Shown here: piece after piece, positions 1 to 64,000 of the stretch
Position numbering within the stretch: the stretch's first letter is position 1
Layout of the letters: every line of letters starts with the position of its first letter
Position numbers and translations under genes: made by a program
Notes under the pieces: generated by a model
What the model was told of the DNA's origin: nothing
The model's database searches: none
What the model saw: only the letters and a program-made list of their open reading frames with translations
Assembly: GCA_017512095.1 (NCBI GenBank)
Contig: JAFWHC010000001.1
Coordinates: 1 to 64,000, forward strand
DNA: 64,000 nucleotides
Source: Candidatus Saccharimonadota bacterium
Lineage (GTDB): Bacteria > Patescibacteriota > Saccharimonadia > Saccharimonadales > Saccharimonadaceae
Direction of reading: 5' to 3'

Positions 1-1277
1 CCGAGAGAGCCGAGTTCAAAAGTTTGCTTAGCCCAAACCTTACGAATTTCCCCCATGGAAAGGTAGTAGCCTTTGGAACTATTGCCAACGATGTAACCGT
101 TCTCAAATTGCTGCCATTCGATACCAGTGGAGGGATTAGAGAGAATATTAGAAATAGGAAAGCCTAGCTCGCCTGACTCAAACTTATGTTCTGCCCAGAC
201 CTTACGGATGTCGCCTTTGGAAACATAAAAACCTTTTTTAGGGTTGCCAACAATGTATCCGTATTTGAATTCAATCCAATAAATATCCGTGCTTTTATTG
301 TAGGCAAGTTTGGAAACGGCTGCGCCTAAATTGTTGTTGTTTTCGTAGACTTTTGTGATTTGATAAACTATATCTTTCTCTTCAGAGGTATAACCGTCCG
401 TGCTAATAGGCTGTTTGCCGACTATGGTGGGGTCGCCGAAGTAGTCCATGAAGAAGAGGTAGAAGTTGCGGTTGCCGTAGGCGCCGCAGGTGGCGGTGCC
501 ATAGCCGGCGGCGAGGGCGGCGGCGTTAGGTTGATATGGAGTGTATCGATAGAGAGAGGAGGTGGCGAGGTTCTCGATGTTAACTACGGAGCCACCACAG
601 GCACGGTTTGGGTTGTAATAAATATAGTTTTCGCCGAGGGGGTAGTTGGTCCAGCCGCCATCAAGAACCGTGCGGAAGAGCCAGGCGGCGCTTTCGAGTT
701 GGTTTTTGAGGCCGTAGTATTCGCTGTCGCATGGGGCGGTGTCGGGGCAGCCAAAGCCAGTGGCAGAACGGTATTGAATTGAGTTCGGCCATGAGTCGGA
801 GATTAAGCCTTGTTCTTTTTCGAGCAGAACAATAAGGACCTGAGGATTGATTCTATATTCTCTAGAGACCTCGTAAATGATTTCGGCGGCAGTTTGGGTG
901 GTTTCTCCGTCTTTAATTAGGTCGCCGTAATTTGAGCCGGTGCTCGCAAACCGTTCGTCGGCAAGACAAACAAAGTGACCGTTTTCGATATGATAGTGGA
1001 GCGAAGGGTACCATGAAGCTTTAGCGGTGTTCGTGTCGTTACAATTCCCTTTTTGGTGGAGGAAAGCATCAATTTCGGACAGAGTCATAGACTCGTAGTT
1101 GCTCATCGTATAGTCGGAGATGATGTTGCCCGGTTTAAAATTTGCGAGCGAGGCAGCCTCAGAGCTGGTTGGGAGTTTGAGAGCTAAGAATGTAAAGACA
1201 GCAACAAAAGCGAAGAGGAAGCTGATTTTATAAACTAAGCCGGGGTGTTTCTTATGTAGTTGTTCGATGTTTATCAT
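1..1277 (-). CDS. exported LGFP-repeat surface protein, 3' end outside window
   Basis: I translated this by hand from the minus strand; it is open to the window edge (about 425 residues seen). The ATG overlaps the stop of the upstream gene by four bases (ATGA), so the two are translationally coupled. An N-terminal hydrophobic segment (about residues 13-32) follows a short basic start. The middle has a soluble domain with several Cys and a stretch around INPQVLIVLLEKEQG that resembles the helix carrying the catalytic Glu in lysozyme-like transglycosylases. The visible C-terminal part has at least two LGFP-type repeats (LGFPIS, FENGYIVGN, GEIRKVWA), a module used for cell-wall association in actinobacteria. 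A wall-bound surface protein or hydrolase is inferred; enzymatic activity is unproven. Confidence 0.75.
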   Translation of the reverse strand, partial: MINIEQLHKKHPGLVYKISFLFAFVAVFTFLALKLPTSSEAASLANFKPGNIISDYTMSNYESMTLSEIDAFLHQKGNCNDTNTAKASWYPSLHYHIENGHFVCLADERFASTGSNYGDLIKDGETTQTAAEIIYEVSREYRINPQVLIVLLEKEQGLISDSWPNSIQYRSATGFGCPDTAPCDSEYYGLKNQLESAAWLFRTVLDGGWTNYPLGENYIYYNPNRACGGSVVNIENLATSSLYRYTPYQPNAAALAAGYGTATCGAYGNRNFYLFFMDYFGDPTIVGKQPISTDGYTSEEKDIVYQITKVYENNNNLGAAVSKLAYNKSTDIYWIEFKYGYIVGNPKKGFYVSKGDIRKVWAEHKFESGELGFPISNILSNPSTGIEWQQFENGYIVGNSSKGYYLSMGEIRKVWAKQTFELGSL

Positions 1278-1900
1278 TGTTCGGTAACTCCAGAGATTAC
1301 GCCGGTCTTGTCGCCGGAAGATAGATTAATGTTTATGTTGATAGGGCGAGAGAAGCTTGAGAGTTCGGAGATGGGAATGTCGAAGCCTTCACAAGTTGAC
1401 GTGGCGGCGGAAGGAACAAGACTGGCTGTTTTGTTAAGTTGGTTAGTGCCGTCAGAAAGAGTGAGGGTGCAGGTGCCAGAGGAGAGATATTGGTCGATGT
1501 TGACGCGGATAGTGAGTTTGTTGCCACTGAAGCGAGCTGTGGTAACGTAGCCAGTGAGCGAAGTGTCTTGGTTTGGGTCGGCGCCGTCATATTTGACGGG
1601 AGTTTTGCCGTCTGGGGAAACGGAAGGGTCGGAAGGAGCGTTCTCGGCGGGGGCTTCTTTGGCTGGTTCTTCTTTGGACTCGGCAGAAGACTGCGTGGAG
1701 TTTGGCTTGTCGGAAGATTGGGAAGTTGAGGCTTTAGGGTTGGACGGGGAGACGGCCGGGTTTTTAGCAAAGTGAACGATGGCAAAAACTGCGCCAGCGA
1801 GAACAAAGATGGCGATAGTGGCAATAAAAATTGGGTGTTTATAAACTGGGCGGCGACGGGTTCTGGAAGTGGAAGGGTTAAGTTGTTTGTTTTTGGGCAT
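1274..1900 (-). CDS. hypothetical single-pass membrane protein
   Basis: 208 residues. A short basic N-terminus is followed by one membrane helix (about residues 25-46), a Ser/Pro/Glu/Lys-rich linker (about 50-100) and a small extracytoplasmic domain (about 110-208) with one Cys pair (SGTCTLTL and TSTCEGF). No family is recognised. It is followed by the LGFP-repeat surface protein with a four-base overlap, so the pair probably acts together at the cell surface. The ribosome-binding GGAG lies inside a perfect palindrome at 1911-1937, which suggests regulated expression. Confidence 0.7.
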   Translation of the reverse strand: MPKNKQLNPSTSRTRRRPVYKHPIFIATIAIFVLAGAVFAIVHFAKNPAVSPSNPKASTSQSSDKPNSTQSSAESKEEPAKEAPAENAPSDPSVSPDGKTPVKYDGADPNQDTSLTGYVTTARFSGNKLTIRVNIDQYLSSGTCTLTLSDGTNQLNKTASLVPSAATSTCEGFDIPISELSSFSRPINININLSSGDKTGVISGVTEQ

Positions 1901-1910
1901 GATGATAATA

Positions 1911-1937
1911 CTCCTGTATATATTATATATACAGGAG
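1911..1937. promoter_or_regulatory. 27-bp perfect palindrome over the SD of the 1274-1900 gene
   Basis: The arms CTCCTGTATATA and TATATACAGGAG are perfect inverse complements around an A/T centre. On the minus-strand transcript the distal arm contains the GGAG Shine-Dalgarno about 10 nt before the ATG at 1900, and the centre contains a TATAAT-like sequence. It can be read as an operator covering a -10 element, or as an RNA hairpin that hides the SD. Confidence 0.65.
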
Positions 1938-1961
1938 CTTAAAACCGCAAGTGTTTGTTCC

Positions 1962-2294
1962 TTACTCTAGGTCGAGACCGAGGATTTCTGCAGCCTTGAG
2001 AAGGATTTCTATTTCTTCTTCAGAGACGTCGTCGGAATTAATCTTGGCGTTAAAAATGGCGATTAGTTCGGGGTTTTGAATAGAAAGAACCTCGAGAGAG
2101 CGAGCGGCGTTGGGGGTTTTTCTTAGTGCACCTTTCGCAACAAGGTTATCGATGTGCTCAGCGACAGCGGAGACGGAGCTGAGGCCGAGACCGGTCATAA
2201 TTTCTCGATAAGAGGGGGAGTAGTTGTTGTCTTTTAGAAAAGTCGAAATGAATTCGATAATTTGCTTTTGCTTTTTGGTTAATTTCTCGGACAT
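1962..2294 (-). CDS. LexA-type winged-helix DNA-binding protein without peptidase domain
   Basis: 110 residues starting at MSEKLTKKQKQ. Residues 1-65 match the LexA N-terminal winged helix (PSYREIMTGLGLSSVSAVAEHIDNL, with the LexA-like K.Q..I..FI opening). The remaining 45 residues are acidic and helical; there is no Ser-Lys S24 autopeptidase domain, whereas a full LexA is about 200 residues. It could not self-cleave in an SOS response, so it is better called a LexA-like regulator. Longer upstream starts exist but would run through the divergent LCP gene and its promoter. It lies directly upstream of the palindrome at 1911-1937, a candidate target. Confidence 0.75.
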   Translation of the reverse strand: MSEKLTKKQKQIIEFISTFLKDNNYSPSYREIMTGLGLSSVSAVAEHIDNLVAKGALRKTPNAARSLEVLSIQNPELIAIFNAKINSDDVSEEEIEILLKAAEILGLDLE

Positions 2295-2300
2295 ATGTGT

Positions 2301-2306
2301 TATAAT
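2301..2306 (+). promoter_or_regulatory. -10 element of the LCP gene (near-leaderless)
   Basis: TATAAT at 2301-2306 ends 10 nt before the ATG at 2317, leaving no room for a Shine-Dalgarno sequence. It is one of many such arrangements in this window. Confidence 0.55.
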
Positions 2307-2316
2307 TGTATAATAA

Positions 2317-4299
2317 ATGGTCAAAGAAGAAAAGACAATAGATGGGTTCCCTGTTCGCGGTGCGAAGGATTCTGCGCTCGTGGCTCGTTCTAAAGCGAAT
2401 AAAATCTCATCGAATAAGACAATTAGAAAGGTTAAAGCGGTCACCGAAAACGACCCGCTAGTAAAGAAGTCTGCTATGCGCAAACCTGTTCAGTCGCTAA
2501 AACCACAGAGAGTGAGTTCGAAGCAAGTCGCGGCGATGGACATGAAACCAGCGAAGAAGCTTCCGAAACGCAAAAAGATTTCTCGCGCGAAAACGGCAGA
2601 GATGTTTACTGCGGAGCCGGAGGCGTTTAATCTTGATGTGGAAGTGCCAGAATCTGATGAAATTGAGATTTATGACGAAGATGATGAGTTTACAAAAACT
2701 GTTCATGATGAAAGACTGGAAGAAGAGCTGTTTGGCAGTGCAATGGCGAATGAGGAGGCACACGAAGAGTTTTTGGCGCCGGTTGAATCGTTCGATATGG
2801 GAACAGCAGAATCGGCGACAGACGACGGAGTGATTTCTGAGGTGGGAGATGAGGAAGTTAAGGATATGAAGAAGTCGAAGCGTGAGCTAAAAGAGAATGA
2901 GAAGAAGGCAAAGTTGGAGCAAAAGCGACTTGAAAAGTTAAGGAAAGCCGAGAAGAAAAAGAAAAAGTCGAAAGTTGGACGATTCTTTAAATGGTTCTTT
3001 GTTGTTTTGTTGATTCTTGTGCTCGGGGCGGGTGTCTATTTGTATTTCTGGGGAGATGGAATCCTGAAGAAATTGACGGGCGGGAAAGGCGATGTTTGGA
3101 GCGCGATTGGGGCGTTTACGAGCGAAACCTATGACCCGTTGAAAGCTGATGAGAACGGACGAACGAATGTATTAGTGTTTGGTACTAGTGGGTTTGATAA
3201 GGATGGTAGTGGTTTTTCCGGATACGAACATGATGGTTCGAACTTAACGGATTCGATTATGGTCGTGAGCCTCGATCAGGATGCTGGAGACGTGGCGATT
3301 GTTTCCCTGCCGCGTGATTTGTATGCCGGTTACACGTGTACAGCGACGTCAAAGATTAATGAAGTGTATTGGTGTAATAACCAATACGGTGACAATGAGG
3401 CAGCTGGGGCAGAAGCTTTGCAGGCGAAGATTAAAGAAATCTTAGGCATTGATACGCAATATTGGGTGCATATGAACTGGGGGGCGCTGGTGAATATTGT
3501 TGATTCTATTGGTGGAGTGACGATTAAGCTTGATGAAGATATTGATGACGAGTGGTATACCGGTGCGGTTTATCAGGCTGGCGTGGAATATACAATCAGT
3601 GGACTTGATGCCTTGGCCCTGTCTAGGGCGAGACACGGTACAGAGTATGGCGACTTTTCTCGCGCAGCAAGCCAACAGAAGATTTTGATTGGGATTAAGA
3701 ATAAAGTGGTTGAGAAGGGGCTGGGGCTTTCTGAGGCTCTCAGTATTATTAATGCGGTGGGCGATAATTTAACGATGAACTTCGAGATGAGCGAGCTCAA
3801 AACTGGCATGCATCTCTTAGAATCGTTTGATTTGGACTCGATTCGACAAATTCCACTTTGGGACGACAGTACAAATTATATGACGTTTGGAAATCGCGAT
3901 GGGATTTCCTATGTGATTCCGACAGCCGGGTTTGGCGTGTATGGACCTCTGCAAGCGTATGTTTCTCAGCAACTCAAGAGCAATCCAGCAGAGCGTGAGG
4001 GCTCAGTGATTATCGTTTATAACGGTACGGGCGAGGCGGGCATAGCAGCACAGGAGCAAGAGATTTTGGCCGAGAAGGGCTTCCCAGTCAAGGAAGTAGC
4101 TAATGCTCCGGAAGGTGAGTATAAGTATACGCAAGATGTTGAGATTTATGATGCGAGCGAAGGTCTAAAACCAGAGACGAAGAAGGCGCTCGAGAAGTAT
4201 TATGGGCTTGAGATGAAGCCGATGGAGAGCTTGCCGAATGGGATTTCTCCGATTGGCTACGACTTCATCATTGTGCTTGGTAGCGTCAGCTCTGAATAG
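2317..4299 (+). CDS. LytR-CpsA-Psr (LCP) family cell-wall glycopolymer ligase
   Basis: 660 residues. A long charged cytoplasmic N-terminus (1-220, Lys/Glu-rich towards its end) precedes one membrane helix (about 223-247). The LCP catalytic domain (about 282-470) shows the family signatures TNVLVFGTSG, LTDSIMVVSLD, VSLPRDLY and LSRARH with FSRAASQQKIL; the conserved Asp and Arg residues bind the polyprenyl pyrophosphate head group. A LytR_C domain occupies about 563-655. LCP proteins transfer undecaprenyl-linked polymers to peptidoglycan outside the membrane. The cytoplasmic tail is unusually long for the family. The gene is divergent from the LexA-like gene and ends in a long hairpin shared with jag. 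Confidence 0.9.
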   Translation: MVKEEKTIDGFPVRGAKDSALVARSKANKISSNKTIRKVKAVTENDPLVKKSAMRKPVQSLKPQRVSSKQVAAMDMKPAKKLPKRKKISRAKTAEMFTAEPEAFNLDVEVPESDEIEIYDEDDEFTKTVHDERLEEELFGSAMANEEAHEEFLAPVESFDMGTAESATDDGVISEVGDEEVKDMKKSKRELKENEKKAKLEQKRLEKLRKAEKKKKKSKVGRFFKWFFVVLLILVLGAGVYLYFWGDGILKKLTGGKGDVWSAIGAFTSETYDPLKADENGRTNVLVFGTSGFDKDGSGFSGYEHDGSNLTDSIMVVSLDQDAGDVAIVSLPRDLYAGYTCTATSKINEVYWCNNQYGDNEAAGAEALQAKIKEILGIDTQYWVHMNWGALVNIVDSIGGVTIKLDEDIDDEWYTGAVYQAGVEYTISGLDALALSRARHGTEYGDFSRAASQQKILIGIKNKVVEKGLGLSEALSIINAVGDNLTMNFEMSELKTGMHLLESFDLDSIRQIPLWDDSTNYMTFGNRDGISYVIPTAGFGVYGPLQAYVSQQLKSNPAEREGSVIIVYNGTGEAGIAAQEQEILAEKGFPVKEVANAPEGEYKYTQDVEIYDASEGLKPETKKALEKYYGLEMKPMESLPNGISPIGYDFIIVLGSVSSE

Positions 4300-4345
4300 G
4301 ATTTTTATAACAATAAAAATCTATTCAGAATTGACGCCGACTACC
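4279..4345. terminator. long inverted repeat between convergent LCP and jag genes
   Basis: TCTGAATAG-GATTTTTAT, the loop AACA, then ATAAAAATCTATTCAGA form about 17 paired bases with one bulge, and the pairing continues outward through GGTAG/CTACC and GCGTC/GACGC. A/T tracts on both sides suit bidirectional termination. The left arm overlaps the last codons of the LCP gene. Confidence 0.6.
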
Positions 4346-4821
4346 TATTCGTTCACAGAAGGACCATCTAGTTTTGAGATGATGAGGACGCGGTCGCGGC
4401 CTTCGCCTTCAGAGTGCGTTGTGATGTCGGAGTAGTCTTCGGCGAGTTTGTGGACGACGCGGCGGTCGGCGGCGTTGAGGTTGATTGTCATTGGCTCGCC
4501 GGTTTGTCGGACTTTTTTGATCCAGCCTTCGGCCTTTTCCGCAATGCGGTCGGCGCGTTGACGTTTGTAGTCGGCGATGTCGACGTTGACGCGAGAAAGT
4601 TCTGCGTTTTTAGAGACAAGGGCCTGAGAAACGATATGTTGAAGACAGCGAAGGTTTTCTGCGTTCTTGCCGATGAGTAGGCTGTTCATGCTGGTCGAAG
4701 GGACGCTAAGTTGAATAACTTCGTCGTCGACGGTTGAATAGACGGCGACATTAATACCAAAGAAGCTTAGAAGGTCTTCAAGGTATTTGGTTGCAAAACG
4801 GATAGATTCATCTTTATCCAT
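4345..4821 (-). CDS. jag: Jag/KhpB-type RNA-binding protein (KH + R3H)
   Basis: 158 residues from MDKDESIRFATKYLEDLL. A KH-like domain (about 25-85; LLIGKNAENLRCLQHIV carries the GxxG-type loop as GKNA) and a C-terminal R3H domain (about 95-150; VHKLAEDYSDITTHSEGEGRDR, with the R...H spacing) define the family. KhpB/Jag binds RNA and affects cell division and elongation in Gram-positive bacteria. The SD GGAGA is inside the last codons of yidC, and the ATG follows the yidC stop by one base, so the genes are tightly coupled in the classical rpmH-rnpA-yidC-jag order. Confidence 0.88.
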   Translation of the reverse strand: MDKDESIRFATKYLEDLLSFFGINVAVYSTVDDEVIQLSVPSTSMNSLLIGKNAENLRCLQHIVSQALVSKNAELSRVNVDIADYKRQRADRIAEKAEGWIKKVRQTGEPMTINLNAADRRVVHKLAEDYSDITTHSEGEGRDRVLIISKLDGPSVNE

Positions 4822-4822
4822 G

Positions 4823-5872
4823 TTATCTCCTTTTCTTTTTATTATCTTTTGCGGAGATGCGGGTGATTTTTGTGCCATGTTTTTTATTTTCTATTACTTC
4901 AGCTTCCTGAATGTTTTTAAGTTCTTTAAGAACGGCTTTATCGGCAGAGATTTCCATTTCTTTTTCTGCCTGGTTTAGGACAACTTTTTGTTGGACAAAA
5001 GTGATGACGTTTGAGAGGAAGTAGTAGAGGATAAGAGCGCCAGGGAGGTTTATCATGATGAGAAGGAGCATGATTGGCATCATGGTGCCCATTTGGGCGG
5101 AAGTCATATCGTTAATCTCTGCTTGGTCGATTTCTTTCCCTTCGCCAGCTTCCTTCATGAGTTCGCGGAAGCTTTTGCTCTTTACCTTGCCAGAGGGGCG
5201 AAGCTGTTTAGAAGTTAAATATTGGACAAAGCAGGCGGCGACCGCCAAGAAAAGGGCAAAGCCAGCGCTCCAAGACGCGAAGCCAGGAGTTGCTTCGAGG
5301 TTAACGAGGTTGAAGAGCGAGGGGTGGAATTCGTAAACGGGGGTTTCTAGAGCGTTCTTTTCTTCTTCGGAGAGAGATTCGTCAGCTTTTTTTGCGTCGT
5401 AATTTGACTTTTGTTCGAGGTATCTCGATTGAAGTTCGATTACTTCCTTAATACGAGAGCCATCTTGCTTAACAAAAGAGTAGGCGCGAAGGTCGAGATT
5501 TGAGTCCGTAGTCGGCAGGTTAACCATGACGCGGATAGCCCCGAAAATGGCGATAAACATAGGGAGCTGAATAAGGAGAGAGAGCAGTGAGCGGAAGGGC
5601 TTGACGTTGTATTTTTTATATAAGTCCATGGTTTGGAGAGATTCGAGCTGGCGATTGCCGGCGCAATTCTTTTTGATCTGAGCTAGTTCAGGCTGGAGCT
5701 TGCGCATGAGCTTGGTTTGGTGAAGCTGACGCTTAACGAGCGGCCACATGCAGAGCTTAACAACGATGACGAACAAGATGATTGCAAGACCGAAGTCACC
5801 AACGAGATTGTAGATGAGAAAAAGAATGTTGGTGATTGGGCGAACAATGATGAAATCTATAGCTGCAAACAT
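4823..5872 (-). CDS. yidC: membrane protein insertase YidC/Oxa1
   Basis: 349 residues. The sequence has a hydrophobic N-terminal helix, then the conserved insertase core beginning at about 30 (VGDFGLAIILFVIVVKLCMWPLVKRQLHQTKLMRKLQPELAQI), with further membrane helices near 100-115, 200-220 and 265-290, and a basic C-terminal tail (KKKRR) that can contact the ribosome. It lacks the large periplasmic domain of proteobacterial YidC, as in the Gram-positive SpoIIIJ type. The role is insertion and folding of membrane proteins. The start has a GGAGAAAT SD. Confidence 0.92.
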   Translation of the reverse strand: MFAAIDFIIVRPITNILFLIYNLVGDFGLAIILFVIVVKLCMWPLVKRQLHQTKLMRKLQPELAQIKKNCAGNRQLESLQTMDLYKKYNVKPFRSLLSLLIQLPMFIAIFGAIRVMVNLPTTDSNLDLRAYSFVKQDGSRIKEVIELQSRYLEQKSNYDAKKADESLSEEEKNALETPVYEFHPSLFNLVNLEATPGFASWSAGFALFLAVAACFVQYLTSKQLRPSGKVKSKSFRELMKEAGEGKEIDQAEINDMTSAQMGTMMPIMLLLIMINLPGALILYYFLSNVITFVQQKVVLNQAEKEMEISADKAVLKELKNIQEAEVIENKKHGTKITRISAKDNKKKRR

Positions 5873-5879
5873 ATTTCTC

Positions 5880-6221
5880 CTATTGTAACATACTTTCCCC
5901 TATTAGAGAACGGACGAGCTTTTGAAGTTCTGGGAAAGACATGTCTTTAATGTTACGGTTGTAGACTACGAAAATATAGTCGCGTGGCTGTTTTGTTTTG
6001 TCGAGATTGAGACGGATAGCCTCGTAAACACGGCGACGAATGCGGTTGCGACCGACGGCGGATTTGTTAACTTTTTTCGAGACCACTACGGCAAAGCGAG
6101 TTTTTTTGTGGTCGTTATCGCAAAAAACTAGGCTCAGCTCGGGTCGCCGAATAGTTTTGCCGTGGCGATAAACATATTTAACGCCACCACGAGAATGGAA
6201 ACGATATTTTTTTGATAACAT
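5880..6221 (-). CDS. rnpA: ribonuclease P protein component
   Basis: 113 residues, the usual family length. The RNR signature is visible as NKSAVGRNRIRRRVYEAIR (about 53-71), preceded by FAVVVSKKV, with FVVYNRN near residue 85. The protein assists the RNase P RNA in tRNA 5' maturation. It lies between rpmH and yidC in the conserved order. A TATAAT (minus strand, 6229-6234) ends 7 nt before the ATG, so a leaderless transcript is likely. The rnpB RNA is not positively identified in this window. Confidence 0.92.
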   Translation of the reverse strand: MLSKKYRFHSRGGVKYVYRHGKTIRRPELSLVFCDNDHKKTRFAVVVSKKVNKSAVGRNRIRRRVYEAIRLNLDKTKQPRDYIFVVYNRNIKDMSFPELQKLVRSLIGESMLQ

Positions 6222-6256
6222 TATATATATTATATATCAATATATATAATTAATGA

Positions 6257-6394
6257 TTAGTAGGTGAGTTGTTTGCGACCTTTAAGGCGGCGGCGTTTGA
6301 GGACGAGGCGGCCGGCGTGGGTGGCATTTCGTTTCATGAAGCCGTGCTCGGCTTTGCGTTGGCGCTTGTGAGGCTGATACGTACGTTTGGGCAT
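6257..6394 (-). CDS. rpmH: 50S ribosomal protein L34
   Basis: 45 residues, read directly from the minus strand: it begins [14 protein letters not shown] and continues through [20 protein letters not shown] to KGRKQLTY. The length and the KRTYQP...HGF..R motif are those of L34. It is the first gene of the rpmH-rnpA-yidC-jag string and is separated from the divergent dnaA by a DnaA-box-containing space, the classical arrangement near bacterial origins. Confidence 0.93.
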
Positions 6395-6449
6395 AAATTA
6401 AAATCCTATACTTTTATTATTGGCAAATATTTGGTATATTATACCGCAG

Positions 6450-6596
6450 TTTTCCACCGAAATCAAGGAGTTTTCCACAACGAGACAGATAAAAACGAAA
6501 AAAGTGGAAAAGTTCTTCCCTGTTAAAAATTTTGAAATTATAAAATAAAAATTTAAAGATAAAACCTGTGGAAAACTTCTGCTGGATAAGGTATAA
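6450..6596. promoter_or_regulatory. rpmH-dnaA intergenic region with DnaA boxes
   Basis: Boxes of the form TTTTCCACA or its complement TGTGGAAAA occur at 6471-6479 and 6567-6575, with one-mismatch copies at 6450-6458 and 6503-6511. The region is very A/T-rich between 6530 and 6560. A TATAAT-type element near 6591 and the SD AGGAGG at 6611 serve dnaA, so the boxes can autoregulate dnaA. Confidence 0.65.
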
Positions 6597-6629
6597 TAAG
6601 ATAAGTTATAAGGAGGTCGAAAGAAATAA

Positions 6630-8030
6630 GTGTTTGATGTGTTTAAAAATGTCCTGGCGGAAGTGCAGACCGAGATTAGCGACATGGCGTTTAAGACTTG
6701 GTTCAATAACGTGGGGCTGATTTCAATCGACGAGAAAGAGAAAGTGGCAACGATTGGGGTGCCAAACGTATTCTTGATAAAGACTCTTGAATCGAAATAT
6801 CAAGGAATTCTCTTGGACGCTTTTAAACATAATAATGTGGATCTTACGAGGCTCGATTTTGTAATCAAAGGTGACCGGAAGACAAAAGTTCGCGCACGAG
6901 AAGTAACTAATGGTGGCGAGCTGAAGCTAGGTGGGAGTGAACGTGTAAAGTCGACGCGAGAGTTGGCGGAACGAGCTAGCGAGAGAGTAAAAACTTCTAG
7001 AGTTGATGACTCTGGCCTGAATAGTAAATATACGCTCGATAATTTTGTGGTGGGGAGCAGCAACGAGCTTGCGGCGGGAGTAGCGAGGTTGATTGCGAAG
7101 AATCCGGGCGAGAAGAAGTTTAATCCGTTCTTCCTTTATGGCGGGCCGGGGCTTGGCAAAACACACCTTGTGCAGGCGATCGGGAACGAGATTCTTAAGC
7201 AGCACCCGGGCATGAAAGTGCTCTATATTCCGATGAATCATTTTTATTCGGAGTTTATTAATGCGGTGCGGTCGGGCAAGGGTGAAGATTTTGTTAAAAA
7301 ATATCAGAAACTTGATACTTTGATTATTGATGATTTTCAGATGATTATAGGCAAGGACCGGAGCCAAGAAGAGTTTTTCAATATTTTTAATGACCTTCAT
7401 ATGGCCAATAAACAGATTATCGTAACTTGCGACCGGTTGCCGGACCAGATTAAAACACTCGATGTGAGGCTGTCGTCGAGGTTGGCTAGCGCGGGAGCAT
7501 ACGACTTGCAGTTCCCTGGTTTTGAGGATAGATGCGCAATCTTGAAGGCGAAGGCGGAATTTATGGGGCAAGAGATTGAAGACGCGGCAATTGAATTTAT
7601 TGCCGATAACGTGAAGACGAACGTGCGCGAACTTGAGGGGGAGTTTCAGAAGATTATGGTGACGGCGGAGATTAAGGGGATGACGCCGCTTGAGCTGATA
7701 AATGAAGGTTATATTTCCGGAACGGTTGTGCGGAGGCGGAGAAATGTAACACCGAGACTAGTCGTTGAGAAGGTGGCGAAATATTACAATCTAACCGTCG
7801 TGGAGATGACCGGAAAAAGCCGCGTGTCGAACATTAAAACGGCGCGACAGGTGGCGATGTATTTGCTTTCCAAAGAACTCGGGATGTCGACGACGAAGAT
7901 TGCGCCGGAAGTGGGCGTAAAAGACCATACAACAGTTATGAACGGAATCAAGAAGATTGATGTGGACCAAAAAACCAATTTGCAGTTGCGTGACCAAGTT
8001 GAACAAATAAAAGAAAGCATTTATGGATAG
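6630..8030 (+). CDS. dnaA: chromosomal replication initiator DnaA
   Basis: 466 residues from a GTG start, with AGGAGG 13 nt upstream. Domain I occupies about 1-75 (FKTWFNNVGLISID), followed by a charged linker. The AAA+ domain starts near 130 with Walker A GGPGLGKTH (about 171) and Walker B TLIIDDFQ (about 230). Domain IV (about 370-466) has the DnaA signature with DHTTV. It unwinds oriC and recruits the helicase. The downstream spacer carries many DnaA boxes, followed by dnaN and recF. Confidence 0.96.
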   Translation: MFDVFKNVLAEVQTEISDMAFKTWFNNVGLISIDEKEKVATIGVPNVFLIKTLESKYQGILLDAFKHNNVDLTRLDFVIKGDRKTKVRAREVTNGGELKLGGSERVKSTRELAERASERVKTSRVDDSGLNSKYTLDNFVVGSSNELAAGVARLIAKNPGEKKFNPFFLYGGPGLGKTHLVQAIGNEILKQHPGMKVLYIPMNHFYSEFINAVRSGKGEDFVKKYQKLDTLIIDDFQMIIGKDRSQEEFFNIFNDLHMANKQIIVTCDRLPDQIKTLDVRLSSRLASAGAYDLQFPGFEDRCAILKAKAEFMGQEIEDAAIEFIADNVKTNVRELEGEFQKIMVTAEIKGMTPLELINEGYISGTVVRRRRNVTPRLVVEKVAKYYNLTVVEMTGKSRVSNIKTARQVAMYLLSKELGMSTTKIAPEVGVKDHTTVMNGIKKIDVDQKTNLQLRDQVEQIKESIYG

Positions 8031-8330
8031 TTGTCAAATTCTGTGGAAAAACACGTGGAAAACTAAGCGGATTAGCTGCGAACTTGCTGGGCATAAGTTT
8101 GTGGGAAAACGACTTTTGGCTTGTTCGGGTTGTTCGGTTTGGTGGAAAATTGTTCGGTTTTGCGAGTTTGTGTTCGGTTTTCGGGAAAAGTGTTCGGAAA
8201 ATAGTGGAAAAGCCTATAAGATTAGAATAGTTGATAAAACGGTGATTTCCACAATATCCACATAGCCTATAACTACAACTACTAAATAAATTAATAAAGA
8301 AGGATTAAATTAAAAAGAAAGGACTAAAGC
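8031..8330. other. oriC: probable chromosomal replication origin oriC (dnaA-dnaN spacer)
   Basis: The 300-bp spacer has no convincing gene. DnaA-box-like nonamers include TGTGGAAAA at 8042-8050, CGTGGAAAA at 8054-8062, GGTGGAAAA at 8141-8149, AGTGGAAAA at 8213-8221, and ATTTCCACA and ATATCCACA at 8245-8262. A run of TGTTCGG heptamers lies between 8122 and 8197. The right end (8270-8320) is A/T-rich and suits an unwinding element. Position between dnaA and dnaN agrees with the origin location in many bacteria. Confidence 0.75.
8122..8197 (+). repeat. TGTTCGG heptamer array, 20-bp period
   Basis: TGTTCGG occurs at 8131, 8151, 8171 and 8191, exactly 20 bp apart, plus one copy at 8122. The copies lie on one strand, interleaved with DnaA-box-like nonamers. 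The spacing is about two helical turns, so all copies face the same side of the DNA. Confidence 0.85.
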
Positions 8331-9437
8331 ATGGAGATTGAAGTCGAATCAAATAAACTAGCTAAGGCACTCAATGTTGTTAGCAGAACGGCATCAGGAG
8401 GAAAAGCGACATTACCAATTCTTAATAATGTTTTAATAAGAGTTGATTCGGGAAAGGTTAGTCTCACTACCACCAATTTAGACATGGCGGTAGTAGATTA
8501 TTTGCCGGTGAGCGCGAGTAAAGATGGCGTAATAACCGTGCCAGCGAAACTACTAGCGGAATTTGTCGCTAATTTGCCTAAGGGAGAAACGGTGAAGATG
8601 TCGCTTGATGGAACGAAGGTGACGACGAAGGCGGGTAAATATGTTTCTACGCTTAATGGGGCGGTGGCAGACGATTTTCCGGAGTTACCGGAAATTGACG
8701 AAGTGAAGATGGTGGCGTTTAAGATGGGGGTGGACGAGTTTAAAGTGGGGGCGACACAAGTGATGGTGGCGGCATCGAACGATATGACCCGACCGGCGCT
8801 GACGGGTGTGTATTTTAATACGGACGGCGGATCGCTTTATATTGCGGCGACGGACGGGTATAGGCTTGCGGAACGGAAGTTTATTGAGAAAGTCGAGAGT
8901 GAAGTGAAGGCGATTGTGCCAACGTCTTCCCTTTCCGAGGTAATGAGGTCACTGAGCGACGAGATGGAAGAGATTGAAATTTTGTTTGATGAAACGCAGG
9001 TGAGGTTTAGGTTTGGAGAAATTGAGATTACATCAAAGCTGATTGATGGAAGTTTCCCGGATTATCGGCAGTTGATTCCGAAGATGAGCGAAGCGGAGAT
9101 GACGATGGATAAAGCGGAGCTCGTGAGGGTGACGAAGCTTGCGGCGTTGTTTGCTCGGGAAGTGGGCGGGTCGATTGTGTTGGAAGCGAAGACGGCGACG
9201 GGAACTTTTTCCGTGGCGTCGGTTGCGAATGAGTTTGGGGAAAACTCATCGGAGATTGATACAGAAGTCGTAAAGGATGAAAGGGTGACGCTTAACTCGA
9301 GGTTTTTGATTGATGCGCTGAATGCGACCGAGGAGGAGAAGGTGACGCTTGGGTTTTCTGGGAAGCTGAATCCGATTGTAGTGAGAAATGAAAAGAGCGA
9401 GAAGTATACGCATATTATTATGCCGTTGAAGTCGTAA
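8331..9437 (+). CDS. dnaN: DNA polymerase III sliding clamp (beta)
   Basis: 368 residues, the normal family length. Three clamp repeats can be followed: the opening MEIEVESNKLAKALNVVSR, the central DMTRPALTGVYF and TDGYRLAERKF (the hallmark T-D-G/S-Y-R-L motif) and the C-terminal HIIMPLKS, equivalent to the canonical MPMRL end. The clamp tethers polymerase III to DNA. The start has GAAAGGA upstream, and the stop overlaps the recF start by one base (TAATG), so dnaN and recF are co-transcribed. Confidence 0.96.
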   Translation: MEIEVESNKLAKALNVVSRTASGGKATLPILNNVLIRVDSGKVSLTTTNLDMAVVDYLPVSASKDGVITVPAKLLAEFVANLPKGETVKMSLDGTKVTTKAGKYVSTLNGAVADDFPELPEIDEVKMVAFKMGVDEFKVGATQVMVAASNDMTRPALTGVYFNTDGGSLYIAATDGYRLAERKFIEKVESEVKAIVPTSSLSEVMRSLSDEMEEIEILFDETQVRFRFGEIEITSKLIDGSFPDYRQLIPKMSEAEMTMDKAELVRVTKLAALFAREVGGSIVLEAKTATGTFSVASVANEFGENSSEIDTEVVKDERVTLNSRFLIDALNATEEEKVTLGFSGKLNPIVVRNEKSEKYTHIIMPLKS

Positions 9438-10453
9438 TGATTATTAAGAGTTGCAAAATAACGAATTTTAGGAGCCATGAGTTTTTTGAACTAAAGTGTT
9501 GGAAAGAGACGACGATGATTTCTGGGGAGAATGGGAGCGGAAAAACGTCGATTCTTGAGGCGATTTATGAAGCGATGCGCGGGAAGAGTTTTAGGGCGGT
9601 GGACAAAGAGATTATCAAAAGAGACGCGGATTTTTATAGGGTTGAGCTTGAGTATGTCGATGGGGAGAAAGTGGTGGTGGTATATGAGAAGGGCGGGAAA
9701 AAGACGTTTTTGGCGGGAGATAAGAAGACGGCGAGACTTGCGAAGAAATACCGATATCCGGTTGTTCTGTTTGAGCCGGACGATTTAAATCTTTTGTCTA
9801 GTTCCCCGTCGCACAAGCGAGAATATTTTGACCGGAGTTTTGGACAACTTGATGATAATTATAGTTCGCTTTTGTCGAGGTATAATAAAGCGCTCAAACA
9901 GAGAAATGAGTTACTTAAAAGCGAGTTTTTGTCGGGAGAGGCGGTGTTTTCTTGGAATGTGATGCTAGCGAGACTGGGGGTGAAAATTTGGAAGGTGAGA
10001 GAGGAGAAGATAGCGAAGATTGATGAGAGGCTGACTGAGGTTTATCGGTCGATTGCGGGAGACGAAGATACGGTGTTTTTGAGGCTTGTGAGAGATAGCG
10101 AAGCGATGGACGAAAGTGGGTACCTGAGGGAGCTGGAGCGGAATTTTGAGAAAGATAAGATTTTGGGGTATACAAGTTTTGGGGTGCATCGAGATAATTA
10201 TGAGTTTTTGTTTAATGGTGTTTTGGCGGACGGGTCGGCGAGTCGAGGAGAGGTGCGGTCGATTGTGGTGGCGCTGAAATTTATTGAGGCGGATATGATT
10301 TTGGCGGCAACCGGAAAAGCGCCGGTGGTGCTGCTTGATGATGTGTTTTCTGAGCTTGATGAGACAAGGCAGAAAGCGCTTGTTTATAACTTTAAGAAGA
10401 ATCAAGTGATTATTACGAGTGTGAATGCGGTGGAGGATATTGAGACGAGCTAG
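9437..10453 (+). CDS. recF: DNA replication and repair protein RecF
   Basis: 338 residues. Walker A is GENGSGKTSI near residue 31. The C-terminal ABC-type signature and Walker B are seen as GEVRSIVVALK and VVLLDDVFSELD (about 268-300). RecF loads RecA at gaps with RecO and RecR. The start codon shares one base with the dnaN stop. The last codons overlap the end of the convergent 10450-10866 gene by four bases. Confidence 0.93.
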   Translation: MIIKSCKITNFRSHEFFELKCWKETTMISGENGSGKTSILEAIYEAMRGKSFRAVDKEIIKRDADFYRVELEYVDGEKVVVVYEKGGKKTFLAGDKKTARLAKKYRYPVVLFEPDDLNLLSSSPSHKREYFDRSFGQLDDNYSSLLSRYNKALKQRNELLKSEFLSGEAVFSWNVMLARLGVKIWKVREEKIAKIDERLTEVYRSIAGDEDTVFLRLVRDSEAMDESGYLRELERNFEKDKILGYTSFGVHRDNYEFLFNGVLADGSASRGEVRSIVVALKFIEADMILAATGKAPVVLLDDVFSELDETRQKALVYNFKKNQVIITSVNAVEDIETS

Positions 10454-10866
10454 TCGGAAATTTGAGACTCCAGGATTCGGTATTGAGTTGGGTTGTAGGA
10501 AGAAAAGTCTCCTGATTCGAGACGAGCTCTAGCAGCCGAGAGACCAGCTTGGTCTCGATAGTAGATTTGGATGAAGAATCGGTTTGCCTCTATGTCAATA
10601 TTGTACGTAATATAATAATATGGCGAAGCGCTTTCTACGGGGAGAAGATCTGAGATAGGATAGCTTTTTAGGAAGGCATATTCATCATCGAGATCTTTAT
10701 CGAATTCCGAAGAGTCGGTGTCTATAAGAGAATCATTGGTGTCAGAAGGCGGAGTGGTAGTTGACTCCTTCGTTGTGGAAGATGAGATGAGAAAAAATGT
10801 GAGGGTAGCAAGAATAATGACGGCTAGACAGATAAGAAGTTTTTTGTTATTAAGAAGTTTATCCAT
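10450..10866 (-). CDS. hypothetical membrane-anchored partner protein (copy 1)
   Basis: 138 residues. One membrane helix (about 9-29) is followed by a Ser/Thr linker and a small extracytoplasmic domain with YYYITYNIDIE, QIYYRDQAGLSAARARL and YNPTQYRI. The pattern recurs in the 11693-12382 protein (YNISYSLDKD, LNAFSASARDAMIKRL, YDPLDYKI), so the two are paralogues. It starts 2 nt after the stop of the Cys/His amidase gene 10869-11663, as its paralogue follows the amidase gene 12383-13855. A function as lid, inhibitor or assembly partner of the amidase is inferred only. Confidence 0.7.
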   Translation of the reverse strand: MDKLLNNKKLLICLAVIILATLTFFLISSSTTKESTTTPPSDTNDSLIDTDSSEFDKDLDDEYAFLKSYPISDLLPVESASPYYYITYNIDIEANRFFIQIYYRDQAGLSAARARLESGDFSSYNPTQYRILESQISD

Positions 10867-10868
10867 GG

Positions 10869-11663
10869 TTAGTTTCCTGTATAACGAAAAACAGAGTATG
10901 GTATTGAACCGGAAGACATACGAGTTAGCTTATTGAGCTGAGGAGTCCAATTGGTGTAGGAGGCGGAGGCGATGTTGACTGAAAAAGTACTTCCGTTGCT
11001 TGAGACGGCGGATTTTGATCCTATATACATCATAATGTGTCCGCCGGTAGCACCAGCGGTGGCGCCTCTTGAGTAGGCGATGATGTCGCCAGGTTTTAGG
11101 CTAGTAATTGGGTATTCGTTGCCGTCGGTGGAGACTTTAGTCCATTTGGAGGAGCTTTCCATGTGTTGAATTTGACTATAAACGCCACTTTTGGGAAAAC
11201 TCGCGTCGAGTTGGGAATATCTAACAACTGCACCGATGAATTTTCCACAGTCTTGCAAAGTGTTTGCGCCGGAATTTTGGCGAATGATTTCGGCGAAGCT
11301 ATTAATGGTGTTTGAGCATGCTTGGTCTCTTCTGGGACCTGTCCACGCAATCATATTTCCGGAAGAATCTTTACATTGTCCATTGGTCGGCCAGGAAGAT
11401 TTAATGGCGATGTCAACTAAATAGTCAACGCCTTCGCCGGAAGGTGTGCCTGGGTCGACAACTTCCGTTTCGCCGCTGTCTGGTTCGCAGTCGGCTTCGG
11501 AGTCGCAGGGGACGGTGAAGATGATGTTGTTTTGGGCGTAGAATTTGCGTTCTTCTTTGGTGAGTTGACGAGCGGAGGCAGAGTTATTTATGAGAAATGC
11601 GAAGGTAATAAAAAGGAAAAGAGGGAGAATAGTGTGAGCTGAAATAGATTTGACCTTTAACAT
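10869..11663 (-). CDS. exported CHAP/NlpC-like amidase of the secretion cluster (copy 1)
   Basis: 264 residues. A signal peptide (about 1-31) ends near ASARQ and is followed by the motif LTKEERKFYAQNNIIF, also found in the paralogue at 12383-13855. The C-terminal domain (about 110-264) has the Cys in LQDCGKFIGAVV, LKPGDIIAYS and the His in GGHIMMYIG, the order expected for CHAP/NlpC-P60 cysteine peptidases that cut peptidoglycan. It lacks the N-terminal lysozyme-like domain of its paralogue. A TAAAAT on the minus strand (11672-11677) ends 8 nt before the ATG. A role in opening the wall for the type IV system is inferred from context. Confidence 0.8.
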   Translation of the reverse strand: MLKVKSISAHTILPLFLFITFAFLINNSASARQLTKEERKFYAQNNIIFTVPCDSEADCEPDSGETEVVDPGTPSGEGVDYLVDIAIKSSWPTNGQCKDSSGNMIAWTGPRRDQACSNTINSFAEIIRQNSGANTLQDCGKFIGAVVRYSQLDASFPKSGVYSQIQHMESSSKWTKVSTDGNEYPITSLKPGDIIAYSRGATAGATGGHIMMYIGSKSAVSSNGSTFSVNIASASYTNWTPQLNKLTRMSSGSIPYSVFRYTGN

Positions 11664-11692
11664 CTAAGTCTATTTTAGCATAAACTTAATTG

Positions 11693-12382
11693 CTATTCTA
11701 GAGTGTTGAGAGATTTAACTGTGGAGTGGTCAAGAGAGGGGAGGTCGGCGTAGGTGAAGAAAAGTTGGGGTTTAACTTTTGGTTCGCCGTTTTCTAATAC
11801 GAACCGATAGGTGTTGGTGGAGCCGTCGTAGAGGGTGTGGATGAGGGTCTGGACGGTTATATTTGAGTCGCCAAAAGAGTAAAGACTGCCTTTGGTGATG
11901 TTTGTGGGGTAGTTTTCGGCTTTAAGGTCGCTTAGAGTCGAGTTCGTGAAAGGATTGTAGTAATTTTCTAGGGTGATTTTGTAGTCGAGGGGGTCGTATT
12001 TTCCGAAGTCTTCTGACAAAAGGCGTTTAATCATGGCGTCGCGGGCGGAGGCGGAAAAGGCGTTTAAGGTGAGGCTGAGGCTGTAATTCCCTGCGTTGTC
12101 TTTGTCTAAGCTATAGGAGATGTTGTAAGAAGGGTCGGCGGAAGTGATGGGGAGATATTTGGTGATTTGGAAGGCGTCGGTTTCTTTAAGGGCTTTTTCG
12201 TCGGCGGCGACTGAATCTAGATATGGGCTTGAATTGTCGCCGGTAACCCCATCGTTAGATGAAGATGTTGTAAAAATTACAACAATAAGGATAATGATGA
12301 TAACGATTCCGCCGAGAAGGGCGAGGGCGAGAGGCTTGTGTTCATGAAAGAAAGTTTGAGTTTTTGAAGGAGTTGATTGCAT
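11693..12382 (-). CDS. hypothetical membrane-anchored partner protein (copy 2)
   Basis: 229 residues. A membrane helix (about 16-38) precedes an extracytoplasmic region. Residues 70-150 resemble the shorter paralogue at 10450-10866 (SADPSYNISY, SARDAMIKRLLSEDFGKYDPLDYKI). The extra C-terminal part (about 150-229) contains GDSNITVQTLIHTLYDG and a Tyr-rich strand. The gene abuts the amidase gene 12383-13855 directly (stop and start adjacent), which implies translational coupling. No known family is recognised. Confidence 0.72.
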   Translation of the reverse strand: MQSTPSKTQTFFHEHKPLALALLGGIVIIIILIVVIFTTSSSNDGVTGDNSSPYLDSVAADEKALKETDAFQITKYLPITSADPSYNISYSLDKDNAGNYSLSLTLNAFSASARDAMIKRLLSEDFGKYDPLDYKITLENYYNPFTNSTLSDLKAENYPTNITKGSLYSFGDSNITVQTLIHTLYDGSTNTYRFVLENGEPKVKPQLFFTYADLPSLDHSTVKSLNTLE

Positions 12383-13855
12383 TTAGAGCTCGCTTTCGGG
12401 GATGGTTTGGTCGGCGGGGATGTTAGTTTCTGGCGTAGCGGCGAGACGATAAACCGAGAGGGGGTAAGACGAGCCGTCGTAAGAAGAGGACATGCGGGTG
12501 AGGCGGTTTAAGGAAGGGGTCCAAGTTTGGTAGGAGGCGGAAGCAATGTTGACTGGGCAAGTGCCACCGGGGCAGGCGTTGCCTTTGACGGTTTGATTGC
12601 CGATCCAGATTTGGATATGACCAGCAGTAGCATCGCCGGCACCGGCGGAATAAGCAAGGACATCGCCAGGCTGAAGGCTGGACATGGGGAATTCTTGGCC
12701 GTCGGTTGAGACTTTGGTCCATTTTTGGCTGCTGTTCATATAAGCCATTTGGGAACGAACACCAACGCGTGGGAAGTCGGTGTCGATTTGACCGTAAATC
12801 ATGACGGCGCCGACGAACTTACCGCAGTCGCGGAGAGAGAGACCGCCGACGGCTTGTTGGGCAAGTTTGGCGATGGCGTTTAGAGTGTCAGAGCAGGCGC
12901 GGACACCGCCAGTGGCGCGAGATTTCCAAGCGACAGGGCCATAAAAGGCGTCGCAGTTCCCTTCGGCGTTTGGCCAGGACATTTGTTTGGCGATGTCGAC
13001 GATTTTATTGGCGCCGGCAGAGCCGCTTGTGATGCCGGAGCAAGTGATGCTGGAGATTGGGGTGACGGAGTCGGCGCCATCAACAGTGGAGGCGGTGAGA
13101 TCGCCAACTTCGGCGAGGGCGGATTTGGCGTATTTGAGGCGGTTCATGAAAGCGTCGTAAGCGGATTTGGTTTCGGTTGGTGAAAGGCTGGAGTAAGAAC
13201 TTGGGGCGTAGTTATTATAACAGCCAGCGCGGTCGTTTGTGGTGCAAAAGCTGGAGCGGGGAGTTTCAAAGCGTCGATACATGAAGAATGTGGCATCTTC
13301 GAGAGAGCTTGCGTTCATGTGCTCGACGGATGAGCCGGTGCCGCGGACTTCACGCTGGAGCTCGTCGAAGAGATAGCCAAGCTGAGCTTCCATGGAGATG
13401 ACAGGGAGACCATTGGTGTCGGCGAAGTTTTGAAGAGAGGTTTGGCGACCACCGGAGGTCCATTGGGCGATGCCGAAGCCGCGCTTGTTGAACTTTTCCC
13501 AATCCGTAAGACGCCAGGAAGTGTCATTAATAAGAGTGCCACCTTCGATTTTGTTGGGGACAACGCCGGATTCGGCGATGAGGTTGCCGACAATGGCGGC
13601 GGCGGAAGTTTTTGAATAGCCTTTTTGGATGAGGTAGTTGAGGGCGGTTTTGCTGTTGTCGCCAAGGTCGACGAGATCGCCGTTCAAACAGTCGGAAAGA
13701 AGCGAATCTTCATCGTCGATGAACATGATGTTGTTTTGGGCGTAGAATTTTAGGTCGGCTCGACTTAAAGCTCGAGAAGGGATGACGGTGATAGTGAGCG
13801 GGGCGACAAAAGAAAGGAGGAGAGTGAGAGCTAGGGAGATGTAGCGTTTGACCAT
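12383..13855 (-). CDS. exported bifunctional wall hydrolase (lysozyme-like + Cys/His amidase), VirB1-like
   Basis: 490 residues. A signal peptide (about 1-30) ends near SRALS and is followed by LKFYAQNNIMF, shared with the shorter paralogue. Residues about 75-190 match phage tail-type lysozyme (SAAAIVGNLIAESGV, GFGIAQWTSGGRQ; the Glu in AESG is the likely catalytic acid). The C-terminal domain (about 310-470) is CHAP/NlpC-like with Cys in LRDCGKFVGAVM and His in AGHIQIWIG. Two different wall-cutting domains in one exported protein beside VirB4, VirB6 and pilin genes suit the role of a type IV secretion wall hydrolase. Confidence 0.85.
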   Translation of the reverse strand: MVKRYISLALTLLLSFVAPLTITVIPSRALSRADLKFYAQNNIMFIDDEDSLLSDCLNGDLVDLGDNSKTALNYLIQKGYSKTSAAAIVGNLIAESGVVPNKIEGGTLINDTSWRLTDWEKFNKRGFGIAQWTSGGRQTSLQNFADTNGLPVISMEAQLGYLFDELQREVRGTGSSVEHMNASSLEDATFFMYRRFETPRSSFCTTNDRAGCYNNYAPSSYSSLSPTETKSAYDAFMNRLKYAKSALAEVGDLTASTVDGADSVTPISSITCSGITSGSAGANKIVDIAKQMSWPNAEGNCDAFYGPVAWKSRATGGVRACSDTLNAIAKLAQQAVGGLSLRDCGKFVGAVMIYGQIDTDFPRVGVRSQMAYMNSSQKWTKVSTDGQEFPMSSLQPGDVLAYSAGAGDATAGHIQIWIGNQTVKGNACPGGTCPVNIASASYQTWTPSLNRLTRMSSSYDGSSYPLSVYRLAATPETNIPADQTIPESEL

Positions 13856-13907
13856 ATTATATATATACTATTATATCAGAAACGCTTGGATTATAAAGCG
13901 GAAGCGA

Positions 13908-15731
13908 TTAGCGTTGGGCTGGTTGTTGGTTGGGGTTGGTGGTGATGAGGGACTCTTCAGTTTCACTGGCGATGATTTGGATGTGGACGTGGTTACTACC
14001 GGCGAAGAAGAGGCCTTGACCGACCGGGAAGTTAGCGAGGCGTTTCTTTTCTTCGTCGGTGAGTTTGAAGACGTCAGAGAGAACATCGACGGCGGAAGCG
14101 GACTGCTTGAGGAGGAGCTGCATGGAAGAGTTTGCCACGATGGCACGGCCCATTTTGGTGCTCATGAAATCTTCGACGTCTTGAGTGATGGTGGTGAGTC
14201 CGAGGTAGTATTTACGCGCGCGTTTGGCGAGGGAGAAGAGGAAATTGGCGGAATCTTCGAACTGCATGAGTTGCCAAGCCTCATCAACGATAAGAAGGCG
14301 GCGTTTTTGTTCGGCGCGAACGACATTCCAAATGTGGGAGAGGACGATATACATGGCAACGGGGCGAAGTTCGTCTTCGAGATCGCGGATGTTGAAGACG
14401 ACCATTTGGTTGTTGATGTCGACGTTGGATTGTTGGGAGAAGATACCGGCGAAGGTGCCAGTGGTGTATTTTCTTAATCTTTGAGCGAGTTGAGGGCCGG
14501 TGCCTTCCATGTGTAGTAAGGTGTCATAAAGATTAATGATGGTGGGTGGGGTGGATTGGTGAGTTAGAGGGTCGGAAGTGATGCCGGCGCGGGCGTAAGT
14601 GTCGATTAGGGCTTGGTCGAGGTCGGCTTCTTCGTTTGGCGTGAGCGGAGCGGCGGGTTGGCCGTTGACGGTGGCGCCGCCGAGCATGAGGCGGAAGAGA
14701 CCATGAAGAGTGACGAGATTCGCGCGGAGAGCGTCGTTGGCGTCTTCGGAGTCGACAACTTTGGGGAGGTCAAAAGGATTGACGCGGACGTCGGAGTTTA
14801 ATGAAAGGCGAATATAAGAGCCGCCAACGGCGTCGCAAAGTTTTTGATATTCGTTTTCTGGGTCGATGATGATAATTTCTGAGCCTATCATCATGGAACG
14901 TAAGGCTTCGAGTTTAACTGTGAAGGATTTACCAGCGCCGGATTTAGCAAAGACGACCATGTTGGCGTTTTCTAGAGAGAAACGATCGAAGATGACGAGG
15001 CCGTTGTTATGCATGTTGATGCCGTAAAGAATCCCCTTTTCTTGAGTGAGGTCGGCGGAAGTGAAAGGAAAGCTGGTTGAAATAGCGCCGGTGTTCATGT
15101 TGCGGCGAATTTGGAGTTGGTCGGTGCACTGTGGCATACAGGATTGCATACCTTGTTCTTGTTGGCTGCTGGCGACTTTAGAGAAAACCATTTGTTGGCC
15201 AAACATGGTTTCGATTTTTTGTTGGACAAAACGGAGTTCGTCGAGAGAGTCGGCCCAGAGGGTAACATAAAGTCCGAAGCGGAAGAAGCGTTCGGCGCCA
15301 ACTTGAAGCTGGTCGCGGAGTTCTTCGGCGTCGTTGATGGCGGCTTCAAGTTCTGGGTCGCGAACCCTTCCCTTTTCGGCGTTGACGTTCATGGAAGCTT
15401 CGAGTTGGGTGACTTTTTTGCGAAGGTTTTTCATGACGACGCCAGTGTCGACGGGGTAAATATACATCGAGATGTCGAGGACTTCGTCGATATTGATAAG
15501 TGGAGAAAGCCAACCGGTGTAGAGCGAGCGGGGATAACCGTATATATATAGTGTGCGACCGTATTTGGTGCCAAGGCGGAAATAGTCGGAGTTGATTTCT
15601 ATGCTTGATGGGGAGATGAGGTCGCGAAGAGTGGTGATGCCTTGTTCAAATGCCTGTTGAATTTGCTGGTCTTCGGACAACTGACTTTGGGCGGCAATTT
15701 GAGCTGCGGTTTTTTTGTTCTTTTTAGGCAT
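13908..15731 (-). CDS. VirB4/TraC-type secretion ATPase (motor half)
   Basis: 607 residues from MPKKNKKTAAQ, chosen because an AAAGGAA SD precedes it; a start 33 bases earlier has none. Walker A is KSGAGKSFTVK (about 260-272) and Walker B LLIVDEAWQL (about 480). GRTLYIYGYPRSLYTGWL and LWADSLDELRFVQQKIE are typical of the VirB4/TraC N-terminal fold, and the end (FSLAKRARKYYLGLTTITQDVEDF) is the usual RecA-like end. It energises pilus assembly and secretion at the inner face of the membrane. It overlaps the preceding gene, which appears to carry the remaining N-terminal VirB4 portion, by 8 bp. Confidence 0.9.
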   Translation of the reverse strand: MPKKNKKTAAQIAAQSQLSEDQQIQQAFEQGITTLRDLISPSSIEINSDYFRLGTKYGRTLYIYGYPRSLYTGWLSPLINIDEVLDISMYIYPVDTGVVMKNLRKKVTQLEASMNVNAEKGRVRDPELEAAINDAEELRDQLQVGAERFFRFGLYVTLWADSLDELRFVQQKIETMFGQQMVFSKVASSQQEQGMQSCMPQCTDQLQIRRNMNTGAISTSFPFTSADLTQEKGILYGINMHNNGLVIFDRFSLENANMVVFAKSGAGKSFTVKLEALRSMMIGSEIIIIDPENEYQKLCDAVGGSYIRLSLNSDVRVNPFDLPKVVDSEDANDALRANLVTLHGLFRLMLGGATVNGQPAAPLTPNEEADLDQALIDTYARAGITSDPLTHQSTPPTIINLYDTLLHMEGTGPQLAQRLRKYTTGTFAGIFSQQSNVDINNQMVVFNIRDLEDELRPVAMYIVLSHIWNVVRAEQKRRLLIVDEAWQLMQFEDSANFLFSLAKRARKYYLGLTTITQDVEDFMSTKMGRAIVANSSMQLLLKQSASAVDVLSDVFKLTDEEKKRLANFPVGQGLFFAGSNHVHIQIIASETEESLITTNPNQQPAQR

Positions 15732-16566
15732 TTGGCGTTCCTTTCTTGACGTAGGTTGTCGCAAGTTTAGTGAAATCGACTAACGGCTCACGGACGGCGG
15801 TGTCGGGGTTATTGAAATCGTAGAAGAGTTCAGCGAGCTGTTTGGTGTTTAAGCGGACAGAGCGGATGCCGATTTGGAAGAGGCCGCTAGTGACGGTTTC
15901 TACGCGGTTGTTAATTTCTGTGGCGGCTTTGTCGTAAGTTGCGCGGTCGATGCGGGTGACGGGTTGGACTTTGTTCTTTTGGAGAACGGAAAGTAGGTTT
16001 TTGGTCTCGTAGAGTTGTTTTTCGTATTCGGCGGAAGGATAGTACGGGACGATAATGAAGAAGGATTTGTCCATGATGTTGGCTTCTTGAGAAAGGACGT
16101 CGATGAAGTTGATGTAGTCATCCATGAGGATGCCGAGGAGCATGTTGTCGTTGTTCCTGCGGATGTCCATGAGGCGGGTGATGTAAGGGCCGATGTCGAC
16201 ACGCTGGGAGCGGATTAGAATTTGGGTGGTGAAGTTTAGGGAGTTTAAGAAGTTTTGGTAGGAATATTCGACACCTTCACGTTCGGTTTCGCTCATGAGA
16301 TCAAAGTTGATGGACTGGCAAGCGACAACGGCGCGGAAGGAGCCATCTTTCATGATGACCATGCCATCGCGCAGCTCGGAGACGAGGAGGGTGGTTTGGG
16401 TGGATTGAGGATGGTCGGGCGTAGCTTGAGTGGGGGCTTGCTGCATGGGGCTGGAGACAACTTGGTTGTTGACGATAGGAGCGCCGGAAATAGGGGCAGA
16501 GTTGGGCAGAGGCTGGCCGGGATAGACACCGGCGGCGCGGGATGCGTTTGGTTGTTGTGGATTCAT
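15724..16566 (-). CDS. TraC/VirB4 N-terminal-domain protein (separate polypeptide)
   Basis: 280 residues. A Pro/Gln-rich N-terminus (1-55) leads to LLVSELRDGMVIMKDGSFRAVVACQSINFDLMS and LNSLNFTTQILIRSQRVDI, the pattern of the N-terminal subdomain of VirB4/TraC ATPases. There is no Walker motif. The gene overlaps the ATPase gene by 8 bp, so VirB4 seems to be made as two proteins. No membrane helix is seen, so it probably sits at the cytoplasmic face with the ATPase. An alternative is a distinct adaptor protein with the same fold. Confidence 0.75.
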   Translation of the reverse strand: MNPQQPNASRAAGVYPGQPLPNSAPISGAPIVNNQVVSSPMQQAPTQATPDHPQSTQTTLLVSELRDGMVIMKDGSFRAVVACQSINFDLMSETEREGVEYSYQNFLNSLNFTTQILIRSQRVDIGPYITRLMDIRRNNDNMLLGILMDDYINFIDVLSQEANIMDKSFFIIVPYYPSAEYEKQLYETKNLLSVLQKNKVQPVTRIDRATYDKAATEINNRVETVTSGLFQIGIRSVRLNTKQLAELFYDFNNPDTAVREPLVDFTKLATTYVKKGTPNA

Positions 16567-16583
16567 TGGGTTATCTCTCCTGT

Positions 16584-17525
16584 TTAATGTAAACTAATGT
16601 ATACTTCATCTTTAGCGGCCTGGTGTTTATTCGGTTTGCGATTAGCTTCTTTAGCGATGGTGGCAACGGTGAAATCTTTGTTTTTGGAAAGTTCGATAAG
16701 GCGGCTGCGGGTGTCTTCAGGAATGGGTTTAGGCTTTTCGGAAGTTGGTTTAGGAGCGGCTTCGGCGGCGGGATTGCCGGGAAGTTGACTGGGGGAAATT
16801 TGAGAGGCGTTGGTAGCTTTGGAGTCGGAAACGGCAGGTTTGGTGGGGGTGGTTTGGGTGAGATTGGCGGCGTTAAATTGGGGGCCGACGGGTTCACTGG
16901 ATTTTGGTTCGGATTTGATGGGGTTGTTGGCGGCGATGGCGGCGCGCATTTGTTGGATAACTTCGGCGCGGTGACGGTCGGCTTCAGAAGAGAGGTCAGT
17001 GGCGACCTGAGTCGATTGATAGTTTTCGAAAATGTCGGGGGCGGCTTCGGCTTCGGCGATGAATTCGTCGCGAACGGGAGAAGCATTTTGGGCGGCGAAG
17101 CCTTCTTTGATAGAATAGCCCTCGGAGTCAACGACATTGGCAAGGAAGGAGAGGCGACGACCGGCTTCTTCTTCGGAGAGATTTTTTGTCAAAACTTTTT
17201 CGACGGTTTTGGGAGCGGTGATGGTGATGGTGGACTCGCGCTGGCCTGGGAACCAGAAGCGCTTGTTGGGTTTTGTGTAGAAGCTGATGAGGGCGGCGAT
17301 GTAAGTTTCCATGGGCTGGTCTTTGCGAAGAGGAAGAGCGAGGATTAGTAAGAAGAAAGCGAAAGGTAGCGGAAGGATGGCGAGGAGCGGGAAAATTTGG
17401 AACATTGCCCAAGCGAGGGCGATAAGAGCGGCGACGATGAGAAGGTAAATGAATTGTCGAAAATTAAACGGACCAAGAAGCTTGTCGTCCGCTTCGACAT
17501 CCTGGGGGACCTTATATTGCGCCAT
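16584..17525 (-). CDS. PrgI-family (VirB3-like) membrane protein
   Basis: 313 residues. The opening YKVPQDVEADDKLLGPFNFRQ is the PrgI signature. Two closely spaced membrane helices (about 28-68) follow, then PMETYIAALISFYTKPNKR, also typical. The rest (about 100-313) is a soluble Ala/Pro/Ser/Thr-rich tail with a final basic helical segment, much longer than in the usual ~110-residue family members. PrgI/VirB3 proteins link the VirB4 ATPase to the membrane channel, and the gene sits immediately upstream of the VirB4 pair. The tail is low-complexity and probably disordered. Confidence 0.85.
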   Translation of the reverse strand: MAQYKVPQDVEADDKLLGPFNFRQFIYLLIVAALIALAWAMFQIFPLLAILPLPFAFFLLILALPLRKDQPMETYIAALISFYTKPNKRFWFPGQRESTITITAPKTVEKVLTKNLSEEEAGRRLSFLANVVDSEGYSIKEGFAAQNASPVRDEFIAEAEAAPDIFENYQSTQVATDLSSEADRHRAEVIQQMRAAIAANNPIKSEPKSSEPVGPQFNAANLTQTTPTKPAVSDSKATNASQISPSQLPGNPAAEAAPKPTSEKPKPIPEDTRSRLIELSKNKDFTVATIAKEANRKPNKHQAAKDEVYISLH

Positions 17526-17593
17526 GGTATAATTTTAACATATTTGCGGTGAAAAAACGAGCATAATAAATATGGCACCGGGGGTGCCATATT

Positions 17594-20500
17594 TTAGAAG
17601 TTGGAGTCGTCGTCGAGACAGCGGAGGATAAACTCAAGGAGAGCTTCGTTTGATTCGAAGGAGGCATTGCGCTCGTGATGGTCGCGGACTTGGTCGACAA
17701 CTTCGTAGAGACCGAAACGTTCGAGTTCGGCGATAGCATCTTCGTAGAAAGCTTCGCCATCGGGGTTAGCGTAGTAAGCTTGGGTTAGGGATTCTTTAAG
17801 TTGAGCGCGTTCTTCAGCGTCAAGAATTGGTTCGCGACCAGCGTCGCCGGCTTCGGAGCCAGGTTCGGGCGCTTCGGTTTCTTCTTCCTCTTCTTCGAGA
17901 GGACGCTCGCGTCTTTCTTCTTCTTTTTGGCGCTTGCGTTCTTCGCGATGTTGACGACGTTTTTCGTTGACATCGTCACGATAGTCGTCAACGAAGTCTT
18001 CGTTGTCGAGACCGAGGAAGTCACGGACGGAAGCCTTGGCGGCGTTGGCGGCGCCAGAGCGACGAGAAGTCATGACTTGGTCGAGAGTCTTGTTCTTGAA
18101 CAGGATATCCATGAAAGAAACTTTAGCGAGTTTGTCGCGGAGTTTTTTGCGCTTGGCATTGCGTTCTTTCTTATTTCTCTTTTCCTCTTCGGAGTCGGAG
18201 TCTTGAATCTTTTCGTCACCAGAACCATACCAGTCAGGAAGTTCGGTGATTGGGCGGTCTTCGGGGGCGAGACGTTCGAGAAGTTCAGGAGAAATACTCT
18301 CGATTGGGTCGGGTACGTGTTCGGGGTCTCGTAAGTGGGCTTCGAGCTGAGTGGTGTAATCGATACCGAGAGCTTCGACGATTGGTGCGAAGACGTCGGT
18401 GCGGAGGCCAAGGATTTGGGAAGGCGTTTGCCACTTGAGATAGTGTTTAACGCGTTCAGTGAAGAAGTCGCGACCGACGCCAGAGTATGGGTCACCATCT
18501 TTATCTTCGCGACGTTCCCAAGAGCCATCTTTACCGCGTTTGAGACCGGTGAGGTCGGCGGCGCCGTTAACGATTTGTTCGGAGCCGGAGGCAAACTTCA
18601 ACATGGCGGAAATGTAAGCTGGGGCCATGGCGGTTTCGATTTGGCTCATTTTTTGTTTGAAGGCGGCAAGGCTCTCTGGGGTTGGGTTGCCGTTTTCGTC
18701 GTTCTTTACGAAGGCGTTGCGAACGCGGGTGGCCATGTTGTCGAAATAAGTGCGTTCAATTTTGTCGATTGGCGTACCTTCAACGAGTTGGGAGAGGGAG
18801 AGCTTGGACTTGCCGGCGCCGGCAACAAGGTTGCCGTTTTCGTCATATTCATCATAGACACCAGTAATGTATTCGTCCATGCTGAGAATGTCGTTTTGGC
18901 GTTTCCCTTTTGATTGGCCTTCGTTGTAAACGCGGGCAGTCTCGAGGTTGATATATTTGCCAAAGCGGCGAAGGAAGACGTCGGAGTCTTTGGTGGTGAA
19001 CATGCAGAAGTTGGCGAGAGATTGAGAAGCGTGAGTGCCGAGGCGGATTTGATTGGTCTTTAGCATGCGTTCGACGACGTCGGTGACGAGATCGGTATCG
19101 CCACGCATGTTGAGGGCGGTCATGCCAGAGAGAATTGGGTCGATGTCTTTGGCGATATGATTGGTGTTGGTGAGTTGGAAGAGGCGGTCGTAGAGCTCTT
19201 GAGTCGGCGGGAGATAGCTGAAGTAAGAGCTGAACTTTTTGCCGAGAACCTTGGATTGGCTGTCGAAGTCGGCAGCGGCGTTGGCACCAACGAGATGAGT
19301 GCCCATGAGGTCACCTTCGAGGGTGGAGCTGATTTGGTTGTAGCGGGCGAGATCTTGATAGTTGACAGAGCGAGCGAGTTGTTCGGCGCGCTTAGTGGCG
19401 TTGAACTGGGCGTTGCTGTTGGCATTGAAGGCGGCGTTGATACGGTCTTGACGAGACTGAGCGTTGTCAAAGCGGACTTTTTCAGCGCGAGAAGTTTCGT
19501 AGTAGAGAGCGTCGGCTGCATTCATGTTGGCGATATCGATTTTGCCAAGTTCTTCCCTATCATGTTTATTTTTGCCGTAGTGGGACAAGCCTTTTTCGAC
19601 GTCGGTGGCATTTTTAAGAATGCGTTCGTTATAGTTCATAGTTTGGGCTTGGAGAGCGGCGAGTTGGCGGGCACGTTTGGAGATGTTGCCCTTACGGTTG
19701 CGAAGTTCGGAAGCATGAGCGGCGCCACGAAGTTTGGCGACGTCAAGATATTTTTGAGTGTCAGCGAGGCGACGAGCTTTGCTGTCCTCAAGGCTTTGAC
19801 CGAATCTTTTACCATATTGCCAAGATTTTGGCTGGGTGCCGAGGTATTTGGCGCGGCGATAAGCGGTTTCGTCGCTTGCCCAAGAACGGACGGCGCCGAG
19901 TGGACGTCCAGCGAATTTGTTGACGGCGGAAGAGATTTGACCAGGGAGAGTGCCAGACATTTTGAGGAGTGACCAAGAGGCGAAAAGCGGGATAACTTTG
20001 ACGGCGATGCCGAGGACGAGGGCGAAGCCATCTTCGGCAGCGGCGATAATAGTCCAGCCGACGAGGGAGCTAGCGCCAAAGAGGACGGCGAACATTGGAT
20101 AGAAAAGAAGCATTTGTGAGAGGGATTTTTTCCACTTGTCGAACCAGCTTTCGGTGTTTGGGAGGAGCATGCAGACGAAGGCGAGAGGGCTCACCATAAT
20201 GAGGATATAGACAAAGGCTTGGCGAAGGGCGATAGTGAGATAGGCGATGGCGACAGCAACAACTGCGCCGAGAAGGACAGGAACGAGAGAGATGAAGAGG
20301 GCGCCGAGACCGCCAGAGGCACCAATGGCGAGTCCTGCAAGAAGGGCGCCGCCAGTGAGTCCGGCGAGAATGTTGCCAAAATCAATAGTGGTGCCTTCGG
20401 CGCCGGCGACGATGCCGGTGGCGGTGATGGATTGTTCGACATCGGTGAAGATGGATTTTAGTGAGGCGCCAGCGATGTTTGAAAGGTCAACCAGAGCGGC

Positions 20501-21022
20501 GCAGATGATATAGCTAAGGTTGATGAGGATGGCGGAGACGATAATCTTGGGGAGAAGCTTTTTGATGCCGTAGTTGCTGATGCCGATGCCGGTGAGCTGA
20601 GAGTAAATGATGATGAGGAAGAAGACGACGAAGATGACGTTGGTGATGTCGCGAAAAATAGACCAGATTTGGTGGTAGGGTGAGTCGGAGTCGGTTGTGA
20701 GGGGTTTAATAACTAGGGATTGTTGAATAATGTCATAGAGACCGTCGGTGATACGGGCGAGAAAGCCAGTGGTTGGGCAGACGAGCCAGCCGAGAGAGCC
20801 AGATTCGTCGTAACAAGTGTTGGTAGATTCTTCGTTTTCGTTTGTTTGAGTTTGCGTTTGGTCTGCGGATGTGTTTTCGCTTGTGGTTGGATTTTGGGCA
20901 GGATTGGTGGTTTCCGGGTCGGCGAAAACAGGGGTGGCAAGGACGGTGGTTGAGAAAAAGAGCGCTGTAAAAACTGCGCCCAAAGAGAAGAGAATTTGTT
21001 TGATCTTTTTCAACACACTCAT
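17594..21022 (-). CDS. VirB6/TrbL-like polytopic channel protein with a very long soluble C-terminus
   Basis: 1142 residues. A signal peptide (1-34, cleavage near VFADP) and a Thr/Asn-rich stretch precede a block of about six to seven membrane helices (about 125-360; for example VIFVVFFLIIIYSQLTGIG and LFISLVPVLLGAVVAVAIAY). Residues 370-1142 are soluble, helical and charged, and end in an Arg/Glu-rich coiled region. VirB6 forms the inner-membrane channel in type IV secretion. The cytoplasmic or exported extension is far larger than the ~300-residue VirB6 core and has no family I can name. A minus-strand TATAAT lies about 35 nt upstream of the start. Confidence 0.8.
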   Translation of the reverse strand: MSVLKKIKQILFSLGAVFTALFFSTTVLATPVFADPETTNPAQNPTTSENTSADQTQTQTNENEESTNTCYDESGSLGWLVCPTTGFLARITDGLYDIIQQSLVIKPLTTDSDSPYHQIWSIFRDITNVIFVVFFLIIIYSQLTGIGISNYGIKKLLPKIIVSAILINLSYIICAALVDLSNIAGASLKSIFTDVEQSITATGIVAGAEGTTIDFGNILAGLTGGALLAGLAIGASGGLGALFISLVPVLLGAVVAVAIAYLTIALRQAFVYILIMVSPLAFVCMLLPNTESWFDKWKKSLSQMLLFYPMFAVLFGASSLVGWTIIAAAEDGFALVLGIAVKVIPLFASWSLLKMSGTLPGQISSAVNKFAGRPLGAVRSWASDETAYRRAKYLGTQPKSWQYGKRFGQSLEDSKARRLADTQKYLDVAKLRGAAHASELRNRKGNISKRARQLAALQAQTMNYNERILKNATDVEKGLSHYGKNKHDREELGKIDIANMNAADALYYETSRAEKVRFDNAQSRQDRINAAFNANSNAQFNATKRAEQLARSVNYQDLARYNQISSTLEGDLMGTHLVGANAAADFDSQSKVLGKKFSSYFSYLPPTQELYDRLFQLTNTNHIAKDIDPILSGMTALNMRGDTDLVTDVVERMLKTNQIRLGTHASQSLANFCMFTTKDSDVFLRRFGKYINLETARVYNEGQSKGKRQNDILSMDEYITGVYDEYDENGNLVAGAGKSKLSLSQLVEGTPIDKIERTYFDNMATRVRNAFVKNDENGNPTPESLAAFKQKMSQIETAMAPAYISAMLKFASGSEQIVNGAADLTGLKRGKDGSWERREDKDGDPYSGVGRDFFTERVKHYLKWQTPSQILGLRTDVFAPIVEALGIDYTTQLEAHLRDPEHVPDPIESISPELLERLAPEDRPITELPDWYGSGDEKIQDSDSEEEKRNKKERNAKRKKLRDKLAKVSFMDILFKNKTLDQVMTSRRSGAANAAKASVRDFLGLDNEDFVDDYRDDVNEKRRQHREERKRQKEEERRERPLEEEEEETEAPEPGSEAGDAGREPILDAEERAQLKESLTQAYYANPDGEAFYEDAIAELERFGLYEVVDQVRDHHERNASFESNEALLEFILRCLDDDSNF

Positions 21023-21109
21023 ACGGATATGTTTATCTTATAAATTATAGCATTTTAGAGTAGAAAAGTCAACCTTTTATTGATTGTCTTTTCCTGATAT
21101 AATGGGGGT

Positions 21110-21529
21110 ATGAGAAAGAAAGTTTTTGCTTTTATGGCGGGGATATTGATGATGACGGGGGCTACGATGCCGGTGCAGGTGTTTGCGGATGGGTGTAATG
21201 AAGTGAAGTTTTTTGGACTTGACCCGTGGTATTCGGCGTTGACTTGTACGAATGGAGAGATTGACCAGAGTAATTTTGAGTCGGGACAAATTACAACTAC
21301 GGTGATGAAAGTGATTGGTGTGGTGGTGAAGGATTTGCTGTTCTTCGCGGGGATGGCGGCAGTGGTTTTGATTATGTATGGCGGGTTCTTGTTTGTGACG
21401 AGCGGGGGGAACCCGGGCTCGGTTGAGAAAGCGAAGAAGACGATTTCTGGGGCGTTGATTGGGCTCGTGATTTCTATTCTTGCGTATGCGATTGCGACGG
21501 CAGTGCTTAAAGTTGTGACGGGAGCGTAA
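21110..21529 (+). CDS. VirB2-like type IV secretion pilin 1
   Basis: 139 residues. A signal peptide (1-27, ending FADG) is followed by a short Cys-containing segment (DGCNEVKFF, LTCTNGE) and two membrane helices separated by a small polar turn (about 65-90 and 108-130; VLIMYGGFLFVTSGGNPGSVEKAKKT). The SGG-N/D-x-x-x-V-xx-AKxx turn is typical of VirB2/TrbC-type T4SS pilins. A TATAAT ends 6 nt before the ATG, with no SD, so the mRNA is probably leaderless. The gene is divergent from the VirB6-like gene and followed after 1 nt by a second pilin. Confidence 0.85.
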   Translation: MRKKVFAFMAGILMMTGATMPVQVFADGCNEVKFFGLDPWYSALTCTNGEIDQSNFESGQITTTVMKVIGVVVKDLLFFAGMAAVVLIMYGGFLFVTSGGNPGSVEKAKKTISGALIGLVISILAYAIATAVLKVVTGA

Positions 21530-21530
21530 G

Positions 21531-21827
21531 ATGAAAATTTGGCAAGTTTTGGCGGAGATTCCGAGCGATATTAAGGAGAAAATTGAAGGCGGGGTGCCAC
21601 AAGTTGACCCGGATGCGGCGACTGGGAATATTATCAATTTTATTTTGTATGCTTTAGGGGTAGTTGCGGTTGTGATGATGATTGTGGCGGGGGTGCAGAT
21701 GACAACGAGTGCGGGGGACCCGGGGGCGGTGAAAAAGGCGAAGATGACGATGACGTATGCTATCGTTGGGCTTGTGGTTGCGATATTGGCGTATGCTATC
21801 GTTAATTTTGTGGTTGGCAAATTATAA
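21531..21827 (+). CDS. VirB2-like type IV secretion pilin 2 (no signal peptide)
   Basis: 98 residues. Unlike its neighbours it has no N-terminal signal peptide: it starts MKIWQVLAEIPSDIKEKIEGG. It has the same two-helix pilin body (about 29-52 and 72-97) with TTSAGDPGAVKKAKMT in the turn. It begins one base after the stop of pilin 1, so both come from one transcript. It may be a minor or adaptor pilin subunit, but this is inferred. Confidence 0.8.
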   Translation: MKIWQVLAEIPSDIKEKIEGGVPQVDPDAATGNIINFILYALGVVAVVMMIVAGVQMTTSAGDPGAVKKAKMTMTYAIVGLVVAILAYAIVNFVVGKL

Positions 21828-21855
21828 ACTTCGCAGGGGACGTACGATTGATTTC

Positions 21856-21884
21856 TTTACATATCGTTTATGTTTTGATATGAT
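21856..21884 (+). promoter_or_regulatory. promoter of pilin 3
   Basis: TTTACA (21856-21861), 17-bp spacer, TATGAT (21879-21884). The leader, SD (GAAAGGA) and first codons are nearly identical to those of pilin 4, so the promoter was duplicated with the gene. Confidence 0.7.
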
Positions 21885-21916
21885 AAAGATAAGCTAAAAA
21901 GAAAGGAAAAACTTAA

Positions 21917-22345
21917 ATGAGTTTATCTAGTAAAGTTAAAACTGCGGCGATGGCTTTTGCTTTGGCGGTGACTGGGGCGGGGGTGACACTGATGCCGGCT
22001 TATGCAGACAATTGTACTTGTACTGACAATGGGAGTGGTGATATTACATATGCTGCTTCGTGTACTGAGGCCGAGAAAGGTATGGCGCTTGCGGGCGGTT
22101 GTACTGGAACGGCGGCGCCGAAGCTTGAAGACACCGTGAAGAATATTATCAATGCAGTACTCTATGTCGTCGGTATTCTTGCCGTCGTGATGGTGATTAT
22201 CGGTGGCGTTAAGTATACAACTTCTGGTGGTGACCAAAGTGCGGTGACGAGCGCAAAGAACACGATTCTCTATGGTATCATCGGTCTCGTGATTGCCATT
22301 CTCGCCTATGCGATTGTGAACTTTGTGATTGGAAGAATTTCTTAA
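21917..22345 (+). CDS. VirB2-like type IV secretion pilin 3
   Basis: 142 residues. The signal peptide (about 1-30, ending AYAD) is almost identical to that of pilin 4. A Cys-rich central segment follows (about 31-65; CTCTDNGSGD, SCTEAEKG, GGCTG). The last ~75 residues (from KLEDTVKNIINAV) contain the two membrane helices with TTSGGDQSAVTSAKNT between them and are identical to pilin 4. A canonical SD (GAAAGGA) precedes the ATG. The divergent middle, between two conserved flanks, is the part most likely exposed on the pilus surface. Confidence 0.87.
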   Translation: MSLSSKVKTAAMAFALAVTGAGVTLMPAYADNCTCTDNGSGDITYAASCTEAEKGMALAGGCTGTAAPKLEDTVKNIINAVLYVVGILAVVMVIIGGVKYTTSGGDQSAVTSAKNTILYGIIGLVIAILAYAIVNFVIGRIS

Positions 22346-22367
22346 TTTCCAGACAAACTTGCTGTTT

Positions 22368-22396
22368 GACCCCTTCGATATGTTCGGAGGGGTTTT
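22368..22396 (+). terminator. terminator of pilin 3
   Basis: CCCCTTCGA pairs with TCGGAGGGG (one G-U pair) around a 5-nt loop and is followed by TTTT. The T-run merges with the -35 box of the next promoter. Confidence 0.6.
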
Positions 22397-22423
22397 GACA
22401 TATTGGTTATGGTTTGATATGAT
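22395..22423 (+). promoter_or_regulatory. promoter of pilin 4
   Basis: Consensus TTGACA (22395-22400), 17-bp spacer and TATGAT (22418-22423). Its -35 is a better match to consensus than that of pilin 3, which suggests stronger expression. Confidence 0.75.
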
Positions 22424-22454
22424 GAGAATAAGCTAAAAAGAAAGGAAAACTTAA

Positions 22455-22889
22455 ATGAGTTTATCTAGTAAAGTTAAAACTGCGGCGATGGCTTTTGCTT
22501 TGGCTGTGATGGGAGCGGGAGCGACTTTGGTGCCGACATATGCGACGTGTGACTGTGCGGCGTTGAAAGCGGGGAATACTAACACCTGTACGGCGGCGGA
22601 AAAAGTGCAGTGCGGCATGGACGACACGGGCCAGAAACAGACAAATGCGTCTGGGCAGGAAGTTAAGCTTGAGGATACTGTTAAAAATATTATCAATGCC
22701 GTGCTTTATGTTGTTGGTATTCTTGCGGTGGTGATGGTGATTATCGGTGGTGTTAAGTATACAACTTCTGGTGGTGACCAGAGTGCGGTGACGAGCGCAA
22801 AGAACACGATTCTTTACGGCATCATCGGTCTCGTGATTGCTATTCTTGCCTATGCGATTGTGAACTTTGTGATTGGAAGAATTTCTTAA
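22455..22889 (+). CDS. VirB2-like type IV secretion pilin 4
   Basis: 144 residues. The signal peptide (about 1-30) and C-terminal two-helix body match pilin 3, while the middle (about 31-68; TCDCAALKAG, TNTCTAAEKVQCGM, QTNASGQE) is different in sequence and still rich in Cys. A SD (GAAAGGA) lies ahead of the ATG and a strong terminator behind the stop. It is a recent tandem duplicate of pilin 3 with a diversified centre. Confidence 0.87.
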   Translation: MSLSSKVKTAAMAFALAVMGAGATLVPTYATCDCAALKAGNTNTCTAAEKVQCGMDDTGQKQTNASGQEVKLEDTVKNIINAVLYVVGILAVVMVIIGGVKYTTSGGDQSAVTSAKNTILYGIIGLVIAILAYAIVNFVIGRIS

Positions 22890-22903
22890 TTGAATTAGGT
22901 TAC

Positions 22904-22937
22904 AAAAAACCTCCGAGAGTTCGGAGGCTTTTTGTTT
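22904..22937 (+). terminator. bidirectional terminator, pilin 4 / hsp20
   Basis: CCTCCGA, a short loop, then TCGGAGG, flanked by AAAAAA and TTTTTGTTTT, between convergent genes. Confidence 0.8.
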
Positions 22938-22957
22938 TGACCTTGCGAAACGGGCTG

Positions 22958-23491
22958 TTATTGAACGGGGATGACTTTGGGGGCTTCGACTTTTTCTTTT
23001 TCGAAGGTGATGGTTAGGACGCCGTCTTTAAGCTCGGCTTTGACAGAGTTTTCATCTTCGCGGACGGCGACAGGAAGGGCGATAGTGCGAGAGAATTCAC
23101 CCCAATAGCATTCCTGGATGTGCCAGCGAGTGGTCTGATCATCTTCCCCGCCGCTGAGGACGCCAGAGATGGTTAGAATTGAATCGTGAATCGAGACGTT
23201 TAAGTCGCTCTTTTTGATCCCGGCAGTGCGGGCTTTGATAACTAGTTTGTCGGCGGTTTCATAGACATCTACGGCGAGTTGTCCAGGAAAGTCGCCTTCG
23301 GTTTCCCACCCATCATCCCCCTCATCTGATGGTTCGATAGCTTCTTCTTCCTCGACTTCGGCGACGGCGTCTTCTGCGGGAGCAGAAACGGCAGGTTCGT
23401 CGGGTTCGAGCATAGTGGTGGCGTCGTCTTCTAAGAAGGCGGCAGCTAATTCATCTTCCATCAGCATGTCATCGTTGGTTTTACGTGCCAT
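22958..23491 (-). CDS. small heat-shock protein (Hsp20/alpha-crystallin)
   Basis: 177 residues from MARKTNDDMLM, which is preceded by a GGAGGAAAA SD. Residues 1-70 are acidic and disordered-looking. The alpha-crystallin domain (about 72-165) shows LAVDVYETADKLVIKARTAG, LTISG, and the hallmark end ELKDGVLTITFEK. The C-terminus has the I-x-V tail motif (VIPVQ). It is an ATP-independent holdase. The long acidic N-terminus differs from the short hydrophobic one of most Hsp20 proteins. No CIRCE element is seen here, unlike groES. Confidence 0.88.
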   Translation of the reverse strand: MARKTNDDMLMEDELAAAFLEDDATTMLEPDEPAVSAPAEDAVAEVEEEEAIEPSDEGDDGWETEGDFPGQLAVDVYETADKLVIKARTAGIKKSDLNVSIHDSILTISGVLSGGEDDQTTRWHIQECYWGEFSRTIALPVAVREDENSVKAELKDGVLTITFEKEKVEAPKVIPVQ

Positions 23492-23565
23492 ACTCGGCTT
23501 TTCCTCCACTTTATATAGTATATGCTTAATTATAAGGGCAAGATTTGATAAAATCAAGGGAGAAT

Positions 23566-24297
23566 ATGAAAAATGTTATAAAAAATGTTGTAAAAATTAT
23601 TGTAAATGCGGGTTTTCCACAGAGGTGTCGGGGGTGTGGGGAGGTTGGTAATTTTTTATGTGACTGTTGTAAAAAATACATAAGCGAGAATATGAAAGCG
23701 CAGCGTATAGAGGCGGAGGGGGTGTTTGACCGGGCGGAGTTTTTGGGGTTTAGGGATGAGATTTTAGGGGAGATGGTTGAGGAGTGTAAATATGGACCAA
23801 CGAGAGGGCTAGCGGCGGAAATTGCGAAAGTGATTTATGAAGGCTATTTCAGGGAGGCTTCTGGGGCGATTCTGGTGCCGATGCCGACGAGCAGGAAGCA
23901 TGTTCGCGAGAGAGGGTTTGACCATATGGATTTGGTTTGTCGGGAGATTGAGCGGCTGTCGGGTGGACAGGTGCGAAGGGTGAGGCTTTTGGAGCGGGCA
24001 AGGGATACGGTGCAGGTTGGGGCGAGCTCGGAAGTGCGGAAGAAGCAAGCGAAGGAGGCGGTTAAGATGAACCCGAAATATCTTGGAGGAGACGGACAAG
24101 TTCCCCGTGAGCTTAGGCGAGCGAAGGCGATTTTGGTTGATGATGTGTGGACGACGGGCGCATCGATGGTTGAAGCGGGAAAGATTTTGAAAGAGGCGGG
24201 GGTGGGGAGTTTTGGCGATGGTTCCCTTTTAGCGGTTGCGATTACAAAAAACCGACCTCGAAGGAAGCCGGTTTTAAGACAAGGCGAGATTGATTAA
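23566..24297 (+). CDS. comF: ComF-family amidophosphoribosyltransferase-like protein
   Basis: 243 residues from MKNVIKNVVK, with AAGGGAG just upstream. An N-terminal double-Cys zinc site is visible (RCRGCGEVGNFLCDCC). The phosphoribosyltransferase domain has LVPMPTSRKHVRERGFD (the P-x-P-x-x-x-x-R-x-R-G-F/Y signature) and the PRPP loop ILVDDVWTTGASM. ComF is required for DNA uptake in competent bacteria. Position among type IV secretion pilins and near prepilin genes fits a DNA-uptake role, which is not shown here. Its end overlaps the convergent pilin 5 gene by 4 bp. Confidence 0.88.
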   Translation: MKNVIKNVVKIIVNAGFPQRCRGCGEVGNFLCDCCKKYISENMKAQRIEAEGVFDRAEFLGFRDEILGEMVEECKYGPTRGLAAEIAKVIYEGYFREASGAILVPMPTSRKHVRERGFDHMDLVCREIERLSGGQVRRVRLLERARDTVQVGASSEVRKKQAKEAVKMNPKYLGGDGQVPRELRRAKAILVDDVWTTGASMVEAGKILKEAGVGSFGDGSLLAVAITKNRPRRKPVLRQGEID

Positions 24298-24671
24298 AGA
24301 ATACCAACGACGAATTTGACAATCGCGTAAGAAAGGATAGCGATGACAAGGCCGATGAGGGCGTAAAGAATGGTGTTCTTTGCGTCGGTGACGGCTTTGG
24401 CGTCGCCAGCGGAAGTGGCGTATTTAACGCCGCCGATAATCAACATGACAACGGCGAGGAAACCGAGGACGTAAAGAATAGTGGAAGTGACTTTGTCGAT
24501 AACGCCACCGGCGCCTTCGAGGCTGGTTGGCATTTCTGGGGTTTTAGCGGCTTCGATACCGTCGTAGACGGAAAGGGCCATAACTTTGCCAGCGCCAAGG
24601 GTCGCAAACATAGCGGCGGTAGCGGCGGCTTTTGATGCAGTTTTGAAAATTTTGTTCATATAATCTCGCAA
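24294..24671 (-). CDS. VirB2-like type IV secretion pilin 5
   Basis: 125 residues. An N-terminal signal-type helix (about 10-34) leads to a short region without Cys (YDGIEAAKTPEMPTSLEG), then the two pilin helices (about 60-83 and 100-122) with YATSAGDAKAVTDAKNT between them. It is the fifth pilin homologue in the cluster and the only one on the minus strand. Lack of the Cys-rich segment sets it apart from pilins 3 and 4. Confidence 0.82.
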   Translation of the reverse strand: MRDYMNKIFKTASKAAATAAMFATLGAGKVMALSVYDGIEAAKTPEMPTSLEGAGGVIDKVTSTILYVLGFLAVVMLIIGGVKYATSAGDAKAVTDAKNTILYALIGLVIAILSYAIVKFVVGIL

Positions 24672-24767
24672 TTAATTATTATTAAAATAATGATTATTGT
24701 TAATTATATCACACTTTTGATAAAAATGCAAGAACGAAATAGTGTGGGGTGGGCTCCGGCCCCTCCT

Positions 24768-24805
24768 TCAAAAACAAAAATCCCGAAGATAAACCTTCGG
24801 ATTTT
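24768..24805 (-). terminator. terminator of tRNA-Ser(GCT)
   Basis: On the minus strand CCGAAG, a 6-nt loop and CTTCGG are followed by GATTTTTGTTTTT, directly after the tRNA. Confidence 0.8.
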
Positions 24806-24811
24806 AGTTTC

Positions 24812-24904
24812 TGGCGGAGGGTGGGAGATTCGAACTCCCGCTCCAGGTTTCCCCAGACTAACGATTTAGCAAACCGTCCCCTTCAGCCACTTGGGTAACC
24901 CTCC
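24812..24904 (-). tRNA. tRNA-Ser(GCT)
   Basis: The 93-nt cloverleaf was read by hand. The acceptor GGAGGGT pairs with ACCCTCC, the anticodon loop holds GCT, there is a long variable arm typical of serine tRNA, the T-arm has GGGAGTTCGAATCTCCC, and CCA is encoded. Confidence 0.95.
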
Positions 24905-24965
24905 GACTCTCTATATTCTATCATAGTTTTTGTCTTTTGTGTGAAAAATGTGTTACAATGAAGTT

Positions 24966-25439
24966 ATGGTAAAGCAGAATCAAAATGATATTGTAAACTG
25001 GGATGCAGAAGAGTACGTGCAAAGAGATAAGCGAGCGGGGTGGTATATTGGGTTTTCAGTTGTGGTTTTGGGGCTTATTGCGCTGTCTGTGGTTTTGAAA
25101 TGGTGGACATTTACGGCGCTAGTGGCACTTTCGGCTGTGGCGCTGATTATTTATAGCGTGAGGCCGCCGAGGAAATTGCACTATTCCCTTTCTAGTAAAG
25201 GGATTTCTGAGGGGAGTAATTTGTATAACTATGAGGATTTTAAGAGTTTTGGCGTTTTGCAAGATGGGGATAATTATGCGATTGTGCTGACGCCGACAAA
25301 ACGGTTTTCTCCGCGCGTGACGGTGTATTTTCCACAAGAGAATGGGGAGGCGATTGTGGATGCGTTTGGGGCGAGGTTGCCGATGGAAGAAGTGAAATTG
25401 GATATGTTGGACAAAATTGTGAGGATGCTTCGCATTTAA
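24966..25439 (+). CDS. hypothetical two-helix membrane protein
   Basis: 157 residues from MVKQNQNDIVNWDAEEYV. Two membrane helices (about 26-46 and 48-66) lie near the N-terminus, followed by RPPRKLHYSLSSKGI and a cytoplasmic beta-rich domain (about 75-157). The layout resembles small bacterial PH-like membrane proteins, but I cannot assign a family. TACAAT (24954-24959) ends 6 nt before the ATG and no SD is present, so a leaderless mRNA is likely; an upstream in-frame start would lie within the promoter. Confidence 0.75.
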   Translation: MVKQNQNDIVNWDAEEYVQRDKRAGWYIGFSVVVLGLIALSVVLKWWTFTALVALSAVALIIYSVRPPRKLHYSLSSKGISEGSNLYNYEDFKSFGVLQDGDNYAIVLTPTKRFSPRVTVYFPQENGEAIVDAFGARLPMEEVKLDMLDKIVRMLRI

Positions 25440-25528
25440 TGCTTGTGCTTTTTGCGAACTTGTGGTATTATCAGGTATAAGTAGAGTTTTATAAAATTAT
25501 TAAAATAAACGAAAAGGGTGGCAAAAAA

Positions 25529-26065
25529 ATGAATAACGACGAATTGCAAAAAGCAATCGATGATATTACGAATAATAATGCTGCGGCTCAAGAAGCGCCA
25601 GCGGTTGATGCGGCTGCAGAGAATGAGCAGCTTGCAAATGAAATAGTGCAACCGAGTGCGCCAGTGACGGGGGCGGGCGTAGATTTGGCGCCAACGGCTC
25701 CGGAAGTTGATTTAGGTACGGCTCCAGCGCCGGCGGTGCCGGAAATGCCGGCGATGCCACCAGCTCCAGAAGCGGCTCAGGAACCTGCCATTGCGCCAGA
25801 GCCAGTGGCTGCGACGCCAGCCGTAGAAGAAGCGGCTCCGGAAGTTGGTGAAGTGGCGCCGGTGGCGTCTGATGATGCAACGCTTAATGAGGCATATAAA
25901 GAGCTTTATCCGCTCCTTGATAAGGTTGAGATGCCGGTTGAGGAGAAGTTTGAGATTACACTTAAGTTCGGCGAGCCTTCAGAAGCATTGGTCTTTGCTA
26001 AGAATATTGCTGATGAGACATTGAAGGCGAAGGCGTTAATGAAGCTTATTGAGAAGCTCAAATAA
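25529..26065 (+). CDS. hypothetical Ala/Pro/Glu-rich protein
   Basis: 178 residues. Residues 1-110 are low-complexity with recurring Ala-Pro-Glu-Val combinations and no membrane helix. The C-terminal 65 residues (ATLNEAYKELYPLLDKVEMP, EKFEITLKFGEPSEALVFAKNIAD) form a predicted helical domain. A short SD-like GGGTGG lies ahead of the ATG. A strong bidirectional terminator separates it from convergent groEL. No function can be assigned. Confidence 0.7.
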   Translation: MNNDELQKAIDDITNNNAAAQEAPAVDAAAENEQLANEIVQPSAPVTGAGVDLAPTAPEVDLGTAPAPAVPEMPAMPPAPEAAQEPAIAPEPVAATPAVEEAAPEVGEVAPVASDDATLNEAYKELYPLLDKVEMPVEEKFEITLKFGEPSEALVFAKNIADETLKAKALMKLIEKLK

Positions 26066-26093
26066 AAAATAGCCCCCTCGGGGCTATTTTTTA
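26063..26093. terminator. bidirectional terminator, hypothetical gene / groEL
   Basis: AATAGCCCC, loop CTC, GGGGCTATT, flanked by A- and T-runs, between convergent genes. Confidence 0.85.
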
Positions 26094-26097
26094 TGGT

Positions 26098-27717
26098 TTA
26101 ATACATTCCGCCCATGGAGCCGCCGGCGGGAGCTTCGGGTTCCTTTTCGGGGATTTCGACGATGAGAGCGCCCATCGTGATGGCTGTGGCGGCGATGCTG
26201 GTTGCGTTTTTGACGGCTTCCTTTGTTACGCGGGCGGGGTCGATGACGCCAGACTTTTTCATGTCGACAAGACCTTTTTCCGGAGTCATGACGTTGATGC
26301 CGAAGCCCGGCTTTGCTTTTTCTACTTCGGCAAGAAGGGCCTGGGCATTCAAACCGGCGTTCTCTAAGATGTGGACGAGAGGGCGCTTCAAGGCGTTTTT
26401 AACGATTTGGGTGCCGGCGTCAGTGCCTTTGAGGCTGTTTGCGAGGTTGACGAGCGTGACGCCACCGCCAGGGACGATGCCGTCGCTCAGCGCGGCTTTA
26501 GTGGCGGCGACAGCGTCGTCGACGCGATATTTCTTTTCGTCGATTTCGGTTTCGGTGGCACCGCCGACTTTGATGATGGCGACTTTGCCTTCGAGGGCAG
26601 CAGCGCGCTTTTCGAACTGTTCCCTTTCATAGTCGCTGGTTGCCATTTCGGCTTGAGAGCGGATGAGCTCAATGCGGGCTTTGACCGCTTTCTTGTCGCC
26701 AGAACCTTTGATGATGGTGGTTTCGTCTTTAGTGGCGATGATTTTACCAGCAGAGCCGAGAACGTCAAGTCCGGCTTCTTCAAGCTTTAGACCGCGATCG
26801 GCGGAGACGAATTCGGCGCCGGTTAAAATTGCGATGTCTTCCATGATTTCTTTTCTGCGGTCACCGAAAGCGGGGGCTTTCAGGACGAGGGAGTTGAAGA
26901 CACCTTTGAGCTTGTTCAAGACGAGGAGCGAGAGAGCTTCGCCTTCGACTTCTTCGGCGATGATGACGAGGTCCTTTTGTCCGGCCTGAGCGCATTTTTC
27001 GAGGAGAGGGAGAATGTCAGAGCTGGTTCCGATTTTCTTGTCGGTGATTAAAATGGCGGGTTTGTCGAAGACGGCTTCCTGACGGTTGACGTCGGTGACG
27101 AAGAACGGAGAGGAGTAGCCCTTGTCGTAGCTGAACCCTTCGACGATTTCTTGTTCCATTTCTAGGCCTTGGCCAGCTTCAACGGTGACGACGCCGTCTT
27201 TGCCGATTTTAGAAATGACTTCGGCGATGAGTTTGCCGATTTCAGCGTCGCCGGCGGAGATGGTTGCAACTTCGGCGACTTTGGAATCGTCGCCGGCGAT
27301 TTGCTCGGACATGGCGTCGATGTTTTTAACGATTTCGGCGCCGGCTTTTTCGATTCCCTTTCTGAGTTCCATGGGGTTGACGCCTGCGGCGATGAGCTTG
27401 TTGGCTTCGGCGAGGATTTCGTAAGTTAAGACCGTGACGGTTGTTGTGCCGTCGCCGGCGGATTTGTTGAGTTTTTGGGCGGCGGTTTTGATGAGCTTAG
27501 CGCCGACTTCTTCGCCCAAGTTGTTTTCGGTTTTACCGAGTTCGACAGCTTCGGCAACAGTGACGCCGTCGTGGGTGATGGTTGGGGCGCCGTATTCTTT
27601 TTCGATGATGACGTTTTTGCCCTTGGGACCGAAAGTCACCTTGACGGCGTCGTAAAGCTGTTTGGCGCCGGATAAGACCTTTTCGCGGGCCTCGGCTTCG
27701 TAATAGATTTTTTTCAT
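26098..27717 (-). CDS. groEL: chaperonin GroEL (Hsp60)
   Basis: 539 residues, standard length. Visible signatures: [19 protein letters not shown] and THDGVTVA near the N-terminus, the nucleotide site [10 protein letters not shown] (about 85-95), AAVEE-type helix as [19 protein letters not shown] (about 395-413), and a C-terminal GGSMGGMY tail. Start [13 protein letters not shown] has an AAAGGAAA SD. It is downstream of groES, but a 200-bp spacer with a long hairpin separates the two genes. Confidence 0.96.
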
Positions 27718-27733
27718 AGTTTCCTTTCATTTT

Positions 27734-27918
27734 ATAGCATCTCTTAGTTCTATTTTTGTTCTAGTCCTCGTTGACCCCTATAATTATTGCAACATATCAG
27801 TCTAGTTTGTGCTCGATCGTCGGGTAGAAACGCCTTGACTACTCGCACTCACTAGTGAATGTTGTAATAATTATCGGGACAACTGCGGAGACGAACAAAG
27901 AATAGAACAAAGAGCTGC
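27734..27918. repeat. long imperfect inverted repeat between groES and groEL
   Basis: The left arm (about 27734-27800) and right arm (about 27859-27918) are inverse complements over about 60 nt; examples are ATAATTATTGCAACAT against ATGTTGTAATAATTAT, and GTTCTATTTTTGTTC against GAACAAAGAATAGAAC. The loop continues to pair (CTAGT/ACTAG, GTGC/GCAC). In the groESL transcript this would be an extended hairpin of about 185 nt ending just before the groEL SD. No gene is seen in it. Confidence 0.75.
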
Positions 27919-27919
27919 T

Positions 27920-28177
27920 TTATGCTAAAGCTAAAATATCTTTCTCATCTAAAATTATATATTCAATATCGCCTACCTTTACGCTCGTGGTTGAGTATTC
28001 TTTGTAGATGATTTTGTCGTTCTTTTTGACGGATTTGACTTCGGGGCCGACGGATTCGACGACGGCGAAAGATGGTTTTTCTTTTGAGTCGCTAGGCAGG
28101 AGAAGTCCGGAGGCGGTTTTTTCCGCGGGTTTTTCTACTTTTGCGACAACTCTGTCTTTTAGTGGTTTTAGGGTCAT
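27920..28177 (-). CDS. groES: co-chaperonin GroES (Hsp10)
   Basis: 85 residues, about ten shorter than most GroES. It shows LKPLKDRVVAKVEKPAEKTASGLLLP, the mobile loop segment, and YIILDEKDILALA at the end. The sequence between (GPEVKSVKKNDKIIYKEYSTTSVKVGDIEY) is compressed compared with the usual roof loop. It caps GroEL. The gene is headed by a CIRCE element, so heat-shock control by HrcA is expected. Confidence 0.93.
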   Translation of the reverse strand: MTLKPLKDRVVAKVEKPAEKTASGLLLPSDSKEKPSFAVVESVGPEVKSVKKNDKIIYKEYSTTSVKVGDIEYIILDEKDILALA

Positions 28178-28219
28178 GCGTTTATTTCTCCTTTTCTGTC
28201 ATCTATTGTAGCGCAAAAA

Positions 28220-28246
28220 TTAGCACTGTCAAGGGCGGAGTGCTAA
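28220..28246. promoter_or_regulatory. CIRCE operator of groESL
   Basis: TTAGCACTG, nine bases, GAGTGCTAA: the 9-9-9 CIRCE inverted repeat with one mismatch to consensus TTAGCACTC. It sits 42 bp upstream of groES. HrcA is the known binding protein; hrcA is not in the window. Confidence 0.92.
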
Positions 28247-28299
28247 TTTGTTATGGCAAATAGAGAAAATGTTTGAAAATGCCGGGAAAACCGGCAAAA

Positions 28300-28329
28300 A
28301 TTGACTTTTTGATAATGGTTGTGGTAAAC
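28300..28329 (+). promoter_or_regulatory. promoter of the beta-helix surface protein
   Basis: TTGACT, an 18-bp spacer and TAAACT lie in the groES-surface protein spacer about 70 bp ahead of the ATG at 28398. Confidence 0.5.
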
Positions 28330-28397
28330 TTAAAGTAAGTTAAATTGGGTTTTGGCTTTTGAGAGAGGCCGGAACTGGAGTAGGAGGTTATTTTAAT

Positions 28398-30731
28398 ATG
28401 AAAATGAAAAGAGGGTTAGGCTTTGCGCTGGGAGTTGGGGCGTTGTTTGGAGCTCTTACGTTTGCGGGTGGGAGTGCGTATGCGGAAGGTTGTGTTCCGG
28501 CGGATAGTTTTGAGGTCGAAGGATATGTGAGAAATGAGTCGGAACTTCAGAAAGCAATTCAGGAAGAAGTAGCCTCCGTAAAAGTTGGTAATGATTTTAC
28601 GATTTCTTGCTCACCGAGTTATATTTCGAATGATTTTGTACTAGATTTAAATGGAAATAAGGTTACTGCAGAAGTGAGCTGGGCGCTAGATATTGAAACG
28701 GAAGGAAAAACGCTTACGATTGACGATACGAGCGAAACGGGAGCTGGTGAATATGTCACGAATGGAAAAGGCATCTGGGTTGACGCTGGGGCGAAGGCTG
28801 TTTTAAGGGGAGGTAAAATTTCTAATACGACTGGTCAAGGTAGGGCTTTTGTTGCTGTTAATGGGAGCTCGCTTTCGGTTGAAGGTGGTGAGATTGAAGC
28901 TGTTAATGAGGCATATTATGCGCCGATTATTGTGAGTGGAGACAATGTGACGATGAATATGTCTGGCGGCACGGTCAGGACGGGGGAATTTGGAATTTTG
29001 GCTACTGGAGCAACTGTCAATATGACCGGTGGGTCAATTGTGAGCACGGGGACTGAGCGCTCAACTGGCGTGTCGATCGATGACGGAGCAGTATTCACCA
29101 TGACGGGCGGATCAATAGATTCCGATATCTGGGGGATGGTAGTGTTTAATGATTCAGAATTTATCATGAATGGTGGTACGATAAACGCTGGTGAAATGGG
29201 TGTTGCTGGGAATGGGACGAACAATCCAGAAAGTGGCAATTATGGTGCGAATGCGAAGATTACGATTAATGGTGGTACGATTACTTCGAACGATCTCGGG
29301 GTTTATGCGCCGCAAGTTGACGGTTTGACGACTATTGGTGAGGGAGCAACAATTAACGCAAAGAAGGCTGGAGTTGAGATTCGTGCAGGTGAACTAGTTG
29401 TCAACGGGGCGACGATTAATGTCGATGAGAATGCGGAGTATGCATTCAATCCGAATGGGAGCGGTTCGACAGCTTCGGGGGTGGGGATTGCGGTTGCACA
29501 ACATACGACTAAGCAGGCGATTACGGCTACTGTAAATTCGGCGGTTGTAACGGCGCCGGTTGCGTTTGCTGAGGGGAATCCACAACATAATCCAGACGAA
29601 GATATTGCTAGGGTTTCTCTTTTGATAAAAGATGGGACATTTACGGCGACGAACGGGGAGCCGATTGTGGCGAGCGAAGATGTGGAAGGCTTTGTTGAAG
29701 GCGGGTTTTATTCGAAGGAGATTGAAGAGAAGTATATCAAAGAGGGGTATGATTTGTTTGAGGCGGGTGATGATTTTGTAGTCAACAAGATGGATGTGGT
29801 TGGCCTTCCTGAAATGACCTTGCTAGTGGGGGAAACACGCAGTTTGGCGACAGACTTTGAGAATTATTCTAATACGAGCGTGGCGGTTGATGACACGGGG
29901 GACCTTTCGGTTAGTGGAATGGTTTTGACGGCGGTTAAATCTGGTGCGGCGACATATACGGTGACTTACGGGAACGGAATCTATCGAAAGACAACATCGG
30001 AATATCGGGCGAGCGTGATTGATCTAGAGAAGGATTTGACGATTGAGGCGGACGAGGAGCTTGGATTTAGCGCGGAAGAGATTTCTGAGATTCAGGAGAA
30101 AGTCACAGAGATGATTGAAAATGGGCAATATGTGAGCGAGGATGGAGCAGTTTCTGTGGTTGATATTGAGGCGCTGAGAGGGGCAATCGCGAATGGGGAG
30201 ACGATAAGGATTGAGAAGGTCGTGGATGAGATTGATCCGGCGGGACTTGACGAAGAAGGTCTAGAACAACTTGCGCAAATCATTGGCGAAAATGATACAC
30301 CGGTTAGTATTCTTAGCATTGAATATGCAATGTTTGGAGGTAATGACCAAGTGCTCGGACGCGTTAATAAGCTTGCTAATCCGGTTACGATTGAGTTTGT
30401 GGTGCCTGAAGGTATGCGCGAAGCAGCGGAAGGGTTTACGAGGAAGTTTACCGTGGTAAGATTTCATTCGGCGGGTGTTGAAGAACAGATTACGAGACTA
30501 GCAGCTGAGTTTGATGGAGAAAAGGCGAGTGTTGAGAATGATTTGTTCTCAGTCTTTATCTTGACCTATCAGGACGAGGAGAATGTAGTGACGCCAGGGA
30601 CGGGTAGGTTTACGAAGGAAGCGGAAGATTTTGCGAAGAGCAGCAAGAGCTATGGAATGTTGGTGCTGGCGATGGGGATGATAGTGTTAGGCTATGGTTT
30701 GGTGCTTCAGGGTAAGAAATATGAAATTTAG
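28398..30731 (+). CDS. large exported beta-helix surface protein with C-terminal membrane anchor
   Basis: 777 residues from MKMKRGLGFALGVGAL, with TAGGAGGT nine bases upstream. A signal peptide ends near SAYAEG. Residues about 100-370 form a repetitive region with many short units of the type M-x-G-G-x-I/V (NMSGGTVRTG, NMTGGSIVSTG, TMTGGSIDSD, IMNGGTINAG), typical of right-handed beta-helix adhesins. A central domain (about 450-560) has Ig-like character (LPEMTLLVGETRSL). The C-terminus has a TPGTG motif, one membrane helix (about 752-772) and a basic tail, like a Gram-positive wall or membrane anchor. A role in contact with a host bacterium is inferred. Confidence 0.85.
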   Translation: MKMKRGLGFALGVGALFGALTFAGGSAYAEGCVPADSFEVEGYVRNESELQKAIQEEVASVKVGNDFTISCSPSYISNDFVLDLNGNKVTAEVSWALDIETEGKTLTIDDTSETGAGEYVTNGKGIWVDAGAKAVLRGGKISNTTGQGRAFVAVNGSSLSVEGGEIEAVNEAYYAPIIVSGDNVTMNMSGGTVRTGEFGILATGATVNMTGGSIVSTGTERSTGVSIDDGAVFTMTGGSIDSDIWGMVVFNDSEFIMNGGTINAGEMGVAGNGTNNPESGNYGANAKITINGGTITSNDLGVYAPQVDGLTTIGEGATINAKKAGVEIRAGELVVNGATINVDENAEYAFNPNGSGSTASGVGIAVAQHTTKQAITATVNSAVVTAPVAFAEGNPQHNPDEDIARVSLLIKDGTFTATNGEPIVASEDVEGFVEGGFYSKEIEEKYIKEGYDLFEAGDDFVVNKMDVVGLPEMTLLVGETRSLATDFENYSNTSVAVDDTGDLSVSGMVLTAVKSGAATYTVTYGNGIYRKTTSEYRASVIDLEKDLTIEADEELGFSAEEISEIQEKVTEMIENGQYVSEDGAVSVVDIEALRGAIANGETIRIEKVVDEIDPAGLDEEGLEQLAQIIGENDTPVSILSIEYAMFGGNDQVLGRVNKLANPVTIEFVVPEGMREAAEGFTRKFTVVRFHSAGVEEQITRLAAEFDGEKASVENDLFSVFILTYQDEENVVTPGTGRFTKEAEDFAKSSKSYGMLVLAMGMIVLGYGLVLQGKKYEI

Positions 30732-30827
30732 TACATATCTGCGTTAAAGTTCCCAGTGTGTAAGAGGTGTGCCGATAGGTACGCCTCTTATTTGCATCTA
30801 AAATTAAAAATTTCTGAAGAAATTTGA

Positions 30828-30833
30828 TATAAT
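30828..30833 (+). promoter_or_regulatory. -10 element of the MurE-like gene (leaderless type)
   Basis: TATAAT ends 9 nt before the ATG at 30843; there is no SD in the gap. Confidence 0.5.
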
Positions 30834-30842
30834 TAAAGTAAG

Positions 30843-32234
30843 ATGAGCTTGAAGAAGAAACTGGAAGGTTTGTCGTTTTATAATACGGTGGTGAAGCCGG
30901 TGCATTTTGTGCGGGCAGTTGCGGCTGGAGTGAGGTATCGATTCCCGGCGAGGAAGCTACGCGTGATTGGAGTGACGGGGACGAATGGGAAGACGACGAC
31001 GTGTTTTATGATTTGGAAGATGTTGAACGAAAGTGGGCGCAAGGCTGGGCTGATGACGACGGTGGCGTGGGGTTATAAGAAGTTGCATAATGAGCTTAAT
31101 CACATGACAACGGTGGATTCGAAGACGCTGAATAAACGAATCGAGACGATTTCTCGGGCAGGGGCGAAATATTTGGTGCTTGAGGTTACGTCGCATGCGA
31201 TGGAGCAGTTCAGGACGCTGGGGGTGCCGGTTGAGATTGCAGTGTTTACGAATTTGACGCACGAGCATTTAGACTATCACAAGACGATGGAGAGATATAA
31301 GCGGGCGAAATGCAAGTTGTTTAAGAAGGCGAAGTTTGGGGTTGTGAATGCGGATGATAAGCATGCGAAGGCGTTTATGAAGGCGTCGAAGCAGTATATC
31401 ACATATGGTATAAAAAATGGTAAAGTGCGCGGAAAAGACGTTAAATTGAGTCCAGAAGGCGTGGAATATGCGTGTGGTGATATGAAGATTAAAACTAAGA
31501 TTCCGGGGGAGTTTAACGTGTATAATTCCCTGGCGGCGGTGGCGGTGGGGCAGAAGCTGGAGCTTTCTGATAAAGAGATCGAGAAGGGGATTTTGGCGCT
31601 TGAGTCGGTTGAGGGGAGGATGACGAGGGTGGACGAGGGGCAGGATTTTACGGTGATTGTGGATTATGCGCATACGCCGGATGCGCTTGAGAAGGTGTTT
31701 AAGGCGATTGGTGAAGTCCCGGGGAAGGTGATTTCTGTGCATGGCGGGGCGGGGAGACGAGACGAGACGACGCGAGCCGAAAGAGGGGAGATACTTGGGA
31801 AGAATAGCGATGTTGTGATTATCACGGAAGACGATTCGAGAGATGAGAATCCGGAGAAGATTGCGGCGAGATTTGTGGCTGGGGCGGAGAAGGCTGGAAA
31901 GCGTAAGGGGAAGGACCTTGCGGTGGTGCTTGACCGGGAGGAAGCGATTGCGATGGCGGTGAAGGTGGCGCGACGTGGCGATGTTGTGTTGCTCCTTGGT
32001 AAGGGGCACGAGAAGACGATTTTGCGAGGGGATGGAGCGTATGAGTTTGAGGATATTAAGGTGGCGAGGAAATATTTGCGGAAGAAGGTGAAAGAAATTG
32101 AGATGAAGCGAGAGGCGGAGGAGAGGGCGAAGAAGCTCAAAGAGGAAGTTGAGCGGAAGGAAGCGGAGAGGAAGAAGAAGGAAGAGGATAAGTATGGTAA
32201 TATTACGGAGTATGGAGTGGGGACGAGCCTTTAG
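30843..32234 (+). CDS. MurE-like Mur ligase lacking the N-terminal UDP-binding domain
   Basis: 463 residues. The ATP loop VIGVTGTNGKTTT is already at about residue 38-50, whereas in MurE it lies near residue 110, so the first domain is reduced to about 35 residues. The central domain has LEVTSHAMEQ, NLTHEHLDYH and the AKCKLF lysine that is carbamylated in Mur ligases; the C-terminal domain has VDYAHTPDALE, GRRDETTRAE and LLLGKGHEKTI. The place of the MurE substrate motif DNPR is taken by EDDSRDENP. A Lys/Glu-rich coiled tail (about 415-463) is added. It probably adds an amino acid to a wall precursor; substrate uncertain. Confidence 0.85.
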   Translation: MSLKKKLEGLSFYNTVVKPVHFVRAVAAGVRYRFPARKLRVIGVTGTNGKTTTCFMIWKMLNESGRKAGLMTTVAWGYKKLHNELNHMTTVDSKTLNKRIETISRAGAKYLVLEVTSHAMEQFRTLGVPVEIAVFTNLTHEHLDYHKTMERYKRAKCKLFKKAKFGVVNADDKHAKAFMKASKQYITYGIKNGKVRGKDVKLSPEGVEYACGDMKIKTKIPGEFNVYNSLAAVAVGQKLELSDKEIEKGILALESVEGRMTRVDEGQDFTVIVDYAHTPDALEKVFKAIGEVPGKVISVHGGAGRRDETTRAERGEILGKNSDVVIITEDDSRDENPEKIAARFVAGAEKAGKRKGKDLAVVLDREEAIAMAVKVARRGDVVLLLGKGHEKTILRGDGAYEFEDIKVARKYLRKKVKEIEMKREAEERAKKLKEEVERKEAERKKKEEDKYGNITEYGVGTSL

Positions 32235-32264
32235 GGGTGATTGGGGTGTGGTTGAGGGCGTGAA

Positions 32265-32293
32265 TTGACAAAAGTTGAATAATATGATACAAT
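32265..32293 (+). promoter_or_regulatory. promoter of the LRR protein
   Basis: Consensus TTGACA (32265-32270), 17-bp spacer, TACAAT (32288-32293). A small hairpin GGTAG-TTTTTG-CTACC follows at 32304-32319 in the 5' leader. Confidence 0.75.
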
Positions 32294-32355
32294 AAAGGGG
32301 AATGGTAGTTTTTGCTACCGTTGTTCTTGAAAAAATAGAGTTAGGAGGGGCGACT

Positions 32356-33048
32356 GTGGCTCAAGGCGTGATACTCGAGAATGAGTGGTTGACGAGAGAA
32401 TGGTTGGTGGAATATGCAGAGGTTGACGACGAGACTTTGGCGATTCCGGAAGAAGCTGGATTCAAGGGGATTGCGGATCAGGCGTTTGTCGGGTTCACTG
32501 GGAAAAGAATCGTGCTGCCGCGTGGACTGATCTACATTGGAAAGGGGGCGTTTAAAGGACTTAGGCAGCTTGAGACGGTGTTTCTGCCGCCGGAGCTGGA
32601 ATGTATTGATGAGTCGGCGTTTGAGAACTGCGAGAATTTGAAGGAAATTGTGTTTCCGGAAGGTTTGAAGTTGATTAAGAGGTGTGCGTTTTGTAATTGC
32701 GACAGTCTGGAAGAAGTGTTGATTCCGTCAAGCGTGAGAGAGATTGGTAGGTTGGCGTTTTATCGCTGTGGCAGTTTGTGGAAGCTGAAGATTCGGAATG
32801 GAGTAAGGTATATCGGCATGCGGGCCTTTGGAGACTGCGACAGTTTATATTGGTTCCATAGGTGGAATTTGCCGCGAAGCATGGGAATCATGCGCTTTGT
32901 TTCCCTTGGGAGTCGAACGGAGGATATGTGGAGTTCGATTTTCTATGGGTCGCCGTGCGAAGAAGGCTACTGGAAGCGCAAAAAGCGTGAGAGGTGGCAG
33001 CGAAAATTGAAGCGGATGGGAAATCCGTTTGCTCGACCTGACTCTTAG
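32356..33048 (+). CDS. BspA-type leucine-rich-repeat protein
   Basis: 230 residues from a GTG start with AGGAGGGG seven bases upstream; this start also fits the promoter at 32265-32293, since an earlier ATG at 32302 would lie at the transcription start. At least five LRR_5 units are seen, each of about 23 residues (IADQAFVGFTGKRIVLP, IGKGAFKGLRQLETVFLP, IDESAFENCENLKEIVFP, IKRCAFCNCDSLEEVLIP, IGRLAFYRCGSLWKLKI). No signal peptide or anchor is present, so it is probably intracellular, unlike the surface BspA proteins. The last 40 residues are basic. Confidence 0.82.
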   Translation: MAQGVILENEWLTREWLVEYAEVDDETLAIPEEAGFKGIADQAFVGFTGKRIVLPRGLIYIGKGAFKGLRQLETVFLPPELECIDESAFENCENLKEIVFPEGLKLIKRCAFCNCDSLEEVLIPSSVREIGRLAFYRCGSLWKLKIRNGVRYIGMRAFGDCDSLYWFHRWNLPRSMGIMRFVSLGSRTEDMWSSIFYGSPCEEGYWKRKKRERWQRKLKRMGNPFARPDS

Positions 33049-33052
33049 TTAA

Positions 33053-33084
33053 CAAAAACCCTCGGTTTTGCCGAGGGCTTTTTA
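33053..33084. terminator. bidirectional terminator, LRR gene / rny
   Basis: CCCTCGG, loop TTTTG, CCGAGGG, then CTTTTT, with AAAAA on the other side. Confidence 0.85.
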
Positions 33085-33088
33085 TGTT

Positions 33089-34606
33089 CTATTTGGCGTA
33101 TTCGACGGCGCGGGTTTCTCGAATTACGTTGACTTTGATGACGCCTGGATAGGACATTGTGGCTTCGATTTTGTTGGCGATGTCACGAGCGAGCTTCAGG
33201 GCGGTTAAATCGTCGATTTGTTTAGGTTCGACGATGACGCGGATTTCTCGGCCAGCGGAGATGGCGTAGGCCTTGTCGATGCCGGGGAAGCTGGTCGCAA
33301 TGTTTTCTAGGTCGCGCATACGTTCGGCGAAGTTTTCTGCGGAGATGTTGCGGGCGCCAGGACGAGCAGCGGAGATGGCATCGCAGATTTTGACGATGAT
33401 GGCTTCGGGCGTGGTTGGCTCGATGTCGTCGTGGTGGGCGGCGATGGCGTGGACGACGGCGTCGGGCATGCCGTATTTTTTGGCGAGTTCGGCGCCGATG
33501 TCGGCGTGCTTGCCTTCGATTTTGTGAGTGACGGCTTTGCCCATGTCGTGGAGGAGAGTGGCGGTTTTAGCGATGCGCTTGTCGGCGCCAATTTCCTCGG
33601 CGATCATGCCGGCCATGTGGGCCATTTCTATAGAGTGTAAGAGGACGTTTTGACCGTAGGACGTTCGGAATTTGAGCTCGCCGAGGAGATGGAGGATTTC
33701 TCGGGGGATGCCAACGACGCCAACTTCGCGGGCGGCGTCTTCGCCGGCGCGAACGACTTCTTTTTCGATTTCTTTTTCGCCTTTGGCGACGGCTTCTTCA
33801 ATTGAGGCGGGGTTAATGCGGCCGTCTTTCATGAGGCGTTCCAAAGCGTAACGAGCGACTTGGCGACGGATGGGGTCGAAGGAGCTCAAGACGACCATGC
33901 CCGGGGCGTCGTCGACGACGATGTCGACGCCGGTGGCGCGCTGGAGAGCCTGGATGTTGCGGCCTTCCTTGCCGATGATGCGGCCTTTCATTTCGTCGTC
34001 AGGGAGTTTGAGGGCGGTGATGGTGCGGTCGGCGGTGACTTCAGAGGACATGCGTTCCATGGCGGTCAGTAAGATGCTTTGAGCGGTCTCGTCGACGTCA
34101 TGTTTGATTTCTTTTTGTTCCTTAGCGACAAGGTTGACCAAATCTTGTTTGATGTCGTTTTCGGTCATTTTCATGAGTTTTTCGCGGGCTTCGGCTTTTG
34201 AGAGGCCGGCGATTTTTTCGAGCTTTTCGTGTTGTTTGATGCGGATGTCGCGGATTTCGTTCTTTAAATCTTCGATTTCTTTTTCGGAACGATTGAGTTT
34301 TTCGGACTTCTTTTCGAGGCTATCGAGTTTGTTGTCGAGGGCGGTTTCGCGTTCCATCAGGCGGTTTTCTGTGCGCTTCCATTCCTTGCGGCGCTCGGAT
34401 TCTTCTTGTTGAGACTTGGAAGTGATGCGGGAGGCTTCTTTTTTAGCCTCAAGGACGATGTCACCGGCTTCGTGTTTGGCCTTTCTGATGAGGTCGTCGG
34501 CCTTGTTTTTGCCACCGTTTTCTTTTTTCTTGTTGTAGGCGAAAATACCGCCAGCGCCGACGCCGAGACCGGCAACGGTAGCGATAACTATGGTTAAAAT
34601 TTCCAT
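33089..34606 (-). CDS. rny: ribonuclease Y
   Basis: 505 residues. N-terminal membrane helix (about 3-24), long coiled coil (about 35-195), KH domain (about 200-260; IGKEGRNIQALQRATGVDIVVDD) and HD domain (about 320-410; LLHSIEMAHMAGMIAEE, LLHDMGKAVTH, AHHDDIEP with metal-binding His/Asp). RNase Y starts mRNA decay at the membrane in Gram-positive-type bacteria. Length and domain order match the family. The gene stands alone between two terminator-like spacers. Confidence 0.95.
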   Translation of the reverse strand: MEILTIVIATVAGLGVGAGGIFAYNKKKENGGKNKADDLIRKAKHEAGDIVLEAKKEASRITSKSQQEESERRKEWKRTENRLMERETALDNKLDSLEKKSEKLNRSEKEIEDLKNEIRDIRIKQHEKLEKIAGLSKAEAREKLMKMTENDIKQDLVNLVAKEQKEIKHDVDETAQSILLTAMERMSSEVTADRTITALKLPDDEMKGRIIGKEGRNIQALQRATGVDIVVDDAPGMVVLSSFDPIRRQVARYALERLMKDGRINPASIEEAVAKGEKEIEKEVVRAGEDAAREVGVVGIPREILHLLGELKFRTSYGQNVLLHSIEMAHMAGMIAEEIGADKRIAKTATLLHDMGKAVTHKIEGKHADIGAELAKKYGMPDAVVHAIAAHHDDIEPTTPEAIIVKICDAISAARPGARNISAENFAERMRDLENIATSFPGIDKAYAISAGREIRVIVEPKQIDDLTALKLARDIANKIEATMSYPGVIKVNVIRETRAVEYAK

Positions 34607-34717
34607 GTGTTTCTTTCTAATTGTTTTTGTCTAGGGTTTGACTGTCCTAGGCGGGGTAAACAAATTTATCAAAATTTAATATTCCGTATCTATTGTATCA
34701 TAAAAAATAGCTGCTGG

Positions 34718-35116
34718 CTATAACGGCGAAGGAACATTCGCCTCGTTAGCTTCGTTTTTTTTGATGGTTTCTTTAAGAGAAGTATTCTCTTTTTCTAGAG
34801 TGTCGATTTTGGCGGAGGCGGAGGAGTAGGCTTTGTTGGCAGTGTCGAGTTGTTTCTTGAGTTTTTCGTTTTCGGTGTGTTCGTAGACGGCGAAGCCGGC
34901 GCCAGCGATAGCGATGACGGCGAAGAGAATGGTTAAGATGGCGAGCCAAGGAGATTTTTTCTGCTTTTCGGCGGCGGCGTTTTGGGCGGCAAGCATGGCC
35001 TGCTCGGCAGCGAGCTCGGCGCGTTTTCTAGCTTCGATTTCGGCCTTGGTTTCGGCGTAAGTGTCGCCGGTTTTGTTGGGCATTTTGGGGACGATGGGGC
35101 CGTTATTATTAAACAT
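34718..35116 (-). CDS. hypothetical single-pass coiled-coil membrane protein
   Basis: 132 residues. A charged helical N-terminus (about 20-55; KAEIEARKRAELAAEQAMLAAQ) precedes one membrane helix (about 58-82) and a coiled-coil C-terminus (about 85-125; LKKQLDTANKAYSSASAKID). No family is recognised. A minus-strand TATAAT (35123-35128) ends 6 nt before the ATG. It follows tsaB by 15 bp but has its own promoter. Confidence 0.7.
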   Translation of the reverse strand: MFNNNGPIVPKMPNKTGDTYAETKAEIEARKRAELAAEQAMLAAQNAAAEKQKKSPWLAILTILFAVIAIAGAGFAVYEHTENEKLKKQLDTANKAYSSASAKIDTLEKENTSLKETIKKNEANEANVPSPL

Positions 35117-35131
35117 GAGTTTATTATATCA

Positions 35132-35479
35132 CTATTTTTTAGGTTTGGAAATGTTGGCGGGGCGGCCGTAGTCGGGGAGGATGATTTGGTGTTCTTTTCC
35201 TTTATGGTCGTAGAGAGGGATGTGGAGTTCGTGGGCGAGAGTGTTGACGATCGAGCTGCCTATGCGGAGGCCGGTGAAAGAGCCAGGGCCGGACATGAAA
35301 GTGATTTTTTCTAAGTCTTGGAAGGTTTTGTTACGTTCTTTTAGATGGTTATTGAGCGTTTCTAGAAGCTTTTCGGCCATTTCCCTGCCGAGGTCGTCTT
35401 CGTATGTGAAAGTTTGGCCGGATTTGTCGGTGAGGGTGATTTTGGCGATAAAATCGGAAGTATCTAAATAAAGTTGCAT
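35132..35479 (-). CDS. tsaB: TsaB-like protein, N-terminal half only
   Basis: 115 residues against about 230 for E. coli TsaB. The family core is present: LYLDTSDFIAKITL at the start, LEKITFMSGPGSFTGLRIGSSIVNTLA (the G-P-G-S-F-T-G-L-R-I signature) and a short end. The second ASKHA-like subdomain is absent, and the sequence after residue 95 is polar. TsaB scaffolds TsaD in t6A synthesis and the dimer contact lies in the N-terminal part, so a functional short form is possible. It overlaps tsaE by 16 bp. Confidence 0.82.
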   Translation of the reverse strand: MQLYLDTSDFIAKITLTDKSGQTFTYEDDLGREMAEKLLETLNNHLKERNKTFQDLEKITFMSGPGSFTGLRIGSSIVNTLAHELHIPLYDHKGKEHQIILPDYGRPANISKPKK

Positions 35480-35964
35480 AGAAGTTTTTCCATGGGTTGA
35501 TTAAAAAATAGTTCACGAGAGTCGTTCATGAGAGCCTTGAAAGTAATTTTGAGATGGGCTTTAGGGAGAAGGTCGGCAACGGTGTCGGCCCATTCGAGGA
35601 TGGTGAGGGTGTGGGGGTCGGCGAGGGATTCGGCGAGGTCTTCGGCCATGAGGCCGGGGTCGTCGAGGCGGTAAAAATCGTAGTGGATGAGTGAATTTTG
35701 GGGATTTTTGCTAACAGAGGTGGCTTCTCTGGAGCTTGCGGAGATTTGCTCCGCGCTCCAATAGTAGCGTTTGGAGATGGTGAAAGAAGGGCTTGTGACG
35801 GGCTCTTTGATGCCGAGGCCCTTTGCGAGGGCGCGGGTGAAAGTGGTTTTGCCGGCGCCAACGTCGCCGACGAGTTCGAGGACGAGAGGGAGTTTTTGGG
35901 TCTTTAGAAAGGCGCCGAGCTGTTCGGCGAAAGATTCAAGTTCGATTTGGGTCGAAAAAATCAT
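35464..35964 (-). CDS. tsaE: tRNA t6A biosynthesis ATPase TsaE
   Basis: 166 residues from MIFSTQIELESFAEQLG. Walker A is GDVGAGKTTFTRALAKGLG (about 34-50); SPSFTISKRYYW, HYDFYRLDD and LEWAD are the family motifs. Between RYYW and HYDFYR there is an insert of about 20 residues (SAEQISASSREATSVSK) encoded by a palindromic DNA segment at 35730-35760. TsaE drives the TsaBDE complex that makes t6A37 on ANN-decoding tRNAs. A minus-strand TATAAT (35972-35977) lies 7 nt before the ATG, so the mRNA is leaderless. tsaB overlaps its 3' end. Confidence 0.9.
   Translation of the reverse strand: MIFSTQIELESFAEQLGAFLKTQKLPLVLELVGDVGAGKTTFTRALAKGLGIKEPVTSPSFTISKRYYWSAEQISASSREATSVSKNPQNSLIHYDFYRLDDPGLMAEDLAESLADPHTLTILEWADTVADLLPKAHLKITFKALMNDSRELFFNQPMEKLLCNFI
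35730..35760. repeat. palindromic insert inside tsaE
   Basis: TGGAGC-TT-GCGGAG, loop ATTTG, CTCCGC-GCTCCA: two nested inverted repeats. It encodes, in frame, the extra loop of TsaE. Confidence 0.6.
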
Positions 35965-36040
35965 GTGGATAATTATATCATAAACTGAGAATTTGGGGAG
36001 CATGAGAGGAATCGGACTTGGCATTTTTATCTTATGCGGG

Positions 36041-36046
36041 TATAAT
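36041..36046 (+). promoter_or_regulatory. -10 element of the 36055 gene
   Basis: TATAAT ends 8 nt before the ATG at 36055. It is back-to-back with the tsaE promoter. Confidence 0.5.
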
Positions 36047-36054
36047 GGAGGAAA

Positions 36055-37038
36055 ATGAGGAGGTTTATGGAGACTGGAAAAATTGAGTCGGAAGCAGAAG
36101 TTAATCCTTGGGGAGAGTTTGCGGAGAAGGGTTCGGAGGTGCCAGAATTTGACCCGGAGAAGGCGGAAAGAATGGCGAATCTTGTGAAGTTTACGAGGTT
36201 TTTGGAGCGAGATTTAAGCGTTAAGAAAGGGATGGTTGAGGTTGGGCCGAGAGATGAAGATAATTATAATGAGGAGGCGAGGATTGAATATGCGGACAGG
36301 TTTTATGAGGGGATGAGAGGGATGACGACGGACCTTAAGATGATGATGAAGGATTATTATCCGTCGGAGACGCTTGAAACGAGACTTCAGGAGATTACGG
36401 AAGATATTATTAAGGCGGGGGTGAACTATCGGAAGCTTGGGAAAGTATATCAGAGAGATATTACTGATATGCGACCGGAGTTTGTGGACAAGGTGCACGA
36501 AGAGGCGGTTGGGTATTATTTGTCGAAGGATTTGCATAAGCTTGACGAGAGAGCGCAAACGGTGAATGAAATTTTGCATCTTGTGCATTCGGCGGTGATG
36601 AATGATGAGGAAGTGTTGGAGAGCTTGCCGGTTATCGAGAAGAAAGTTAATGATTATGGGACGGGAGCAGTGCTGTATGGAGATGAAGAGGCTAAGAATG
36701 AGATTGCAGCGGAGATTTATCATGGGCTGACGGCTGAAGTGGGCGACAGGACGGATGTGGTTGCACTGAAGGATCGAACGCTGATGATGGTGCGGGACCG
36801 AGGGCATGCGACGACGATTGATGTGCAGAAGTGGACTGATGGGAAGATGTATGTGGGGTATTTTATTCCGAAGATTTGTAATGTGGAGATGGTGAATGCT
36901 CTTCCGGGGGTTAATAAAGTTCGAACCGCAAGGGAGACAACGACGGGGATATTTGAGGTTGAGAATGAGAGCGAAACGGCGGAGAGGGTCTTGGATTTGA
37001 TTTCTAGGATTCCGACGGATGCGGATATGGAGAGATAG
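36055..37038 (+). CDS. hypothetical cytoplasmic protein
   Basis: 327 residues, no signal peptide or membrane helix. The first 230 residues look helical and charged (EFDPEKAERMANLVKFTRFL, ETRLQEITEDIIKAGVNYRKL); the last 90 (ALKDRTLMMVRDRGHATTI, DGKMYVGYFIPKICNVEMVN) appear mixed alpha/beta. I recognise no family or catalytic motif. A second in-frame ATG at 36067 is an alternative start. The gene is transcribed away from tsaE and is followed by tRNA-Gln. Confidence 0.72.
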   Translation: MRRFMETGKIESEAEVNPWGEFAEKGSEVPEFDPEKAERMANLVKFTRFLERDLSVKKGMVEVGPRDEDNYNEEARIEYADRFYEGMRGMTTDLKMMMKDYYPSETLETRLQEITEDIIKAGVNYRKLGKVYQRDITDMRPEFVDKVHEEAVGYYLSKDLHKLDERAQTVNEILHLVHSAVMNDEEVLESLPVIEKKVNDYGTGAVLYGDEEAKNEIAAEIYHGLTAEVGDRTDVVALKDRTLMMVRDRGHATTIDVQKWTDGKMYVGYFIPKICNVEMVNALPGVNKVRTARETTTGIFEVENESETAERVLDLISRIPTDADMER

Positions 37039-37048
37039 ATGCGATTAT

Positions 37049-37077
37049 TTGACTTTTGATTGGGAAGAGTGTAGAAT
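37049..37077 (+). promoter_or_regulatory. promoter of tRNA-Gln
   Basis: TTGACT (37049-37054), 17-bp spacer, TAGAAT (37072-37077), 17 bp upstream of the mature 5' end. Confidence 0.75.
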
Positions 37078-37094
37078 AAAGAGTGTTGGTTTAT

Positions 37095-37169
37095 TGGACC
37101 GTCGCCAAGCGGTAAGGCACTGGGTTTTGGTCCCAGCATTCGCAGGTTCGAATCCTGCCGGTCCAGCCA
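37095..37169 (+). tRNA. tRNA-Gln(TTG)
   Basis: 75 nt including encoded CCA. The acceptor TGGACCG pairs with CGGTCCA, the anticodon stem CTGGG/CCCAG holds TTG, and the T-arm is GCAGGTTCGAATCCTGC. Confidence 0.96.
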
Positions 37170-37218
37170 CGATGCTAGAATCGCCGATTTGGCGGTTTTT
37201 TGTTTATCATGTTTATGT

Positions 37219-37224
37219 TATAAT
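37219..37224 (+). promoter_or_regulatory. -10 element that fixes the lipase-like start
   Basis: TATAAT overlaps an upstream in-frame ATG (37223), so that ATG cannot be the translated start. Transcription should begin near 37231, leaving AGGAGG (37233-37238) and TTG at 37244. Confidence 0.6.
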
Positions 37225-37243
37225 GGAGGAAAAGGAGGTTTGT

Positions 37244-38878
37244 TTGAGTTGTTTTAGGCGAGTGTTGTCAGGGGGGATTTTGGGGGTTTTGGCGTGCGCT
37301 TTGATTGTGATGGCGCCAGTGAGAGCGATTGAGGTGACGTATCCGTATTATGGATTTGTGGAGGACCCAGAGGAGCCTTGGGAAGACGTTTGGAGTGCGC
37401 TTGAGGAGACCGGGACGGTGGAGTATGAAGATGCTTATTTTGCCGAGGAGTCGTTTGGCGAACATCCGGAGCTTAGAGTGGTGTCGTATGCGCTGGCACT
37501 GGCGGGGTATGAGAATCTTAAAGATGGGTATACGGGAGAAAACGGAGTTGCGTATGCGAAGCTTCATAGAATGCTTGGCGATATGGGGTTTGGTGATATT
37601 AAATATTGGGATGAAAGGTCGGAAGAAGACGGACATTCGTTTGGGACGACGATAGCGAGGAAGACGATTGAGGTTGACGGGGGTGCGAGAGAGCTCGTGG
37701 TGGTGGCGCCGAGGAATTATAACTATTTGACGGAGTGGTTGTCGAATTTTAACGTGGGAGTTGCTGGGGACCATGCTGGGTTTAGCGAGTCGGCAGGGTT
37801 AGTGACGACGAGACTTGGGGAGTATTTAGACGAGCGAGGACTTTCTGATGTGAAGATTTGGATGGTGGGGTATTCGAGAGGTGGGGCGGTGATTGACCTA
37901 GCGGCGAAAACGATGAACGAAGATTTGGAGCGGTTTGGCGTGAGCGAGGGGGATTTGTATGCTTATACGTTTGGGGCGCCGAGGGCGAGCCTGACAGAAA
38001 CAAAGTATCGGAATATTCATGATGTGAAAGATGGGAATGATTTGTTGCTTGGGTATTTGTTCCCGGAAGCGTGGGGATTTTATAATACGGGCGTGTATGA
38101 AGAGATTCATGCTGCGGATTTGGATGTGACTGGGAAGACGATTGAGATGACGAATTTGCGTGATCCGGCGCAAGTGTTGATGGCGTTTATGTCGAATGAG
38201 GGCGTGGTGGTTGACGAAGGAGCGAAGAACGGTAAGGAGTTTATGGATGAGTGGCTAGCGATGGTGACGGAGGCGGGGTTGACACGGGAGTATTTTGACA
38301 CTGAAGTTAAGCCGGCGCTTTCGAAATTGATGAAAGCGTATCAGATGCGGAAGCTTGATGAGCAGAGCGAGTTTACAGGATTTATTACGAGTCAAGAGAA
38401 CGGAATGTTGGGGATGATTGCGGGGAATGGTTTTTCGGATTTGATGGCGGGGGGATATGGGGCGTCGATGGAAGAGGCGATTGCGAATTTTCCGGTTTAT
38501 AAGGACCTCAGAAAAGTTTTGGAGGGGACGGCGGAGACGGAGGATTTTGACGAGCTTGCGACGGAGCTGACGAGGTATATGGGGGTGTATAGTGACTATG
38601 AGAATAGATTTGGTGATGTTGCGGTGACGGAGGAGGAGTTTGCGACGATTCGGGAGGCGGTGCCGGAGTTGATTCGGGCGCTGGGGCCGATTTTGACGGC
38701 GGATGCGCGGGCGACGAAAGCGACGTTTGGGGAAGATTATTCGATGTATTATCTTGCGACGCTGGTTGCGAATGCGGAGCAGATGGTGGTTGGGCATATT
38801 CCGGAGAGCATTATGCCGATTTTGAAGAGCCTAGTTCAGCCGGTCGTGCCGAAGGTGCCGAACACGGGGAGAAGGTAA
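37244..38878 (+). CDS. exported alpha/beta-hydrolase (class 3 lipase-like)
   Basis: 544 residues from a TTG start with AGGAGG five bases upstream. The N-terminal hydrophobic segment (about 8-26) ends in a signal-peptide-like VRAIE. The nucleophile elbow is VGYSRGGAVIDLAAKTM (G-x-S-x-G), followed by YAYTFGAPRAS and NIHDVKDGNDLL, the pattern of fungal-type class 3 lipases, where the Asp completes the triad. A helical C-terminal half follows, and the protein ends KVPNTGRR, a sortase-like motif without the expected membrane helix. Likely an exported esterase; substrate unknown. Confidence 0.82.
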   Translation: MSCFRRVLSGGILGVLACALIVMAPVRAIEVTYPYYGFVEDPEEPWEDVWSALEETGTVEYEDAYFAEESFGEHPELRVVSYALALAGYENLKDGYTGENGVAYAKLHRMLGDMGFGDIKYWDERSEEDGHSFGTTIARKTIEVDGGARELVVVAPRNYNYLTEWLSNFNVGVAGDHAGFSESAGLVTTRLGEYLDERGLSDVKIWMVGYSRGGAVIDLAAKTMNEDLERFGVSEGDLYAYTFGAPRASLTETKYRNIHDVKDGNDLLLGYLFPEAWGFYNTGVYEEIHAADLDVTGKTIEMTNLRDPAQVLMAFMSNEGVVVDEGAKNGKEFMDEWLAMVTEAGLTREYFDTEVKPALSKLMKAYQMRKLDEQSEFTGFITSQENGMLGMIAGNGFSDLMAGGYGASMEEAIANFPVYKDLRKVLEGTAETEDFDELATELTRYMGVYSDYENRFGDVAVTEEEFATIREAVPELIRALGPILTADARATKATFGEDYSMYYLATLVANAEQMVVGHIPESIMPILKSLVQPVVPKVPNTGRR

Positions 38879-38881
38879 GGA

Positions 38882-39781
38882 CTAACGATAATCTGGGTTG
38901 AAGAGGCGGACGGTGGTGGAGATGGTTGTGGAAGTGCCGCTGCCGGGGCTGTCCCAGCAAGTGCGAATGTAGAAATCGTAGAATTCGGGGTTGGTCTCGG
39001 CGGAGGCGATACTGGTGACCCAGATGCCTTGAGACTTAGTGAGGGTGGTGTAATAAATTGAGGCGTCGTGGCCTTCGGAGTCGATTTCTTGGTCGCTGAG
39101 ACTTTCTTCGGTGTTGTGTACGCCACTAGTGGCGGTGTAGGTGTTTGTGAAGAGGAGGCGAGGGTAGGTTGGGCTTTGTTCGAACATGTTGGTGGCGCGG
39201 TTGTAGTTGACGATGATGCTGTCGCCGTTGTCGGTGCTTGGGGTACTATAGCCGACTGTGGTTGATGAGCCGGAGATGTTCATGTAGCTTCTAGCGACGA
39301 GCTCGTCGACGCGGCGGACGTTGATGATGAAGGGCTTAGCGCCGTATACGCCGGTGTCTGGGTCGGGGATGGCTTTGTTTTCTGAGTAGATTTTGCCGCA
39401 GCTGACATTGTTGTAGGTGTCGAAGAAGTGTTGTAGCCGGGGGTCGGAGGGTTTGTAACTTCTGTATTTGAGCCAGTTCCAGATAAGGCTGTAAGGCTTT
39501 TGGCGGAGGTCGTGATTGTTTTGTTCGGAGATGTAGGCGTCGTGGAGGAAGCGGAGAGCTTCGGCTTGGGCGTCGATTTCTTGGCGAGCCATGGTGATTT
39601 CCAGGGCTTTTTGGGCGTCGTAAAGACCTTTGTTCATGATGCCGATGGCACCGATGGCAACCATGCCGAAAATACCGACGGCGAACATGACTTCGACAAG
39701 AGTGTCACCCTTTAGCTGGGGCTTCTTTCGGGGAGAAGATTCGGCGAGGAAACCTAGGACTTGGTTATGGCTATTTGACAT
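38882..39781 (-). CDS. type IV prepilin-like protein
   Basis: 299 residues. The prepilin motif is GDTLVEVMFAVGIFGMVAIGA: cleavage after Gly25, Glu at +5 and a hydrophobic helix (about 29-50) of the PilV/GspI type. The leader is 25 residues, longer than usual. The exported part has a Cys pair (VSCGKIY, RTCWDSPG) and VARSYMNISGSSTT. A minus-strand TAGAAT (39788-39793) ends 6 nt before the ATG. Saccharibacteria carry type IV pili used for motility and host contact; no other pilus assembly gene is in the window. Confidence 0.8.
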   Translation of the reverse strand: MSNSHNQVLGFLAESSPRKKPQLKGDTLVEVMFAVGIFGMVAIGAIGIMNKGLYDAQKALEITMARQEIDAQAEALRFLHDAYISEQNNHDLRQKPYSLIWNWLKYRSYKPSDPRLQHFFDTYNNVSCGKIYSENKAIPDPDTGVYGAKPFIINVRRVDELVARSYMNISGSSTTVGYSTPSTDNGDSIIVNYNRATNMFEQSPTYPRLLFTNTYTATSGVHNTEESLSDQEIDSEGHDASIYYTTLTKSQGIWVTSIASAETNPEFYDFYIRTCWDSPGSGTSTTISTTVRLFNPDYR

Positions 39782-39833
39782 TTTACTATTCTATTTTAGC
39801 ACGAGCGGGAATGGTGGGCAACTTGATTTTTTA

Positions 39834-39921
39834 GCGTAAGTGTGATATAATATAAGTATATATCGCTCGGTTCGGGAGGGGAGTTCCGGATGCGAGTAGA
39901 ACTTTTAAGGAAGGTGCTAGA
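39834..39921 (+). promoter_or_regulatory. promoter and structured leader of the 39922 gene
   Basis: TATAAT lies near 39845. A leader of about 60 nt follows with a hairpin CTCG...CGAG enclosing CGG...CCG (about 39867-39897), then GGAAGGTG as SD. Confidence 0.5.
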
Positions 39922-40368
39922 ATGGAAAATCTGTATAATGTGATGTTGAATCAGTTGTATCCGAGAGCGGCTGAAGCCGGGAGATTGGCGGAGGAAGCGA
40001 CACAGATGGCTCGACAGTGTAGTGTGGACGATTCGGGAATGCAGAAGCTGATTAATGAGATTTGGAAGCGGATTAAGTTTGTGGACGAGTTTGAAGATTC
40101 GATTGCGCTGCGGCTGATTGAGATGGTGAATGATGAAGCTCCGGATCCGGATGGATATCGCGCGGAAGCGATTCGTGAATTGTTGAACATGGGGTATCGA
40201 GTTAGGGGAACTTCGAGAGAGCTGAGCAATGCTTTGAAGATGATGACGGACAAATTGAGTGGAGCACACGAGAAATGTTTGCGCGAGCGCGCACAGACGA
40301 AGTTTCAGCTTGATGAGATGGAGAGACTGTTGAGAAATGAGAGGGAGCGTCGGATGGAGCGCAGATAA
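39922..40368 (+). CDS. hypothetical helical protein
   Basis: 148 residues, almost entirely predicted helix, with heptad-like stretches (LADEAT-type EEATQMARQCS, ELSNALKMMTDKLSG) and a final Arg/Glu-rich helix (MERLLRNERERRMERR). No signal peptide or membrane helix. It has an SD (GGAAGG) and its own promoter and terminator. No family is recognised. Confidence 0.65.
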   Translation: MENLYNVMLNQLYPRAAEAGRLAEEATQMARQCSVDDSGMQKLINEIWKRIKFVDEFEDSIALRLIEMVNDEAPDPDGYRAEAIRELLNMGYRVRGTSRELSNALKMMTDKLSGAHEKCLRERAQTKFQLDEMERLLRNERERRMERR

Positions 40369-40392
40369 GATGGGATTTTAGCACTTGGTTGA

Positions 40393-40426
40393 AAAATGCC
40401 CCGACTTAGGTCGGGGCGATTTTTTG
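40393..40426. terminator. bidirectional terminator
   Basis: GCCCCGAC, loop TTAG, GTCGGGGC, then GATTTTTT; AAAAAT on the other side. It serves the helical protein and the convergent GGDEF gene. Confidence 0.85.
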
Positions 40427-40439
40427 ATTGGGGGAGGGT

Positions 40440-41702
40440 TTAGGCTTCGGAAAATTCTTGGGGTCGGACTTCTGCCTGAGTTTGGGTTTGGTTTTGGCGG
40501 AAAAGGTTCTTTTCTTCGTACATTTTGCTGTCGGCGAGGTCGATGACTTCAAGCAAGGACTTTCGTTCCCTTTTGGTGAGGTCGGGACTCATGGCAAAGA
40601 TGTCGTCTGAGGAATTGTCTTCGGCGTAGAAGATGCCGTAACCTTGAGAGATACCGTATTTGAGGTATGGCTCGTGGTTGTTGGCGTCTTGAGCCTTTGC
40701 GCGGATGAGGTTGTCGAGACGTTTGGTGAAGTTTGCGGCCACGAGGTAGGCGTCGTATTGTGGCGTTTTTTCGACGAGTTTTTCGAAGGCGCCGGGTTTT
40801 AGAATGGCGCAGAATTCGTCACCGCCGATGCGATAGCAGTAGGCGTATTTGCCGTATGCCTTGCAAATGAGGTGGGCAATGTCCCTAAGCGCGTAGTCGC
40901 CGTAACGATGACCGCGAGTGTCGTTGACTTCTTTGAAGTTGTTGACGTCGATCATGACGACGAGCGTGGTGTAGTCGATGCGTTCGAGGGCGCGTTGGTA
41001 AACTTGGCGGTTGAGCAGCTTGGTGAGCGGGTCAATGCGGAGTTTTGCCTGGGCGTAGTAGATGATTAGGAACGGCATAGACACGGACATGCAAAGGAAA
41101 TCGTAGTTGGTGGACGGCATGAGGTCGCGAAGGACGGTGCCGACGATAATAAGTGTCGTGAAGGAAAGTAGGGTGCCGACCATGACGCTTTGGTTTCTCT
41201 GTGAATTGAGGAAGATGCCGTAAACGAGCAAGCCGATTTCGACAATGAGAGCGGCGAGGAATACGGGCATAAGCGGACCGCGGTGGTAGATGTTGTTTTC
41301 GTCGATGGTGAAGACGCGCCAGCCGAAGGTGCTTATGGTGAGGATGGAAGCGATAAAGACGAGGTCGATAATCATGGCGTTATGAATTTTGGTCATTGCT
41401 GCGATTTCTGGGTCTTTTGAACTTCTTTTGTAGAAGATGTTAAAGACGAGCAGCGCCAGGACGGCGTCGAGCAGGAACTCGATAGTTTTGATTAAGTAGA
41501 GCGCCGCGGTCTCGACGTTGTGGCCTTCAAGCATGGCGAAAAGGCAGTCGATGACAATTTGTACGATCAGGGCGTAGATAAGTTTTTGGAATTTTCTAAC
41601 GACCTTGAGTTTGAAAATGTCATTTTCCCGAAGGTTGATGAGGCAACCGACGAGGAACAAAATGGAAAGACCGGCGATAGTGCAGTAATTGGACAGATTC
41701 AT
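40440..41702 (-). CDS. membrane-bound GGDEF protein (putative diguanylate cyclase)
   Basis: 420 residues. Seven membrane helices are seen in the first 230 residues, an MHYT/7TM-type sensor arrangement. The GGDEF domain (about 235-390) has DPLTKLLNRQVYQRAL, VVMIDVNNFKEVNDTRGHRYGD and the intact RIGGDEFCAIL active site, so c-di-GMP synthesis is plausible. There is no RxxD inhibitory site five residues before GGDEF. An SD (AAGGAGGGG) precedes the ATG and a minus-strand TATAAT lies about 50 nt upstream. No EAL or PilZ protein is in the window. Confidence 0.9.
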   Translation of the reverse strand: MNLSNYCTIAGLSILFLVGCLINLRENDIFKLKVVRKFQKLIYALIVQIVIDCLFAMLEGHNVETAALYLIKTIEFLLDAVLALLVFNIFYKRSSKDPEIAAMTKIHNAMIIDLVFIASILTISTFGWRVFTIDENNIYHRGPLMPVFLAALIVEIGLLVYGIFLNSQRNQSVMVGTLLSFTTLIIVGTVLRDLMPSTNYDFLCMSVSMPFLIIYYAQAKLRIDPLTKLLNRQVYQRALERIDYTTLVVMIDVNNFKEVNDTRGHRYGDYALRDIAHLICKAYGKYAYCYRIGGDEFCAILKPGAFEKLVEKTPQYDAYLVAANFTKRLDNLIRAKAQDANNHEPYLKYGISQGYGIFYAEDNSSDDIFAMSPDLTKRERKSLLEVIDLADSKMYEEKNLFRQNQTQTQAEVRPQEFSEA

Positions 41703-41877
41703 GTTTACCCCTCCTTACAATCTGTAAATGTACTCCCCCATAATCTTTTTATTATAGCATAAAACTGGGGAGTTGTAAAGAGGAGTGGTATATTGAGTGA
41801 ATCGCGCTTGAGAAATATTATTGGGGTGAACTTTATAAAACGGTAGTGAATGGTCTAAAAAGCACGCCACGCTTGTG

Positions 41878-42441
41878 GGGGGGTTTCACGATTAGATTAC
41901 ACGACTCTCAAATGTTTGTATAGCGTGAAGGCGCTCTTGAATTGTTCAGTTTCACGATTAGATTACACGACTCTCAAATGCTTGACCGGTGTAGCTTATG
42001 ATATAGTCTGTTCAGTTTCACGATTAGATTACACGACTCTCAAATGAACTTTTTGGCTTCCTGATGTCGGGAAGCGTTCAGTTTCACGATTAGATTACAC
42101 GACTCTCAAATGCCCCGCTGGAATATAAACCAAATAATTACGTTCAGTTTCACGATTAGATTACACGACTCTCAAATTTATACTGTGGTTAATGAATGAG
42201 AAACGATGTTCAGTTTCACGATTAGATTACACGACTCTCAAATAGAAATAAGTTTAATGATAAAAAGGCCGTGGTTCAGTTTCACGATTAGATTACACGA
42301 CTCTCAAATCCGAATAGTTCGATGAAAACGCGCCCTTTTGTTCAGTTTCACGATTAGATTACACGACTCTCAAATAATCATAAACATATTTAGTTATGCT
42401 TAACGGTTCAGTTTCACGATTAGATTACACGACTCTCAAAT
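41878..42441 (-). CRISPR. type II-A CRISPR array, 9 repeats and 8 spacers
   Basis: 36-bp repeats start at 41878, 41944, 42010, 42076, 42142, 42208, 42274, 42340 and 42406, all 66 bp apart, so every spacer is exactly 30 bp. On the minus strand the repeat begins ATTTGAGAGTCGTGTAATC and ends AAACTGAAC. Minus-strand transcription is supported by the promoter at 42508-42537, by the tracrRNA anti-repeat, and by the repeat at 41878, which is degenerate at its outer end (six G on the + strand) as leader-distal repeats often are. The other eight repeats are identical by eye. No spacer target could be searched. Confidence 0.97.
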
Positions 42442-42537
42442 ATCAAATGTAATTAAGAGTCGAAACGGCTCACGACTAAATGCCGGAAATCGTTTAACTG
42501 TATCTGTATTTTAGCACGATAGAAGTAGTTATGTCAA
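42442..42537 (-). promoter_or_regulatory. CRISPR leader and promoter
   Basis: On the minus strand TTGACA (42532-42537), 18-bp spacer and TAAAAT (42508-42513) give a start near 42500 and a leader of about 60 nt. The leader ends ATTTGAT directly before the first repeat, whose own start is ATTTGAG. Confidence 0.75.
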
Positions 42538-42624
42538 TTTTATAAGATTAAGCGTAAGCTATGCAAAAAGTTGTAAAAAGTGGAAAGTTTTTGCAGTTAA
42601 AGGATTTTGTAGTATAATGAAAGC

Positions 42625-43839
42625 ATGAATAGATTGATCGAAAGAAAAGAATATTTGAAAACACTTTGGCAGCTCAAGGATATAGATTTAATTAAAGTTG
42701 TGACTGGGGTACGGCGGTCTGGTAAGTCGACTTTGCTTCGACTTTTTCGGGAAAAATTACTGGAAGAAGTGCCGGCGACGAGGGTCCAACGATACGATTT
42801 TGAGGAGCGGCAAGAATTGAATCTTAAATCTTGGACAGAGATTTATGATATGGTTGCGGCGAAGCTTGTCAAAGGAAAAATGAATTATGTTTTTTTGGAT
42901 GAGGTGCAAGGGGTAAAAGAATTCGAGAGGTTGCTTAGCGCTTTGTTTGCAAATAAAGATGTTGATCTTTACATTACGGGGTCTAATGCGTATCTTTTGT
43001 CGTCGGAGCTAGCGACGCTGCTCACTGGGCGTTCGTTTACGATAAATATATTGCCTTTCTCGTTTAGTGAATTCTACGAGACTTTTGAGGAAGGAGCGGA
43101 CAAGTATGAAGTGTTTTCGGAGTATTTGAAGTTTAGTTCTCTGCCACAGGCGACGGAGCTTTATCATGTGAATCGGTCGCTCGTGCCGAATTATACACGG
43201 GAAGTGTTTGAGACCATTTTTGAAAATGATATAGCGGTTCGACACGAGTTTGGCTCAGAGCAGGCGTTTAGAAACGTGGCGGATTTTATGGCGGACAATA
43301 TCGGTAATATGGTTTCGCCGAATAAGATTGCTAATATTCTGACGCAAGAGGATAAGAAGATTGATAGCCGGACGGTTGAGAATTATTTGAAGTATCTTAA
43401 GGATAGTTATGTCCTTTACGAAGCGAAGAGATTTGATGTGAAGGGCAAGCGGATTCTTAGAACGAAGTCGAAGTATTACCTTTCTGACCTGGGTTTTAGG
43501 AATATGTTACTTGGCGAGAGAAGCGGGACAGACCTCGGGCATCTTTTGGAAAACGTAGTGTTTTTAGAGCTCTTGCGTCGTGGGCAACAAGTTTGGGTTG
43601 GAAAAGTGCGCGAGAAAGAGGTTGATTTTATCGCGCGAGGGTGGGGAGGGGAGCTGACATATTATCAAGTAGCGTATTCGGTGAGGGATGAGGACACGCG
43701 AAAGCGCGAATTGGCGCCGTTTGATTCGATTCGAGACCACTATCCGAAAGTGCTCCTCACGACCGATTTTGAAGAAATGACGATACGAGGAATTAAACAG
43801 ATCAATGTAGTAAAATGGTTGCTCGGGGAGAGCAATTAG
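42625..43839 (+). CDS. AAA ATPase with DUF4143 domain
   Basis: 404 residues. Walker A VTGVRRSGKSTLLRLF (about 27-42) and Walker B YVFLDEVQGV with the following LYITGSNAYLLSSELATLLTGR are typical of the AAA_14 family. The C-terminal DUF4143 part has a PD-(D/E)xK-like strand pattern (LENVVFLELLRRGQQVWVG, EKEVDFIARG). The family is widespread and of uncertain function. TATAAT (42613-42618) ends 6 nt before the ATG, a leaderless arrangement. It lies between the CRISPR leader and csn2, on the opposite strand from the cas genes. Confidence 0.88.
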   Translation: MNRLIERKEYLKTLWQLKDIDLIKVVTGVRRSGKSTLLRLFREKLLEEVPATRVQRYDFEERQELNLKSWTEIYDMVAAKLVKGKMNYVFLDEVQGVKEFERLLSALFANKDVDLYITGSNAYLLSSELATLLTGRSFTINILPFSFSEFYETFEEGADKYEVFSEYLKFSSLPQATELYHVNRSLVPNYTREVFETIFENDIAVRHEFGSEQAFRNVADFMADNIGNMVSPNKIANILTQEDKKIDSRTVENYLKYLKDSYVLYEAKRFDVKGKRILRTKSKYYLSDLGFRNMLLGERSGTDLGHLLENVVFLELLRRGQQVWVGKVREKEVDFIARGWGGELTYYQVAYSVRDEDTRKRELAPFDSIRDHYPKVLLTTDFEEMTIRGIKQINVVKWLLGESN

Positions 43840-43844
43840 GCTTT

Positions 43845-44513
43845 TTATAGTTCGCAGAGGTCGTGGTCGATGATGATTTTTTCGAAACGATAATCGACGT
43901 TTTCGGGCTGGCTTTCGACGAGAAGGATGTCGAATTCATGATTGTCGATGTTATGGATGAGACGCTTTAGCTCGTTATCCTCGAGGAAGGTGCGAAGGTT
44001 GATGAAGATGAAGAGTTTTGTATCGAGGAGTTCGGTCATCATGGACATGTAGTCGGTTAAGAGCTCGACGAAGTCATCTTCGTCGCCGATGATGTGGAGG
44101 TTGATGGCTTTGGCTATAACGTCGAGGTTAAAGTCTTCGGAGTCGACTTCAAAGCTGTAGTCTTCGACGTCGGTAAGCTTGCCTAAGTATTTTATAATGT
44201 TGGTTTTGAAACGGTTGGTGGATTCGTAGAAGTCCTCGGAGAGGGAGGTTTTGACGAGCATTTTTAGGAGGACGGTGAGGGCTTTTTTGTTGTTGAATTC
44301 GAGTTTTAAGGGATTAAAAATGATGTCGACGTCATCTTTTAGGGAGAGCTTTTTGCCGTCTCTTATGAAGGAAAATTTTTCTTCGTCTTCATGACGGGCA
44401 AGGGCGGCGAGAAATTCGCGGAGAAAGCGGGGGGATTCGATGATGAGCTCGCAAATATGTGAGGTGTCGGACCAAGAGAGGGTTTTGGTTAAGGTTTGAT
44501 GAGAGAAAATCAT
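43845..44513 (-). CDS. csn2: CRISPR adaptation protein Csn2
   Basis: 222 residues from MIFSHQTLTKTLSW, the usual size for the long Csn2 group. LFIFINLRTFLEDNELKRL and DILLVESQPEN are the recognisable C-terminal stretches. Csn2 forms a tetrameric ring on double-stranded DNA ends and is needed for spacer acquisition; its presence assigns the locus to subtype II-A. The ATG overlaps the cas2 stop (ATGA). Confidence 0.9.
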   Translation of the reverse strand: MIFSHQTLTKTLSWSDTSHICELIIESPRFLREFLAALARHEDEEKFSFIRDGKKLSLKDDVDIIFNPLKLEFNNKKALTVLLKMLVKTSLSEDFYESTNRFKTNIIKYLGKLTDVEDYSFEVDSEDFNLDVIAKAINLHIIGDEDDFVELLTDYMSMMTELLDTKLFIFINLRTFLEDNELKRLIHNIDNHEFDILLVESQPENVDYRFEKIIIDHDLCEL

Positions 44514-44830
44514 AGTACAACCATCCTTTCGTCGGTTTCTAGATAAGTGTTGTCTTTTTCGCCGACGAGGAATTTCATGCCGGAGAATTGGCGCTCGGTG
44601 ACAACGATAAATTGGACGAGCCCGAGAGGGGGTTTGTGTTTTCTGAGGTTTAGCTCGACTTGGGAGACAGAGTGCATGTTGAGACAAACCTTGGAGTAAA
44701 TTGATTCCTGCATCATGACGAAGCCTTCATTAATGAGGAATTTACGGAATAATCGATAGTGGCGGCGTTGGAGTGAAGTTTCTACGGGGAGGTCGAACAT
44801 AACAAGGACGCGCATAAATCTATAACTCAT
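44510..44830 (-). CDS. cas2: CRISPR-associated Cas2
   Basis: 106 residues starting MSYRFMRVLVMFDLP, which matches the start of streptococcal II-A Cas2 proteins and supports using the first ATG. The metal-binding Asp is in VMFDLP, and SIYSKVCLN and IVVTERQF follow. Cas2 is the structural partner of Cas1 in the integrase. It overlaps the cas1 end by 11 bp and csn2 by 4 bp. Confidence 0.95.
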   Translation of the reverse strand: MSYRFMRVLVMFDLPVETSLQRRHYRLFRKFLINEGFVMMQESIYSKVCLNMHSVSQVELNLRKHKPPLGLVQFIVVTERQFSGMKFLVGEKDNTYLETDERMVVL

Positions 44831-45695
44831 ACCAGTTTTTAATGAGGTTAGGGTTGTTTTCTTCGATAGCGAGGAAGACGCTGTGGGTGTAAATGCCGAT
44901 GGCGTTGTTTAGGAATTGTTCGGAGTTATCGATACGGATTTTGGAGTTGAGGAGATTGATGACGGCGAGTTTTTCTTCTTTTTCAAAGACGTTGAAGTTT
45001 GCGGTTACGGCGAAGCGGTCGATGATGGGGCGGAATGGTTCCATGAGATCGGAGCCGAGATTGAAAGGGTTTTCGGCGCTGTCATGCCAGATGCCGAGTT
45101 GGGTGAGGTAGCCGGCGGCGGAGATTTCACGATTAAAGCAAGCGAGCAGGATGGCGTAGCCATAGTTTAAGATGGCGTTTCGGAGGTCGTCGGAGTTGCG
45201 GTAGAATTCTTCGTCGAAGATGCTACCAAAGTAGACTTTAGCGGCATGACCTTCGCGGTTTGTCGGATCGCCCGGAAGAACGGCGTCGGCGTAATTTTCT
45301 AATTGCGAAAACTGGTCGGATTTTTCAAGTTTTTGCAATAGGTTGGCTTGGTGGTGGATTTTTTGTTTGATGATTTTCTGCCAGATTTTGCCTTTAATTT
45401 CGGGAGTCCAGCGGATTTGGGAGCGGATTTTGCCGGAGCTGATATAATTGCCGTACATTGGGATTAGCTCGGACATGGGGTTGTGGGAGTTATCGCAAAA
45501 GATAACCTTGATTTTTCTAGAGGTGAGTTCGGCAAGAAGGTAGGCTGTGATGGAGATGGCGGTTGTTTCGCACATTAAGACGGAGATGTCGTCGAGAAAG
45601 ATGCGCTTCTCGCCGTCTTCGTTTCGGACGACCATGAAGCTGTTTTTATAATCTAGTTTGCTTCTTGAAGAAATTACTACCACCCGCCAAGACAT
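44820..45695 (-). CDS. cas1: CRISPR-associated Cas1 integrase
   Basis: 291 residues, the usual II-A length. ISVLMCETTAISITAYLL, KVIFCDNSHNP and the core NREGHAAKVYF (metal-binding Glu) with YGYAILLACFNREISAAGYLTQLGIWHDSAEN (His) and DLMEPFRP (Glu/Asp) are all intact. Cas1 integrates new spacers at the leader end. It starts at the base after the cas9 stop, so cas9-cas1-cas2-csn2 form one operon. Confidence 0.96.
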   Translation of the reverse strand: MSWRVVVISSRSKLDYKNSFMVVRNEDGEKRIFLDDISVLMCETTAISITAYLLAELTSRKIKVIFCDNSHNPMSELIPMYGNYISSGKIRSQIRWTPEIKGKIWQKIIKQKIHHQANLLQKLEKSDQFSQLENYADAVLPGDPTNREGHAAKVYFGSIFDEEFYRNSDDLRNAILNYGYAILLACFNREISAAGYLTQLGIWHDSAENPFNLGSDLMEPFRPIIDRFAVTANFNVFEKEEKLAVINLLNSKIRIDNSEQFLNNAIGIYTHSVFLAIEENNPNLIKNWYEL

Positions 45696-48600
45696 TTAGA
45701 TTTTGTCTCCCGGTTCGTAGGTTCTGAGGTCGATGCGTTTTTCGAAGAGGCCAGTGGGGGATTCTTGGACGAGAACTATATTTTCTAGATTCGAAATTGA
45801 TGTCGATACGGCGGTAGCGCCAACGTTGGAAGCTTTTGAGACAATTGATGATAGATTCGCTTTTTCTGCGTTGCATTTTGTTAGCTTAAATAGCTCTTTC
45901 AAAAATGTGATTTGTTCTTCTTTGGATAAATCTTTAAACTTTGCTTTTGATTGCTGTATTTCTGGGATCTTTCCTCCTACGGTAGGCATATTTTTGAATT
46001 TTTCGAGTTTTTGCATCATTTCGTCGAACAATATTTCGTTTAGGGATTTAGTCAATATGTCACTGTCGTTTTTTTCTAGAATGGCTTTTATGTATGGTGC
46101 GTACTTGTCGTCATACACTATCTCGAATGCAGGCCAGACTATGAGAGAATTGCCGGTTTTGCCAGATAAATGAGTTGGGAAATCGTTTATTATGAGTTTT
46201 GATTTGAATGGGATTTTGGGGAGGATGATGCGGGAGTCGGGGTAGGTTGCGGAAAGGTAAGACTCGGGGGAAGTTTTTGCAATGATGGGGATTTGGACGA
46301 TGCGGCGTTCGGGCTCATCATTGTTATTTCTCGTTTCGATGAGGGCGAAGTAGGCGCCTTTGGCTTTGTTGAATCCGCCGTATTTTTTAACGTCGAGATT
46401 CTTCTTTATGGGGAGGAGATCAATATTGTCTGGGCTTTTTGGAACAATTTGGAGGTCAAAGAGAGCGCCGGTTTGTTCGTGGGTCATGCGAGTGATGAGC
46501 GGGCTGTTCTTCTGCATGGTTTTTGACATGATTTTTAGAGAATTGGCGTAATGCCAACCTTGCATCTCGGGCCAAGTGACGATGGAGCCATCTTTCTTTC
46601 TCCATTCAAGAGAGGGCCGGAAGAGGAGAGAGGTGCGAATGGAATAGTTTTTGCCGTTTCGTTTGGCAATCCAGGAACGAGGGTCGTCGGTGAAGGTGCT
46701 GTTTATGACGTTGCCGACGACGATGTTTAGGTAAGCATCTTTAGCATGATGGAGGTCGTTTAGGTTGCGGATTTTGATAAACTCGTAGGCGCCTTTTTTG
46801 ACTAGATTGCCATCTTCGTCCTTTTTGTCTTCGCCAAGTTCGCGACGGAGCGAGGAGACTAGATTGCCACGGACGAGGACGATTTTTGTTTCGGGAAATT
46901 CACGAGCGAGGACGTCGCGAAGGACTTTGACCGATTGGGCGGTTTCGACTAGCTGGCGAGAAACGAAGTTGCCGAGCTCGTCGGGAGTGAGTTCCGTGGT
47001 GCGGGTGAGGCGTTCGTATTTTTCGGTGGTGATGAGGTTTTTACTCTTCCAGTAGCCCCAGGTCTGTTTCATTTTGGCTTGAATTTCGGGTTTTAGTGGA
47101 TAGACGTTGGTTTTGGAACGGTTTAGCTCGGCCTTGACGAGGACGAGGTTGCGCTCGAGGCTGTCGTCTTTTGTTAGAGAACGAGGATAGATATGGTCGA
47201 TGTCGTAAAGGGCGACGTTGTTGAGGTCTTCGAGAGATATTCTTTCACCGGAATAAGCGCAACGTCCCATTTGAGAGAAGTAGAGGTAGAGTTTCTTTTT
47301 TAGTAATTCGTTAGGAGCGTCTTTGAAGGCGGAAAGTTCTTTTATTATATCTTTGACGTTTGAATCATTTTTGAATTCGGCATATTGTTCGGAAAAGCGG
47401 GTGAAGCGGGATTTGGCGGATTTATTGCGGAGCCTGTCGGCTTCTCTTTTGTCTACGCCGCGCGTGGACTCGAGGAAGATCTTTTTAGGGTCGGATTTGA
47501 GGATGGCGCGAAGTTCGCGGACGATTTTTAGTGCTTGCCAGATGGTGCGTTTGACGGCGGGGGAGCAATAGAGTCCTTTTATGTCGGCGTAAGTTGGTTT
47601 TTGGGATTTCTGGTTTTCGAGCGGTTGGTTATGTTCATCGATGGCGTCTTTGAAGTGGTGCTTTGAGCTGAGGAGTGCCATAAGGTTGTCGCCTGTTTCG
47701 TAAAGAGCGTCGAGGATGGACATGTTTCTACCGTCAATTTCAGCAAAAATGCCGGTAAGGAATTTTTGAGAGAAGTTACCCCAGTCTTTAGCGTGGAGTT
47801 TTTTGCTGAGCGTTTTTGCTATGTCGTTGCTGAGGGTCGGGAGAAGGGTTTTGATGCGCTCCTCCAAAATGTCTTTTTCTTCGTTTAGGGCGGTAGCGGA
47901 TTCGATGATAGATTCAAGAGCGGAGCGGGGGTATTTCTTTTCAAAGTCTGGGCCTAGGATTTGGGTCAGTTGAATCTGAGTCGAAAGAGTGGGGAGGAAT
48001 TTTTGTTCGTTCGTGCCGGTTAGTTCATCTTCGCCGTAAATCATGGAGCGAGAGAGGAGGCTCTTTTTGAGTATCTTTAAGGTGATGTTCCCTTTTAGTT
48101 CGCCAGTCTTGAAGAGATTGTCGAAGATGTCTTGTTTTAGCTTAATGTCGAGCGGACGGCCGTTAAGGCGGAGATTGTTGAGCTCATTTAAGACCATGTA
48201 TTTTTGGTAGTCGAGCGAGGCCTTCGGGAGGACGTCTTCGCCGAGGAGATAGGTGCAGCTGTTGGTCATGCGGCGGATAAATTTCTCGGCGCGGTCGCCA
48301 CGACGAGTTTCGTTAAAGATTTCCGAGAAATTCCAAGGGCGGATTAGCTCGGAGATTTCTTCGTCGGCCCAAGAGAAGTTGCTTTTATTTTTCGAGACAA
48401 GTGGTCCAATGTAATACGGAATGCGAAAACTGTGAATTTTTAGTAACTTTTTGCATTTAGTGTTATAGGTTTCGGACTCGTTCTTGACCGGTTTTGCGAA
48501 GCTCGGGAAATCTTTGGCGAGTTCGGAGACGATGATTTCTAGTTCTTTGTGATGCAGCTGCTCGGGGATGGTGCCTTTGGCCTGACCACGCTGTTTTGGA

Positions 48601-49847
48601 AGAAGTTCGCCGTTTTCGGCGAGAGCGAGGAGGTCTAGGTCGGCGGACGGGACATAGTTGTTTTCTTTGAGGAGTTTAGAAAGGAACGCGTTGAAGTCGT
48701 CTTGGGAGATGCGAGCAGTAGTTTTTCTACCGGCTTTCTCGGTATAAGCTCGGCCAACATAAGCGGTGTAGCTTGGGAAGGACTCGTCGTATAATTCTGT
48801 TTTGAAAAGTTTGACGTAAATTTCTTGATTTGATCGGAAGAAATCTTTGAGAGCTCTAAGGTGTTTTTGGTGGAGGTCGTAATTATCGACCATGGCGTAG
48901 GAAATTGTGTCGGTTGTGTGGCCTTTGAGAAGTTTTTCGAGAATTTGATAATCGTAGAGTTTTTTGAGGGTTTTGACTAGCTCGGTTTGTTCGGGGAGAA
49001 GGCGAGCCTCTAATTCTGGAAGAATTTTTTCTTCAAAATCTCCTTTCGAGAAGGAAGCTTTTAGCTCTTCCTCGAGAGAGAAGACTGGGGTGAGGTCAAC
49101 ATTATCGCTGCCGGCGAGGAGGGCGCCGAGACTGACTCCGGCTTTCTTATCAAAGTTTTCTGGGAGTTCGAAAAAATCGGCGAGAAGTTTCTTTTTGTCG
49201 AGCTTGGGGATTTTGTCGGTTAGAATTTTTTTGAAGTCGTTTTCGGCGATTTCGTCAATAGAGATGCCGTTTAGGGATAAGTTTTCGCGGAGTTCGGAGA
49301 AGAGCTCGGAAAAATTGCCAGCGCCTTCGATTTTTCCTTCGAGAAGGAAATGTCCGCGGTGCTTGTAGATATGGTGGATGGCGAGAAAATAGAAACGAAG
49401 GTCGAGAGATTTTCGGTTGGGTGATTTTGAGTTTTCGACAATAAATTTGCGGAGGTGCCAGATGGTCGGGAATTGTTTATGGAGATCTTTATCAGTGAAG
49501 TTTTTGTCGTTAAAGAGTGTGTTTTTAGAAGCGAGTTTTGGATTTTTATCTTCTACGCTGTAAAAACTTTCCTTAAGGCGTAAATAAAAGTCGGGGTCCA
49601 GTTTTGACATTTCTTCAGAGAAAAGAAGTTCAAGGAGTTTTATTCGAGATTTTGCGCGGGCAAGACGGCGGCGAGATGAGCGATGAGTGCGGCGCTCGGC
49701 GGCGGGCTGGGCCTCTTCGAAAAGGCGAGCACCCCAGAGGTCCTTACCTTTGGCACGTTTTAAGTTGTACTCATCGTCGGTTACTGTCCAGCCGACAGAG
49801 CTAGTGCCGCAGTCGAGGCCGATATAATAGGGTTCGGGTTTGCTCAT
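45696..49847 (-). CDS. cas9: type II-A CRISPR effector nuclease Cas9
   Basis: 1383 residues, as long as S. pyogenes Cas9. RuvC-I: GLDCGTSSVGW with Asp12. Arg-rich bridge helix at about 50-75 (ERRTHRSSRRRLARAKSR). RuvC-II: IFLESTRG with Glu793. HNH: YDIDHIYPRS with Asp884 and His885, then ELNRSKTNVYP. RuvC-III: LHHAKDAYLN with His1034 and Asp1037. The end GLFEKRIDL corresponds to GLYETRIDL of SpCas9. All catalytic residues are present, so RNA-guided cleavage of DNA is expected. The two PAM-reading Arg of SpCas9 are not at the aligned place (ATAVSTS), so a different PAM is predicted. It is the first gene of the cas operon, divergent from the tracrRNA. Confidence 0.97.
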   Translation of the reverse strand: MSKPEPYYIGLDCGTSSVGWTVTDDEYNLKRAKGKDLWGARLFEEAQPAAERRTHRSSRRRLARAKSRIKLLELLFSEEMSKLDPDFYLRLKESFYSVEDKNPKLASKNTLFNDKNFTDKDLHKQFPTIWHLRKFIVENSKSPNRKSLDLRFYFLAIHHIYKHRGHFLLEGKIEGAGNFSELFSELRENLSLNGISIDEIAENDFKKILTDKIPKLDKKKLLADFFELPENFDKKAGVSLGALLAGSDNVDLTPVFSLEEELKASFSKGDFEEKILPELEARLLPEQTELVKTLKKLYDYQILEKLLKGHTTDTISYAMVDNYDLHQKHLRALKDFFRSNQEIYVKLFKTELYDESFPSYTAYVGRAYTEKAGRKTTARISQDDFNAFLSKLLKENNYVPSADLDLLALAENGELLPKQRGQAKGTIPEQLHHKELEIIVSELAKDFPSFAKPVKNESETYNTKCKKLLKIHSFRIPYYIGPLVSKNKSNFSWADEEISELIRPWNFSEIFNETRRGDRAEKFIRRMTNSCTYLLGEDVLPKASLDYQKYMVLNELNNLRLNGRPLDIKLKQDIFDNLFKTGELKGNITLKILKKSLLSRSMIYGEDELTGTNEQKFLPTLSTQIQLTQILGPDFEKKYPRSALESIIESATALNEEKDILEERIKTLLPTLSNDIAKTLSKKLHAKDWGNFSQKFLTGIFAEIDGRNMSILDALYETGDNLMALLSSKHHFKDAIDEHNQPLENQKSQKPTYADIKGLYCSPAVKRTIWQALKIVRELRAILKSDPKKIFLESTRGVDKREADRLRNKSAKSRFTRFSEQYAEFKNDSNVKDIIKELSAFKDAPNELLKKKLYLYFSQMGRCAYSGERISLEDLNNVALYDIDHIYPRSLTKDDSLERNLVLVKAELNRSKTNVYPLKPEIQAKMKQTWGYWKSKNLITTEKYERLTRTTELTPDELGNFVSRQLVETAQSVKVLRDVLAREFPETKIVLVRGNLVSSLRRELGEDKKDEDGNLVKKGAYEFIKIRNLNDLHHAKDAYLNIVVGNVINSTFTDDPRSWIAKRNGKNYSIRTSLLFRPSLEWRKKDGSIVTWPEMQGWHYANSLKIMSKTMQKNSPLITRMTHEQTGALFDLQIVPKSPDNIDLLPIKKNLDVKKYGGFNKAKGAYFALIETRNNNDEPERRIVQIPIIAKTSPESYLSATYPDSRIILPKIPFKSKLIINDFPTHLSGKTGNSLIVWPAFEIVYDDKYAPYIKAILEKNDSDILTKSLNEILFDEMMQKLEKFKNMPTVGGKIPEIQQSKAKFKDLSKEEQITFLKELFKLTKCNAEKANLSSIVSKASNVGATAVSTSISNLENIVLVQESPTGLFEKRIDLRTYEPGDKI

Positions 49848-49867
49848 AAAAACTCCACAGTTAATTA

Positions 49868-49897
49868 TTTACATTTTAGCATGAGATAAAGTATAAT
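49868..49897 (+). promoter_or_regulatory. tracrRNA promoter
   Basis: TTTACA (49868-49873), 18-bp spacer, TATAAT (49892-49897), giving a start near 49904. It sits back-to-back with the cas9 5' region. Confidence 0.75.
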
Positions 49898-49903
49898 AGA
49901 AGT

Positions 49904-50048
49904 ATTCAATTTCACGATTGAATACACGACAAGTTCAAATAAGCGTTCCTTCGGGAATTAGCGACAACATCTATCTTTGATAGAAGTCCATTGGGACAAT
50001 TGAATGAGTCTTTTAAAAAACAGCCCCCATATACGGGGCTGTTTTTGT
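49904..50048 (+). ncRNA. tracrRNA of the type II-A system
   Basis: About 145 nt. The 5' part (49906-49941) is a degenerate copy of the CRISPR repeat on the + strand and so is complementary to the minus-strand crRNA over nearly the whole repeat, with a bulge at ACAAGTTCAAAT against ATTTGAGAGTCGT, the normal upper/lower stem layout. Next come AATAAGCG and a GTTCC-TTCG-GGAAT hairpin (nexus position), TCTATC-TTT-GATAGA, GTCC-ATTG-GGAC, and a terminator. The phrase AAGTTCAAATAAG parallels AAGTTAAAATAAGG of the S. pyogenes tracrRNA. Confidence 0.9.
50015..50048. terminator. bidirectional terminator, tracrRNA / valS
   Basis: ACAGCCCC, loop CATATA, CGGGGCTGT, with AAAAAA before and TTTTT after. Confidence 0.88.
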
Positions 50049-50050
50049 TG

Positions 50051-52762
50051 TTATTCGATGACTTTGAGTTCTTGTTTGAGGTGTTCGATCAGGGCTTGTT
50101 TTTCTTCGATTCCCTTTTTGGTTTCTTCAACGAGGTGAGCGGGGGCTTTTTCGACGTAGCGGGGGTTCATCATGCGAGCGTTAAGGGCGTTTAGTTCCCT
50201 GCCGACGCTCAAGATGCGCTCGGTGAGCTGGTCTTTGTAAGTCTTAACGATGTCTTTCGGGACGTCGAGGTAAACTTCGCGGCCGACGAGGGCGAGACGA
50301 ATGCCTCGGGGAGTTCCGTCGGTTGGTTCGATGTAATCTACGTGCGTGAGCTGTTTGACGAGCTCGGCGTTGTCGGCGATGAGGGCGTCGTCGCCATAAA
50401 GAAGCCCGACAGAAATGCCTTTTACGGTGTCTTTTAGGCCCGCTAAGACCTTTCTGGCTTCGGAGACAGTACTTATAAGCCTTTCGAACTGTTCGGCGCT
50501 TATAGCGTCAAATTTGAGGCTTTCTGGCCATTTTTGGTTGATAATGTAACCGCTAGTCCAGCTGAGAGCCTGCCAGATGGTTTCGGTGACGAAGGGCATG
50601 AAGGGGTGCGCCATAATCAGGAGGCTTTCGAGGGTCTTTTTGAGCAGGGGGAGGTTTCGCATGAGTTTTTGGCTTTCCAAAAACCAGTCGGCGTATTTAT
50701 TCCAGATGGTGTCGTAGAGGGCTTCGACGGTTTCGGCGAAGCGGTAGGATTTCATGTTGCGTTCGATTTGGGTTCGTAGATTGTCGAGTTCACGGCAGAT
50801 CCAGTCTTCGCCCATGGAGTCGGTGTCGTAAGAGTTCGGTTGGTCGGTGTCGTCGGCAGTATCTTCAGTGCTGTCAATCCACGATTGTATTAGGCGGGCG
50901 ATGTTCCAGAGTTTGTTGCAGAGGTTTCGGCTGGCAACGACTGAGTCTTCGGAGAAGGCTTGGGCTAAGCCGGCGGAGCGGCCGCGGAGGATGCCGAGGC
51001 GGAAGGCGTCGGAGCCGTATTTGGCGACGAGATCGAGAGGGTTAATCACGTTGCCCTTGCTTTTACTCATTTTTTTGCCGTGAGAGTCGAGGACAAGACC
51101 GTGGAGATAGACTTCTTTGAAGGGGACTTCTCCAGTGACGTAGAGTCCCATCATAATCATGCGGGCGACCCAAGCGAAGAGGATGTCGGCGCCGGTTTCC
51201 ATGACGTTTAAGGGATAGAACGGGGAGCCGTGTTCTGGAGTCCAGTCGGTTGTGACGATGGGCCAGTGAGAGGAGGAGAACCAAGTGTCGAAAGTGTCTT
51301 CGTCGCGGATGTATTTGATGCCGCCAAGTTCGATTCCTTTGAGGTTTGTTCTGGTGTCGAAAATCCAGTCGGGGGCGTCGTCGTAGTTTTCTTTTCCTGT
51401 GCCGCTTATCGCTTCTTGTTTTTTGAACATGGGGATGGGGATGCCCCAAGGGATTTGGCGAGAGATGTTCCAGTCTTTAAGACCTTTAAGGTAGTTGATT
51501 AAAACTTGCTTTTTATTTTCTGGGTAGAATTTGATTTCGTCATTTTCGAGGTGTTCAATGGCGGTTTTTGCCAAAGTTTCGACGTCGACGAACCATTGGT
51601 CTTTTAAGGTTGGTTCGATGGTGGTGCCGCATTTGTAGCAGTGGGCGACGGAGTGGGTGATTTCGTGGCTTCCGAGGAGTAGGCCTTGTTCTTCGAGGCG
51701 GTTGAGAACTTTTTGGCGACATTCTTCAGTTGTGAGGCCTGCGTAGTTTTTGCCGGCGGTTTCTAGCATTTTGCCGTCGTCGCCGATGACTCTTAAGTTT
51801 TCTAGGTTGTGCCTTTTGCCTACTTCGAAGTCGTCGAAATCGTGGGCGGGAGTAATTTTTACTGCGCCGGTGCCGTAGGCGGGGTCAGCGTGTTCGTCGG
51901 CGATGATGGGGATTTCTCTGTCGGTTAAGGGGAGTTTGACGTGTTTGCCGATGAGGTTTTTGTAACGCTCGTCTTCGGGGTTTACGGCGACGGCTTGGTC
52001 GCCGAAGAGGGTTTCGGGACGGGTTGTAGAGACGATGATATAGCGCTCGCCAGCGGATGAAGAGCCCTCCCGCCCGTTCCCTGTTTCGGCTGGCTCGCTA
52101 AGCAGATATTTTATATCCCAGAGGTGACCGGGTTCGTCGAGGTGTTCGACTTCGATGTCGGCGAAGGCGGTTTGGTGTTTTGGGCAGTAGTTGACGAGTT
52201 TTTTGCCGCGGTAAATGAGACCGTCGTTCCACATTTTTTCGAAGGTTTGGTAGACGCGAGCGACGACGTTTTCGTCGAGAGTGAAGGTTAGGTCGTCCCA
52301 AGAGCAGGAGGCGCCGAGGGCGCGGACCTGGAGTTCCATGTTGCCGCGTTGTTCCTCGACGAAGTCCCAGACTTTGGCGTAGAGCTCGTCGCGGGTGTAT
52401 TCAAAGCGAGTGTGGCCGATGCTCTCTAGGGCGCGTTCGTAGACGACCCAGGTTTCGAAGCCGGCGTGGTCGGCGCCGGGGATGTACCAAGTGTTGTTCC
52501 CTTTTAGGCGGTAGTAGCGGGTTAAGGAGTCTTCGAGGGCGATGGTGAGGCCGTGGCCGATGTGGAGGTTGCCATTGGCGTTGGGGGGAGGCATGACGAT
52601 GGAATATTCGTCTCTCGTGACGGATTCGTCCGATTTTGATAACCCGCCCGCCCGTTCCCTTGTTCGGGACGAATCCGTCGGGCTGAAGGCGCCGGAGGAT
52701 TCCCAGGCGGCGTAGATGTCGGATTCGAATTTGTCGGGTTCGTAAGAAGATGTGAGTTTCAT
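50051..52762 (-). CDS. valS: valyl-tRNA synthetase
   Basis: 903 residues, class I. HIGH motif in NGNLHIGHGL, KMSKS in GKKMSKSKGNV, WYIPGADHAGFETW and STTRPETLFGDQAVAVNP (editing domain), and a C-terminal coiled-coil arm (about 840-903). Two low-complexity inserts are visible: about 21-47 (TDSSRTRERAGGLSKSDESV) just before IVMPPPNANG, and about 222-236 (ETGNGREGSSSAGE) just before YIIVSTTRPE. Both are encoded by inverted-repeat DNA. A minus-strand TATAAT (52769-52774) ends 6 nt before the ATG. The gene is unrelated to CRISPR but shares its terminator with the tracrRNA. Confidence 0.96.
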   Translation of the reverse strand: MKLTSSYEPDKFESDIYAAWESSGAFSPTDSSRTRERAGGLSKSDESVTRDEYSIVMPPPNANGNLHIGHGLTIALEDSLTRYYRLKGNNTWYIPGADHAGFETWVVYERALESIGHTRFEYTRDELYAKVWDFVEEQRGNMELQVRALGASCSWDDLTFTLDENVVARVYQTFEKMWNDGLIYRGKKLVNYCPKHQTAFADIEVEHLDEPGHLWDIKYLLSEPAETGNGREGSSSAGERYIIVSTTRPETLFGDQAVAVNPEDERYKNLIGKHVKLPLTDREIPIIADEHADPAYGTGAVKITPAHDFDDFEVGKRHNLENLRVIGDDGKMLETAGKNYAGLTTEECRQKVLNRLEEQGLLLGSHEITHSVAHCYKCGTTIEPTLKDQWFVDVETLAKTAIEHLENDEIKFYPENKKQVLINYLKGLKDWNISRQIPWGIPIPMFKKQEAISGTGKENYDDAPDWIFDTRTNLKGIELGGIKYIRDEDTFDTWFSSSHWPIVTTDWTPEHGSPFYPLNVMETGADILFAWVARMIMMGLYVTGEVPFKEVYLHGLVLDSHGKKMSKSKGNVINPLDLVAKYGSDAFRLGILRGRSAGLAQAFSEDSVVASRNLCNKLWNIARLIQSWIDSTEDTADDTDQPNSYDTDSMGEDWICRELDNLRTQIERNMKSYRFAETVEALYDTIWNKYADWFLESQKLMRNLPLLKKTLESLLIMAHPFMPFVTETIWQALSWTSGYIINQKWPESLKFDAISAEQFERLISTVSEARKVLAGLKDTVKGISVGLLYGDDALIADNAELVKQLTHVDYIEPTDGTPRGIRLALVGREVYLDVPKDIVKTYKDQLTERILSVGRELNALNARMMNPRYVEKAPAHLVEETKKGIEEKQALIEHLKQELKVIE
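52051..52100. repeat. palindromic insert 1 inside valS
   Basis: TAGCG...CCAGC on the left and GCTGG...CGCTA on the right enclose a core CCCGCCCGTTCCCTGTTTCG at 52069-52088 that recurs in insert 2 with two differences. It encodes the extra loop before the editing-domain motif. Confidence 0.6.
52619..52679. repeat. palindromic insert 2 inside valS
   Basis: A perfect 13-bp inverted repeat, GACGGATTCGTCC (52619-52631) and GGACGAATCCGTC (52667-52679), encloses a core with CCCGCCCGTTCCCTTGTTCG (52647-52666). It encodes the N-terminal insert ahead of the HIGH region, in frame. Confidence 0.7.
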
Positions 52763-52790
52763 GTCGTTATTATATCATACGCGGCGGAGG

Positions 52791-52819
52791 TTGACAAAAA
52801 AGCGCTAGCGTGGTATAAT
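52791..52819 (+). promoter_or_regulatory. perfect consensus promoter of the 52881 gene
   Basis: TTGACA (52791-52796), 17 bp, TATAAT (52814-52819). The 5' leader carries a 10-bp hairpin AAGTGGTTGC-AAAGA-GCAGCCGCTT (52828-52852). Confidence 0.88.
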
Positions 52820-52880
52820 GAAAGGTGAAGTGGTTGCAAAGAGCAGCCGCTTACTACATTAAAAGGGGGACAAACTGATT

Positions 52881-53084
52881 ATGAAGAGTTTGTCGAAGGA
52901 AAACCGCGTCAATAAGAAGAAGTTGTTCTGTGTCTCTGCTGATACCGGCAAAATCCTCGGGCCTGAATATGAAGAGGAAGCTGCTCAGGAGATGGAGAAT
53001 GGTGCATCGAAGAAGATGAAGCCGAAGTATTTCGGTGGTACGCCGTCCAAGGGGATGGTCAAACTTGGTATGATGCGCCGGTGA
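52881..53084 (+). CDS. small basic hypothetical protein, probably highly expressed
   Basis: 67 residues, rich in Lys, Gly and Met (KENRVNKKKLFCVSADTGK, GASKKMKPKYFGG, SKGMVKLGMMRR). No signal peptide, membrane helix or known family. Its promoter is a perfect consensus, it has a stable 5' hairpin, a GGGGGA SD and a strong terminator, and its codons look optimised compared with its neighbours. Size, charge and expression signals suggest a nucleic-acid- or ribosome-associated protein; this is inference. Confidence 0.72.
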   Translation: MKSLSKENRVNKKKLFCVSADTGKILGPEYEEEAAQEMENGASKKMKPKYFGGTPSKGMVKLGMMRR

Positions 53085-53130
53085 GCGGCTTTCCCCCTTC
53101 CTTTCATCTCGCCCTTTGGGCGAAAAATAT

Positions 53131-53158
53131 GGGTCTCGCGTGTTGCGAGGCCTTTTTC
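53131..53158 (+). terminator. terminator of the 52881 gene
   Basis: GGTCTCGC, loop GTGTT, GCGAGGCC, then TTTTT. A second small hairpin CGCCC-TTT-GGGCG precedes it at 53110-53122. Confidence 0.85.
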
Positions 53159-53547
53159 TATGCGTATAATTTGTGCTTTTCCCTGTTGTATTCTGGTTAA
53201 GTTTTAAGAAATTTTTTGCTCAAAAAACGTTCCGATTTTATTTTGGTTGCGAAAAAGCATTTTTATGTCGGATTATTTTTAAGCTAATTGTGTTTTGTTT
53301 TTCTACACTCTCCAAAAGCTTAATTTTACGCAGTTCATGCTTTTGGTTATTTTTATTTTAGCGTATGCGGGTTGCTAAGTCAAGAGTTTGCTAAGGAAAA
53401 GGGAAAAGAGGAAAAGGAATCATGAAAGAAATGTGGAAAAAGCTTGTGGTTTTTAAATTTTTTGAAAGTCGAAAAAAGTGGATATACCCCAAGGCGCTCG
53501 CTTCGCTCGCGCCTTTTTACCGCGGAGTTTTGTGGTATTATAAAAGT
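53159..53547. other. A/T-rich spacer without a supported gene
   Basis: I see no convincing gene. A hairpin AAGGCGC...GCGCCTT followed by TTT lies at 53491-53518, immediately ahead of the next promoter. A short SD-like stretch and ATG at 53422 open a frame that runs into the next gene, but this hairpin interrupts it, so it was not taken as the start. Confidence 0.4.
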
Positions 53548-53745
53548 ATGGCTTATATTAGAAAGTTTAAGACAGGTTCGGGGAAGACGGGGGTGCAAGT
53601 TTGCTATAAGAGGGAAGGGAAGGTTGTGAAGACGGTTCATGTTGGAAGTGCGGAGACGGAAGCGGGAGTGCGGCGCCTTTTGAGGGAAGCGCAAGAGGTG
53701 ATTGATGCGGGGAAGAAGTCTTTGTTTGATTTAGATAAGTTTTAA
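53548..53745 (+). CDS. short protein related to the N-terminus of IS1634-type transposases
   Basis: 65 residues: MAYIRKFKTGSGKTGVQVCY, then HVGSAETEAGVRRLLREAQE. This is the pattern of the N-terminal domain of IS1634/IS4-group transposases (YIRK...SG...VQ...HIGSA...). The catalytic DDE domain is missing; the frame ends cleanly in DLDKF. TATTAT ends 6 nt before the ATG. It is either a transposase remnant or a domesticated DNA-binding domain; the next gene (DUF3800) follows after 28 bp. Confidence 0.65.
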   Translation: MAYIRKFKTGSGKTGVQVCYKREGKVVKTVHVGSAETEAGVRRLLREAQEVIDAGKKSLFDLDKF

Positions 53746-53773
53746 TCCTCTGATGTGATATAATGATTTGAGT

Positions 53774-54484
53774 ATGACAAGGGTGTTTGTTGATGAGTCT
53801 GGCAATTTGGGCGTGGAGGGGGATTATTTTGTTTTGGCGGCTTTAGTGTTTCGTTCGGCGAAATCCGAAGCGAAGGTGAGGCGTTTGGTGCGGCGTGAGC
53901 AGCGGTTAGATGCGATGGGCGGAGAGTTGTTGATGCCGCGGAGTGAGTTGAAGTTTTCTAAGATGAAGTTTGAGCAAAGGCAGCGGATTTTGGTGAAGCT
54001 GAGGCGGATTGAGGGGTTTGATGTGTTCTATCTTGTGGCGTATAAGTCGAAAGTGGGGATGTTGCTTGCGGGGAAGGAGAAGAATTTGGTTTATAATTAT
54101 TTTTCCAAGTTGCTTATGGAGAAGGTGTTTAAGAGGTATGATGACGATTTTGAGATTGTGTTTGATCAGCGGGCGACGGCGGTTAAGTCGATGAATTCTT
54201 TGACGGAGTATATACAGATTTCTGCGTATGTTGATTTTCCGAATTTGACGGGGAAGAGGGTGGTTGTGAAGCAGGCGGATTCAAGGACGAATTTTTTGTT
54301 GCAGGCGGCGGATGTGGTGGTTGGGGCGGCGGCGCAGGCATATAAGCTTGGGAATCGGCATTATTTGGAGATTTTGGGGAAGCGAGTGAAGTCTTTGCAA
54401 GAGTTTCCGAGGAGAGGGTTTAGGGGGTCATTGCGCATGTCGATTGGGAAGCTGTTGTTGATAGATAAGCTACGAGGGTTTTGA
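53774..54484 (+). CDS. DUF3800 domain protein
   Basis: 236 residues from MTRVFVDESGN. The family start VFVDESGNLG, the middle ELKFSKMKF, VFDQRATAVKSMNSL and the late ADSRTNFLLQAADVVVGAA carry the acidic residues typical of DUF3800, a probable RNase H-fold nuclease-like family common in mobile and defence contexts. TATAAT (53759-53764) ends 9 nt before this ATG; a TTG two codons upstream lies too close to the promoter to be transcribed. Function is unknown. Confidence 0.85.
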   Translation: MTRVFVDESGNLGVEGDYFVLAALVFRSAKSEAKVRRLVRREQRLDAMGGELLMPRSELKFSKMKFEQRQRILVKLRRIEGFDVFYLVAYKSKVGMLLAGKEKNLVYNYFSKLLMEKVFKRYDDDFEIVFDQRATAVKSMNSLTEYIQISAYVDFPNLTGKRVVVKQADSRTNFLLQAADVVVGAAAQAYKLGNRHYLEILGKRVKSLQEFPRRGFRGSLRMSIGKLLLIDKLRGF

Positions 54485-54485
54485 A

Positions 54486-54582
54486 TATAAAAAGAGCCCC
54501 CGAAGAGGCTCCTTTGGCTGCTTTTGATTCGGCGCGTGAGCGCTGACTTGTTGAATGGCAAGCTCCTCAAAAGTCTTATGCG
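54486..54582 (-). ncRNA. candidate small structured RNA (three-way junction)
   Basis: On the minus strand, a TATAAT (54589-54594) is followed by about 95 nt that fold as an outer stem CTTTTGA/TCAAAAG (54567-54573 with 54521-54527), one arm GCTTG/CAAGT and one arm GCGC/GCGC, then a terminator hairpin GAGCC-GGCTC with TTTTT. It lies just beyond the femAB stop and could also be the femAB 3' UTR. No known family is recognised. Confidence 0.45.
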
Positions 54583-54600
54583 GTGATTATTATAACACAA

Positions 54601-55653
54601 TTATTTGATTTTGCGAAGCCGGCGGTTGATGGTGCGGATTTTTTTGTAGAGAGTGTATTTGGTTTTGTTTAATGGGAGGTCGTAGGTGCCGGCGTAGTTT
54701 TTGGCGAAGCCGCCGAAGGATTTTTTGAATTTGGTGAAGCCGGCCCAAGGATGGTTTTGGGGGGCGTCATCGGGGGCGATGCCCCAGAAGTCGAAGAATT
54801 TTTGACCTTTTTGTTTGGCGTCGAAGATGGCGGCGGCGAGCATGCCGTGGGTGGCGGGGAGGTATTTGTAGTCCATGTCGGCGGCGGATTGCATGTAGAA
54901 GCGGGTGGAGTTTTTAAGGTCGTCGAAGAAGAGGGAAGCAGCGATGATGCTGTTTTTTTCGGGGCGGGGTTTTGAAGACATGGGAGCGGAGGGGTCAGGA
55001 TTTTTTAGGGTTTGGTCGGTGTCGGGGTTGTAACGGACGAGGTAGAGAGAAGCGAAAGGTTGTGAAAGTTCGTTTTTGAGGTGAGTTTCTGAGTAGGCGG
55101 TGATGTTTTTTTGTTTGGCGAGTTTATGTTGGAGAGCGGTGAGGTAGCGGATGTCGGCGGGGTCGTGGCTAACTTCTACGGTGAGGCCTTTTTTGGGGAA
55201 TTGATTGACGCAAGTGCGGGTGCCTTGAGTGAAATTTTTATGGAGTTCGGGTTCGGTGGGGGAGAGATCGAGGAGCCAAGTGTGGGCGGGGTCAATGTCA
55301 GTGGATTTAACACAAGCGTAATTGGCCATTATTTTGGCTTCTAAGGGCACTGTGGGTTCAAGGCGGATGAAGAAGCATCTTTCGCGCTTTGCGAGCTTCT
55401 TGAGCGATTCTAGGGCCTTCTGGAGGGATTTTTCGGCTGTGGTTATGTCTATTTCGGTGTTTTTTGGGTCATTGTTTTTTGCGTTGCCGGTTTTAAGGGA
55501 GGGGCCGTAGGGAACAAAAAGGTAAGAGCCGAGTTTGGTGTTGTGTTTTATGGCGAGATAGGAGAAGTCTGCGGTTTCCTCGGTGAAGGTTTGGTGGCCT
55601 TCGAGTTTTTCATATTTTTGCCACTCATCCGATTGTAAGAAATGTTTGAACAT
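54601..55653 (-). CDS. FemAB-family peptidoglycan aminoacyltransferase (FemX-like)
   Basis: 350 residues from MFKHFLQSDEWQKYEK. This start is fixed by a minus-strand TATAAT (55660-55665) ending 6 nt before it; a longer in-frame start lies inside the upstream RNA gene. Two GNAT-type halves are seen: FLQSDEW...FIRLEP, and after a linker SLFFDDLKNSTRFYMQSAAD, LAAAIFDAKQKGQKFFDFWGIAPD and WAGFTKFKKSFGG, the diagnostic FemAB end. Such enzymes add amino acids to lipid II stem peptides. The region around 225-250 is a low-complexity insert. Confidence 0.88.
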   Translation of the reverse strand: MFKHFLQSDEWQKYEKLEGHQTFTEETADFSYLAIKHNTKLGSYLFVPYGPSLKTGNAKNNDPKNTEIDITTAEKSLQKALESLKKLAKRERCFFIRLEPTVPLEAKIMANYACVKSTDIDPAHTWLLDLSPTEPELHKNFTQGTRTCVNQFPKKGLTVEVSHDPADIRYLTALQHKLAKQKNITAYSETHLKNELSQPFASLYLVRYNPDTDQTLKNPDPSAPMSSKPRPEKNSIIAASLFFDDLKNSTRFYMQSAADMDYKYLPATHGMLAAAIFDAKQKGQKFFDFWGIAPDDAPQNHPWAGFTKFKKSFGGFAKNYAGTYDLPLNKTKYTLYKKIRTINRRLRKIK

Positions 55654-55685
55654 GAGGTTATTATAGACGATTTTTGGGACATTGA

Positions 55686-56213
55686 AAACCCCCGCTGGAT
55701 TGCGGGGGCTAACTGAATAGGAGATAGCCATGAAGTTCACATTGTAAAAATGGAAGGCCTTCCATGGAGATTGGGTACTTTTGGAGTGTTTTGTCGCGAC
55801 AAAGTTGTTGATGGTTGGTAACTCGGGTTCTAGAAGACGGTAGGTGATGATACGCTTTTTTGATGGCGGCCCAAGCGCGCAATGGGTCCACCTTTAACTT
55901 GGCGGCGCACAGAACGTTCCGCGAGGGGCAAGGGAACCAATAGGGAAAGGTATGTTTCGCCGCACGGTCAAAGCGACATCTAGATTTACGGCGAAGAGAT
56001 ACCGCCAGCCTCTAGGACGTTGCACATAGCGGTCCTGATAGATTTTCCGGGATCGTCCGGAAGCAGAGACGTAAACTTCAACTATGATGACGCCAAGCTA
56101 AGTGTATTTTGATTTGGATTAGCAAATCATGACGGTTTTAGTAGCCCAATGGACTTCCTCCTCCTAACTTCAGATATTTAAAGGACTACCGAGAACCCTC
56201 CTTTCTCCGTTGA
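55686..56213 (-). ncRNA. candidate structured RNA of about 530 nt
   Basis: A consensus promoter at 56221-56249 and an intrinsic terminator at 55686-55712 (CCCCCGC, loop AATCCA, GCGGGGG, TTTT) bracket a segment with no credible gene. The femAB gene downstream has its own promoter, so the transcript is not needed as its leader. Local stems include GAGAA...TTCTC, GTAGTCC...GGGCTAC and GGCG...CGCC. RNase P RNA was considered: GGAGGAAGTCCAT can pair with ATGGCTATCTCC with a bulged U as in helix P4, but other conserved RNase P blocks were not found. Confidence 0.6.
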
Positions 56214-56220
56214 TAGGTTG

Positions 56221-56249
56221 ATTCTATCATGTTGTTTTAGAGGTGTCAA
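56221..56249 (-). promoter_or_regulatory. promoter of the 530-nt RNA
   Basis: Minus strand: TTGACA (56244-56249), 17-bp spacer, TAGAAT (56221-56226). Confidence 0.8.
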
Positions 56250-56273
56250 GAGGTTTTTCTGATATTTGGTGAT

Positions 56274-57323
56274 TTATTGGATTGCGGAGCGGGGAGAGAT
56301 GTCGAGTTTATAGGGGTCAGTAGGCTTAACGCCGGATTCGATTTCGTATTTAGCGGCGATGGCGACCATGGCGGCGTTGTCGCCGGAAAACTTAGGCTCT
56401 GGGAAGAAGACGTTTTTAGCGTTTGCGGCTTTTCTTAAAGCTTTATTTGCCGATACACCACCGGCGAAGACGATAGACTTAACGTCGGGGTAGTTTTTGT
56501 AGGCAGTTTGGAGTTTTTCTAGGAGGATGTCGATGGCGGTTTTTTGGAAGCTGGCGGCGAAGTCGGAGATTTGTTCAGGCTTGAGCAAGTTTTTTAAGTC
56601 GTGGGAGGGGTAGTCGAGACCCACGCCACATTCTTTTTGGACGGTGCGGAGGACGGCGGTTTTAAGGCCTGAGAAAGAGAAGTCGAGGGGGTTTTCGGTC
56701 TTTGGGTGGGGGAAGGCGTATTTTTTAGGGTTGCCGTGCTCGGCGGCTGCGGCGATGGAGGGGCCACCAGGGTAGGGGAGACCGAGGATTTTGGCGATTT
56801 TGTCGAAACATTCACCGACGGCGTCGTCCAAGGTTGTGCCGATGATTTTGAAGTCGTTGTGGCGGGTCATGCGGATGATTTGGGTGTGGCCGCCGGAAAT
56901 TACGAGAGCTAAAAGAGGGAACTCTGGAGTGTGTTCGGTTTCAAGCCAGTTGCTATAGATATGACTTTTGAGGTGATGAATTGGGTAGAGGGGCTTGTTG
57001 TGTAAAATTGCGAGCGTGCGGGCAGTGAGGGTGCCGATGAGGAGACTGCCTAGGAGACCAGGGGTGTGGGTGACGGCGATGGCGTCGATTTTGGACCAGT
57101 CGTTCTCATCGTCTTTGGTTTTTAATTTGGCGTCCGAGAAGGCTTGGTCGATGACGGGGAGGATGGTTTCGAGGTGGTTTCTGGCTGCAACTTCGGGGAT
57201 GACGCCGCCGTAGGCCTTAAAGATGTCGATTTGGGAGACGACGACGTTCGAGAGGAGTTCATCGTCTTTTAGAATTGCACAAGCTGTCTCATCACAAGAG
57301 GATTCTATTGCTAGAATAATCAT
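56274..57323 (-). CDS. tsaD: tRNA t6A threonylcarbamoyltransferase TsaD
   Basis: 349 residues. ILAIESSCDETACAIL at the start, the metal site HHLKSHIYSNWLE (as H-x-x-x-H), LALVISGGHTQIIRM, DDAVGECFDKIAKILGLPYPGG, and VFAGGVSANKALR are the Kae1/TsaD motifs. It transfers threonylcarbamoyl to A37 of tRNA with TsaB and TsaE, which are encoded at 35.1-36.0 kb. A minus-strand TATAAT (57330-57335) ends 6 nt before the ATG. Confidence 0.96.
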   Translation of the reverse strand: MIILAIESSCDETACAILKDDELLSNVVVSQIDIFKAYGGVIPEVAARNHLETILPVIDQAFSDAKLKTKDDENDWSKIDAIAVTHTPGLLGSLLIGTLTARTLAILHNKPLYPIHHLKSHIYSNWLETEHTPEFPLLALVISGGHTQIIRMTRHNDFKIIGTTLDDAVGECFDKIAKILGLPYPGGPSIAAAAEHGNPKKYAFPHPKTENPLDFSFSGLKTAVLRTVQKECGVGLDYPSHDLKNLLKPEQISDFAASFQKTAIDILLEKLQTAYKNYPDVKSIVFAGGVSANKALRKAANAKNVFFPEPKFSGDNAAMVAIAAKYEIESGVKPTDPYKLDISPRSAIQ

Positions 57324-57340
57324 CTTTTAATTATATCACA

Positions 57341-58573
57341 TTATCCCCAGAATTTCAAGGAGTAGATAGGGCTCTTGTGGGCGGCTTTAAGGGCGGGATA
57401 GAGGCCGAAGATGAGGCCGGTGATGAGGGAGACGCCAAAAGTGATGGCGAGAATTTGCCAGGAAATGAAGGGGGCGAAGGGGGTGATGAGTGAGGTGAGG
57501 AAAGCGAGAACATAGCCAAAGATGAGACCAAGGAAGCCGCCGGATAAAGAAAGAATGAGGGATTCGATGAGAAATTGGAGGAGAATGTTGCCGGACGTGG
57601 CGCCAATGGCCTTTCTGATGCCAATTTCGTGGGTGCGCTCGGCGACAGAAACAAGCATGATGTTCATGACGCCAATGCCACCGACGATGAGAGAGATGCC
57701 AGCAACGAGAGTGAGGATGCCGGAGATGATGCTGAAAAGCGAGCCGGCGGGATGAGTGATTTCTTCGCCTTTGAGAACGGTGAAATTGGTGTCGCCGGAT
57801 TTGGCGGCGATGAGGGATTCTTTGATGGTGTTGGCGGTTTGCTCGAGAGTGTCAGTGTTTTCGGTGCGAACGTTGATTTGTTGGATTTGAAGTGAGTTGT
57901 CGATTTTATTAAGGGCGGAGGCGGAAACGAAGAGGGAATCGTCGAGGTTGATGTTGTTGAAGTTGATGGGGTCGTCGACTTCGGCGAGGACGCCGACGAT
58001 AATGAAGCGTTGGCCTAGGAGCGTGATGGTTTTGCTGATTGGCTCGGCGGTGCCGAAGAGGGTGTTGGCGAGTTTGGCGCCGATGACGGCAGTGGGGGTT
58101 TCGGCATCTTCGCGGAGAAAAGTGCCTTTTTTGAGGTTTAGGTTTTGGATTTTTAGGAAATCGGGATTTGTGCCGACAATAGTGGCGGAAGGAACGATGT
58201 TTTCGGTGTCTCCTTTGAGGGAGTTGACGGAGACGGCTAGGGGGGAGACGGCAGCGATGCCTTCAACTTTTTCGATGGTTTTGATGTCTTTAAGAGTGAG
58301 GTTGGATTTGAGATATTGAGTGGAGGTCGTTAATTCGTTGACGATTGAGTCAACGGTTGAACGGGTTGAAGTGGGGCGAATAACGATGAGGTTGGCGCCG
58401 GCGTCGGAAATTTGCTTGGAGACTAGGTTTTTAATGCTGCCCATAAGAGAAAGAATAAGGATGATAGAAGCAACGCCGATGGCGATACCGAGACAGGTGA
58501 GAAAAGAGCGCGTGCGGTTGCGTTTCAGGGAAGATTTGGCGAGGGCGTAATGAGTTCTTAAAAGCAGGGCCAT
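57341..58573 (-). CDS. MacB/FtsX-type ABC transporter permease
   Basis: 410 residues. One membrane helix near the N-terminus (about 20-45; FLTCLGIAIGVASIILILS), a large extracytoplasmic MacB-like domain (about 50-270) and three C-terminal helices (about 285-400) with VGGIGVMNIMLVSVAERTHEIGIRKAIGAT, the hallmark of the family. Such permeases drive conformational changes that export peptides or act on the envelope. The start overlaps the stop of the ATPase gene by one base. Confidence 0.93.
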   Translation of the reverse strand: MALLLRTHYALAKSSLKRNRTRSFLTCLGIAIGVASIILILSLMGSIKNLVSKQISDAGANLIVIRPTSTRSTVDSIVNELTTSTQYLKSNLTLKDIKTIEKVEGIAAVSPLAVSVNSLKGDTENIVPSATIVGTNPDFLKIQNLNLKKGTFLREDAETPTAVIGAKLANTLFGTAEPISKTITLLGQRFIIVGVLAEVDDPINFNNINLDDSLFVSASALNKIDNSLQIQQINVRTENTDTLEQTANTIKESLIAAKSGDTNFTVLKGEEITHPAGSLFSIISGILTLVAGISLIVGGIGVMNIMLVSVAERTHEIGIRKAIGATSGNILLQFLIESLILSLSGGFLGLIFGYVLAFLTSLITPFAPFISWQILAITFGVSLITGLIFGLYPALKAAHKSPIYSLKFWG

Positions 58574-59376
58574 TATTTTTTACCTTTTTTCTTTTTTGGG
58601 TTAGATTTTTTGCGACTCTTGAAGATGCGTTTTGGAGTTTTTCTTTCGACCGGGACAGGGAGGTCGCTGTCTTTGACGGTTTTAACGTCAGTGTCGATGG
58701 CGCCGTCAAGCATGTTGATGACGCGGGTGGCGTAAGACGTGAGGCTTGGGTTGTGGGTGACCATGATGATGGTGTTGCCTTCGGAGTGGATGCGTTTTAG
58801 TTCTTCCATGACGGCGAGGGAAGAGTGGGAGTCGAGATTGCCGGTTGGCTCGTCGGCGAGGATGATTTCAGGGTGGGAGACGATGGCACGAGCGATGGCG
58901 ACACGTTGTTGCTGGCCACCTGAGAGCTGGTAAGGATAATAATATTCTTTTTCTTTCATGTTGAAGCGGTCAAGAGCCTCGGAGGCTTTAATAAGGCGGC
59001 GGGTTTTGTGGTAGCCAGAGTAAACAAGAGGGAGAGCGACGTTTTCGATGACGGGGAGGTTGGGAATGAGATTGAAGTTTTGGAAGATGAAGCCGATTTT
59101 TTTGGCGCGGAGGCGGGCTTGTTTTTTGGCGGAGATACGAGAGGCGGGCTCGTCGTTTAAGAGGTAAGTCCCAGAAGAAGCTGTGTCGAGGAGACCAATG
59201 ATGTTTAAGAGAGTGGTTTTGCCGCAGCCGGAGGGGCCCATGATCATGATAAATTCGCCTCGTTTGACTTCGAGGTCGAAGTTTTTAAGGGCGTAAGACG
59301 AAGCGTCACCATAACCAAAGCGTTTGGTGAGGCCTTCAAGTTTGATGATGGTCTCGTTAGTTTTTTCCTCGTTCAT
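58573..59376 (-). CDS. MacB-type ABC transporter ATP-binding protein
   Basis: 267 residues. Walker A GPSGCGKTTLLN, Q-loop FIFQNFNLIPNLPVIENV, signature LSGGQQQRVAIARAI, Walker B IILADEPTGNLD and the switch His in MVTHNPSL are all intact. The last ~40 residues are a Lys/Arg-rich tail beyond the usual ~225-residue length. It pairs with the permease it overlaps by one base. A minus-strand TATAAT (59385-59390) ends 8 nt before the ATG. Confidence 0.94.
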   Translation of the reverse strand: MNEEKTNETIIKLEGLTKRFGYGDASSYALKNFDLEVKRGEFIMIMGPSGCGKTTLLNIIGLLDTASSGTYLLNDEPASRISAKKQARLRAKKIGFIFQNFNLIPNLPVIENVALPLVYSGYHKTRRLIKASEALDRFNMKEKEYYYPYQLSGGQQQRVAIARAIVSHPEIILADEPTGNLDSHSSLAVMEELKRIHSEGNTIIMVTHNPSLTSYATRVINMLDGAIDTDVKTVKDSDLPVPVERKTPKRIFKSRKKSNPKKKKGKK

Positions 59377-59482
59377 TATTTTCTATTATAAACGCGTTTT
59401 TTGGTTTTTTGAAGGGGGATTTTTAAGAATATGTTGTAATTTTTACAACATATTTATTTATGTCTTGTGCTATAATATGGTT

Positions 59483-59683
59483 ATGGATAGAAAAGAGAGG
59501 TTGAAGGCGGAGCTAAGGAGGAAAGGAAGTACGAAGGCGGTGGAGACGACGATTTATGATGGAGGAAATGTCGTGCAAGGAGAGGAGGCGGTGCGGCTCG
59601 GGTATATGACAGAAGAGGAGCTGCGTGCGGGGGATAGTAGTGTTTATCAGAGGTTTGCGCCGCTCGTGAGGGCGTATCAGTAA
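59483..59683 (+). CDS. small hypothetical protein
   Basis: 66 residues: MDRKERLKAELRRKGSTKAV, with YMTEEELRAGDSSVYQRF later. A basic N-terminal helix precedes an acidic half; no signal or membrane helix. TATAAT (59471-59476) ends 6 nt before the ATG, which selects this start over longer in-frame options and predicts a leaderless mRNA. No family is recognised. Confidence 0.65.
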   Translation: MDRKERLKAELRRKGSTKAVETTIYDGGNVVQGEEAVRLGYMTEEELRAGDSSVYQRFAPLVRAYQ

Positions 59684-59728
59684 ACAGAGTTGGTTTTTGA
59701 CGGAGTTTATGATATACTAGACTTATGC

Positions 59729-59818
59729 GGAAGTGTGTCCGAGTGGTTTAAGGAGCACGCTTGGAAAGCGTGTGTGCGGGCAACCGTACCGGAGGTTCGA
59801 ATCCTCTCGCTTCCGCCA
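59729..59818 (+). tRNA. tRNA-Ser(GGA)
   Basis: 90 nt with encoded CCA. The acceptor GGAAGTG pairs with CGCTTCC (one G-T pair), the anticodon stem CACGC/GCGTG encloses GGA, there is a long variable arm, and the T-arm is GGAGGTTCGAATCCTCT. A TATACT element lies near 59713. Confidence 0.95.
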
Positions 59819-59821
59819 TTT

Positions 59822-59847
59822 TAACGGCATCTTGCCGTTTTTTCTCG
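59822..59847 (+). terminator. terminator of tRNA-Ser(GGA)
   Basis: AACGGCA, loop TCT, TGCCGTT, then TTTT. Confidence 0.82.
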
Positions 59848-59925
59848 CTCGCTCGCCGGTGAAGGCGCGCTTCGCTCGGAGAAAACGGCAATTTGCTCGT
59901 TAAAATTTGCTATGTGAAAAAGCGT

Positions 59926-59950
59926 CCCTAGCGGGGCGCTTGTTGATAAA
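59926..59950 (-). terminator. terminator of the 60053-60340 transcript
   Basis: Minus strand: AAGCGCCCC, loop GCTA, GGGACGCTT, then TTTC. It starts 6 bp after the stop of the small frame 59956-60078. Confidence 0.65.
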
Positions 59951-59955
59951 ATGTG

Positions 59956-60078
59956 CTATCGGTCTTTCCAGTGTTTGAGTAGCCTTGGATTTCTGAATAA
60001 CGGGAACATACTTCTGCTTTTTCTCAGATTGGCTCTTATCCAGCGAGCTTTTTTATATGCTTTTTTCATTTTCCGCAT
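59956..60078 (-). CDS. possible 40-residue basic peptide
   Basis: MRKMKKAYKKARWIRANLRK and onward, 40 residues, strongly basic. It overlaps the end of the upstream gene by 26 bp in another frame and ends just before the transcript's terminator, which otherwise leaves about 100 nt of 3' UTR. A weak GAGG precedes the ATG. No family is recognised; it may be chance. Confidence 0.35.
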   Translation of the reverse strand: MRKMKKAYKKARWIRANLRKSRSMFPLFRNPRLLKHWKDR

Positions 60079-60340
60079 CCTCGTATCCTGGCAGATTCCA
60101 TTTGTAAACCACTTTTCGCTTTTCGCGTCGATAAAATTCAAATTTCAGCTTTCCGGCTAAAGATTCCTCAATGTCTCTTCCGATCTGATAGGGCGTAATG
60201 TATCGATGTGCCTTTATTCTTAGGTATCCACATTTTGCGCCTGACTCAATCATCTTATTCAGTTTCTTTTCTACTTTTCGCTTCTTCAAATATTCGCGTT
60301 CCTTCTTTGGTAGCCAACTAGCATTCAAAGTGATGTACAT
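60053..60340 (-). CDS. small hypothetical basic protein
   Basis: 95 residues from MYITLNASWLPKKEREYLKK, with GGAGGTG as SD. It is rich in Lys, Arg and Tyr, with no signal peptide. The C-terminal part (KFEFYRREKRKVVYKWNLPG) looks beta-rich. No family is recognised. The A/T-richer composition and codon use differ from neighbouring housekeeping genes, which may indicate a more recent acquisition. Confidence 0.65.
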   Translation of the reverse strand: MYITLNASWLPKKEREYLKKRKVEKKLNKMIESGAKCGYLRIKAHRYITPYQIGRDIEESLAGKLKFEFYRREKRKVVYKWNLPGYEDAENEKSI

Positions 60341-60463
60341 TTTTTCACCTCCGTCAATGTGCAAAGTGTGCTGAACTGTCGTTTGTTCAGATAGGCTCCT
60401 GAGGTTAATTATAGCATAACTTATCAAAGTATAATATAGATAGTCTTTTTTTCGAGCGAGGAA

Positions 60464-60730
60464 TTAGTTTTTGGCTACGGATTTGAGGTCTTGGAGTTCG
60501 AAGCGGTATTTTTGCTTAACGTCAGGATATTTTTGATGATCAACTTCTTCGAAAAACATTTTGTATGGGCGGCACCAGAGGCGGCCATCGCCGTAAAGAG
60601 CGCGGTAGGTAATCATTTTTTCTTTGGTTTCGGAGTGATAAGCGATGCCCTCCAGTATATATAAATCGCCTTTGAAGTGGCGGTAGATGCCGTGGAGTTT
60701 GAAGCGGGGGTTGGTTTCGTTTTGCTGCAT
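60464..60730 (-). CDS. DUF1653 domain protein
   Basis: 88 residues. GIYRHFKGDLYILEGIAYHSETKE and YRALYGDGRLWCRPYKMFFEEV match the DUF1653 pattern (Y-R-H-F-K-G ... Y-x-A-L-Y-G ... W-x-R-P-x-x-M-F). The family is small, cytoplasmic and of unknown role. A minus-strand TAAAAT ends 6 nt before the ATG, giving a leaderless arrangement. Confidence 0.88.
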   Translation of the reverse strand: MQQNETNPRFKLHGIYRHFKGDLYILEGIAYHSETKEKMITYRALYGDGRLWCRPYKMFFEEVDHQKYPDVKQKYRFELQDLKSVAKN

Positions 60731-60764
60731 AGCTTAATTTTATCATATCGTTTATAATATAAAT

Positions 60765-60980
60765 ATGAATGGATTTGCGATTTTGATGTTTATCTTTGGC
60801 GGATGTACGTTTTTTGTGGGGCTATATATGGCGACTGGGCACAGAATCGGGATTTTTGAGGAGCGACCGGGATTTAAGGGGCTTTCGATTGACGGGTGGA
60901 AGAAGGCTGGAAGAGGAACGATGATAGCGAGCGGTATTATTTTTGTGGTCGGCGTTTTGGTCTGGGGTTTAGGAGTATAA
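60765..60980 (+). CDS. small two-helix membrane protein
   Basis: 71 residues with two membrane helices (about 3-23 and 50-69) and a charged loop (GHRIGIFEERPGFKGLSIDGW) between them. TATAAT (60753-60758) ends 6 nt before the ATG and there is no SD. It is divergent from the DUF1653 gene. No family is recognised. Confidence 0.65.
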   Translation: MNGFAILMFIFGGCTFFVGLYMATGHRIGIFEERPGFKGLSIDGWKKAGRGTMIASGIIFVVGVLVWGLGV

Positions 60981-61031
60981 GAGAATACGATATTAACTAA
61001 TTTGATTAGGGAAAAATTGGAGGTAATATAT

Positions 61032-61298
61032 ATGAAAAAGTTTGGTGAGATATTTGGAAGGAAGGAAAAACGAGAAGCTTCGAGTTGGGATGATTTGGGG
61101 AGAGATGTGAAGTTTAATGGCGGGGGTGAGGTGAGTGCAATGTCGCCAGATGTTGTGAAGATGCAGGAGCAGGCGAGGAGGCTGAAAGAGATGCAGGACG
61201 CAAGGGAACGGGCGATGAGAGCATTTGATAAGAATTTTGATAGTATGAACGATACGGCGAAGAGAGCGGCGGGGAGGTTTAAGGGGGCAGGGAAATAA
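61032..61298 (+). CDS. small hypothetical helical protein
   Basis: 88 residues from MKKFGEIFGRKEKREASSWD, preceded by GGAGGTAAT. The C-terminal half is one long charged helix (VKMQEQARRLKEMQDARERA, SMNDTAKRAAGRFKG). It follows the small membrane protein by 51 bp and may be in the same transcript. No family is recognised. Confidence 0.65.
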   Translation: MKKFGEIFGRKEKREASSWDDLGRDVKFNGGGEVSAMSPDVVKMQEQARRLKEMQDARERAMRAFDKNFDSMNDTAKRAAGRFKGAGK

Positions 61299-61320
61299 AA
61301 AGCGCCCCGTAGAGGGGCGC
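61293..61320 (-). terminator. terminator of the 61332 gene
   Basis: Minus strand: GCGCCCC, loop TCTAC, GGGGCGC, then TTTTTATTT. It overlaps the last codons of the convergent + strand gene. Confidence 0.82.
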
Positions 61321-61331
61321 GAGGGAGGGGG

Positions 61332-61694
61332 TTAATTTTCGTTGAAGCTAATGGTGCCGGTGCGGGTTTTAGCGTTGTAATACCCGCGGAAGCGGCAGTA
61401 GGTATAGGTATAGGGTTTAGAGATGTTGAGGGCGGCGCGGCAATAGCCATGGAGGTTGAATGATTCGCCAGAGCCATCCTCGTGCTCGATGCCTGCGATG
61501 ACGATGTCGGTGAGTTTCATGGGGATGTAGGCGCGACCGGGGTGACCTTCTGGCATGGTGTAGCCGACGGCGACGACGAAGTCAATGGTGACCTTTCCGT
61601 TCTTGGCGTAAGCGTACTTGCAGGCGTCGAACAGGGTGTCACGGCTGGGTCCGTTCATGATTTCATAGAGGCGTTCTGTGGTGTTGGTATTCAT
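61332..61694 (-). CDS. hypothetical cytoplasmic protein
   Basis: 120 residues. After a polar start (TERLYEIMNGPSRDTLFDAC) the sequence looks beta-rich (KVTIDFVVAVGYTMPEG, DIVIAGIEHEDGSGESFNLHGYC, YTYCRFRGYYNAKTRTGTISF). No signal peptide. AAGGGGGTA is the SD. No family is recognised. Confidence 0.65.
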   Translation of the reverse strand: MNTNTTERLYEIMNGPSRDTLFDACKYAYAKNGKVTIDFVVAVGYTMPEGHPGRAYIPMKLTDIVIAGIEHEDGSGESFNLHGYCRAALNISKPYTYTYCRFRGYYNAKTRTGTISFNEN

Positions 61695-61790
61695 ACGAAT
61701 ACCCCCTTTCTAGTAATGTACTCTTTTGCATTCGCAAAAGGAGTTATATTTTCATTATATCACAAAATGGTTATTTTTGCAAGTCTTTAG

Positions 61791-61816
61791 TTTTAAAAAC
61801 CCGCCAAGAGGCGGGT
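61791..61816 (-). terminator. terminator of the VanY-like gene
   Basis: Minus strand: CACCCGCC, loop TCTT, GGCGGGTTTTTAAAA. Confidence 0.8.
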
Positions 61817-61830
61817 GGTGGAAAGGTTTA

Positions 61831-62511
61831 TTAGGTGAAGGTTGCGCAGAATTCTTCGAACGTGATGTTGTGTTCGTAGATATAAATGGCGACTTCTTCG
61901 CCGACATAGCGAAAATGCCAAGGTTCGTAGGCGTAACCGGTGATGTCTTCTTTCCCTTCAGGGAAGCGAAGAATGAAACCGTGGGCTGCGAGCTTTGCGT
62001 GGATTTTAGCGAAGGTTTCGCGGTCGGCAATCATTTCTTCGTTGTCGCGTTCCTCTGTGCCATCGGGCTTGATAATGAAAATATCGATGGCGAGACCAGT
62101 GTGATGTTCGGAATATCCGACGCGGGCGAGGTATTTTTCGCAGTATTCAGGTCCGAGCTCGGGGTCGGCAGACCATTCGTCCCAGATTTCTTGTTGTTCC
62201 TCGAGAGAACGATAGGCGCTGTCGATTTCGATTTGGATTCCTTCGGTCAGGAGTTCTTCGCGAAGAGCCTCGAAGTGTTTGAAGGTGTTTTCTTCGACAA
62301 GGAATTCTTCGCCGAGGGAATTGGTAGTCGGGACCAAAGTGATGAGGTCGAGCCAGTTGTCAGGAAGTTTGTGGTCTTTGTTGACGAGAACGAGATGAGG
62401 TTCGAGGCGAGCCAAGATGGTCTTGAGGTCGGGAGAGGGAACGTAGGCGTCGGCGAGGGCAAAACTGCAGACGAATAGGAAACAGAGAGACAGGGAAATA
62501 AACCGTTTCAT
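61831..62511 (-). CDS. exported VanY-type D-alanyl-D-alanine carboxypeptidase
   Basis: 226 residues. A signal peptide (1-21, ending ALADA) precedes a region with LVLVNKDHKLP, and the catalytic domain (about 95-215) has IDSAYRSLEEQQEIWDEW, GYSEHHTGLAIDIF (zinc His and Asp) and YEPWHFRYVG (zinc His), all expected for VanY/VanX-type peptidases. It trims D-Ala from peptidoglycan stems outside the membrane. A GGGGGTG SD precedes the ATG. Confidence 0.93.
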   Translation of the reverse strand: MKRFISLSLCFLFVCSFALADAYVPSPDLKTILARLEPHLVLVNKDHKLPDNWLDLITLVPTTNSLGEEFLVEENTFKHFEALREELLTEGIQIEIDSAYRSLEEQQEIWDEWSADPELGPEYCEKYLARVGYSEHHTGLAIDIFIIKPDGTEERDNEEMIADRETFAKIHAKLAAHGFILRFPEGKEDITGYAYEPWHFRYVGEEVAIYIYEHNITFEEFCATFT

Positions 62512-62582
62512 TAAAGAACACCCCCTAAAAGTTTATCCTTTTATTGTATCATAAAACTTTTGTTTTGGCAAGCGGTGCGGGA

Positions 62583-63404
62583 CTATGTTTTGTGGAGGAG
62601 TTGGTGTGATATAAAAGCGAAGAGGAGGAAGATAAGGTTTACGACGACAATGCTGGCGCCGGTTGGGGCATTCAAGGCGTAGGAGAGGACGAAGCCGATG
62701 GCAAAAGCGAGGAGGGAGATAATGACAGAGGAGAAGACGACGCCGCGGAAGGTTCTAGAGAGTTGCATGGCGGTGAGGGTTGGGAAGATGAGAAGACTCG
62801 AGATGAGGAGGGTGCCGAGAAGGCGCATGCCAAGGACAATGATGACGGAGCAGATGATGGAAAAAATAGCGCTGTAAAGATTGGTTTTGATGCCGATGGA
62901 GCGGGCGAACTCTTCGTCGAAGGTGATGGCAAAAATACGATTGAAGGAGAAGAGATAGAGGAGAATGCAAACGATGGCGACGATGAGGCTGAGAATGATT
63001 TCTTGAGTGGAGACGGCGAGGATGCTGCCGAAGAGGAAACTTGTGAAGTCGACGTTGATGCCAGTGGTGAGGGAGGCAGTGAGGGTGCCGATGGCAAGGC
63101 TGCCGGCGGCAAGAACGGCGATCCAAGCATCGCCGCGGAATTTGCGGTTTGTGCTTAGCTTTAAGATGACGAAAGAAGTAATAATGACGACGGGAAGAGA
63201 AAACCAGAGAGGCGCGAAGCCGAGAGCGGTGGCGATGGTGAAGGCGGAGAGGGCGGTGTGGGAAAGGCCGTCGCCAATCATAGCGCTTTTTTTGAGGACG
63301 AGTGTAACACCGACGAGAGCGGCGACGATGGAGATGAGGGCGCCAGCGAGAAAAGCGCGAGTGAGGAAGTCGTAGGAGAAGATTTCCGTGAGAAGATTAA
63401 GCAT
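62583..63404 (-). CDS. metal ABC transporter permease (ZnuB/MntB, ABC-3 family)
   Basis: 273 residues with about eight membrane helices. FLTRAFLAGALISIVAALVGV at the start, KKSAMIGDGLSHTALSAF (the ABC-3 coupling region), DEEFARSIGIKTNLY and LLISSLLIFPTLTAMQLSRTF are typical. It imports Zn or Mn with the ATPase encoded immediately upstream (8-bp overlap). The solute-binding protein is not in the window. Confidence 0.93.
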   Translation of the reverse strand: MLNLLTEIFSYDFLTRAFLAGALISIVAALVGVTLVLKKSAMIGDGLSHTALSAFTIATALGFAPLWFSLPVVIITSFVILKLSTNRKFRGDAWIAVLAAGSLAIGTLTASLTTGINVDFTSFLFGSILAVSTQEIILSLIVAIVCILLYLFSFNRIFAITFDEEFARSIGIKTNLYSAIFSIICSVIIVLGMRLLGTLLISSLLIFPTLTAMQLSRTFRGVVFSSVIISLLAFAIGFVLSYALNAPTGASIVVVNLIFLLFAFISHQLLHKT

Positions 63405-64000
63405 AGACGTGAGTTACCTTGTCTTTGATTTCTATGGTTTTACTATGTTTGAGATTTAAGCGCTCGGGGTCGTGGGTGATGAGAAGGATGGTTTGACCTT
63501 GTTCGCTTAAAGTTTCTAGAGCGTGATAGATGTCTTTTCTTGAAACGGCGTCGAGGTTGTTTGAGGGCTCGTCGAGAATGAGGATGTCGGGAGAAGAGGT
63601 GAGAGCGCGGGCGAGGAGAGTTTTTTGCTTTTGACCGCCGGAAAGGTTTACGAATTTTTTCTTGGCGAGAGAGTCAATTCTTAAAAGTTTCATGGCATTT
63701 TTGGTGGCAGACTTTTCGGCGGATTTATAGAAGGGGCGGAGACGCATTTTGCCGAGGTTGCCGGTTGAGACGATTTCTTCGACGGTGGCAGGGAAGTTCG
63801 GGTCGAGGTTTGACTCTTGAGGAAGATAGCCGATGAGGGCGTGTTTTTTACAGACAGTGATTTTGCCGGATTTGATAGGGATGAGGCCAAGAATGGCGCG
63901 AACGAGAGTGGTTTTGCCGGAGCCGTTTTCGCCGATGATATAGATGAAGTCGCCGTGGTCGATGCTAAAGGAGGCGTCTTTGATGATGAGCTGGTCGCTA
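63397..64000 (-). CDS. metal ABC transporter ATP-binding protein, 5' end outside window
   Basis: About 200 residues are visible; I extended the frame by hand to the window edge. Walker A is GENGSGKTTLVRAI, then LPQESNLDPNFPATVEEIV, signature LSGGQKQKTLLARAL, Walker B ILILDEPSNNLD and the switch His in LITHDPERL. This is the ZnuC/MntA-type partner of the ABC-3 permease it overlaps. Confidence 0.93.
   Translation of the reverse strand, partial: SDQLIIKDASFSIDHGDFIYIIGENGSGKTTLVRAILGLIPIKSGKITVCKKHALIGYLPQESNLDPNFPATVEEIVSTGNLGKMRLRPFYKSAEKSATKNAMKLLRIDSLAKKKFVNLSGGQKQKTLLARALTSSPDILILDEPSNNLDAVSRKDIYHALETLSEQGQTILLITHDPERLNLKHSKTIEIKDKVTHVYA

What the first reader, a model, noticed from the sequence alone, without database searches (positions are those of the whole stretch)
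55686..56249. Unassigned ~530-nt RNA with its own promoter and terminator
A consensus promoter (TTGACA-17-TAGAAT) and an intrinsic terminator bracket over 500 bases without a gene, between tsaD and femAB, and femAB has a separate promoter. The composition is balanced and rich in local stems, unlike the A/T-rich spacers nearby. I could not match tmRNA, SRP RNA or 6S RNA. One helix with a bulged U resembles P4 of RNase P, but the other conserved blocks were not found, so it is either a strongly diverged RNase P RNA or a new large RNA class.
Basis: partly seen in the sequence, partly recalled or inferred. Interest (0 to 1): 0.78.

Follow-up and report, generated by a model that had tools for sequence, protein, structure and literature searches.

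The report
Unknown structured RNA in Saccharibacteria
Between two ordinary genes of a tiny Saccharibacteria-type bacterium lies a separate gene for a roughly 530-letter RNA that makes no protein, is not RNase P, and keeps the same folded shape in related species, so it looks like a new RNA family of unknown job.

Summary
The promoter, the terminator and the gene-free ~530 nt between them are real; the RNA runs on the minus strand from about 56215 to 55684. It is not RNase P or tmRNA: both lie elsewhere in the genome, above Rfam's cut-offs. Nothing in Rfam matches. Full-length homologues sit in the same place after tsaD in four other species of the genus, all Candidatus Saccharibacteria assemblies, and a shortened one in a fifth. 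The six carriers form one branch of a TsaD tree. RNAalifold on unanchored alignments recovers a shared fold (z -2.8 to -5.8): a helix joining the two ends (P1), a long-range helix (H3), a bulged hairpin (H4), a palindromic hairpin (H6) and the terminator. No ORF is conserved. P1 pairs a strong Shine-Dalgarno-like AGGAGG with the 3' end. The H6 loop switches between self-complementary tetranucleotides (GGCC, GGUC, GAUC, CAUG), the signature reported for homodimer contacts in OLE RNA. Best reading: a new, lineage-restricted large non-coding RNA, perhaps dimeric and ribosome-contacting. The RNA gene is well supported; its function is inferred. No transcript data were available.

The parts
56221..56249 (-). 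Sigma-70-type promoter TTGACA-17-TAGAAT with extended -10 TG
   Evidence: kept as TTGACA-17-TAAAAT with TG in four homologues
55684..56215 (-). The RNA; transcription start estimated from the -10 box (+/- 3 nt), end at the terminator
   Evidence: sequence and homologues; no transcript data
56189..56209 (-). 5' hairpin H1 (CGGAGAA AGGAGGG TTCTCGG) showing an AAGGAGG Shine-Dalgarno-like sequence in its loop
   Evidence: stem sequence differs but can pair in G165 (CUUAGGGA/UUUCUAAG); moderate support, 18 of 120 permutations reach the cognate score
56161..56173 (-). P1 5' strand CUGAAGUUAGGAG, overlapping the second Shine-Dalgarno-like run
56157..56165 (-). Second Shine-Dalgarno-like run AGGAGGAGG (SD2)
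   Evidence: sequence; invariant in three homologues, AAGGAGGCG in G165, AGAGGAGG in G059
56138..56149 (-). Possible mini-ORF UUG-GGC-UAC-UAA
   Evidence: start and stop kept in all six (GUG in G194, UGA in G165, UUG-CCU-UAA in G059); translation not shown
56091..56099 (-). H3 5' strand AGCUUGGCG
55905..55911 (-). Conserved UGUGCKC before the H3 3' strand
55896..55904 (-). H3 3' strand CGCCAAGUU
   Evidence: CUUAGCG/CGCUAAG in G194, CUCGAAG/CUUCGAG in G165
55865..55892 (-). H4 hairpin GGUGG-A-CC...GG-CCGCC with a bulged A
   Evidence: GGUAG-A-CU...AG-CUACC in G126, AGGUC...GACCU in G165
55750..55765 (-). H6 palindromic hairpin AUGGAAGGCCUUCCAU
   Evidence: AUGGAAGGUCUUCCAU (G002), AUGGAAGAUCUUUCAU (G126), GAGAAACAUGUUUCUC (G165)
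55713..55723 (-). P1 3' strand CUCCUAUUCAG
55684..55708 (-). Intrinsic terminator CCCCCGCAATCCAGCGGGGG-TTTTC

Best explanation
This is a separately transcribed, non-coding, structured RNA gene that is specific to one clade of rumen and gut Saccharibacteria and passes on vertically next to tsaD. Shown by comparison: promoter, terminator, 5' domain and a fold in which the two ends are joined by P1, with H3, H4 and H6 inside. Inferred: it acts in trans as a stable RNA. P1 holds the ends together and masks the second Shine-Dalgarno-like run, H6 pairs with H6 of a second molecule through its self-complementary loop (a dimer), and the AAGGAGG shown in the 5' hairpin loop lets a 30S subunit bind, to protect the RNA or to let it act on translation. 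My split: RNA gene 0.85, dimer 0.35, ribosome contact 0.35; the function beyond that is not known.
For: Five full-length homologues and one short one in the same position. RNAalifold z -2.8 to -5.8 on six unanchored alignments, recovering P1, H3, H4, H6 and the terminator. Own-species strand pairs score above swapped pairs: P1 3 of 120, H3 2 of 120, H4 4 of 120, terminator 4 of 120 permutations reach the cognate score. P1 re-formed with a new sequence in the short G059 RNA, UUCUUUAG/CUAAAGAA. 5' domain 79-84% identical in G002 and G126, while tsaD third codon positions are 44-48% identical in G002, G126 and G194. No conserved ORF. H6 tetraloops GGCC, GGUC, GAUC, CAUG are all self-complementary; a GGCC-to-GAUC/AGCU switch is reported as covariation evidence for the OLE dimer contact (PMC12286853). 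Strong SD runs stand out: 2 of 43 large ORFs in the window have a 6-nt SD.
Against: Only six species, one clade, so covariation counts are small. Taken one sequence at a time, P1 and H3 complementarity is mostly within shuffle range (p 0.009 to 0.6). Apart from the terminator the RNA is not unusually stable (z -1.5, 0.15, -0.95, -1.3, -2.2), unlike what would be expected of a very ornate RNA. H6 as a monomer hairpin has low probability in three of five single-sequence folds. No RNA-seq. No 16S is held for the six assemblies, so the anti-SD was not checked.
Confidence: 0.5

Rival explanations
1. A regulated mini-gene: ribosomes load at SD2, translate UUG-GGC-UAC-UAA (Met-Gly-Tyr) and terminate or drop off, and the 3' end masks SD2 through P1. 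The RNA works as a ribosome or tRNA trap, as short phage lambda bar minigenes do, with a 3'-end mask as in icaR mRNA.
For: A strong SD run, then UUG or GUG 7-9 nt later, then a stop after two or three codons, in all six species; the two substitutions seen in start and stop positions keep their function (UUG to GUG, UAA to UGA). In G126 the ORF length is kept although the P2 helix over it is broken. P1 covers SD2 in every species. A 3' UTR masking an SD by pairing is proven in icaR (PMC3868564).
Against: Few changes, so weak statistics; the conserved GAAGUCCAUUGGG could be kept for structure or protein binding. A mini-ORF does not explain H3, H4 and H6. The peptide itself varies (Gly-Tyr, Gly-His, Pro).
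Confidence: 0.25
2. A short, fast-evolving small-protein mRNA with a long 3' UTR.
For: ORFs of 60 and 43 aa exist on the RNA strand; other species of the genus have promoter-terminator units after tsaD that carry SD runs and short ORFs.
Against: No ORF is shared among homologues beyond the DNA-conserved blocks, which give peptide similarity in all frames and on both strands; no Pfam match; changes compensate in helices.
Confidence: 0.07
3. A decayed gene or neutral spacer with a leftover promoter and terminator.
For: Most genomes of the genus have no such spacer after tsaD; the middle parts diverge quickly; folding energy is near that of shuffles.
Against: The 5' domain is far better conserved than tsaD third codon positions; the promoter, the terminator and compensated helices persist in species whose neutral sites are near saturation.
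Confidence: 0.06
4. A strongly diverged RNase P RNA.
For: GGAGGAAGUCC resembles the CR-I block around P4, and a bulged-U helix can be drawn.
Against: The genome's RNase P RNA is elsewhere with 244 bits over the whole model; the P4-like 3' strand is absent in homologues; RF00010 and relatives give no hit here even at E 10.
Confidence: 0.01
5. A sponge RNA for CsrA, whose sites are GGA in hairpin loops.
For: Several GGA, one in a hairpin loop.
Against: No CsrA above cut-off in any of six carrier genomes.
Confidence: 0.02

Closest known systems
OLE RNA (and ROOL, GOLLD): large orphan bacterial RNAs that form homo-oligomers (PMC12286853)
   Same: Several hundred nt, non-coding, covarying long-range helices; a loop whose inner tetranucleotide switches between palindromes (GGCC, GAUC), as in OLE L9.3; function little understood.
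   Different: No Rfam match to any of them; far less stable and less elaborate; known from six species of one genus only; not in the phage or plasmid collections.
icaR mRNA 5'-3' UTR pairing in Staphylococcus aureus (PMC3868564)
   Same: The 3' end of a long RNA pairs with a Shine-Dalgarno run near the 5' end.
   Different: icaR encodes a repressor protein; here no protein is encoded beyond a possible three-codon ORF, and further internal helices are conserved.
STAB-SD, the 30S-bound 5' stabiliser of cry3A mRNA (PMC4113751)
   Same: A strong SD run near the 5' end without a start codon at the right distance (AAAGGAGG in the H1 loop).
   Different: It lies in a hairpin loop of a non-coding RNA; 30S binding is not shown; this organism's RNase J status was not checked.
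Bacterial RNase P RNA, type A (RF00010)
   Same: A short CR-I-like word, GGAGGAAGUCC.
   Different: None of the rest; the true RNase P RNA is elsewhere in the genome.
tmRNA (RF00023)
   Same: Size class and a possible short reading frame.
   Different: The true tmRNA is at G000:C5:127869-128227; no tRNA-like end here.

Membership tests
RNase P RNA (RF00010) | Covariance-model match with CR-I to CR-V core | tested here: not met
   No hit at E 10 in cmscan of the region; one standard copy elsewhere
RNase P RNA (RF00010) | P4 helix with bulged U formed by 5' and 3' conserved blocks | tested here: not met
   Drawable in the window sequence only; 3' strand not kept in homologues
tmRNA (RF00023) | tRNA-like domain and tag frame, model match | tested here: not met
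   No hit here; true copy elsewhere
Any Rfam 15 family, including OLE, ROOL, GOLLD, 6S and SRP RNA | Score at or above the curated gathering score | tested here: not met
   best sub-threshold hits lie in the terminator hairpin only
Homo-oligomeric large RNAs (OLE/ROOL/GOLLD kind) | Self-complementary loop that changes as a palindrome | tested here: met
   H6 loops GGCC, GGUC, GAUC, GGCC, CAUG in five species; my rough chance estimate for these changes is about 0.001-0.004, made after seeing them
Homo-oligomeric large RNAs (OLE/ROOL/GOLLD kind) | Oligomer in solution | not testable with these tools
   Needs native gel, mass photometry or cryo-EM
Structured non-coding RNA | Conserved fold supported by compensating changes | tested here: met
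   P1, H3, H4, terminator; P1b and P2 failed (60 and 74 of 120 permutations)
Structured non-coding RNA | No conserved coding | tested here: met
Structured non-coding RNA | Expressed as a discrete transcript | not testable with these tools
   No RNA-seq; promoter and terminator only inferred from sequence
SD-masking 5'-3' pairing (icaR kind) | SD run complementary to the 3' end, in all homologues | tested here: met
   Duplex energies -10.9 to -17.5 kcal/mol in six species; but single-molecule folds favour it in G194, G126 (partly) and G059 only
STAB-SD | Binding of 30S without translation initiation | not testable with these tools
   16S not in these assemblies
CsrB-type CsrA sponge | CsrA encoded by the host | tested here: not met

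The most novel reading that the evidence does not exclude
A new class of large bacterial RNA that assembles with itself through a switching palindromic loop and docks on 30S subunits through a loop-displayed Shine-Dalgarno sequence, while its 3' end gates a three-codon reading frame: an RNA-only regulator of ribosomes in an ultra-small, mostly leaderless genome.
Probability: 0.12. Interest if true: 0.9.

Novelty: new variant of a known kind. Interest (0 to 1): 0.62.

Why it matters
Saccharibacteria are ultra-small episymbionts with reduced genomes; a 530-nt RNA gene kept under selection in about 625 kb of DNA is unexpected and points to a real job. If it dimerises, it adds a lineage to the few bacterial RNAs with covariation evidence for RNA-RNA assembly. 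If it binds ribosomes, it would be a ribosome-contacting RNA in a genome where strong SD sequences appear rare. It also shows that large RNA families can be this narrow, invisible to Rfam and to searches with one sequence.

Tried and rejected
RNase P RNA, tmRNA and all Rfam families. CsrA sponge. Coding. Phage or plasmid origin: no match (viral contigs). Helix P2 (GGUAGUCC/GGGCUACU) and helix P1b (CAUUGGG/CCCAAUG), which I first took for real: own-species pairs do not beat swapped pairs, so I do not claim them. My anchored RNAalifold run gave z -10, but the anchors were chosen by pairing, so I rely on the unanchored runs. MAFFT in DNA alignment misaligned the middle. Pattern AGGAGGNNAAGTCCATTG was badly spaced and found only G165 plus two chance sites. 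R1 hits with E above 0.004 (L074, L075, L082, L085, L127) lie in unrelated genes or leaders. Anti-SD check failed: GGATCACCTCCTT hits in four genomes are not 16S, and no 16S is held for the six carriers.

Full report
What is there. On the minus strand of the window a near-consensus promoter (TTGACA-17-TAGAAT, extended -10, 56249-56221) and a GC-rich hairpin with a T-run (55708-55684) bracket about 530 nt without a gene, between tsaD (56274-57323) and femAB (start at ATG 55653, own promoter-like site at 55688-55660). Pfam confirms TsaD and FemAB and gives nothing for the short ORFs inside. The claim of many local stems is weak: MFE z is -2.8 with the terminator and -1.5 without.

What it is not. 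cmscan of the window and region finds no Rfam family at threshold, and no RNase P, tmRNA, SRP or 6S hit even at E 10; the same holds for the homologues. The genome's RNase P RNA is at C5:124415-124764 (244 bits) and its tmRNA at C5:127869-128227 (79 bits). So the 'diverged RNase P' option falls. The P4-like helix with a bulged U (AG-U-CCAU/AUGGCU) depends on a 3' strand that the homologues lack.

Who has it. The whole sequence finds one partial match among 100 relatives; the 5' 116 nt find G002 and G126. In both, and in G165, the element sits directly downstream of tsaD. A sequence model of the 5' domain (R1) adds G194 (E 4e-23) and nothing else convincing in 174 genomes of the genus or 393 of the order. 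A pattern scan of 84,980 species genomes returns the same four assemblies, titled Candidatus Saccharibacteria (sheep jejunum, water buffalo rumen and one of unstated source), plus two chance hits. G059, sister to this genome, has a 290-nt version. Lengths are 538 (here), 577, 588, 585 and 708 nt. In G126, G165, G194 and G059 femAB follows directly, and in G002 after two more small units. Among about 100 relatives most have no spacer after tsaD. The six carriers form one branch of a TsaD tree of 31 sequences (support 0.77; self + G059 0.97; G002 + G194 + G126 0.92). So the RNA is inherited vertically and is narrow.

Selection. The 5' domain is 84% identical to G002 over 82 nt and 79% to G126 over 85 nt, while tsaD is 70-73% identical at DNA level, with third codon positions at 44-48% in the full-length carriers. 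The rest of the RNA keeps only short blocks.

Fold. I first saw helices by eye and then tested them without anchoring. RNAalifold on six unanchored MAFFT alignments (four or five sequences) is better than gap- and conservation-preserving column shuffles by z -2.8 to -5.8, and in the two runs whose structures I printed the consensus contains the same elements. P1: 5' AUAGUUAGGAG with 3' CUCCUAACUAU-like strands just before the terminator. H3: CUUGGCG/CGCCAAG, CUUAGCG/CGCUAAG in G194 and CUCGAAG/CUUCGAG in G165. H4: GGUGG-A-CC..GG-CCACC, GGUAG-A-CU..AG-CUACC in G126. H6: a 16-nt palindrome. Then the terminator. Swapping strands between species lowers the pairing score: permutations reaching the own-species score number 3 (P1), 2 (H3), 4 (H4), 4 (terminator) and 12 (H6, with ties because two sequences are identical) of 120. 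In the short G059 RNA P1 is rebuilt as UUCUUUAG/CUAAAGAA. Two further helices that I proposed, P1b and P2, failed this test and are dropped. Caveats: six sequences, one clade; per-sequence shuffles are mostly not significant; outside the terminator the RNA is not unusually stable.

Features that bear on function. (1) Two strong Shine-Dalgarno-like runs, AAGGAGG in the H1 loop and AGGAGGAGG in the P1 5' strand. In this window only 2 of 43 large ORFs have a 6-nt SD, and many have a -10 box a few nt before the ATG, as in leaderless genes (first-ATG starts, so approximate). (2) SD2 is followed at 7-9 nt by UUG-GGC-UAC-UAA; the start and stop survive as GUG (G194) and UGA (G165), and G059 has UUG-CCU-UAA. 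By my count a random substitution keeps a start or stop in about 2 of 9 cases, so two in a row is about 0.05: suggestive only. (3) P1 pairs SD2 with the 3' end in all six (duplex -10.9 to -17.5 kcal/mol), like the proven masking in icaR mRNA (PMC3868564). (4) The H6 tetraloop is GGCC, GGUC, GAUC or CAUG, always self-complementary (GGUC through G-U pairs). A lone hairpin does not need this. The cryo-EM study of OLE, ROOL and GOLLD used the same kind of switch (GGCC to GAUC or AGCU in OLE L9.3) as evidence for a homodimer contact (PMC12286853).

Model. Shown: a conserved transcription unit without coding and with a shared fold. Inferred: a stable trans-acting RNA whose ends are tied by P1, that dimerises at H6 and contacts the 30S subunit by the loop SD, as STAB-SD does for cry3A mRNA (PMC4113751). 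The main rival is a mini-gene whose SD is gated by the RNA's own 3' end. Neither is proven, and the target or task is unknown.

Novelty. No known family matches. The kind 'large orphan bacterial RNA' is known; the combination here (SD in a loop, SD closed by the 3' end, palindrome-switching loop, one genus) is not one that I know. I therefore call it a new variant of a known kind, with moderate to high interest and the function open.

Noticed in passing
L126 about 5750-5535 and 5510-5330 (minus strand, G002); L034 about 3400-3160 (minus strand, G126): Further short promoter-to-terminator units without ORFs lie between tsaD and femAB; the G126 unit and the first G002 unit share CACCUUGAAAA and a long stem. 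The spot may collect small RNA genes.
   Followed up: partly
L125 (G031), L120 (G136), L163 (G024), L061 (G036), directly downstream of tsaD: Other species of the genus also have 400-650-nt promoter-terminator spacers here with no detectable sequence likeness to this RNA; some carry SD runs and short ORFs, one (G036) an AGGAG-8-AUG-UAG start-stop.
   Followed up: partly
G031 spacer in L125; G002 second unit in L126: The word TGGGCTA(C/T)TAA, part of the possible mini-ORF, recurs in these otherwise unlike units (12-nt exact matches); chance about 0.03-0.07 each.
   Followed up: no
L123, L125, L053: A shared unit TTGACTTRGC..CCCGCTYAYGTTAAAATGA followed by AATTATCC and GTCAATGCTAATGC, in L123 and L125 upstream of a purE-like gene, looks like another small RNA gene.
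   Followed up: no
window, most large genes: Many genes have a TATAAT-like box 6-10 nt before the first ATG and no SD, suggesting widespread leaderless transcripts.
   Followed up: partly
window 55653 and 55740: The longest femAB ORF starts at GTG 55740 inside the RNA terminator region; homologues indicate ATG 55653.
   Followed up: yes
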